From NCBI GenBank assembly GCA_024640085.1, contig JAHEFR010000025.1, forward strand, positions 1 to 36,967: 36,967 nucleotides of DNA, in the 5' to 3' direction. Of the stretch, positions 1 through 36,967 are shown piece by piece. The notes under the pieces were generated by a model, which saw only the letters and a list, made by a program, of their open reading frames with translations, was not told the DNA's origin and did not search any database. The translations under genes were made by a program, and so were the position numbers. Each line of letters opens with the position of its first letter. Within the stretch, counting starts at the first letter, position 1. The DNA is from Gammaproteobacteria bacterium (lineage in GTDB: Bacteria; Pseudomonadota; Gammaproteobacteria; Steroidobacterales; XN24).

Positions 1-60
1 CGGAAGCGGCTGGGGATGACGGAGCCGGATCCCGCCGAAGTGGTCATCGTCGAGCCATGA
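1..60 (+). CDS. ftsL: Cell division protein FtsL, C-terminal end only
   Basis: Partial gene entering from the left edge. The last 19 residues read RKRLGMTEPDPAEVVIVEP and end in TGA at 58-60. A lysine/arginine-rich stretch followed by leucine, methionine, proline and a hydrophobic 'VVIV' close is typical of the FtsL C-terminus, and the position directly before ftsI is the standard one. FtsL is a bitopic inner-membrane protein that forms a complex with FtsB and FtsQ and activates FtsWI. Its stop overlaps the ftsI start (ATGA), which implies translational coupling. Only a short piece is visible, so identity rests on position plus tail. Confidence 0.8.
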   Translation, partial: RKRLGMTEPDPAEVVIVEP

Positions 61-1790
61 GCCGCCCAGCCGTCAACAGGGATTTCGGTCGCCGTTTCAT
101 GAGGCGAATGGCAGCCATGGCCGTGTTGTTCGGGCTCTGCGGTGTGGCCATCCTCGCCCGCGCCGTACAGCTACAGTTGCTTGACCAGGAATTCCTCGCC
201 CGCGAGGGCGATGCCCGTCATCTGCGGGTGGCTAGCATCGCCGCTCACAGGGGCATGATCACCGATCGCCACGGTGAGCCCCTTGCCGTCAGCACACCGG
301 TGGACAGCCTGTGGGCGAACCCGGGCGAACTGGTCACTGCGACGGACCGACTGGGGGAACTGGCGGACGCCCTCGGCTGGGAGAGGGATCGCTTGCTCGA
401 ACTGGTAACCCGCAACTCGGGTCGCGAGTTCGTTTACCTGATTCGGCACATGCCGCCCCACCGGGCCTCCGAGGTGCTCGCACTGAATGTGCCGGGTGTC
501 TATTCACAGCGGGAATACCGTCGCTATTACCCCGCCGGAGAGGTCGCTGGCCACGTGGTCGGATTCACGGACGTGGACGACCAGGGACAGGAGGGTCTGG
601 AGCTGGCATACGACCCGTGGCTTGCGGGGATACCGGGCTCGAAACGGGTGCTCCGGGATCGCCTGGGCCGCACCATAGAAGATGTGGAGAGCATCCGCGC
701 GCCGGCCCCGGGGCGCGATCTGCGGACCAGCCTGGATCTGCGGCTGCAGTATCTGGCCTACCGGGCGCTGAAGCGGGCCGTCGGCCAGAACAACGCCAAA
801 GGTGGCGCCGTTGTCGTGCTGGACGTGGACACCGGGGAAGTGCTGGCGATGGCGAATCAGCCAGGATTCAATCCGAACGACCGCCGCCAGTACAAGGCCG
901 CCCGATTCCGGAACCAGGCGGCGACGGACATCTTCGAACCTGGCTCGAGCATCAAGCCATTCATCATCGCCGCGGCCCTGGAGAGCGGCCGGTACCGGCC
1001 GGACAGCATTCTTGACACGTCGCCAGGCTATATCGTCGTCGGCGCCAAGACCATCGAGGACGAGCACAACCTCGGCAGGATCCCCATCACTACCGTGCTG
1101 ACCAGGTCGAGCAATGTCGGTGCGTCCCGCATCGCGCTTTCACTGGAGCCTTCCCAGCTATGGTCTGTGCTGGACGCGTTCGGCATCGGTCATCTGACCA
1201 CGAGCGGATTCCCCGGAGAGTCCGCCGGCCTGCTGACCCATCACGAGCACTGGCGGGAGATCGGGCAGGCCACCCTGGCCTACGGTTACGGGCTGTCCGT
1301 GACGCCGCTACAGCTTGCGGAGGCTTTTGCGACACTAGGGGCGGGCGGCCTCGGCCGCCCCGTCAGTCTGGTCGCCGTGGACGGCGCGCCTCAGGAGCCG
1401 ACGCGGGCGATCTCCCGCACAACTGCCACGGCGGTGGTATCCATGATGGAGACCGTGGTGTCCCCGGAGGGCACGGCACGCAAGGCTGCCGTCCCCGGAT
1501 ACCGCATTGCCGGAAAGACGGGTACGGCCCGCAAGGCCGTCTCGGGAGGTTATTCCGACAAGCTCTATACGGCCGTGTTCGGTGGGATTGCACCGGCCTC
1601 CCGGCCGAAGCTGGCGGTGGTCGTCGTCATCCATGAACCCTCGGCCGGCGCCTATTATGCCGGCGACGTCGCCGCGCCGGCATTCGCCGAGATCGTTGGC
1701 GGTTCGCTGCGCATCCTCGGGATCCCGCCTGACCGGGTGCCGGCCTCCGCGAAGGAACCGCGGATCGTCCAGGCAATGAGAAAGCCATGA
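57..1790 (+). CDS. ftsI: Peptidoglycan D,D-transpeptidase FtsI (PBP3)
   Basis: Division-specific class B penicillin-binding protein of 577 residues, the usual length. It cross-links septal peptidoglycan in the periplasm, working with FtsW. A short cytoplasmic N-terminus with arginines is followed by one transmembrane helix (about residues 17-38), a PBP dimerisation/pedestal domain, and the transpeptidase domain. The three catalytic motifs are all present: SxxK as SSIK at 297-300 (nucleophile S297), SxN as SSN at 351-353, and KTG at 487-489. The ATG overlaps the ftsL stop by 4 bases, and its own TGA overlaps the murE ATG in the same way. Nothing is truncated or missing. Confidence 0.97.
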   Translation: MSRPAVNRDFGRRFMRRMAAMAVLFGLCGVAILARAVQLQLLDQEFLAREGDARHLRVASIAAHRGMITDRHGEPLAVSTPVDSLWANPGELVTATDRLGELADALGWERDRLLELVTRNSGREFVYLIRHMPPHRASEVLALNVPGVYSQREYRRYYPAGEVAGHVVGFTDVDDQGQEGLELAYDPWLAGIPGSKRVLRDRLGRTIEDVESIRAPAPGRDLRTSLDLRLQYLAYRALKRAVGQNNAKGGAVVVLDVDTGEVLAMANQPGFNPNDRRQYKAARFRNQAATDIFEPGSSIKPFIIAAALESGRYRPDSILDTSPGYIVVGAKTIEDEHNLGRIPITTVLTRSSNVGASRIALSLEPSQLWSVLDAFGIGHLTTSGFPGESAGLLTHHEHWREIGQATLAYGYGLSVTPLQLAEAFATLGAGGLGRPVSLVAVDGAPQEPTRAISRTTATAVVSMMETVVSPEGTARKAAVPGYRIAGKTGTARKAVSGGYSDKLYTAVFGGIAPASRPKLAVVVVIHEPSAGAYYAGDVAAPAFAEIVGGSLRILGIPPDRVPASAKEPRIVQAMRKP

Positions 1791-3292
1791 TGGCCGCGCC
1801 CTCCCGTGAGCCCGCCATGACCCTCGGCAAACTGTTCGGCGAGCAGGCTCCGTCCCGCCACGCCCAACTTCCTGTCAGGGATCTGGCCCTCGACAGCCGT
1901 CACGTCACCCCGGGAGCGGTCTTCATCGCAGTGCCCGGTGAGAACCGGCACGGGCTGGATTTCCTGCGTCAGGCGGTCGAGGCGGGTGCCACGGCGGTTG
2001 CCTGGGAGGCCCCGGAGGGGATATCGGCGCCGGTGATCGCTCCGCCGGCCGTGTGTTTTCCCGTGCCCGGATTGCGATCGCAGTTGGGCGATTTGGCGGA
2101 CCGGTTCTTCGTCGCGCCGTCGCAGCGCACCCGGGTAATGGGTTTCACCGGCACCAACGGCAAGACGACCTGTGCCCACCTCGTGGCTTCCGCTCTCGGG
2201 AACTCGGGCCGAAAGTCGGGCTACATGGGGACCATAGGCGTCGGGTTGCCAGGACGGCTGCAAAGCTCCGGCCTTACCACTGCCGACGTCGTCGAGACCC
2301 ACCGACGGCTGGCCGCCCTGGCCGATCTGGGGGCGACCGCAGTGGCGATGGAGGTCTCGTCCCATGCGCTCAGTCAGGGGCGTATCGCAGGCGTCCGGTT
2401 CGAGGTGGCGGTATTCACAAACCTGAGCCGGGATCATCTCGATTATCACGGCGACATGGATTCGTACAGCGCGGCGAAAAGTCGTTTGTTCTCGACGCCC
2501 GGGCTGAAGTGGGCGATCGCGAACACCGACGATCCGTCCGGTTCCCTGATGCTCGCGGCAGCGAGCGCCGGGGTGGGGACGGTGGCGGTGGGCTGCCAGG
2601 CTGATGCGTCGGCAGACCGGCGGCTTGCCGTGCGGCGGTGCCAGGCCACCGCCGAGGGCCTGGTTGTCAGCTTCGACGGAGACTGGGGCAGCCTGGACCT
2701 GGAGTCCCGGCTCATCGGCCGCTTCAATGCGGAGAATCTTGCCCTGTCCCTCGCGACCCTGCTGGTACTCGACGTCCCGGCTGCGGAGGCGCTGGATGCC
2801 TTGTCCCGGGCGGATGCACCGCCCGGCAGGATGGAGGTGTTCCGAGCCGGGGCGACTGGACCCTTGGTGGTAGTGGATTACGCCCACACTCCGGATGCGC
2901 TCGCCAAGGCGATCGAGGCGGTACGAGCCCACTGTCGCGGCCGGCTGTTCGCCGTGTTCGGCTGTGGCGGGGACAGGGACCGGGGCAAGCGCGGCGAGAT
3001 GGGTCGAATCGCAGAGACAGCTGCGGATGTGGTCATCCTCACCGACGACAACCCGCGTTCCGAGGACGGCGCGATCATCATCGACGACATCCTGGCCGGT
3101 ATGGAGACGAGGCCCGATGTCATACGCGATCGCCGTGAGGCGATTGCCACGGCCTTCCGTCGGGCCGGCGGCCCCGGCGACGTGCTGCTGGTGGCGGGCA
3201 AGGGGCATGAGGACTACCAGATCGTGGACGGCGAGCGGCGACACTTCAGCGACCGCGAAGAGGCCGGTCGTCTGACGGGGGGCGGCACGTGA
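1787..3292 (+). CDS. murE: UDP-MurNAc-tripeptide synthetase MurE (meso-diaminopimelate adding)
   Basis: Cytoplasmic ATP-dependent ligase of 501 residues that adds the third stem-peptide amino acid to UDP-MurNAc-L-Ala-D-Glu. The ATP-binding loop is GTNGKTT at about 122-128. The substrate-selecting motif is DNPR at 421-424, which in known MurE enzymes marks meso-diaminopimelate rather than lysine, as expected for a Gram-negative. The Mur ligase N-terminal, central and C-terminal domains are all covered. The start is ATG 1787, overlapping the ftsI stop. A second ATG follows immediately at 1790 and another at 1817 (MTLGKLF), closer to where many homologues begin. The TGA overlaps the GTG start of murF. 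Confidence 0.97.
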   Translation: MMAAPSREPAMTLGKLFGEQAPSRHAQLPVRDLALDSRHVTPGAVFIAVPGENRHGLDFLRQAVEAGATAVAWEAPEGISAPVIAPPAVCFPVPGLRSQLGDLADRFFVAPSQRTRVMGFTGTNGKTTCAHLVASALGNSGRKSGYMGTIGVGLPGRLQSSGLTTADVVETHRRLAALADLGATAVAMEVSSHALSQGRIAGVRFEVAVFTNLSRDHLDYHGDMDSYSAAKSRLFSTPGLKWAIANTDDPSGSLMLAAASAGVGTVAVGCQADASADRRLAVRRCQATAEGLVVSFDGDWGSLDLESRLIGRFNAENLALSLATLLVLDVPAAEALDALSRADAPPGRMEVFRAGATGPLVVVDYAHTPDALAKAIEAVRAHCRGRLFAVFGCGGDRDRGKRGEMGRIAETAADVVILTDDNPRSEDGAIIIDDILAGMETRPDVIRDRREAIATAFRRAGGPGDVLLVAGKGHEDYQIVDGERRHFSDREEAGRLTGGGT

Positions 3293-4671
3293 TCACGGGC
3301 ACCCTGGAACGAGCCGCCGCCGTGCTGCGCGGAGAGATGCTGGGCGAGGAGCGCTCGTTCATGGGCGTCAGCACCGATACGCGCATGCTGGAGGCCGGCC
3401 AGCTCTTCTTCGCGCTCGTCGGGCCCCGCTTCGACGGACATGATTTCCTCGCGGAAGCGGGAGACCGTGGCGCGGCCGGCGCCGTCGTATCCCACAAGGC
3501 GCCCTCCTTCATTCCCTGCGTGCGCGTCCCGGACACCCTCCGTGGCCTCGGCGAACTGGCGACGGACTGGCGGAGTGGTTTCGACCTGCCCGTCGTCGGC
3601 GTGACCGGGAGCGCCGGCAAGACCACGGTCAAGGAGATGGTTGCCGCCATCCTCGGCGAGGTCGGCCCGCTGTTGGTCACCAGGGGCAATCTCAACAACG
3701 AGATCGGCGTGCCACTGACCCTTTTCGGACTGGGCGATCGGCATCGCTTCGCCGTCGTCGAGATGGGGGCCAATCATGCCGGCGAGATTGCGCGTCTCGC
3801 CGCGATGGCCCGACCGAACATCGGTATCGTCACGCTGGCAGGAGCGGCCCATCTGGAGGGCTTCGGGAGCGTCGAGGGCGTCGCCCGGGCGAAGGGGGAG
3901 CTGTTCTCCGCCCTGCCCGAGGACGGCGTCGCCATCATCAATTCCGACGATTGCTATGCATCCCTGTGGCGGAAGATGGCGGACCCAAGGCGCGTGCTCG
4001 CTTTCGGTCTGGGTCCCGGCGCCGATTTCCACGCCAGGGATATCCGGATGCAGGTTGCTGACCGCGCCTGTGTGGAGTTCCGCCTGGTCAGCCCCGCCGG
4101 CGATATCGCCGTCTCCCTGCCCCTGGCGGGCCGTCACAACGTGATCAACGCGCTGGCGGCGGCGGCGGCGGCCAGCGCTGCCGGCGCGAACCTGGAGCAG
4201 ATCCGGTCGGGTCTTTCCAGAACCCCCGGCGTCAAGGGCAGGATGCAGTTGGCCGACGGCCCGGGTGGCTGCCGGATCATCGACGACACCTATAACGCCA
4301 ACCCGGGTTCGGTCCGGGCCGCCCTCGATTTCCTGATGGACATGGAGGGGCGGGCGTGGGCGGTACTCGGTGACATGGGGGAGCTCGGCCCCCAGGCGGA
4401 GCGGCTGCATGCGGATATCGGTAACTACGCTCGCTCCATCGGCGTGGAGCGGCTGTTCACGCTGGGGCCGCTGAGCCGGGAAACCGCGGCGAGCTTTGGT
4501 GCAGGCGCCAGATCTTTCGCCGACATAGACAGCCTGATCCGGGTCCTGCAGCCCGGACTCCACGGCGAAGTCAACATATTGGTCAAGGGGTCCCGCTCCA
4601 TGGGGATGGAGCGGATTCTGGCAGCGCTTGCAGACGACGCGTCCGACCGGGCGGCGGAAGGAGCCCGCTAG
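3289..4671 (+). CDS. murF: UDP-MurNAc-tripeptide--D-alanyl-D-alanine ligase MurF
   Basis: Cytoplasmic Mur ligase of 460 residues that adds the D-Ala-D-Ala dipeptide (made by Ddl, encoded further down the cluster) to finish the UDP-MurNAc-pentapeptide. The ATP loop GSAGKTT lies at about 107-113. The central part carries the NNEIGVP segment and the 'DTYNANPGS' stretch characteristic of MurF. The start is GTG 3289 in a GTGA overlap with the murE stop, so translation is probably coupled. The gene ends in TAG three bases before mraY. Confidence 0.97.
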   Translation: MITGTLERAAAVLRGEMLGEERSFMGVSTDTRMLEAGQLFFALVGPRFDGHDFLAEAGDRGAAGAVVSHKAPSFIPCVRVPDTLRGLGELATDWRSGFDLPVVGVTGSAGKTTVKEMVAAILGEVGPLLVTRGNLNNEIGVPLTLFGLGDRHRFAVVEMGANHAGEIARLAAMARPNIGIVTLAGAAHLEGFGSVEGVARAKGELFSALPEDGVAIINSDDCYASLWRKMADPRRVLAFGLGPGADFHARDIRMQVADRACVEFRLVSPAGDIAVSLPLAGRHNVINALAAAAAASAAGANLEQIRSGLSRTPGVKGRMQLADGPGGCRIIDDTYNANPGSVRAALDFLMDMEGRAWAVLGDMGELGPQAERLHADIGNYARSIGVERLFTLGPLSRETAASFGAGARSFADIDSLIRVLQPGLHGEVNILVKGSRSMGMERILAALADDASDRAAEGAR

Positions 4672-4674
4672 ATC

Positions 4675-5760
4675 ATGCTGCTGTACGTCACGGAATTCCT
4701 GACGCGCTTCGAATCCGGCTTCAACGTCTTCGGATACCTGACCATGCGTGCCATTCTGGGCGCGCTGACCGCTCTGCTGATCTCCCTCCTCGTGGGTCCG
4801 TGGATGATCCGGCGTCTCAGCTTCCACCAGATCGGGCAGACCGTTCGGGATTACGGGCCGGAGAGTCATCTGCCCAAGGCCGGGACTCCCACGATGGGCG
4901 GTGCCCTGATCCTCGTGGCCATCGTGATCAGCACCCTGTTATGGGCAGATCCCTCGAGCCGGTTCGTCTGGATCGTGGTCCTGGTGACCCTCGCCTTCGG
5001 CACCATCGGGTTCGTGGACGATTACAGGAAGCTGGTCCTGCGGGACAGCCGGGGACTCGCCGCCCGCTGGAAGTACACCTGGCAGTCCGTTGCCGGGCTC
5101 GTTACTGCCGTCGTCCTGTACACCGGCGCCGGCGACTCCGCGGTCGAGACGTCCCTGCTGGTGCCCTTTTTCAAGGACGTTGTGATCCCTCTCGGCGCTT
5201 TCTATGTCGTGCTGACGTATTTCGTCATCGTCGGGTCAAGCAATGCCGTCAACCTGACCGACGGCCTGGACGGCCTTGCGATCATGCCGACGGTGCTGAT
5301 CGGCGGTGCGCTCGGCATTTTCGCTTACGCCACCGGCAACGTGAAATTCGCGGATTACCTGGGCATCCCCTACATCGCCGGTACGGGAGAGATTCTCGTG
5401 TTCTGCGCCGCGATGGTGGGAGCGGGGCTCGGCTTCCTGTGGTTCAACACCTATCCCGCGCAGGTCTTCATGGGAGACGTGGGCGCTCTGGCGCTGGGGG
5501 CCGCCCTGGGGACCGTCGCGGTCATCGTCCGCCAGGAGATCGTGTTCTTCATGATGGCCGGGGTCTTCGTAGTCGAGACCGTCTCGGTGATCCTTCAGGT
5601 GGCGTCCTTCCGTCTGACCGGCAGGCGCATATTCCGCATGGCTCCGCTCCACCACCATTTCGAACTCAAGGGGTGGGCCGAGCCCAAGGTGATAGTCCGC
5701 TTCTGGATCATCACAGTGATCCTCGTCCTGTTCGGTCTGGCGACCCTGAAGATCCGATGA
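4675..5760 (+). CDS. mraY: Phospho-MurNAc-pentapeptide transferase MraY
   Basis: Polytopic inner-membrane enzyme (361 residues, about ten hydrophobic helices) that joins phospho-MurNAc-pentapeptide to undecaprenyl phosphate, giving lipid I. Key residues are visible: the acidic pair D115-D116 in FVDDYRK, the conserved D268 in [11 protein letters not shown], and the histidine cluster H326-H328 in APLHHHFE. The length and numbering closely match the E. coli enzyme. The start ATG 4675 lies just after a good AAGGAG Shine-Dalgarno within the murF tail. The TGA overlaps the murD ATG. Confidence 0.97.
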
Positions 5761-7145
5761 TGGTGCACAGGATGACAACCGGATCGGGACATCAGGGCGG
5801 GGGCGTGGCCGACGCCGCCACGGCCCAGTGTGCCGTCGTCCTTGGACTCGGCGTCACAGGCCTGTCCTGTGCCCGCTATCTGACCGGTCTGGGTCGGCGG
5901 GTGCTGGTGGCCGACAGTCGTGAGAATCCCCCGGGGATTGAGGGTCTGAGGCTGGAGGCGCCGGAAGCGGATCTCGTCGTCGGTAGTCTGGATCTGGATC
6001 TGCCCGAGGACGCCGATCAGTTGATCGTGTCACCAGGGCTGCCCCTGGACCTTCCGGTGGTCCGGGAGGCCCGCCGCCGAGGCCTGGAAGTGGTCGGTGA
6101 CGTCGAGCTTTTCGCGAGGGTCGCCGCTCACCCGCTGGCGGCCATCACCGGATCCAACGGGAAGAGCACCGTCACCACCATGGTGGCGGCAGTAGCAGCC
6201 CGGGCCGGGCGTCACATGCCCGCCGGCGGCAATCTCGGCACGCCTGCCCTGGCCCTGCTCGACATGCCGGCCGAGGCCTACCTGCTGGAACTCTCGAGTT
6301 TCCAGCTGGAACTCACGGAGTCCCTGCGACCGAAGGTCGCCGCGGTACTCAACATGTCGGTGGATCACATCGATCGTCACGGCAGCCTGGAGGCCTATTC
6401 CGCCGCCAAGGCCCGGATCCTCAACAATGCCGCCTGCGCGGTGCTCAATCGGCACGACCCGATCGTCATGGGCATGGCGTCCGGGACGGCGAGGGTTGTC
6501 ACCTTTGGTGGCGATGCGCCGCCGGGCGAAGGCGACTACGGCGTACGGGAGTCCGCCGGCCGGAGGTGGCTGGCCCGTGGTCACGATCTGCTGATGCCCG
6601 TGGACGAGATCGGAGTCCCGGGCGCGCACAATGTCCTGAACGCGCTGGCAGCCATCGCCATCGGCGAGGAGATGGGCCTGACCGGCGAACCCGCCCTGAC
6701 GGCGCTCAGGGCCTATCGGGGCCTGCCCCACCGGACGCAATTGATCGCAGATGTCGGCGGGGTCCGGTGGATCGATGATTCGAAAGCCACCAACGTGGGT
6801 GCGGCCATCGCCGCGATCGGTGGCATGGATGCGCCGGTCGTGCTCATCGCCGGAGGCGAGGGCAAGGGCGCTGACTTCGGGCCTCTGGCCGGGGTCGTGG
6901 AGCACCGGGCGAAAGCCGTCGTGCTACTGGGCCGGGATGCTTCCCTGTTGTCCCGGGCCATCGGCGACGCGGCGCCGTGGGAAATCGTAACGTCCATGGA
7001 GGCGGCGGTGGCTGCCGCCCGGAAGATCGCCCAGCCCGGAGACGTGGTCCTGCTATCGCCGGCCTGTGCCAGCTTTGACATGTTCGCCAACTACGCCGCC
7101 CGCGGAGAAGCATTCCGGCGAGCGGTGCTGGGTGATCGGCCGTGA
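5757..7145 (+). CDS. murD: UDP-MurNAc-L-alanine--D-glutamate ligase MurD
   Basis: Cytoplasmic Mur ligase of 462 residues that adds D-glutamate to UDP-MurNAc-L-Ala. The N-terminal Rossmann part begins at [16 protein letters not shown], and the ATP loop GSNGKST is at about 132-138. The open frame extends far upstream into mraY, but the gene should begin at ATG 5757, which overlaps the mraY stop as ATGA. Further ATGs at 5760 and 5772 are possible. Even with these, this protein has about 20 residues before the Rossmann fold. It ends in a GTGA overlap with ftsW. Confidence 0.96.
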
Positions 7146-8323
7146 GCGCCGGACGTACGTCGCGGCTTGTGCCGGCGGTACCGGTCAAGGAGATGGACAG
7201 GCTGCTGATGGTGGTCGTGGCGGTGCTGCTGTCCCTGGGATTGGTGATGGTCCTGTCGGCTTCTATCACAGCCGCCGACCGGGACATCGGTGAGCCTTTC
7301 TACTACCTGTTCCGGCAGACCGCTTACCTGGGGCTGGGATTGGCGGCGGGCGTCGCGTGCCTCCGGGTCCCCATGCAGTTCTGGGAGCGGTCCAGCCTGA
7401 TACTTCTGATCATCGCCTTCCTGCTTCTGGTCGCCGTGCTTATCCCCGGCGTGGGCCGGGAGGTCAACGGGAGCACCCGCTGGCTGCCCATGGGGCCGGT
7501 CAATCTGCAGGTGTCGGAGCCCGCCCGTTTGCTGATACTGATGTTCGTTGCCGCCTACGTGGCGCGCCGCTCCGACGAACTCGCAACGACGGCAGCCGGC
7601 TTCTTCAAGCCGATGGGGGTGGTAGTTGCCGCCTGCGTGCTGCTGCTCCTGGAGCCCGACTTCGGGGCCGCCACCGTCCTCCTCGCCACCGCGATGGCGG
7701 TGCTGTTCGCCGGGGGGGTGCGCATCCGGTATTTCCTGATGCTGCTGATCCCGGCCGCCGTGTGCCTGGCGGGTCTGGTGCTGATGTCCCCCTACCGGCT
7801 GAGGCGGCTGACGGCCTTCCTAGACCCCTGGGCGGATCCCTACGATTCGGGGTTCCAGCTGACCCAGTCCCTGATCGCCATCGGCAGGGGAGAGATCGCC
7901 GGTGTCGGGCTCGGCGGAAGCGTGCAGAAGCTCTTCTATCTACCGGAGGCCCACACGGATTTCGTCTTCGCCGTGTTTGCAGAGGAGTTCGGTCTTGTCG
8001 GCGTGGTCGGGTTGATAGCCCTGTATGGCGTCCTCGTCTGGCGCGTACTGGCTGTGTCGTCGCGCTGCGCAAAGGCCGGTTCCCTGTTCTCCGCCTGCCT
8101 GATCTTTGGCCTGGGGGCATGGCTCGGCGCGCAGGCGATGGTCAATATCGGCGTCAACATGGGGCTGCTCCCCACCAAGGGCCTCACCCTCCCACTGATG
8201 AGCTTCGGCGGCAGTTCCCTGATCGTCTGCTGCGTGGCGATGGGGATCATCCTCCGGGCGGATCTGGAGAGCCGTCGTATCGCCAACCGGCCCAAGCCCC
8301 GGGCGCGGAGATTCCGCCAATGA
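7142..8323 (+). CDS. ftsW: Septal peptidoglycan glycosyltransferase FtsW (SEDS family)
   Basis: Integral membrane SEDS protein of 393 residues with about ten hydrophobic helices. It polymerises lipid II at the septum as the partner of FtsI. The catalytic aspartate conserved in SEDS proteins is D273 in the PEAHTDFVF segment, next to the family hallmark [27 protein letters not shown] region. The start is GTG 7142, overlapping the murD stop. The stop overlaps the murG ATG at 8320. A basic C-terminal tail (about 375-393) lies in the cytoplasm. Confidence 0.96.
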   Translation: [393 protein letters not shown]

Positions 8324-9414
8324 GCGGCAGACCCGTGTTGGTGATGGCTGGCGGAACCGGCGGCCACGTGTTCCCGGGCCTGGCGGTCGCTACGGCCCTG
8401 GCCAGGTCCGGCGTACCGGTGGCCTGGCTCGGAACGCGGCGGGGCCTGGAAGCCAGGGTCGTCCCCGAGGCCGGCATCCCCATCAGCTTCGTTTCCGTCG
8501 GCGGTCTCAGGGGCAAGGGCTGGGGGACGCGCCTGCTGGGCCCGATCCGGATCGCCTGGGCGCTGGTGCAATCCCTGGGCATCATGCTGAGACTCCGGCC
8601 CCGGACTGTCGTGGGCCTGGGCGGTTTCGTCACCGGACCGGCCGGGGTAGCGGCCTGGCTGACGCGACGCCGCCTCGTCATCCACGAGCAGAATGCGGTA
8701 GCCGGATTGACCAACCGGCTTCTCTCGCGGATCGCAGCCCGGGTGCTTGAGGCGTTCCCCGACAGCTTCCCCACGGACGTGGAGGCAGAAACCGTGGGAA
8801 ATCCGGTGCGCCCGGAGATCGCCGCGATCGAATCGCCCGATCAACGCCTTGCCGGCCGGCACGGCCGGCCGAGGTTGCTGGTCTTCGGGGGCAGCCAGGG
8901 CGCGATGCGCCTGAACCAGATCCTGCCTTCGGCTATCGCCCTGTTGCCACCCCAACTGCGCCCCGAGATCCTCCACCAGACCGGCGAGCGAACCCTGGAG
9001 ATGGCGCGCGACGCCTACCGGGCTGCGGGTGTGGACGCGGAGGTCAGAACGTTCATAGACGACATGGCAGCGGCCTACGCCTGGGCCGACCTGGCGGTGT
9101 GCCGGGCAGGCGCGTTGACCGTCACGGAACTCGCGGCGGCCGGGCTCGGATCGATCCTCATCCCGTTTCCGTCCGCCGTGGACGATCACCAGACCCGCAA
9201 CGCGGGCTACCTCGTGCGGCTCGGCGCCGCCAGATTGATCCCGGAGGAAGCCCTGACCCCGGAGATGCTCGCCGGTACCCTCCAGCCGATTCTCGCGGAT
9301 GCCGCGCTACGCTGCCATATGGGGGCGGCGGCCCGCAGGGCGGCCCGTCCGGACGCTCTGGAACGGATCGTCACGATCTGCCTCGACGAAGGGGGGGGAG
9401 GCGACCATGACTGA
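8320..9414 (+). CDS. murG: UDP-GlcNAc--undecaprenyl-pyrophosphoryl-MurNAc-pentapeptide GlcNAc transferase MurG
   Basis: GT-B fold glycosyltransferase of 364 residues at the inner face of the membrane. It converts lipid I to lipid II. The N-terminal glycine-rich loop [10 protein letters not shown] starts at residue 11. The HEQN motif lies at 122-125, followed by AGLTNR; GNPVR and GGSQGA form the UDP-GlcNAc-binding side. The open frame continues far upstream across ftsW, but ATG 8320 overlaps the ftsW stop and gives the standard N-terminus. The end overlaps murC by 8 bases. Confidence 0.97.
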
Positions 9415-10825
9415 TCGCATGCGGCGCATCCACCGGATCCATTTCGTCGGCATCGGAGGCGTGGGCATGGCCGGCATCGCGGAGGTGCTGATCAACCTGG
9501 GATACCAGGTCCAGGGCACGGATGTCCGGGAGAGCCGGGCGACTCAGCGGCTGATGGGGCTGGGCGCGGAGGTACACATCGGCCACGACGCTGCCCTGGT
9601 CGAGGCGGCGGATGTCGTGGTGGTCTCCAGCGCCATTTCCGGGGAAAACGCAGAAGTCGTGCGGGCCCACGAGCTGCGGCGTCCCGTCGTCAAGCGAGCG
9701 GAGATGCTGGCAGAACTCATGAGGTTCCGCTACGGCATCGCCGTGGCCGGCACCCACGGGAAGACGACGACGACGAGTCTGGTGGCAAGCACCCTGGCCG
9801 AAGGGGGGCTCGACCCGACTTTCGTGATCGGCGGCCGACTGGCAAGCGCGGACAGCAACGCGCGGCTTGGCGCCGGGCGATACCTGGTGGCCGAGGCTGA
9901 CGAGAGCGATGCGTCATTCATGCACCTTCAGCCTCTGATCGCGGTGGTCACGAATATCGACGCCGATCACATGGAGACCTACGGTGGCGACGTGGGCCGC
10001 CTCCAGGACGCGTTCGTAGAATTCCTCCACAACCTGCCCTTTTACGGCCTGGCCGTCGTGTGCATCGACGATCCGGGCGTACAGGCGGTCATGGACCGCA
10101 TATCTCGGCCCATTTTGACCTATGGATTTTCGCCGGATGCCGATGTGCGAGGCAGCGACTTCGGTCAGCACGGGCGGCGCTGCCGGTTCGTCGTCAGTCG
10201 CGCCGGTGCTGACGACATCGAGGTGGGACTCAACCTCCCCGGGCGGCACAATGCCCTGAACGCTATGGCGGCCGTAGCTGTGGCCGGCGAGCTCGGTGTG
10301 GCGGAGGCGGCAGTCGGCGAGGCCCTGGACAAGTTCCAGGGCATTGACCGCAGGGCCCAGCTTCTCGGCGAGGTGTCGGCGGACGGCGGCAGCGTCCTGG
10401 TGGTCGACGACTACGGCCACCACCCGCGGGAACTGGCGGCCATCATCGAGGCGCTGCGCGCTAGCTGGCCCGACCGACGGCTGGTTATGGCGTTCCAGCC
10501 TCATCGCTACAGCCGCACCCGGGACCTGCTGGACGACTTCGCGGGAGTGCTGGCCGACGTGGATGCCCTGGTGCTAACCGAGGTCTATCCGGCCGGAGAG
10601 GCGCCGGTCGTCGGGGCGGACGGCCGGGCCCTGGCCCGGGCCATCCGATCGAGAGGGCAGGTCGAGCCCGTATTCCTCGAGGACGTGGACGATCTGCCCG
10701 ATTTCCTCCCCGGTCTGCTCCGTGCAGGCGACCTGCTGGTGACCTGTGGAGCGGGCAGCATAGGCGCGGTGGCCTCGACGTTGCCCGAGCGCCTCGCGGG
10801 CCGGCTCCAGGGAGGCGAATCGTGA
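9407..10825 (+). CDS. murC: UDP-N-acetylmuramate--L-alanine ligase MurC
   Basis: First Mur ligase of the pathway (472 residues): it adds L-alanine to UDP-MurNAc in the cytoplasm. The N-terminal [15 protein letters not shown] nucleotide-fold signature and the ATP loop GTHGKTTTT (about 115-123) are diagnostic, and HNALNAMAA and the DDYGHHPRE segment follow in order. The frame is open upstream, but ATG 9407 ([11 protein letters not shown]) has an excellent purine-rich Shine-Dalgarno (a G-run then GAGGCGA) inside the murG end, so I take it as the start. The stop overlaps the murB GTG. Confidence 0.97.
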
Positions 10826-11718
10826 TGCCGCAGGGTCACTCAGGCGCTGTCCGTGGCGAGCTCAGGGAAAAAGAGCCGATGTCGCGGCATACCTCCTGGC
10901 GGGTGGGAGGCCCGGCAGACCGGTATTTCGCGCCGTCCAGTGTCGAGGATCTCGCCACGTTCGTCTCCGGTCTTCCGGCCGACGAGCCGGTCCACTGGGT
11001 CGGCCTCGGCAGCAACCTGCTCGTCCGCGACGGGGGTGTGCGCGGTACGGTCATAAGCACGCACGGGGTTCTCTCCGGCCTGGAACGCCGCGCAGAAAGC
11101 ATCGTCGTCGCCGAGGCGGGTGTCCCGTGCGCCAAGCTTGCCCGGCAATGCGTCCGCTGGGGTCTGGGTTCGGCGGAATTCTTTGCCGGCATCCCGGGGA
11201 CCGTTGGCGGGGCCCTGGCCATGAATGCGGGCGCATTTGGCGGCGAGACTTGGTCGCACGTCTCGTCCGTCCAAACGATGGACCGGCTAGGCGCCCTGCA
11301 TTGGCGAGCCAGGGACGAATACCAGGTGGGATACCGGAATGTTGCGGGCCCGACCGGTGAATGGTTCCTGGCCGCCGAATTTCATTTCGAGCAGGATGCC
11401 TCCGCCAGCACTGCCGACATCAAGGCCTTGCTTGCACGCCGCAAGGCGAGCCAACCGATCGGCCTGCCGAGCTGCGGATCCGTGTTCCGCAATCCTCCCG
11501 GAGACCACGCCGCCAGGCTGATCGAGACCGCCGGCCTGAAGGGACGGCGGATCGGCGGCGCACAGGTGTCGCCGAAACACGCCAACTTCATTATCAACAC
11601 CGGCGGCGCAACCGCGTCGGACATCGAGCGGCTCATCGATCTGGTGCGTCACACCGTGGAAGAGATACACGGTGTACCGCTCCAGCCGGAAGTCCGGATC
11701 ATCGGAGAGACGGCATGA
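10822..11718 (+). CDS. murB: UDP-N-acetylenolpyruvoylglucosamine reductase MurB (short type)
   Basis: Flavoenzyme of about 298 residues that reduces UDP-GlcNAc-enolpyruvate to UDP-MurNAc with NADPH. The FAD-binding segment [17 protein letters not shown] and the active-site serine S220 in CGSVFRNP are visible, and a late glutamate occurs in QPEVRIIGE. It is clearly shorter than the 342-residue E. coli type I enzyme and matches the type II form. The start is GTG 10822 in a GTGATG junction with the murC stop; ATG 10825 is an equally good alternative. GGAGGCGA upstream serves as the Shine-Dalgarno for either. Confidence 0.95.
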
Positions 11719-12680
11719 GCCCTCCCGGCCGCAGGCTGATCACCGATCCCCGCAAGTTCGGCCGTGTGGTCGTCCTCATGGGCGGCACGTCCGCGGAGCG
11801 CGAAATCTCCCTGATGACAGGTGAGGCAGTGCTGGCGGCGCTTCACAGGCGCGATGTGGACGCCGAGGCCCTCGATCTGACCGGCGACATCCCGGCGAGC
11901 CTGGTGGACGGTTCGTTCGATCGAGTATGGCTCGCGCTCCACGGGCGGGGTGGCGAGGACGGCTGTGTCCAGGGTCTGCTGGAGGTGCTGCGGCTCCCCT
12001 ACACGGGGAGCGGGGTCCTCGGTTCCGCCGTCAGCATGGACAAGCTCCGCAGCAAGCGACTGTTTTCTGCCTGGGGTCTCCAGACCCCCGACTTCCGGGT
12101 GATGTCCTCGGCCGGCGACGCCGCCGCGATCGTGGACGCGCTTGGCTTGCCTCTGATCGTCAAGCCGGCCGGCGAGGGCTCGAGTGTCGGGATGACCAAG
12201 GTCGAGGAGCCCGACGCTCTGACGCCGGCCTGGGAGGAGGCGGCCCGATACGACGTCTGTGTCCTGGTGGAGGAATGGGTGGCCGGTGGCGAGTACTCGG
12301 TACCCGTGCTGCAGGGTGAGGCCCTGCCGATCATCCGTATCGAGACGCCGCGAACTTTCTACGATTACGAGGCCAAGTATTTTTCCGACGACACCCGCTA
12401 CTTCTGCCCGGCCGGCCTGGAAGAGGTCACGGAACACGAGTGCCGGCGGGCTGCCCTCGAGGCTTTCGCGGCGACAGGCGCAAGCGGCTGGGGCCGGGTG
12501 GATTTCCTGATGGGGGACGATAGCGTGCCCCGCTTCCTGGAAGTCAACACCGTGCCGGGGATGACGTCCCACAGTCTCGTTCCCATGGGTGCAAAGCAGG
12601 CCGGCATCGATTTCGAGGAACTGGTCTGGCGGGTGCTCGAGACGAGCTTCGTGCACAAGGGGGTGGGCCATGCCCCGTAA
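11715..12680 (+). CDS. ddl: D-alanine--D-alanine ligase
   Basis: ATP-grasp ligase of 321 residues that makes the D-Ala-D-Ala dipeptide used by MurF. Visible family segments are LMGGTSAEREISL at the N-terminus, LHGRGGEDGCVQGLLE, YTGSGVLGSAVSMDK, VKPAGEGSSVG and the metal/ATP-site stretch EVNTVPGMT near the C-terminus. An in-frame opening runs upstream into murB, but ATG 11715 overlaps the murB stop as ATGA and gives the usual length. The end overlaps ftsQ by 11 bases. Confidence 0.96.
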   Translation: MSPPGRRLITDPRKFGRVVVLMGGTSAEREISLMTGEAVLAALHRRDVDAEALDLTGDIPASLVDGSFDRVWLALHGRGGEDGCVQGLLEVLRLPYTGSGVLGSAVSMDKLRSKRLFSAWGLQTPDFRVMSSAGDAAAIVDALGLPLIVKPAGEGSSVGMTKVEEPDALTPAWEEAARYDVCVLVEEWVAGGEYSVPVLQGEALPIIRIETPRTFYDYEAKYFSDDTRYFCPAGLEEVTEHECRRAALEAFAATGASGWGRVDFLMGDDSVPRFLEVNTVPGMTSHSLVPMGAKQAGIDFEELVWRVLETSFVHKGVGHAP

Positions 12681-13455
12681 CCGGGTCCGCGAATCCCGAA
12701 AGCGGTGGCGTATCGACGTGCCGGAGAAAGCCCTGCGCACGGCAGTGTCCGCGGCGGCAGTGATCCTCATTGGCGGTGGCGCCGTGTGGGCGCTGGCAGC
12801 CGCGCTCGATCGCCCCATCCGAGCGGTGACCCTGTCGGGCAATTTCGAGCGAGTCTCGCCACTCAAGGTAGAAGCGACGCTCGGTGACCTGCAGGGAGTT
12901 GGTTTCCTGTCAGCGGATCTCGATTCCCTCCAGGACCGCGTGGCAGACCTGCCGTGGGTGGAGGAGGCCCGGGTGCAGCGCCGCTGGCCCGGCGAACTTC
13001 TCATCGTGATCAGCGAACAGGTGCCCGCAGCCCGCTGGCGCGACTCCGGCCTGCTCAATGTCCGCGGTGAGCTCTTCCTGCCTGAGACCCGTCATGAGTA
13101 TGCGGAACTGCCCGCCCTGTCCGGTCCCGATGGAAGCCAGGCGGCAGTGGCGCGGCGTTACCTGGACATGCGCGGCCCGCTGGCCGAGGCAGGGCAGTTA
13201 CTGATGGGAGTCACCCTGGACGAGCGGGGGGCCTGGCGGCTGGAGCTGGGCAACGGGCTTCAGGTGCGGCTCGGCAGACAGGACACCGACGTCCGTTTCG
13301 ACCGCTTCCTCAGCATCGTCTTGCCGATCCTCGCGTCCACGGAACAGGGGGCAGGTTACGTGGACATGCGATACACCCGCGGCTTCGCTATCGCCTGGGA
13401 ACAGCCGGGCGGCCCCGATAACAACGACACAACAGGAAAGGACAAAGATGTCTAG
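12670..13455 (+). CDS. ftsQ: Cell division protein FtsQ
   Basis: Bitopic inner-membrane division protein of 261 residues that links FtsB/FtsL to the rest of the divisome. It has a basic cytoplasmic N-terminus, a transmembrane helix at about 24-48 (ALRTAVSAAAVILIGGG), a POTRA domain starting near RAVTLSGNFERVS, and the FtsQ-type beta domain with WVEEARVQRRWPGELLI. ATG 12670 follows an AAGGGGG Shine-Dalgarno inside the ddl end. The stop (TAG 13453-13455) overlaps the ftsA start by 8 bases. Confidence 0.93.
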   Translation: MPRNRVRESRKRWRIDVPEKALRTAVSAAAVILIGGGAVWALAAALDRPIRAVTLSGNFERVSPLKVEATLGDLQGVGFLSADLDSLQDRVADLPWVEEARVQRRWPGELLIVISEQVPAARWRDSGLLNVRGELFLPETRHEYAELPALSGPDGSQAAVARRYLDMRGPLAEAGQLLMGVTLDERGAWRLELGNGLQVRLGRQDTDVRFDRFLSIVLPILASTEQGAGYVDMRYTRGFAIAWEQPGGPDNNDTTGKDKDV

Positions 13456-14683
13456 GCGACCTGCAAAGAACCTCATCGTCGGGCTCGATATCGGCACCTC
13501 CAAGGTGGTGGCCATCGTCGGCGAAGTCCGCGACGACGGCGAGATCGAGGTCATCGGGATCGGCAGTCATCCCTCCCGCGGCCTGAAGAAGGGGGTGGTG
13601 GTCAACATCGAGTCTACGGTTGCTTCCATCCAGCGGGCCGTGGAGGAAGCTGAGTTGATGGCCGGCTGCGAGATTAACAGCGTCTACACGGGCATCGCTG
13701 GGAGCCACGTGCGCAGCCTCAACTCCCACGGCATCGTTGCGATCAGCGAGAAAGAGGTAAAGGCCGACGACGTCGATCGCGTCATCGATGCGGCCCGGGC
13801 GGTCGCCATTCCGGCGGACCAGAAGATCATCCACATTCTGCCGCAGGAATTCCTGATCGATCAGCAGGACGGAATCCGCGAGCCCATCGGCATGTCGGGC
13901 GTCCGGCTCGAGGCCAAGGTACACATGGTGATTGGCGCCGAGTCAGCCGCCCAGAACATTGTCAAGTGCGTCCAGCGTTGCGGCCTGCAGGTGGAGGACA
14001 TCGTCCTCGAGCAACTGGCGTCGAGTTATTCCGTGCTGACTGAAGACGAAAAGGAACTCGGCGTATGTCTTGTCGATATTGGCGGCGGCACCACGGACAT
14101 CGCCGTGTTCGGCGGTGGAGCGATCAGGCACACCTCCGTGATACCCATCGCCGGCGACCAGGTCACCAACGATATCGCCATCTCCATGCGGACACCGACC
14201 CAGTACGCGGAGGAGATCAAGGTGCGATACGCATGTGCCCTGTCACAGCTGGCCAACCCGGACGAGACCATCGAGGTGCCCAGCGTCGGGGATCGGCCGC
14301 CGAGACGTCTGGCGCGTCAGACGCTTGCCGAGATCGTCGAGCCCCGATACGAGGAGCTGTTCAGCCTCGTCCGGGACGAACTGGGACGCAGCGGATTTGA
14401 GGAGCTCGTGGCCGCCGGCGTCGTGATCACCGGCGGCAGCTCGAAGATGGAGGGGGCGGTGGAGCTGGCCGAGGAGGTGTTCCACCTGCCCGTCCGCCTG
14501 GGCGTGCCCCAGCACGTAAGCGGACTCGTGGACGTCGTCCGCAACCCGATCCATGCCACCGGTGTCGGGCTCTTGCTGTACGGACGGGAAGATCAGGCGA
14601 GGCGGGCGACGGAGACGCCCATGTCCGGAGGCCTCAGGGAGATCCTGGATCGCATGAAAGCGTGGTTCCAGGGGAATTTTTGA
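13448..14683 (+). CDS. ftsA: Cell division protein FtsA
   Basis: Actin-like ATPase of 411 residues that tethers FtsZ to the inner membrane and recruits later divisome proteins. The N-terminal LIVGLDIGTSKVVAIVGE and the VDIGGGTTDIAVF segments are the two phosphate-binding elements of the actin fold, and VVITGGSSKMEG is the adenosine motif. The C-terminal REILDRMKAWFQGNF is the expected amphipathic membrane-targeting helix. ATG 13448 is preceded by AGGAAAGG. The stop is 45 bases before ftsZ. Confidence 0.97.
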   Translation: MSRRPAKNLIVGLDIGTSKVVAIVGEVRDDGEIEVIGIGSHPSRGLKKGVVVNIESTVASIQRAVEEAELMAGCEINSVYTGIAGSHVRSLNSHGIVAISEKEVKADDVDRVIDAARAVAIPADQKIIHILPQEFLIDQQDGIREPIGMSGVRLEAKVHMVIGAESAAQNIVKCVQRCGLQVEDIVLEQLASSYSVLTEDEKELGVCLVDIGGGTTDIAVFGGGAIRHTSVIPIAGDQVTNDIAISMRTPTQYAEEIKVRYACALSQLANPDETIEVPSVGDRPPRRLARQTLAEIVEPRYEELFSLVRDELGRSGFEELVAAGVVITGGSSKMEGAVELAEEVFHLPVRLGVPQHVSGLVDVVRNPIHATGVGLLLYGREDQARRATETPMSGGLREILDRMKAWFQGNF

Positions 14684-14728
14684 AATCGTGAGTGAAATCA
14701 ACATTGCCAGAAGAGAGGGGAGAGCGAC

Positions 14729-15877
14729 ATGTTCGAACTAATGGATTCGTTCAGCCAGCACGCGGTGATAAAGGTCCTGGGCGTCGGCGGGGGCGGCGGT
14801 AATGCCGTTGCCCACATGCTGGCGTCAGGCATCGAGGGCGTGGACTTTATCTGCGCCAATACTGACTCGCAGGCGCTGAAGAAGACGTCCGTGAAGACGT
14901 CATTGCAGATCGGCTGCAATATCACCAAGGGCCTGGGCGCCGGGGCCAATCCCGAGGTCGGGAGACAGGCGGCGATGGAGGACCGAGATCGCATACAAGA
15001 GGTGATCGAGGGCACGGACATGCTCTTTATCACCGCCGGTATGGGCGGCGGTACGGGCACGGGTGCGGCACCAGTAGTCGCCCAGGTGGCGCGAGAGCTG
15101 GGAATACTGACGGTGGCCGTGGTCACCAAGCCCTTCGATATGGAGGGGCCGAAGCGACTGTCCATCGCTGATCAGGGCATCGGTGATCTGGCCAAGTACG
15201 TGGATTCGCTGATCACGATCCCCAATCAGAAGTTGTTGACCGTGCTCGGTCCTGAGACCACGCTCCTCGATGCGTTCAGCGCTGCCAATCAGGTACTGCA
15301 GGGCGCCGTCCAGGGCATCGCAGAGCTGATCACGCGTCCGGGGCTTATCAACGTCGACTTCGCCGACGTCAGGACGGTGATGTCCGAGATGGGCATGGCG
15401 ATGATGGGGACGGGCGAGGCCTCGGGCGAGGATCGGGCCACGGCGGCCGCAGAGGCGGCGGTGTCCAGTCCGCTACTGGACGACATCGACCTCTCTGGCG
15501 CCCATGGCGTGCTTGTCAACGTCACCGCGGGCATGGACCTCTCGATCGGAGAGTTCGACACCGTGGGCATGATCGTGAAGGAGTTTGCCAGTGACGATGC
15601 AACCGTTGTTGTCGGCACAGTGATCGATCCCGAGCTGAACGGGCGTATGCGGGTCACTGTCGTGGCCACGGGGCTCGGACGGTCCGCGGCGATCAGGCAG
15701 CAGCCGGAAGTTCGCGTCGTCCGACCGGCTGCACGGACGGCAGCGCCGGACTGGGACAGGCTGGATCAGCCTGCCGTACGTCGGAAACGGGCCGTGGGCG
15801 ATGACTTCTCTGCGAACCAGGGCGCCCAGGAAGAGCTCCTGGATATCCCGGCTTTCCTGAGGAGGCAGGCTGACTGA
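14729..15877 (+). CDS. ftsZ: Cell division protein FtsZ
   Basis: Tubulin-like GTPase of 382 residues that forms the Z-ring. The tubulin signature GGGTGTG lies at 106-112. The N-terminal GVGGGGGNAVAHM and the synergy-loop region around NVDFADVRTVM are intact. A variable linker (about 318-360) leads to the conserved C-terminal peptide EELLDIPAFLRRQ, which binds FtsA and ZipA-type partners. ATG 14729 follows a strong AGAGGGGAGAG ribosome site. No obvious hairpin terminator follows, so read-through towards lpxC is possible. Confidence 0.98.
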   Translation: MFELMDSFSQHAVIKVLGVGGGGGNAVAHMLASGIEGVDFICANTDSQALKKTSVKTSLQIGCNITKGLGAGANPEVGRQAAMEDRDRIQEVIEGTDMLFITAGMGGGTGTGAAPVVAQVARELGILTVAVVTKPFDMEGPKRLSIADQGIGDLAKYVDSLITIPNQKLLTVLGPETTLLDAFSAANQVLQGAVQGIAELITRPGLINVDFADVRTVMSEMGMAMMGTGEASGEDRATAAAEAAVSSPLLDDIDLSGAHGVLVNVTAGMDLSIGEFDTVGMIVKEFASDDATVVVGTVIDPELNGRMRVTVVATGLGRSAAIRQQPEVRVVRPAARTAAPDWDRLDQPAVRRKRAVGDDFSANQGAQEELLDIPAFLRRQAD

Positions 15878-15943
15878 GGGATTGCTGCGATGCAACATTC
15901 CTGTTACGGTAAATGGCTTTCCGGACCCCGTGATGTCGCGGCG

Positions 15944-15972
15944 TTGAGTCCGTGGGTCCGATGGGCGACAAT
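15944..15972 (+). promoter_or_regulatory. Candidate sigma-70 promoter for lpxC
   Basis: TTGAGT (15944-15949), a 17-base spacer and GACAAT (15967-15972) match the -35 and -10 consensus at four of six positions each. The site lies in the 211-base gap between ftsZ and lpxC, about 115 bases before the lpxC ATG, and would let lpxC be expressed apart from the dcw cluster. Apart from this I see no further signal in the gap. Confidence 0.45.
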
Positions 15973-16088
15973 CCTGCGCGGGAGGGAAAAGGCCCGGTCG
16001 GATCATCCCGAAAACGACAATGCACCTGCTGCGTCTACGCGCCGTGAGCGACGCGTCAGGTTTCAAGGGAGCATCGGGGCCCACATCC

Positions 16089-16997
16089 ATGGTTAGACAG
16101 CGCACCCTGAAGAACCCCATCCGCGCCACCGGAGTCGGGCTGCATACCGGTGACAAGGTTTTCATGACCTTGCGACCGGCACCGGCCAATTCGGGCATCG
16201 TGTTTCGGAGGACCGATCTGGACCCCGTGGTCACGGTTCAGGCAGACGCCGTCAAGGTCGGTGAGACCATGCTGGGGACCACGCTGGTCGAGCGGGGGGT
16301 CAAGGTGGCCACGGTCGAACACCTGTTGTCCGCGTTCGCCGGACTGGGGATCGACAACGCCTGCGTCGATCTCAGTGCATCCGAAGTACCGATTATGGAT
16401 GGCAGCGCCGCACCCTTCGTGTTCCTGATCCAGTCCGCGGGCATCGAGGAACAATCGGTACCGAAGCGATTCATCCGCATCAGGCGGCCGGTCGAAGTCG
16501 CTGACGGCGATAAATGGGCTCGCTTCTACCCCTTCGACGGCTTCAAGGTGGACTTCGAGATCGAGTTCGATCACCCGGTCTTCAAGCGGCATCTCCGCCA
16601 TGCCTCCATGGACTTCTCGTCCACCTCCTTCCTGCGGGAGGTTTCACGCGCGCGGACATTTGGATTCATGCGGGATCTCGAGACCCTGCGCGGCAGAAAT
16701 CTGATCATGGGCGGCAGCCTGGACAACGCCATCGTGCTCGATGACTACCGGATCCTCAACGAAGACGGTCTCCGGTATGAGAATGAATTCGTCCGGCACA
16801 AGATCCTGGACGCGATCGGCGACCTTTACCTGCTCGGACACAGCCTGATCGGTGGTTTCAGCGGGTTCAAGTCAGGGCATGGCCTGAACAACAGGCTTCT
16901 CAGGGAACTGATCGCCATGACAGATGCCTGGGAGGAAGTTACCTTCACCGACATGGCCGATCTGCCAATCTCTTACGCGGCACCAGCCGCTGCCTGA
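16089..16997 (+). CDS. lpxC: UDP-3-O-acyl-N-acetylglucosamine deacetylase LpxC
   Basis: Zinc-dependent deacetylase of 302 residues that commits UDP-3-O-acyl-GlcNAc to lipid A synthesis in the cytoplasm. Zinc ligands are H78 ([14 protein letters not shown]), H237 and D241 (HKILD). The general-acid histidine is H264 in SGHGLNN. The frame is open for 69 bases upstream, but ATG 16089 gives [21 protein letters not shown], which aligns with the start of the E. coli protein (MIKQRTLK...). The Shine-Dalgarno before this ATG is weak. The gene is convergent with the dciA-like gene, only 7 bases apart. Confidence 0.97.
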
Positions 16998-17004
16998 GCG
17001 GGAC

Positions 17005-17358
17005 TCAGATCGGTGGTCTTACCCGGACCGAGACCCGGCTGACTTCGATCTCCTGGGCCTCGGAGAGCACCTGCCTGATGGCCCGGGCCTCGAACCGGAC
17101 CCCCGCCGTCCAGGCGGCGCCATCCACGATGACGACAAGCCTGTCGTCCCTCAGATTCGCGCCAACGATGTGTCTGGCGACCTCCGATGGGAGCGCCGAC
17201 TGGACGCACCGCGCCAGTCGATCTGTCGCGGCCGCGCGCTCGACGATGCCCGAGAGCCCACCCCTGCCAGCGAGGAGGTCCTTTAATAGCTCGGGTTTTC
17301 CTGACGGCATGGGCGGAGTGTGATTTGAGCCCTTGAGTCGACGCGGCAAATTGGGCAT
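17005..17358 (-). CDS. dciA: DUF721 / DciA-like protein (putative replicative helicase loader)
   Basis: Small protein of about 117 residues containing the DUF721 fold: LLKDLLAGRGGLSGIVERA, LPSEVARHIVGANLRDDRLVVIVDGAAWTAGVRFEARAIRQVL. DciA proteins of this family load or recruit the DnaB helicase in bacteria lacking DnaC, and the gene is typically found beside lpxC and secA in many gammaproteobacteria. The start is uncertain: ATG at 17358 (MPNLPRRLKG) or ATG at 17310 (MPSGKPELL). Neither has a good Shine-Dalgarno. If 17358 is used, the start overlaps the -10 of the opposite-strand promoter for the M23 gene. Confidence 0.8.
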   Translation of the reverse strand: MPNLPRRLKGSNHTPPMPSGKPELLKDLLAGRGGLSGIVERAAATDRLARCVQSALPSEVARHIVGANLRDDRLVVIVDGAAWTAGVRFEARAIRQVLSEAQEIEVSRVSVRVRPPI

Positions 17359-17361
17359 ATT
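17333..17361 (+). promoter_or_regulatory. Candidate sigma-70 promoter for the riboswitch-M23 transcript
   Basis: TTGAGT (17333-17338), a 17-base spacer and CATATT (17356-17361) sit so that transcription would begin near 17367, directly at the 5' edge of the GEMM aptamer. The -35 is identical to that of the lpxC candidate. The site overlaps the possible dciA start on the other strand. Confidence 0.45.
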
Positions 17362-17366
17362 GTGCC

Positions 17367-17455
17367 GCACTGATAAAGGCAAAGCCACCGAAAGGCGGCG
17401 ACGCAAAGCCTCCGGTCTACGGGTCTACTACCTACGATAGCGGGGTTGCCAGACG
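17367..17455 (+). promoter_or_regulatory. Class I cyclic-di-GMP riboswitch (GEMM motif)
   Basis: The RNA contains the conserved GEMM-I blocks in order. GGCAAAGCC starts at 17378, a GAAA-tetraloop hairpin follows (GCCACC-GAAA-GGCGGC, 17383-17398, with one A-C mismatch), then GACGCAAAGCCTCCGG (17400-17415), a variable hairpin with CTA/TAG pairing (17416-17440), and the 3' block TAGCGGGGTTGCC (17438-17450). These match the Vibrio Vc2 aptamer core closely. The nucleotide that separates c-di-GMP (G) from cGAMP (A) sensors appears to be G, aligned just before GCAAA. It precedes the M23 peptidase gene by about 140 bases, so that gene is the likely target. Ligand and on/off direction are inferred, not shown. 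Confidence 0.88.
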
Positions 17456-17492
17456 TGAAAGAAGAGCGAAACAAATCTTTCCCTTCATTCCG

Positions 17493-17504
17493 GGAGGGGA
17501 GTTG
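17493..17504 (+). promoter_or_regulatory. Strong Shine-Dalgarno with in-frame TTG start (alternative M23 start)
   Basis: GGAGG at 17493-17497 stands 4 bases before TTG 17502, which is in frame with the M23 peptidase gene and has no stop in between. It is a much better ribosome site than the one before ATG 17592. Use of this TTG would add 30 residues to the N-terminus. It is the only strong Shine-Dalgarno in the leader, and it lies downstream of the aptamer, where a riboswitch could control it. Confidence 0.4.
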
Positions 17505-17555
17505 GGGCAGCCGGCTGCGGCAAACAATCGCATTGGTATCCTGCGTATTGCGGGA

Positions 17556-17573
17556 GCCGCGCGTTCCCGCGGC
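17556..17573 (+). promoter_or_regulatory. Leader hairpin before the M23 gene (possible expression platform)
   Basis: GCCGCG (17556-17561) pairs perfectly with CGCGGC (17568-17573) around a 6-base loop, ending 18 bases before ATG 17592. There is no following U-run, so it is not a standard terminator. It could alternatively pair with other GC-rich leader segments and so affect ribosome access. The role is inferred. Confidence 0.35.
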
Positions 17574-17591
17574 CGACGCGGAATTGAAGTC

Positions 17592-18500
17592 ATGAATCTG
17601 ATCATCTACTCGCGCCGGCGAGGAGACGCCCGGCAGATCGGTCTGTTGCGGCCCGGGCCCGTGGCAGCGTTCGTTACCGGCTTGTCGCTGATATTTTCCG
17701 CCGGCTACCTGGTGGGCCAGTCTGGAGAGGGGCCCGAAGGGTCCGGCATGGTCGATGACTTGCGCGCGCAACTGGAGGCGCACCGTGAACAGGTGGTGTC
17801 CACAGAACGGCAGGCGCAGCAGGACGTCGATGCGCTGACCGCCCGGGTCGGCCAGCTCAACGCTCATGTCCTTCGTCTCGATGCCCTCGGTCGGCGACTG
17901 GTGACCATGGCGGGTCTGGACGACGGCGAATTCAATTTTGACGAACCGCCTGCCCGCGGCGGACCGGATTCCGAAGACACGGTGTTGACGCCGGAGACCG
18001 TGGAAGTGGGCGACATGCTTGACGATCTCGCCTTGCAGGTCGAGGACCGGTCTGACCAGCTTGCTGTACTGGAGCGGCTGCTCACCAGCCGACGGGTCAG
18101 CGAGGAGCAGCGGCCGCAGGGGAGGCCGATCTCCTCGGGTTGGCTGTCGTCCTATTTCGGCAAGCGAACGGATCCTTTCACGGGCAAGCAGAGTTTCCAT
18201 GGCGGCATCGACTTCGCCGGCAACGAGGGCTCGGAAGTCCTGGCCGTCGCTTCGGGCGTCGTAACCTGGTCCGGCAAGCGGCACAGCTACGGGACGATGG
18301 TGGAGATCAGCCACGGCAGCGGACTGGTTACGCGCTATGCGCACAACAAGGCCAACCTGGTCGAGGTGGGCGAAACCGTCAAAAAAGGACAGGTCATCGC
18401 CAGGATGGGGCGCTCGGGGCGCGCCACCGGCCCCCATGTCCACTTTGAGGTGCTCAAGGACGATCGAAAGGTCAATCCCCTGAAGTACGTCCAGCGCTGA
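17592..18500 (+). CDS. M23 family metallopeptidase (LytM-type peptidoglycan endopeptidase)
   Basis: Membrane-anchored periplasmic protein of 302 residues. A short basic N-terminus (MNLIIYSRRRGDARQ) is followed by a transmembrane helix at about 24-44, a predicted coiled coil (about 54-105 and 135-165), and a C-terminal LytM domain. Zinc ligands are H203 and D207 in HGGIDFA and H284 in GPHVHFE, with H282 as the second catalytic histidine, so it should be an active cell-wall endopeptidase rather than an EnvC-type degenerate activator. ATG 17592 resembles homologue starts as I remember them, but TTG 17502 has the better ribosome site. It lies where E. coli has secM. A GEMM riboswitch in the leader points to control by cyclic-di-GMP. 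Confidence 0.92.
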   Translation: MNLIIYSRRRGDARQIGLLRPGPVAAFVTGLSLIFSAGYLVGQSGEGPEGSGMVDDLRAQLEAHREQVVSTERQAQQDVDALTARVGQLNAHVLRLDALGRRLVTMAGLDDGEFNFDEPPARGGPDSEDTVLTPETVEVGDMLDDLALQVEDRSDQLAVLERLLTSRRVSEEQRPQGRPISSGWLSSYFGKRTDPFTGKQSFHGGIDFAGNEGSEVLAVASGVVTWSGKRHSYGTMVEISHGSGLVTRYAHNKANLVEVGETVKKGQVIARMGRSGRATGPHVHFEVLKDDRKVNPLKYVQR

Positions 18501-18637
18501 ACTTCCCCCACTCGCACGGGTCGGAGGTTCCGTGTAGACCCCAATGGTCGTAAAATGTCCGGCTTTGCCGGGCACCGGCCGCGGAGTCTGTCTGACGCCG
18601 CCCCAGAACGATGCCGCGCGCGCCAGAAGGAGCGTAA

Positions 18638-21379
<2,742 letters not shown>

Positions 21380-21393
21380 GGCCGGAATCCGGT

Positions 21394-22350
21394 TTGCGTC
21401 CCCACCGAACCCTGATCCACGTCGTCGCCGCTGTCGTCGAAGACGCATCGGGGAGGGTCCTGATCACCCGGCGGCCACCGGGTAAGTACCTCGAGGGTCG
21501 CTGGGAGTTTCCCGGCGGGAAGCGCATCGTGGGCGAGTCCCGGGAGGACGCTCTGGCGCGGGAACTGCGGGAGGAACTGGATCTTCAGGTCGATGCCGCC
21601 CGGCCCCTGATCCGCTATCGTCACGATTACCCGGATCTCAGCGTCGATCTCGACGTGTGGCGCGTCCAGTCCTGGACCGGCGAACCCCGGAGCATGGAGG
21701 GGCAGGCGATGGACTGGGCGTACCCTTCGGAGATGATGCAGCATGACCTGTTGCCCGCGGACAGGCCGGTCACGACCGCCCTGGGGCTCCCCGACCGTTG
21801 CCTGGTGACTGGCGCATTCGACGGGCAACCGGATTTTGATCGGCGCCTGGAGGTGGCCCTGGCGGGGGGCGTTCGCCTCGTGCAGCTAAGAATGCCCGGA
21901 GCCGATCCCGGCACCCTGGAGGCCCTCGCCCTCAGAGCGGCCCGGCTCTGCCGACGCTTCGGCAGCCGACTGCTGATCAACGGCGACCCGGCAACGGCCG
22001 CGAGGATCGCTGAGACAACCGGCGCCGACGGAGTGCAGATTCCATCGCGCCATATCGAGGGGCTCGTCCGCCGGCCGGTTTCCAGGGAGACGCTCTGCGG
22101 GATCTCATGCCACGATCGTCGCGAGCTGGAAGCGGCAGTGGAGGCCGATGCGGACTTCGCGGTACTGGGGTCGGTGCTTCCCACTGTCTCGCATCCGGGG
22201 TCGACCACCCTGGGCTGGAGCGGTTTCCAGGATCTGGTCGCCGATCTGCCCCTGCCGGTCTACGCCATCGGCGGCATGACGGAAGCCGCCCTTCCTGATG
22301 CGTGGCGCGCCGGGGCCCAGGGCATCGCGGCCATCACCGCGTTCTGGTGA
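21394..22350 (+). CDS. Nudix hydrolase (MutT-type) fused to a ThiE/TenI-like domain
   Basis: Two-domain protein of about 318 residues. Residues 1-130 are a Nudix domain of the MutT 8-oxo-dGTP diphosphatase type: WEFPGGK and the Nudix box G42-x5-E48-x7-R56-E-L-x-E60-E61, in which the usual final glycine is aspartate (D63). Residues 135-318 are a TIM-barrel domain like thiamine phosphate synthase (GVRLVQLR, ADGVQIP, VLPTVSHPG, YAIGGM), but the usual ThiE lysine, N-D and HLGQ positions are altered. It is therefore unlikely to be a true ThiE. Such fusions after secA are known in gammaproteobacteria. No ATG exists; I chose TTG 21394, 15 bases after secA, while GTG 21325 or 21331 (inside secA) are alternatives. 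Confidence 0.85.
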   Translation: MRPHRTLIHVVAAVVEDASGRVLITRRPPGKYLEGRWEFPGGKRIVGESREDALARELREELDLQVDAARPLIRYRHDYPDLSVDLDVWRVQSWTGEPRSMEGQAMDWAYPSEMMQHDLLPADRPVTTALGLPDRCLVTGAFDGQPDFDRRLEVALAGGVRLVQLRMPGADPGTLEALALRAARLCRRFGSRLLINGDPATAARIAETTGADGVQIPSRHIEGLVRRPVSRETLCGISCHDRRELEAAVEADADFAVLGSVLPTVSHPGSTTLGWSGFQDLVADLPLPVYAIGGMTEAALPDAWRAGAQGIAAITAFW

Positions 22351-22384
22351 AGCGCGGCGCCATGGCGGCCAGGAATTCCGCTGG

Positions 22385-22522
22385 CTACCGGGATGCCGAC
22401 AGGACTTCCGGGCTGGCGGACCCGCCGGCGCTGGCTTCGGGGCGCAGAGCACGGTCAAGCGCCACGACGATGGCCGCGGCGATCAGTGCCACCAGTAGCC
22501 ACTTCAGCAATCTCACGCTCAT
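22385..22522 (-). CDS. Small membrane protein, 45 residues, unknown function
   Basis: Short ORF starting at ATG 22522, 19 bases after the yacG stop and in the same direction. It begins MSVRLLKWLLVALIAAAIVV and ends SPEVLSASR. One transmembrane helix (about residues 5-22) follows a basic start, and a polar, alanine/serine-rich tail follows it. About 80 percent of codons end in G or C, as in neighbouring genes, which supports translation. The ribosome site is weak, so coupling to yacG would be needed. I do not recognise the family. It fills most of the gap between yacG and the convergent Nudix gene. Confidence 0.5.
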   Translation of the reverse strand: MSVRLLKWLLVALIAAAIVVALDRALRPEASAGGSASPEVLSASR

Positions 22523-22541
22523 GACAGGAGCAGCCGGGCCT

Positions 22542-22745
22542 TTAGTTCAGGTCATTGCCGTCGGCGTCGTCGTCCGACTCAGGGGCCGGGGTATCCTCGC
22601 CCGGGATCGCTCGCTCCTCGGTGAACCAGGCGCCCAGGTCCAGGAGGCGGCAGCGCTCGCTGCAGAACGGTCGCCAGGGTGACAATTCAGCGGACCAGAT
22701 GACCCGCTTGCCACAAGTCGGGCAGGGGACCCGGGTCGCGGCCAT
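22542..22745 (-). CDS. yacG: DNA gyrase inhibitor YacG, zinc-binding
   Basis: Small zinc protein of 67 residues. The four ligands are C8 and C11 (PCPTCGK) and C28 and C32 ([14 protein letters not shown]), the YacG signature; an acidic, disordered tail rich in D and E follows. E. coli YacG binds GyrB and inhibits DNA gyrase. I chose ATG 22745; a GTG at 22757 would add four residues. It follows zapD by 16 bases in the same operon. Confidence 0.93.
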
Positions 22746-22761
22746 CGTTCTCGTCACCGGC

Positions 22762-23580
22762 TCAGCCGCAGGACAAGACGAAATTGACGTCCTCCGCCGT
22801 CTGCGCAGGACGCGACCCTATTCCTTCCCAGTGGAGGAACCTGATCGAAAAACGATGCTGGCTACCGCTGATTTCGGGATAGACATCGCAGGGTATGGAC
22901 ATCGATACGCGGAGCAACTGCGCCGGCGAGCCCCGCTCGGGGGTATGCTGGAACAACCCGTTGCGAGCGACCTGAGGTTGGCCTGCCGCACCCTCCCGGG
23001 TCAGCCACAGGACCTGTGCCACCGCGTCGCAAAGCGGCTTGATCCTCGAGAACCAGGTCTGGAAATCCTTGACCCGCTGCTCATAGGGCAGGCCGAGCCA
23101 GTGCTTGAAGTCCGGCAGGTCGAATTCGCAGGTCCCACCGGGAATGGCGCTGCGGTGCTTGATGGCGCTGAGGAATTCCGACTCCTTGAGCTCCTGCATG
23201 TAATGCGCGCCCGCCGTCGACAGTGAGCTCCGCAAGCGCGTCACCCGGTCCAGCAGAGCGTCGAGGCGGGCCTTGTCCACCCCGGGTCTCGACCTGAATG
23301 GGGCCAGCAGGGACATCTGGCGCTCCAGTTCCTTGAGGACATCGCTGCGCACGTCGCCACGGCCCAGGATGGTGAGTATCTCCAGCAGGCTGCCGATAGC
23401 AGCCCGACTGCTCCAGGTCGAGGCCTGAAGGGAGTGGTGGTTGGACTGCTGGGCGAGGAACTCGAGACGCAGGAATGTGCGCATGCGCTCAGCCAGGGGC
23501 TGCTCGTAGGTGACGGTGCCGGCCGCTTCGTCGACGCGCGGAGCGTTCGCGAGATTCGAATTCATCCCGGTATTGTCCAT
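22762..23580 (-). CDS. zapD: Cell division protein ZapD
   Basis: Cytoplasmic protein of 272 residues that bundles FtsZ filaments. After about 20 extra residues, the sequence [21 protein letters not shown] matches the start of E. coli ZapD (FEHPLNEKMRTWLRIEFL). The remainder is mainly helical up to a short beta-rich end. ATG 23580 or the internal ATG 23565 may start it. It stands between coaE and yacG with gaps of 11 and 16 bases, the same order as in E. coli, and functionally it links to ftsZ elsewhere in this window. Confidence 0.94.
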
Positions 23581-23591
23581 CAGCGATCCGA

Positions 23592-24236
23592 TTACGGCAA
23601 ACGCAGTCCGGGCGCAGAGAATTCACGTCGCCGGGCGAGGTCGCGGTAGAATCGGTCGAGTCGCGCTACCAGGGGCGGCAGCTCGGTCTCGCTCCCCTCG
23701 TTGGCGATTACGTCGTCGGCCGCCGACAGCCTCGTCTTCCTTTCCGCCTGGGCCGAGAGTATCTGCCTGGCGCTGTCCTCGTCCCCGCCGTCCCTGCGGA
23801 TCAGTCGTGCGATCTGCTCGGCCTCGCTGCAGTCCACCACCAGGACCCGGTCGACCCTGTCAGTCAGGTCGGACTCCACGAGCAGCGGGATCACCAGAAT
23901 CTGGTAGGGGCCACCCGAAGCTCTCGAGGACACGGAAAGTGCTTCCAGAATAAGGGGATGGAGGATGGACTCCAGGCGTCGCCGCAGGTCCGGGTCATGG
24001 AACACCCGCTGCCGAAGAATGGCCCGGTCGAGGCTGCCGTCCCCGGCGATCACTCCGTCGCCGAACGTTTCCCGGACCTGCTCCAGACCGGGCGTACCCG
24101 GCGCGACCACCTGACGCGCCAGGTCGTCGGTGTCGATCACGACGGCGCCGAGTTGGGCGAACAGGCTCGCCACCGCGGATTTGCCTGAGGCAATGCCCCC
24201 GGTAAGACCGACCAGCAGGGGCGAGTGTTCGGACAT
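23592..24236 (-). CDS. coaE: Dephospho-CoA kinase CoaE
   Basis: P-loop kinase of 214 residues that phosphorylates dephospho-CoA in the last step of coenzyme A synthesis. The P-loop is GGIASGKS at 13-20. The IDTDDLARQVVAPG segment near residue 35 and the VVDCSEAEQIARLIRRDG lid region are typical. The ATG at 24236 lies 15 bases after the pilD stop, so it is part of the pilBCD-coaE-zapD-yacG transcription unit. Confidence 0.95.
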   Translation of the reverse strand: MSEHSPLLVGLTGGIASGKSAVASLFAQLGAVVIDTDDLARQVVAPGTPGLEQVRETFGDGVIAGDGSLDRAILRQRVFHDPDLRRRLESILHPLILEALSVSSRASGGPYQILVIPLLVESDLTDRVDRVLVVDCSEAEQIARLIRRDGGDEDSARQILSAQAERKTRLSAADDVIANEGSETELPPLVARLDRFYRDLARRREFSAPGLRLP

Positions 24237-24251
24237 GCCTGACTCTCCGGA

Positions 24252-25145
24252 CTAGCGCAGGCCGGATACGGTGAGGTAAGCGCCCATGATGTCGGAACCC
24301 CACATCATCGAGATCCATCCAGCGGCCGCCAGGAACGGGCCGAAGGGAATGGGCGTCTGCGAATCCCTTCCTCTCACCGCGAGCGCAGCGCCGCCAATGA
24401 CCGCGCCCACTACCGCCGACATCACGATGGTGAGGGGCAGATACTGCCACCCAAGCCACGCCCCGATGGCGCCCAGAAGCTTGAAATCGCCGTATCCCAT
24501 ACCCTCTTTGCCGGTGGCGAGGCGGAAAATGTGATAGACCAGCCACAGGCTCAGATAGCCGGCGGCGGCCCCGGTGACGGCGTCAGCGATGTTGGCGAAA
24601 GCGGGGCCTGATTCACCTTGCACGCCGCCCAGGTTGACCAGCAGCCCCAGCCACAGAAGCGGCAGCGTAATCGCGTCCGGCAGCAATTTCTTGTCCAGGT
24701 CGATTCCGGACAGGGCCACCAGCGCCCAGGTGAACAGCAGTCCGAACACGCATGCCATGCTGGGGCCGAGCCGCCAAGCGACCATGGCGGACAGTATCCC
24801 GGTGCCGAGCTCGACCAGGGGGTACCGGACCGGGATCCCCGTACCGCAGGCGGAGCACTTGCCCCTTAGCAGCAGATAGCTGACCACGGGAATGTTCTCC
24901 GTCGCCGCAATCTGGTGCCCGCACGTCGGACATCGGGATCGCGGGACGATCAGATCAAATCGCTCCTGCGGTGAGGCATCCTCCCCGCCCAGCAGTTCCG
25001 CGCACTGGCCTCGCCAGTTCCGCTGAAGCATTTCGGGGAGCCGGTAGATCACCACGTTCAGGAAGCTGCCCACCAGCAGGCCGAGCACCAAGACCAGGCC
25101 GATGTAGACCGGCGCGCTGCCGGTCAATGACTGGAAGACATCCAC
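24252..25145 (-). CDS. pilD: Prepilin peptidase / N-methyltransferase PilD
   Basis: Polytopic inner-membrane aspartyl protease of 297 residues that cleaves the leader from type IV prepilins and methylates the new N-terminus. The cytoplasmic loop has the two zinc pairs C72/C75 and C97/C100, typical of the bifunctional form. The catalytic aspartates are D149 in SGIDLD and D220 in GYGDFK. About eight hydrophobic helices are visible. Its expected substrate is PilA encoded nearby. A 71-base gap separates it from pilC. Confidence 0.96.
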   Translation of the reverse strand: MDVFQSLTGSAPVYIGLVLVLGLLVGSFLNVVIYRLPEMLQRNWRGQCAELLGGEDASPQERFDLIVPRSRCPTCGHQIAATENIPVVSYLLLRGKCSACGTGIPVRYPLVELGTGILSAMVAWRLGPSMACVFGLLFTWALVALSGIDLDKKLLPDAITLPLLWLGLLVNLGGVQGESGPAFANIADAVTGAAAGYLSLWLVYHIFRLATGKEGMGYGDFKLLGAIGAWLGWQYLPLTIVMSAVVGAVIGGAALAVRGRDSQTPIPFGPFLAAAGWISMMWGSDIMGAYLTVSGLR

Positions 25146-25216
25146 GGGTCAGTGATCGGGCGCCGCGGGCCGCTCATCTGCTTCGGCCCAGCCTGCAGGC
25201 GATAGGCACAGGGACG

Positions 25217-26434
25217 TCAGATGACGGCGCCGAGCTTGAAGATCGGCAGGTACATGGCCACGACCAGGCCGCCGACGAGCACGCCCAGGATAGCCATGAT
25301 GGCTGGCTCCAGCAGGCTGCTGAGGTTGTCCACCGCGGCGTCCACCTCGGACTCGTAGAAATCCGCGACCTTGGCGCACATGTCGTCCAGGGAGCCTGAT
25401 TCCTCGCCGACTGCGACCATCTGCACCACCATGTTGGGGAACAACTCGGTGGCTTCCATGGCGCGCTGCAATCGCTGGCCCGTGGAAACTTCCTCGCGGA
25501 TGTCCAGGACAGCCTCCTGGAAGACGATGTTGCCGGTGGCGCCGGCGACGGATTCGAGGGCCTCCACCAGCGGCACGCCCGCGGCGAACATGGTCGACAG
25601 GGTACGCGCGTAGCGGGCGATGGCGGCCTTCCTGAGGATTTCCCCGATCAGCGGAAGCTTCAGCATGGTGCGGTCGAGGAAATGAGCGAACTTCCGGGAG
25701 CGTTTCTTGAAATAGATCAATGCCGCAATGGCGGAGCCGCCGACGATAACGATGGCCCAGCCCTTGGTTCGCACGAACAGGGACAGGTCCACGACCATGC
25801 GAGTGAAAGCGGGCAGGTCCGCGCCAAAGCTCTCGAACAGACTCTCGAAAGTCGGGATGACGTAGATCAGCAGGATCGCAGTGACGATGATGGCCACGGC
25901 GACCACGGCGGTGGGATAGGTGAGGGCTTTCTTGATCTTCTTCTTGATCGCCTCGGTTTTCTCCTTGTACGTGGCGATCTTGTCCAGCAGGGTCTCCAGC
26001 GCGCCCGATTGCTCGCCGGCGTTGACCAGGTTGACGAACAGGTCGTCGAAGTAGACGGGGTGCTTGCCCAGTGATTCGGCGAGCGTGGCCCCCCCCTCGA
26101 CATCCGCCTTGATGGCCATGATGAGCTTCTGCATGCTCTGGTTGTCGTGGCCCATGCCGACGATATCGAAGGCCTGGACCAGCGGGATACCCGCCGACAT
26201 CATAGTCGCCAGCTGGCGGCTGAAGATGGCGATGTCCTGGGTCGTGATCTTCTGCTTCGTCTGAAACAGGTTCGATTTCTTGCGGATCCTGGTCGGTACC
26301 AGGCCCTGCCGCCGGAGGGAGGCCCTGACCGCGGCCTCGTTGGCGGCCATGGTCTTGCCCCGGATCCGGGTGCCGCGAAGGTCCTTCGCTTCCCAGGTGA
26401 ACGGGTGTTGTTTCGCTGCTATGGTTTGTGCCAT
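25217..26434 (-). CDS. pilC: Type IV pilus inner-membrane platform protein PilC
   Basis: Membrane protein of 405 residues of the GspF/PilC family, the platform on which the PilB ATPase drives pilin assembly. It has two repeated cytoplasmic GspF domains (about 70-195 and 270-400), each beginning with a pattern like FSRQLATMMSAGIPLVQAFD / ARTLSTMFAAGVPLVEALE, with hydrophobic helices at about 170-195, 225-240 and 375-400. The start is ATG 26434, 41 bases after the pilB stop. Confidence 0.96.
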   Translation of the reverse strand: MAQTIAAKQHPFTWEAKDLRGTRIRGKTMAANEAAVRASLRRQGLVPTRIRKKSNLFQTKQKITTQDIAIFSRQLATMMSAGIPLVQAFDIVGMGHDNQSMQKLIMAIKADVEGGATLAESLGKHPVYFDDLFVNLVNAGEQSGALETLLDKIATYKEKTEAIKKKIKKALTYPTAVVAVAIIVTAILLIYVIPTFESLFESFGADLPAFTRMVVDLSLFVRTKGWAIVIVGGSAIAALIYFKKRSRKFAHFLDRTMLKLPLIGEILRKAAIARYARTLSTMFAAGVPLVEALESVAGATGNIVFQEAVLDIREEVSTGQRLQRAMEATELFPNMVVQMVAVGEESGSLDDMCAKVADFYESEVDAAVDNLSSLLEPAIMAILGVLVGGLVVAMYLPIFKLGAVI

Positions 26435-26475
26435 GCGTTTCTTGTCCTGAAGCTGAACGGCTCCCCGGGCGGGCG

Positions 26476-28197
26476 TCAGTCCACGGTGACCCGGTTCACT
26501 TCCTCGAGACTCGTGATTCCGTCCTTTACCTTCTGCAGGCCGGCCCGCCTGAGATCCCAGACGCCCTCGGACTCCGCTTGCTGGGCGATCTGCATCGCGT
26601 TACCGCCGTCCATGATGATCCTGCCGATGGTGTCGGTGACCTTCATCACCTGGTAAAGGCCGACGCGCCCCTTGTACCCATCGGTACACTGGCTGCAGCC
26701 GGTCGGCCCGTAAATCTTCAGGCCCTCCTCGATCTCGTCCTCGGTGAATCCTTCACGCAGCAGGGCCTCGTTGGGGATCTCCCGTGGCTGCTTGCAGTTG
26801 TTGCAAAGCCGGCGGGCCAGGCGCTGAGCGATGATGAGGTTCACGGTGGAGGCGATCGCGTAAGGCTTGACGCCCATATCGACGAGCCTGGTCAGGGTCT
26901 TGGGCGCATCGTTGGTGTGGACGGTGGAGAGGACGAGATGGCCTGTCTGGGCCGCCTTGATGGCAATCTCTGCGGTCTCGAGATCACGGATCTCGCCCAC
27001 CATGATCACGTCCGGGTCCTGCCGGAGGAAAGCCCGCAGCGCGGAGGCGAAGGTCAGCCCCACTTTCGGATGCACATTGACCTGATTGATGCCCGGCATA
27101 TTGATTTCCGCCGGGTCTTCCGCGGTGGAGATGTTCCGGTCCTCGGTATTGAGGATATTGAGCCCCGTATAAAGCGACACCGTCTTGCCGCTGCCTGTGG
27201 GGCCGGTGACCAGGATCATCCCATAGGGCTTCGACAGGGCGTAGAGGTAGAGTTCTTTCTGGAACTCTTCGTAACCCAGGGCATCAATCCCCAGTTTGGC
27301 GCTGCTGGAGTCCAGGATCCGGAGGACGATCTTCTCTCCGAACAGGGTGGGACAGGTGCTGACCCGGAAGTCGATAGCGCGGTTCTTGGACAGCTTCATC
27401 TTGATGCGGCCGTCCTGCGGGACGCGGCGCTCAGCGATGTCGAGACGCGACATGACCTTTATGCGCGCCGCTACCTTGCCCGACAGCGCCACCGGCGGTC
27501 TGGCCAGTTCCTTGAGCACGCCATCCATCCGGGTCCTGACCCGGAATGTGTGTTCGTAGGGTTCGAAATGGATATCCGAGGCGCCCTTCTTGATGGCATC
27601 GAGGAGGACCTTGTTGACGAAGCGGACTACCGGTGCGTCCTCGACGTCCGCGCGAGTGATGTCCTCGATTTCCTCGTCGTCGCCGGCACTGACGTCCAGG
27701 TTCTCCAGGTCGAAGTCGTCGTCGTCCAGGCTGGAGAACGTCGTGTCCACCGCTTCCAGCGCCTTGTCCAGGGCCGCCTGCAGCTTGTGGTCCTCCACCA
27801 CGACGGCTTCCACTGCCATGCTGGTCTGGAACTTGATCTCGTCGACGGCGGGGAGGTTTGTAGGGTCGGACAGACCGACGAACAACCGCCGGCCCCGCCG
27901 GTACAGGGGCAGGACGCGGTGTTTCTCCAGCAGGCCCTGGTCTACGACCCGGACCACCTCGACGTCGATATCGAGAGAATCCAGATCCATGATCGGGACG
28001 CCGAACTCGTGACAAGCCGCCAGGGCGACGTCCTTGGCGTCCACCATCTGTTGGCCGACAAGGTACGAGACCAGCGTTGTCTTCAGCCTGGTTGCCTCGG
28101 CGGTGGCCGTGTGCAGGGCGTCCTCGGAGATCACGCCTTCCTGCACCAGGCGCCTGGGAAGCCCGCGCAATTTGATGTCTGTTGCCGTCGCCACCAT
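26476..28197 (-). CDS. pilB: Type IV pilus assembly ATPase PilB
   Basis: Cytoplasmic secretion ATPase of 573 residues that powers pilus extension. The N-terminal half holds a T2SSE_N/MshEN-like region (about 8-150) and an acidic linker rich in D and E (about 155-187). Walker A is GPTGSGKT at 332-339, Walker B is DVIMVGEIRD at 396-405, and the zinc pairs are C465/C468 and C501/C504. The c-di-GMP-binding motif known from MshEN domains is only partly matched (LRGLPRRLVQEGVISEDAL). The start is ATG 28197, and it is transcribed apart from pilA. Confidence 0.97.
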   Translation of the reverse strand: MVATATDIKLRGLPRRLVQEGVISEDALHTATAEATRLKTTLVSYLVGQQMVDAKDVALAACHEFGVPIMDLDSLDIDVEVVRVVDQGLLEKHRVLPLYRRGRRLFVGLSDPTNLPAVDEIKFQTSMAVEAVVVEDHKLQAALDKALEAVDTTFSSLDDDDFDLENLDVSAGDDEEIEDITRADVEDAPVVRFVNKVLLDAIKKGASDIHFEPYEHTFRVRTRMDGVLKELARPPVALSGKVAARIKVMSRLDIAERRVPQDGRIKMKLSKNRAIDFRVSTCPTLFGEKIVLRILDSSSAKLGIDALGYEEFQKELYLYALSKPYGMILVTGPTGSGKTVSLYTGLNILNTEDRNISTAEDPAEINMPGINQVNVHPKVGLTFASALRAFLRQDPDVIMVGEIRDLETAEIAIKAAQTGHLVLSTVHTNDAPKTLTRLVDMGVKPYAIASTVNLIIAQRLARRLCNNCKQPREIPNEALLREGFTEDEIEEGLKIYGPTGCSQCTDGYKGRVGLYQVMKVTDTIGRIIMDGGNAMQIAQQAESEGVWDLRRAGLQKVKDGITSLEEVNRVTVD

Positions 28198-28304
28198 GTT
28201 GTCGTCTTCAGTGTCCGTAGATGGAAGGAACCTGACGTTCGTTCTCTATCTTATTGAAAACTCCGGAAGAGTCGTACCCCGGGTTTAGCCTGCACCAACG
28301 CCGG

Positions 28305-28332
28305 AGTCTAACCCACATGGTCCAGGTTTCAA
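28305..28332 (-). promoter_or_regulatory. Candidate sigma-70 promoter for pilB-pilC-pilD-coaE-zapD-yacG
   Basis: On the minus strand TTGAAA (28332-28327), a 16-base spacer and TAGACT (28310-28305) lie about 110 bases before the pilB ATG and downstream of the pilA terminator. It would give the pilB operon its own transcript. It is a moderate consensus match only. Confidence 0.35.
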
Positions 28333-28356
28333 ATGGATACAGTCCACATTTTTGAT

Positions 28357-28387
28357 GAAAAAGGCGCCATCCCGGAGGATGGCGCCT
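28357..28387 (-). terminator. Rho-independent terminator after pilA
   Basis: A perfect stem, GGCGCCATCC with GGATGGCGCC (28363-28372 and 28377-28386), closes on a 4-base loop. On the minus strand it runs into five U (28362-28358). It lies about 80 bases after the pilA stop and separates abundant pilin transcription from pilB. Confidence 0.9.
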
Positions 28388-28467
28388 GTCTGCGTGTTAC
28401 AGCATCTTCGGCAGTGCGCCGGGCTCAGGCAAGGTGCCGTGCGCGCCCGACGCGTCTGCAGTCCTGA

Positions 28468-28914
28468 TTACGGACGGCAGTTGGCGGGCCGATACTTGGA
28501 TGCCAGGCTACCGCCTGTGCAGACCCAGGTCACGCCGCCGGCATTGTTCACTTCGCCGGTGAAGATGATGTTGTCATTGTTGTTGATACCGAGGGTGCCG
28601 CCATTCAGGACAACATCCAGGTTGCCGGCCGTGTTGTTGACCGAGGTGTAGGTCATTGACACGACGTACTTGGAGGCATAGTCGGTGGTGGTCGGAAGGA
28701 GACCGGCCTGGGTCTGGTTCGCCGGGAACTGGCCGAGGCTGTTCCAGGCGTCTGCCACGGAGGTCTTCGCCGCGCCGATCGTGTTCAGGCCCTCAGTGAC
28801 CTTCGAACGCACGGTGTAGTCCTGGTAGGCCGGGATGGCGATAGCCGCCAAGATACCGATGATCGCGACCACGATCATCAGTTCGATCAGTGTAAAACCC
28901 TGCTGCTTCCTCAT
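28468..28914 (-). CDS. pilA: Type IV major pilin PilA
   Basis: Prepilin of 148 residues. The short leader MRKQQG is cut by PilD before F, giving [20 protein letters not shown] with the conserved glutamate at mature position 5. The hydrophobic N-terminal helix is followed by a globular domain rich in T, N and G, with a C-terminal disulfide pair (the C of WVC and the C of NCRP) bounding the D-region. The frame is open upstream, but ATG 28914 is the only start that gives a proper leader, and it has a strong AGGAGAG site. It is transcribed from its own sigma-54 promoter and ends at a strong terminator. Confidence 0.97.
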
Positions 28915-28988
28915 TTCTGTCTCTCCTGTGACTGCTGCGTCGTGGACGCGCTTGAATACGGCGACAATCCGCCTGTGGAGAGTAGGAA

Positions 28989-29003
28989 GCAAGCGTCGTG
29001 CCA
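28989..29003 (-). promoter_or_regulatory. Sigma-54 (RpoN) promoter of pilA
   Basis: Minus strand reads TGGCAC-GACGC-TTGC, an exact match to the -24/-12 consensus with the required 5-base spacer. The expected transcript start is near 28977, about 63 bases before the pilA ATG. The adjacent pilR encodes a sigma-54 activator, so PilR-dependent control is very likely. Confidence 0.92.
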
Positions 29004-29102
29004 ATCTTGAATGAAGTTGACAAGTCGTTGTTTTATATCAACTAAAAATTTATGCGCTCTGCCCCGGGGCCCATGCGGGAAACCCCTATTCGCCTGCGGC
29101 GG

Positions 29103-29127
29103 GTCACTTAGTGACAAAAATTGTCAC
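29103..29127 (-). promoter_or_regulatory. GTGAC/GTCAC repeat cluster, candidate PilR upstream activating site
   Basis: Three copies of the same 5-mer lie in 25 bases: GTCAC, then GTGAC, then GTCAC, and the last two form the perfect palindrome GTGACAA-AAA-TTGTCAC (29111-29127). It stands about 100 bases upstream of the -24 element, the usual range for an enhancer-binding protein site. An A/T-rich tract (about 29025-29052, with a TATCAA IHF half-site) lies between. The binding protein is inferred. Confidence 0.45.
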
Positions 29128-29149
29128 CGCCGGGCGGCAGGGCCAGGGT

Positions 29150-30496
29150 CTAGTCCAGGCCCAGTTTCTTGATCCGGTAGCGGAGCTGGCGGAAGCTGAT
29201 GCCCAGCAGCCTGGCGGCCGCGGTCTTGTTGAATCGCGTCTGCTCCAGGGCCTGGACGATGGCATCGCGCTCCACGTCCTGAAGCTGGGTTTCCAGGGGC
29301 GCCTCGCCGGCCTCCACATTGACTGTGCCGGTGGATGGACGCGGTGTCTGGCCGCGTATTTCGATGTCCCCGGTCTCGATCCGCCCGCCTTCGGCCATCG
29401 CCATGGCTCGCTCGAGCACATTTTCGAGTTCGCGCACGTTTCCAGGATAAGAATGGTCCAGGAGGCCTTTCCGGGCCTCGTCGGACAATTCCGGCACGGG
29501 CGCCTCCATCTTGTGGGCGAGCCTCTCCAGGATATGGCGCGCGAGGACGAGGACGTCGTCACCGCGTTCTCGCAGGGGAGGGACCCGGAGATCGATCACA
29601 TTGATCCGGTAATAGAGGTCCTCGCGAAAATCGCCCTCTGCGACCAGCGTGGCCAGGTCCCGATGGCTGGCGGACAGGAAGCGGACGTCCACGGGCATCT
29701 CCTTGGTCCCCCCCACCGGCCGCACCGCCCGCTCCTGGATCACCCTGAGCAGCTTGACCTGCATGTGCAGAGGCAGATCGCCGATTTCGTCGAGGAACAG
29801 GGTGCCGCCTTCCGCGCTCCGGATCAGGCCCTCCTTGTCCTCAACTGCTCCGGTAAAGCTGCCTTTCTTGTGGCCGAAGAACTCGCTCTCCATGAGTTCG
29901 GTGGGGATGGCGCCGCAGTTGACAGGAACAAACGGTCCCGACGCCCGCGGACCGGACTCGTGGATCAGTCTGGCGACGAGTTCCTTGCCTGTGCCCGACT
30001 CGCCGAAGATGTAGACCGGTGCCTGGCTACGAGCCACCTTGCCGATCATGTTCCGTACTCCGGTGATGGCTTCGGACTCCCCTACCAGGCGGCCGTCGTT
30101 GCCGGACGGGATGGCGGGTCTGTCCGGACGCTCGAGCCGCAGGGCGGTCTGGACGATCTTGCGGAGATCGTCTATCCGCACCGGCTTCGAGACGAAGTCG
30201 AAGGCCCCGAGTTTCAACGCCCTGACCGCCGCTTCTACGTTACCGTGGGCCGAGATGACCGCCACCGGCACGGCCGGCGCGTTGATCTGCATCCACTCGA
30301 CCAGATCGAGCCCGTTTCCGTCCGGGAGCTTCATGTCGGTCAGGCAGAGGTCGAAGTGCTCGCCCGCGAGCTTTGCTTTTGCCTCTCCCAGGTCAGCAGC
30401 GGTATCCGGCTCCAGTTTCATGCGCTTGAGCGTCATCGACAACAGATCGCGGATGTCGGGCTCGTCGTCGATTACCAGGACTCGGGCTTGGGACAT
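29150..30496 (-). CDS. pilR: Sigma-54-dependent response regulator PilR
   Basis: NtrC-family regulator of 448 residues. The receiver domain (1-120) has acidic pocket D10-D11 and phospho-acceptor D54. The AAA+ domain (about 137-365) has Walker A GESGTGKE at 165-172 and the sigma-54 contact loop GSFTGA at 212-217 (S in place of A, a known variant). The C-terminal Fis-type helix-turn-helix NKTAAARLLGISFRQLRYRI binds DNA. The partner kinase gene pilS lies 3 bases upstream. The expected target is the RpoN promoter of pilA just downstream. Confidence 0.97.
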   Translation of the reverse strand: MSQARVLVIDDEPDIRDLLSMTLKRMKLEPDTAADLGEAKAKLAGEHFDLCLTDMKLPDGNGLDLVEWMQINAPAVPVAVISAHGNVEAAVRALKLGAFDFVSKPVRIDDLRKIVQTALRLERPDRPAIPSGNDGRLVGESEAITGVRNMIGKVARSQAPVYIFGESGTGKELVARLIHESGPRASGPFVPVNCGAIPTELMESEFFGHKKGSFTGAVEDKEGLIRSAEGGTLFLDEIGDLPLHMQVKLLRVIQERAVRPVGGTKEMPVDVRFLSASHRDLATLVAEGDFREDLYYRINVIDLRVPPLRERGDDVLVLARHILERLAHKMEAPVPELSDEARKGLLDHSYPGNVRELENVLERAMAMAEGGRIETGDIEIRGQTPRPSTGTVNVEAGEAPLETQLQDVERDAIVQALEQTRFNKTAAARLLGISFRQLRYRIKKLGLD

Positions 30497-30499
30497 GGC

Positions 30500-32161
30500 T
30501 CAGCGCTCCCAGCGCAATGGGTCAGCGAAGATGATACGGAAAATACTGCCGCCGCCCTCCCGCGGCTCGTAGACCAGCGCGGCTCGATTGCACTCGCATA
30601 GCTCCCGGCAGATAAACAGGCCCAGACCGGTACCTGATTTCTCGGTGTCTTCTCCACGGAAGAAGGGCTCGAAAATCCGGTCCCTGGTCTCCTCCGGGAT
30701 ACCGGGTCCGCGATCCCTGATCTCCAGAAACGGCCGGTCGTTCGCCAGGCGTCGACCGGACACGAGTTCCACCGGGGAATGGTGGCTGGCCGGGTCGGCG
30801 TAGCGCAGGGCGTTCTCGCAGAGGTTCCAGACCACCTGGTGCAGGTGGCCCGGGTCCATCCGGACTTCGATAGTCGAGGAAGTGGCCAGGCCGACGAGCA
30901 CCCCGTCGCCGAGCTGTCGTGTCGCCACGAACTCCGCCAGGAAGGCTTCCACCCAGCTGGCAAGCTCGATCCGCTCGGGTTGGGTCGTATCCCGCCGGGA
31001 TAGCTGCAGGACGTTGTCGATGATGCTGCTGACCCGGCGCGCATGGTTTTCGATAATCCCGGTGAGCCGCCGTTCGTCCTGCCCCAGGGCCGGGCTTTCC
31101 GCCAGGAGCTGACCCGCGTGGCTCATGGCGCCTACCGGATTGCGGATCTCGTGGGCGATGCTCGCCGAGAGGCGGCCGAGGGCTGCCAGCTTGGACTGCT
31201 GGACCTTCTCCGCCAGCGCGGAGGCGTCTTCCAGGAAGATGAGCAGCGCGCCTTGCTCGTCCTTGCCGATAGGCGCGAAATACGGGTGGATCAGGGTGCT
31301 GCCGTCCGCGGAGACCAGGGATACCGGGGTCAGGTTGTCGTAGCCGGAACCGCTGCGCCACACCCGCACACAGTCCATCAGTCTCGGCGCCACTTCCCCG
31401 AGGGGGGTGCCGCGCCGCTCACGGTCCGTCCCCAGATACTTGGCGGCCGCCTCGTTCATCAATCTGATCCGGTCCTGCCCGTCTACCACCACGATACTCT
31501 CGCGGAGATTCTGGATGATGTAGTCGTTCAGTTGCGAGAGATTGGCGAGGTCGATCCCCCGTTGTCTGGCCAGAGCTTCACTCTCCTGGATCCTCCGGGT
31601 CAGGGGATGTGCCGCGTAGGACACGAACAGGAGGATGCCCCCGAGCACCCCGGCCGGGGTCGAGTCGGTGAGTGTGGCCGTACCCTGCAGCACGCTGAAA
31701 TACTGTTCGCTCAGTACGCCGATGGCGGCCAGGGCCCCGAACAGCACCGCCCGGCGCCGGCTCCAGATCAGGGAGATAGCGCCCACACTCACGATAAGCA
31801 GGTTTCCCAGCCCGCTCTCCAGTCCGCCGCTGGCATGGGCCAGGCTGACGATGGCGACGATGTCCATCAGGATCTGGGCGAGACTCTGACTGGCGAGGGT
31901 CGGCCAGCGCTGGGTCACCGCAAAATCGTTCATGGCGCCGAACACGAAGTAGATCAGGGCCGTGGCGAAGAACAGGTCCGGATGGAGGGCGCCGATGATC
32001 CGCGGATCGTCGGTGACCAGGAACATCGCGAGCAGGAAGACCGCGACCAGGGTCCGGAAGATGTTCACCAGCCTCAGGACACGCCAGGCAAACTCCGGGG
32101 CCAGTGTGTCCTCGATGTGGGGCGGGGTCCGGGTCCCGGCTCTGCGCTCGGTGTGCGTCAT
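30500..32161 (-). CDS. pilS: Sensor histidine kinase PilS
   Basis: Membrane histidine kinase of 553 residues. Six hydrophobic helices span about 28-185, followed by a PAS domain (about 205-315), a HisKA domain with the phospho-acceptor H337 in SIAHEIRNP, and the ATPase domain with the N box [11 protein letters not shown] and the G box DRGPGIPEE. In Pseudomonas, PilS senses pilin levels in the membrane and controls PilR. I chose ATG 32161 ([10 protein letters not shown]); the frame stays open to 32221 but the extra stretch looks unlike protein of this family. It diverges from sucC. Confidence 0.95.
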
Positions 32162-32193
32162 GGATAAGGCGTGGCACTGCGACTGTCCATAGC

Positions 32194-32221
32194 ATTCTAA
32201 GAGCACACTCCCCAACAGCAA
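32194..32221 (-). promoter_or_regulatory. Candidate sigma-70 promoter for pilS-pilR
   Basis: Minus strand TTGCTG (32221-32216), 16 bases, TAGAAT (32199-32194). The -10 matches five of six consensus bases; the -35 is weaker. It lies about 33 bases before the pilS ATG. Confidence 0.4.
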
Positions 32222-32228
32222 CTCATTT

Positions 32229-32257
32229 TTGCCTCTCCCGTGGCTTTGCGGGAAAAT
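32229..32257 (+). promoter_or_regulatory. Weak candidate promoter for sucC-sucD-nadE
   Basis: TTGCCT (32229-32234), a 17-base spacer and GAAAAT (32252-32257), in the 179-base divergent gap between pilS and sucC. A 5-bp TCCCG/CGGGA hairpin overlaps the spacer. It is the best match I can find in this direction, but not strong. Confidence 0.28.
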
Positions 32258-32340
32258 ACGCGGCTTGTATCCCCGCCGCAGACCGGCACCGGGAAGGTGC
32301 GGATCAGCGGCTTCCGCTATACCTGATCGTCGGGTGGTTC

Positions 32341-33495
32341 ATGAATCTGCACGAATACCAGTCAAAACAGATATTCGCCGATTACGGCATCGCCGTACCC
32401 CGGGGAATCCCGGTGGGCAGCCCGGCGGATGCAGGCAGGGCGGCGTCTGAACTCGGCGGCCAGGTCTGGGTGGTCAAGGCCCAGGTACACGCGGGTGGCC
32501 GGGGCAAGGGCGGCGGGGTAAAGCTCGTCAGGAGTCCCGCCGAGGCCGAGGCCGCCGCCGCGGCCATGCTCGGCACCCGCCTGGTGACCCACCAGACCGG
32601 TCCGGAGGGGCTACCGGTGAAAACCGTACTCGTAGAAACCGGATCGGATATCGCCCGGGAGCTTTATCTCAGCCTGGTGGTGGACCGGAGCAAGGAAAAG
32701 ATCGTCTTTATGGCGTCGGCGGCCGGGGGTATGGACATCGAGGAGGTGGCGGCCACCCAGCCCGAGAAAATCTTCACCGTGGCTGTTCATCCGGCGGCCG
32801 GGCTGCAGCCTTACCAGGCGCGGCAACTGGGTTTCGGCCTCGGCCTGGACAAGCAGCAACTCAAGCAGTTCGGCGGGATCGTAGCGGCCCTGTACCGCTT
32901 GTTCACCGAGAAGGACGCGAGCCTGGTCGAGGTCAACCCGCTGATCGTGACAGGGGACGGCCATCTGGTGGCGCTGGACGCAAAGATCAACATCGAGGCC
33001 AATGCCCTGTTCCGCCAGCACGCGCTGCTGGAGTGGCGGGACCCCAGCCAGGAAGACGAGACGGAGAACGAGGCCAGCGCCCACGGGCTCAACTACGTGT
33101 CGCTGGACGGTGACATCGCCTGCATGGTGAACGGAGCCGGCCTGGCCATGGCCACCATGGACCTGATCAAGCTCCACGGAGGTGAGCCTGCCAATTTCCT
33201 GGACGTGGGAGGCGGAGCCACCGCCGATCGCGTCGCGGAGGCTTTCAAGCTCATCCTGTCAAACGAAAGTGTCAGGGCCATTATGGTGAACATATTCGGC
33301 GGAATCGTCCGCTGCGACCTGATCGCGGAAGGTATCATCCAGGCCGTGAAGGAAGTCGGGGTCAAGGTGCCGGTGGTAGTCCGGCTCGAAGGCACGAATG
33401 TGGACCGGGGGCGCGAACTCCTCGCGGACAGCGGTCTGGACATTATCGCGGCGAAGGACCTGACCGACGCCGCCCGAAAAGCCGTCGCCGCCTGA
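32341..33495 (+). CDS. sucC: Succinate--CoA ligase (ADP-forming) subunit beta
   Basis: TCA-cycle enzyme subunit of 384 residues; with SucD it interconverts succinyl-CoA and succinate with nucleotide phosphorylation. The N-terminal ATP-grasp part starts [17 protein letters not shown], with [18 protein letters not shown] for nucleotide binding and EVNPLIVT for metal. The C-terminal CoA-ligase part has FLDVGGGA and [12 protein letters not shown]. The frame is open upstream, but ATG 32341 is the family start; its Shine-Dalgarno is poor. The gene for SucD follows after 16 bases. Confidence 0.97.
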
Positions 33496-33511
33496 GCCGG
33501 AGCAGTTATCG

Positions 33512-34384
33512 ATGAGCATCCTCGTCAACAAGAACACCAAGGTCATCTGCCAGGGATTCACCGGACAGCAGGGCAGCTTCCATTCCGAACAATGCATCGA
33601 ATACGGCACCCGGGTTGTGGGCGGGGTCACCCCGGGCAGGGGCGGCGGAAGGCACCTGGATCGCCCGGTGTTCGATACCGTGGCCCAGGCGGTCGCCGAG
33701 ACCGGCGCCGACACCAGCATGATCTACGTCCCCGCGGCCTTTGCCGCCGACGCCATCCTGGAAGCGGCGGACGCGGGGATACGGCTGATCGTCTGCATCA
33801 CCGAGGGCATCCCGGTGCTTGACATGGTCCGCGTCAAGGCGGTGCTCAAGGAGAAGGACTGCCGCCTGATCGGCCCGAATTGCCCCGGGATCATCACGCC
33901 CGGCGAATGCAAGATCGGCATCATGCCCGGGTTCATCCACAAGCCGGGTCGGGTGGGGATCGTCTCCCGTTCCGGCACCCTCACCTACGAAGCCGTCTAC
34001 CAGACCACCACCAACGGACTGGGCCAGTCCACCTGCGTGGGTATAGGTGGCGATCCGATCCGGGGGACAAATTTCATCGACTGCCTGGATCTCTTCCAGG
34101 AGGATGAGGCCACCGACGGGATTCTCATGGTCGGCGAGATCGGCGGTTCGGACGAGGAGGCGGCGGCCTGCTTCATCGCGGATCACGTCACCAAGCCGGT
34201 GGTGGCCTACATCGCCGGTGTGACTGCCCCTCCGGGGAAACGCATGGGACACGCGGGCGCGATCATCGCCGGCGGCAAGGGCACGGCGGAGGAGAAATTC
34301 CGGGCGCTGGAGGATGCCGGCGTGGGGACGGTCAGGTCTCCCGCGGAACTGGGCAATGCCATCCTGGAGCGGCTCGGCGGCTGA
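33512..34384 (+). CDS. sucD: Succinate--CoA ligase subunit alpha
   Basis: Subunit of 290 residues that binds CoA in its N-terminal Rossmann fold ([25 protein letters not shown]) and carries the phosphorylated histidine, here H247 in KRMGHAGAI, equivalent to H246 of E. coli. [22 protein letters not shown] is a further hallmark. The length is standard. The gene follows sucC closely and should be co-translated with it as a complex. nadE begins 22 bases downstream. Confidence 0.97.
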
Positions 34385-34406
34385 TTGCGCCGCCCGGCAG
34401 CATCCG

Positions 34407-36029
34407 ATGCCGCTAAGAATTGCCGTCGCGCAGATCGACCCCGTTGTCGGCGATGTGGGCGGCAACGTCACCCGGATCGTCGATTGCGCCGTCGTGGCCC
34501 GGGATGGGCATGGCGCAGATCTCGCAGTATTCCCCGAATTGTGTCTGTGCGGCTATCCGCCAGAGGACCTGCTCTTCCACGGCAACATGCGCCGTAGCGT
34601 AGACGCCGGCCTCCGGTCCCTGTGTGACCAGGTCAGCGGGATCAGCGTCCTGGTCGGTTATCCCGACTACGACGGGGACCGCATATATAACAGCGCCGCG
34701 CTGATCGAAGACGGTCGCGTGACGGCGACTTACCGCAAGCAACTGTTGCCCAATTACGGCGTATTCGACGAGCGCAGGTACTTCACGCCGGGAGAGGCGC
34801 CCTGCGTGGAGACTGTCGGCGGCATCGCATGCGGGGTGCTGATCTGCGAGGACATCTGGCGACCGGGGCCGGCGCAACAAGCGCTGGCGGCCGGGGCGGA
34901 GGCCCTGCTGGTAATCAACGGGTCGCCCTATGACACCGAGAGCCAGATCCGCCGGGAGCGGGCGATGGCAGACCGGGTCGGTGAATGCAGAGTGCCAATG
35001 GTCTACTGCAATATGGTGGGAGGGCAGGACGAGCTGGTGTTCGACGGCGGGTCCCTCTCCATGGACGCAGCCGGGCGAGTGCGTTCCCGAGCGCCGGCGT
35101 TCGAGGAGTGCGTCGAGGTCATCGACTTGGCCCGCGAGGACAACGGAATCGTGATCCGGGGCGGTTCGATGGCGCCGTTGCTTGAGACCGAAGAGAGCAT
35201 CTATAAGGCGCTGGTCATCGGGGTCAGGGATTACGTGGACAAACACCGGTTCCCGGGGGTGGTGCTGGGGCTGTCCGGCGGTATCGACTCGGCGCTCACT
35301 CTTGCCGTGGCCGTGGATGCCCTGGGACCCGAACGGGTCAGGACCGTGATGATGCCGTCCCGATATACCGCCGACATCAGTCTGGAGGATGCCAAGGCCA
35401 TGGCTGCGGGCCTGGGAGTCCCCTACGACGTCATCTCCATCGAGCCGATCTTCCAGTCGGTGCAGGAGGCGCTGTCTGGCGTATTTGCCGGTCTCCCGGA
35501 GGACGTTACCGAAGAGAACATCCAGTCTCGCTGCCGGGGCATCATCCTCATGGCGTTGTCCAACAAGCTCGGCCTGATGCTGCTGACCACGGGCAACAAG
35601 TCCGAGATGGCCGTGGGTTACGCGACACTCTATGGCGACATGGCCGGCGGATTCGCCCCGATCAAGGATTGCAGCAAGACCATGGTCTTCCGGCTGGCCC
35701 GCTATCGAAACAGCCTGACCCCCGTGATCCCGGAGCGCATGTTGACCCGTCCTCCCTCGGCGGAGCTGAGCCACGACCAGAAGGATACGGACTCGCTGCC
35801 CCCCTACGAGACCCTCGATCCGATCCTGCGCGCATTCATCGAGGAGGATTGCTCGGTGGACGAGATCGTGGCCCGGGGGTTCGAGCGGGCGACCGTCGGA
35901 CGAGTGCTGGGCATGATCAAGCGGAACGAATACAAGCGGCGGCAGGCCCCGCCGGGGATACGGGTCAGCCGCCGGGCATTCGGCCGCGACTGGCGCTATC
36001 CGATCACTTCAGGTTTCGACGCAGGATGA
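34407..36029 (+). CDS. nadE: Glutamine-dependent NAD+ synthetase
   Basis: Two-domain enzyme of 540 residues that makes NAD+ from deamido-NAD+ using ammonia from glutamine. The N-terminal nitrilase-type glutaminase has the full triad E44 (FPELCLCGY), K111 (YRKQLLPNYGVFDE) and C147 (LICEDIW). The C-terminal synthetase has the ATP pyrophosphatase loop SGGIDS at 290-295. The start ATG 34407 (MPLRIAVAQIDPVVGD) is the family start within a longer open frame. The last 26 bases overlap the end of bamD on the other strand. Confidence 0.97.
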   Translation: MPLRIAVAQIDPVVGDVGGNVTRIVDCAVVARDGHGADLAVFPELCLCGYPPEDLLFHGNMRRSVDAGLRSLCDQVSGISVLVGYPDYDGDRIYNSAALIEDGRVTATYRKQLLPNYGVFDERRYFTPGEAPCVETVGGIACGVLICEDIWRPGPAQQALAAGAEALLVINGSPYDTESQIRRERAMADRVGECRVPMVYCNMVGGQDELVFDGGSLSMDAAGRVRSRAPAFEECVEVIDLAREDNGIVIRGGSMAPLLETEESIYKALVIGVRDYVDKHRFPGVVLGLSGGIDSALTLAVAVDALGPERVRTVMMPSRYTADISLEDAKAMAAGLGVPYDVISIEPIFQSVQEALSGVFAGLPEDVTEENIQSRCRGIILMALSNKLGLMLLTTGNKSEMAVGYATLYGDMAGGFAPIKDCSKTMVFRLARYRNSLTPVIPERMLTRPPSAELSHDQKDTDSLPPYETLDPILRAFIEEDCSVDEIVARGFERATVGRVLGMIKRNEYKRRQAPPGIRVSRRAFGRDWRYPITSGFDAG

Positions 36030-36822
36030 ATCGTTCCAGCAGTGTGCCCTCTACCTCGGTACCTCTCTCGCCGTACGCGATCGCCTGGTCCGGGTAATTC
36101 TCCTGCAGGACCCGCATCGTATCGTCGGCCAGCTGGGGTAGCTCGAGTTGTCGATAGGCGCTGACCATGATTTGCAGGGCCGGCACCACCGAGGGCGTCT
36201 GCTGAAAGTTCTCCACAACGTACTTGGCGCGGTTGGCGGCCGCGACAAAAGCGCCGCGGCGAACGTAGTAACTGGCCACGTGTATCTCGTATTGAGCCAG
36301 CTGATCGCGGAGGTACACCATCCTCTGGCGGGCGTCCTCGGCATAGACGCTGTCCGGATACTGGGTGGCGATGGTGGCGAAGGCCCGGTAGGAGTCTTCC
36401 ACCTTGTTGGGAGGGCGCTTGGACAGTTCGACCCTGAAGAGTCTCTCCATCGGGCCCCGCTCCCGCGGGAAATAGACCAGCCCCTTTATGTAGTAGGCGT
36501 AATCCACCCTGGGATGGGTGGGATTCTCAAGGAGGAACTGATCGGCCGCCTCGATCGCGGCATCGGGCTCCTTGTTCTTGTAGTAGGCGTACATCAGGTC
36601 CAGCTGGGCCTGCTTGGCATACTCGGTAAACGGGTAGACCGCCTGCAGGTACTCGTACTGTCGGATAGCGGAGTTGTAATTGCCGTATCCGAGGGACTTG
36701 TTCCCCTTGTCAAAGATCTTCTTGGCATCGTCGTTGGGATTCACTTCGTTCCGGCTGGAGCTGCAGCCGGCCGCCACAGCCATCAACACGACCAGCAGTA
36801 CCCGGATCGTCCCGTTCGACAT
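36004..36822 (-). CDS. bamD: Outer membrane assembly lipoprotein BamD
   Basis: Lipoprotein of 272 residues and essential partner of BamA in beta-barrel outer-membrane protein assembly, anchored to the periplasmic face of the outer membrane. A signal peptide of about 19 residues ends at the lipobox AAGC, with lipidated C20. The mature part is a set of tetratricopeptide repeats (for example NYNSAIRQYEYLQAVYPFTEYAKQAQLDL and AFATIATQYPDSVYAEDAR). ATG 36822 is chosen over the upstream TTG at 36843 because it gives a normal signal peptide. The gene diverges from rluD, the common arrangement. Confidence 0.96.
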   Translation of the reverse strand: MSNGTIRVLLVVLMAVAAGCSSSRNEVNPNDDAKKIFDKGNKSLGYGNYNSAIRQYEYLQAVYPFTEYAKQAQLDLMYAYYKNKEPDAAIEAADQFLLENPTHPRVDYAYYIKGLVYFPRERGPMERLFRVELSKRPPNKVEDSYRAFATIATQYPDSVYAEDARQRMVYLRDQLAQYEIHVASYYVRRGAFVAAANRAKYVVENFQQTPSVVPALQIMVSAYRQLELPQLADDTMRVLQENYPDQAIAYGERGTEVEGTLLERFILRRNLK

Positions 36823-36884
36823 TTTTCTCGGTGCGGCCAACAAGGTCCCCGACGACGCAGACAGAGGCTCGGAAAAGGCGCGGC

Positions 36885-36890
36885 ATTATA
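36885..36890 (-). promoter_or_regulatory. Candidate -10 element of the bamD promoter
   Basis: A perfect TATAAT on the minus strand, 63 bases before the bamD ATG, in the divergent bamD-rluD gap. No good -35 is visible at the matching distance, so only the -10 is called. Confidence 0.4.
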
Positions 36891-36945
36891 ACTTAAACTG
36901 TTCCTGCCCCATGCGACCGGGATGGCCCGGCTGAGGTTCCCTCCC

Positions 36946-36967
36946 ATGGACGAACCCGACGAACTGA
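36946..36967 (+). CDS. rluD: Start of a gene running off the right edge, probably rluD (pseudouridine synthase)
   Basis: Only seven codons are visible (MDEPDEL). The call rests on position: rluD for 23S rRNA pseudouridine synthase D lies divergent from bamD in most gammaproteobacteria. A GAGG ribosome site lies at about 36933. The product cannot be confirmed from this window. Confidence 0.45.

Follow-up and report, generated by a model that had tools for sequence, protein, structure and literature searches.

Several described systems share features with the locus analysed here, and they are summarised below from excerpts of the cited papers. The riboswitch Vc1, which lies before gbpA in Vibrio cholerae, belongs to class I and mediates positive control by c-di-GMP (PMC4744006). 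It resembles our case in that both leaders are gammaproteobacterial and carry a class I aptamer, but its target is a chitin-binding attachment factor, whereas the target here is a cell-wall enzyme. In Geobacter, pilM is under GEMM-I control (PMC9262584). An M23 endopeptidase linked to c-di-GMP, similar to what we propose below, is described from Erwinia amylovora, where the transcript of the M23 DD-endopeptidase EagA goes up with c-di-GMP and the protein acts in aggregation (PMC7705223). EagA differs in being a MepM/ShyB homologue with a LysM domain that is encoded in a znu cluster under Zur, and both riboswitch mentions in that paper concern C. difficile pili and a reference, not EagA (PMC7705223). 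We found no report of a riboswitch paired with an M23 gene in the open-licence part of PMC; subscription journals or Rfam-based lists may hold one. As judged from sequence comparison, the riboswitch belongs to a known class, and its pairing with this gene is new and conserved.

The window, which is the whole stretch of DNA that was analysed, comprises 36,967 nucleotides. In a cmscan search of the whole window, the sole match that reached the gathering score of its family was to RF01051 (c-di-GMP-I), at 17368..17453 on the + strand (78.9 bits, gathering score 35, E = 4.4e-14), and it spans the full model (positions 1-87). An earlier note on this DNA had placed a GEMM-I aptamer at 17367-17455; these bounds are correct to within 2 nt of the match, and all core elements that it named are present in the sequence. 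The covariance-model score had been set beforehand as a possible refutation, and it is far over the threshold. The match in the M23 leader is not due to chance. The aptamer consists of a P2 hairpin (17384..17399, +) capped by a GAAA tetraloop at 17390-17393, which is of the GNRA type expected for the class, and a P3 domain that includes a terminal hairpin (17407..17447, +), as defined by the RF01051 alignment and covariation. At the place of the P1 closing helix, the complementarity of the flanks is short, with a mean pairing z of −0.55 over 59 leaders and +0.5 in the window.

The P2 and P3 helices are kept in 61 orthologous aptamers, a set that includes two degenerate copies, and they covary. 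When the Rfam structure was imposed on the 61 sequences, 92.7% of the cells were paired, compared with 84.5% after shuffling, and 122 cells were changed on both sides, compared with 46.0 (sd 5.6). The covariation score was 0.310 against 0.173 for the shuffled sequences. None of 500 shuffles reached any of these three values. Two-sided changes occurred at 12 of the 22 pairs, a number reached by 37 of 500 shuffles, and at all 6 pairs of P2. As a control, the structure was slid along the sequences, and the paired cells dropped to 34-44%. The aptamer is thus kept in relatives with compensatory changes, and the conservation check that had been proposed along with the aptamer came out in its favour.

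We drew 117 genomes of the window's order, 106 of which had a match to the M23 protein, and inspected the best match in 90 of these 106, leaving out 16 weaker matches. The loci were scanned with a covariance model built from 38 aptamers (R1). In 61 of the 90 genomes, the orthologous M23 gene is preceded by an aptamer, always on the sense strand of that gene and at a distance of 40-269 nt from its start codon. Rfam's own models match 10 of the 12 order loci tested. All of the 61 except two score at least 54 bits with R1. The two exceptions are degenerate copies at the same place (G111, L160:612-697, 30.1 bits; G009, L128:2524-2604, 22.5 bits), both under Rfam's threshold, which we read from their sequences as riboswitch loss in progress. 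Four more R1 matches of 11.5-14.3 bits elsewhere in the loci were excluded. By family, the aptamer is found in f1 (7/7), f2 (5/5), f3 (1/1), f4 (4/4), f8 (1/1), f10 (5/5), f7 (14/15), f15 (11/12), f6 (6/11) and f11 (7/14), and in no genome of f5 (0/3), f9 (0/2), f12 (0/2), f14 (0/3) or f16 (0/5). All seven genomes of the window's own family have it at the M23 gene. The 29 of 90 genomes in which R1 detected no aptamer at M23 include two loci with short upstream sequence (126 nt in L137 and 267 nt in L190) and three that may be paralogues (L202-L204). The f5, f9 and f16 genomes without the aptamer at M23 have RF01051 matches elsewhere; therefore, the absence is particular to the M23 locus.

Among the best 80 named loci of M23 relatives in public genomes, seven gave strong R1 matches (69-93 bits). 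The other 73, including loci of Dyella, Rhodanobacter, Luteibacter, Moraxellaceae and Zooshikella, had none of that strength; six weak matches among the 80 (13.5-20.5 bits) were taken as noise, and two of the 80 loci (L074 and L112) have less than 100 nt upstream. R1 is partly circular for this set, because the window and six of the seven strong loci were in its training set and L035, the remaining one, covers the same contig region as G002, which was also used for training. The independent result is that of Rfam's own models, which gave the same seven strong matches among the 18 named loci tested. The named and order sets overlap (L035 = G002, L036 = G089, L042 = G108). L036 comes from Woeseia sp. 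OFTM247, and family f7 thus includes Woeseiaceae.

The genes around the aptamer are arranged in the order ftsZ (14729-15877), lpxC (16020-16997), a dciA-like gene on the reverse strand (17005..17310, −; PF05258, 40.4 bits), the M23 gene (17592..18500, +) and secA (18638..21379, +; SecA domains, e.g. PF07517, 426.3 bits). Pfam thereby confirms the position given earlier for the M23 gene, between lpxC and secA with ftsZ nearby; the interval also holds the DciA-like gene, which had gone unmentioned. Because the riboswitch lies between two divergent genes, its RNA would run only into M23. The distance from the aptamer to the M23 ATG is 138 nt, and the aptamer occupies a sense-strand 5′ leader, as expected for the class. 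M23 relatives align from residue 1 at ATG 17592. An in-frame TTG at 17502 would extend the protein by 30 residues (17502-17591); by eye, an extension of equal length is in frame in G002, and it is out of frame in G001. For the latter reason, we prefer ATG 17592 as the start.

The gene encodes a family M23 cell-wall endopeptidase of 302 aa (PF01551, 112.5 bits; M23 chains in the PDB match with E values down to 8.8e-21). By eye, a hydrophobic stretch at the N-terminus precedes the C-terminal M23 domain, and the protein seems to be anchored in the membrane by an N-terminal helix. The enzyme had been called catalytically intact, and the PF01551 score together with the presence of His203, Asp207, His251, His282 and His284 bears this out for the window. 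All 30 order orthologues that were aligned also have His203, Asp207, His251 and His284. The position of His282 (the first His of the HxH motif; codon at 18435) is His in the window and eight others and Asn in 21 of the 30 orthologues, and the description as catalytically intact applies, on this alignment, to the window protein, many orthologues differing at this position. The roles of the individual zinc and catalytic residues are assigned as in LytM-type enzymes. In Pseudomonas aeruginosa, we take the M23 gene PA4404 to adjoin secA as well. PA4404 is a predicted cross-link endopeptidase that is degraded by LbcA-CtpA (PMC6050968, PMC12569750). The two proteins may be likened as M23 enzymes, and they differ in that PA4404 is a predicted outer-membrane lipoprotein. 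The excerpts of these two papers do not mention c-di-GMP or secA, and those of one of them do not mention lpxC.

Upstream of the aptamer, the conserved sequences point to a closely spaced promoter of the riboswitch's own. A −35-like element, TTGAGT (17333..17338, +), and a −10-like element, CATATT (17356..17361, +), are separated by a spacer of 17 nt in the window. In 47 of the 61 loci, CATANT precedes the aptamer by 3-9 nt (mean 0.46 and maximum 4 in 200 shuffles), and in 43 of the 61 it has TTG 16-18 nt upstream (mean 0.04 and maximum 1 in 200 shuffles). The predicted transcription start is approximately the first aptamer base. The leader promoter was not flagged by a generic promoter scan with stricter hexamers. 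We also considered the CAT of the −10 element as a conserved start of the divergent gene and rejected this, as most loci have only a short reverse frame. In many f7 loci (for example, L133, L134 and L145), an inverted repeat, GTGAC-N5-GTCAC, was seen by eye a few tens of bases upstream of the −35 element; it is a possible transcription-factor site and was not seen in the window.

The junctions of the window aptamer were compared with those of the cGAMP riboswitch, a GEMM-Ib RNA. A14 of that riboswitch is presumably the residue called position 20 in Vc2 numbering. In the cGAMP riboswitch, A14 is the last J1/2 base before P2, J2/3 is formed by A41, and J1/3 contains C75 (PMC6274999). An A-to-G change at position 20 turned a cGAMP riboswitch from Geobacter into one for c-di-GMP (PMC6456294). 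In the window, the last nucleotide of J1/2 before P2 is G17378 (Rfam column 11; junction numbering as in PMC6274999), which agrees with the earlier reading of the specificity base as G, the c-di-GMP type. By homology to A41, the J2/3 adenine A17405 (A in 61 of 61 aptamers) would stack with the ligand as in the class, and by homology to C75, the J1/3 cytosine C17449 (C in 60 of 61) is the expected partner of one ligand guanine. The window therefore has all three ligand-contact positions of RF01051 in addition to the GAAA-capped P2.

The GEMM-Ib cGAMP riboswitches of Geobacter have the same fold but carry A at the specificity base, where the window has G. This base is G in 53, A in seven and C in one of the 61 orthologous aptamers. 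Six of the seven A-type aptamers are well formed, and the other is the degenerate G009. Five of them comprise all five members of genus g13 (G015, G028, G040, G051 and G060), and the remaining two are G109 and G009. The well-formed A-type M23 leaders are L118, L119, L121, L122 and L125 (g13) and L171. The five g13 genomes have 30 RF01051 matches that are not at M23, and all 10 of those sampled have G. One other RF01051 place each in G109 and G105 also has G.

The segment from the aptamer to the start codon (17454..17591, +) is the candidate expression platform, and it was examined by terminator scans, a Shine-Dalgarno check and folding tests. No intrinsic-terminator-like site was found on the + strand in 16900-18700; the two such sites in this range are both on the − strand, inside the aptamer. 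Intrinsic termination in the window leader was rejected on this ground. A looser scan marked nine of 61 leaders, two of these only within the coding region, and did not mark that of the window. A listed Shine-Dalgarno tetramer is present in 45 of the 61 leaders, and none is found at −20 to −4 of the M23 start codon in the window. A general pairing of the aptamer 3′ strand with the start region was rejected (mean z +0.14, n = 59; 0.043 against 0.040 when shuffled). In G007 and G022, a long helix joins the aptamer 3′ strand to the start codon region. A consensus fold of the G000, G002 and G001 leaders recovered the aptamer helices; in that fold, the 5′ flank also pairs with a CCGGC located downstream, in a helix that has one compensatory change, which is too little to claim.

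When the aptamer fold was enforced, the start region of the window opened by +0.14 (from 0.40 to 0.54) in the folding calculation. Within the window's family, the shifts were +0.21 in the congener G002, +0.14 in G005, approximately zero in G001 and G004, −0.02 in G006 and −0.10 in G003. The mean opening over 59 leaders was +0.027 (sem 0.010), compared with +0.004 (0.003) when the downstream parts were mononucleotide-shuffled. Because no platform is shared among the leaders, we treat the direction of switching as a lean and not as a result. The folding calculations incline us slightly to an ON switch over an OFF switch, and faintly to one that acts on translation. An OFF switch, in which c-di-GMP would shut M23, so that motile, fast-growing cells would make the endopeptidase and sessile cells would limit it, is a less probable but serious contender. 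The class I switches of C. difficile are OFF switches in the excerpts of PMC6200980, and enforcing the aptamer closes the start region by more than 0.05 in six of the 59 leaders, including that of G003 from the same family. However, 14 of the 59 open by more than 0.05, the mean goes to open, as do the window and G002, and the aptamer fold would free the start region from the long helix in G007 and G022. Vc1, moreover, works positively.

It can also be asked whether the main target of the riboswitch is secA, or M23 and secA as one unit, which would tie c-di-GMP to protein export. The two genes are adjacent on one strand with a gap of 137 nt, and no conserved promoter lies closer upstream of M23 than that of the aptamer. 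Within the gap, on the other hand, the window has TAAAAT at 18551..18556 (+), which is probably the −10 element of a promoter that serves secA separately; it is found in six of the eight distinct loci read, with TAGAAT in one and nothing of the kind within 220 nt in one. Because secA has an apparent promoter of its own, from which it is probably expressed separately, it is probably outside riboswitch control, and a translational switch would, polarity aside, affect M23 alone; we consider control of secA improbable. Sensing of another cyclic dinucleotide, cGAMP, at the M23 locus would fit the A that seven orthologous aptamers, five of which belong to one genus, carry at the specificity position, but the G in the window and in 53 of 61 orthologues makes it very improbable, as does the fact that the A-to-G change converted a cGAMP riboswitch to c-di-GMP (PMC6456294). 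Least credible of all is a relic aptamer that has no regulatory function. Copies in decay do exist at two order loci (G111 and G009), but the window copy scores 78.9 bits with every contact position in place, and the aptamer persists across several families, where its helices show compensatory changes and its promoter stays at a fixed spacing.

We therefore hold with considerable confidence that the 5′ leader of the M23 gene is a genuine class I c-di-GMP riboswitch that would act as follows. The most solid parts of this reading are the family membership, the conservation, the promoter and the G at the specificity base. Transcription from the dedicated promoter would start at about the first aptamer base, and c-di-GMP made by the GGDEF proteins of the cell would bind in the three-way junction through the conserved G, A and C contacts. 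Binding would stabilise P1-P2-P3, and folding of the aptamer would alter the ease with which the M23 start region is translated. If the switch is of the ON type, to which we lean, high c-di-GMP would raise the endopeptidase in parallel with further targets of such riboswitches, among them pilM and exported proteins. In sessile cells, the endopeptidase would perhaps then open the wall for structures that span the envelope. About two thirds of the related genomes examined carry this aptamer ahead of the M23 gene, which suggests a direct tie between c-di-GMP and the opening of the wall in this group. If so, peptidoglycan cutting would be coupled to the motile-sessile signal by an RNA, with no protein regulator between them. 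We regard as possible, but doubtful, a wider scheme of an order-wide circuit from c-di-GMP through RNA to the endopeptidase that, together with the pilM riboswitch, loosens the wall for the pilus machinery, and in which the M23 leader of one genus, having gone from G to A while the other sampled riboswitches kept G, may respond to a different cyclic dinucleotide. The association can be tested by comparison, as it concerns one syntenic gene in many families and includes a natural G-to-A change at the specificity base. The orthologous leaders form a dated set that shares one aptamer and varies in expression platform, and they also lend themselves to the study of how switches are rewired.

In several loci, a conserved stretch precedes secA; at 18551-18580 of the window it reads CGTAAAAT, followed by a GGCTTTGCC-like stretch. 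The genome to which the window belongs has nine RF01051 matches over the cut-off, the one at M23 included, as well as 10 GGDEF and six EAL matches. One of the other eight is weak (44.4 bits). Another (L002:1501-1585) lies upstream of pilM (gene from 1876; PF11104, 424.7 bits), so that this genome, like Geobacter, has a GEMM-I aptamer before pilM. Most of the other downstream frames that were read appear by eye to encode exported proteins, some with lipoprotein-like starts, and these frames have no Pfam match over threshold. Two of the eight are tandem aptamers on contig C5 (L001:1052-1135 and L004:1280-1365), 144 nt apart and before a lipoprotein-like gene. Pairs of aptamers with similar spacing on one contig also occur in G002, G003, G004, G005, G006 and other genomes.
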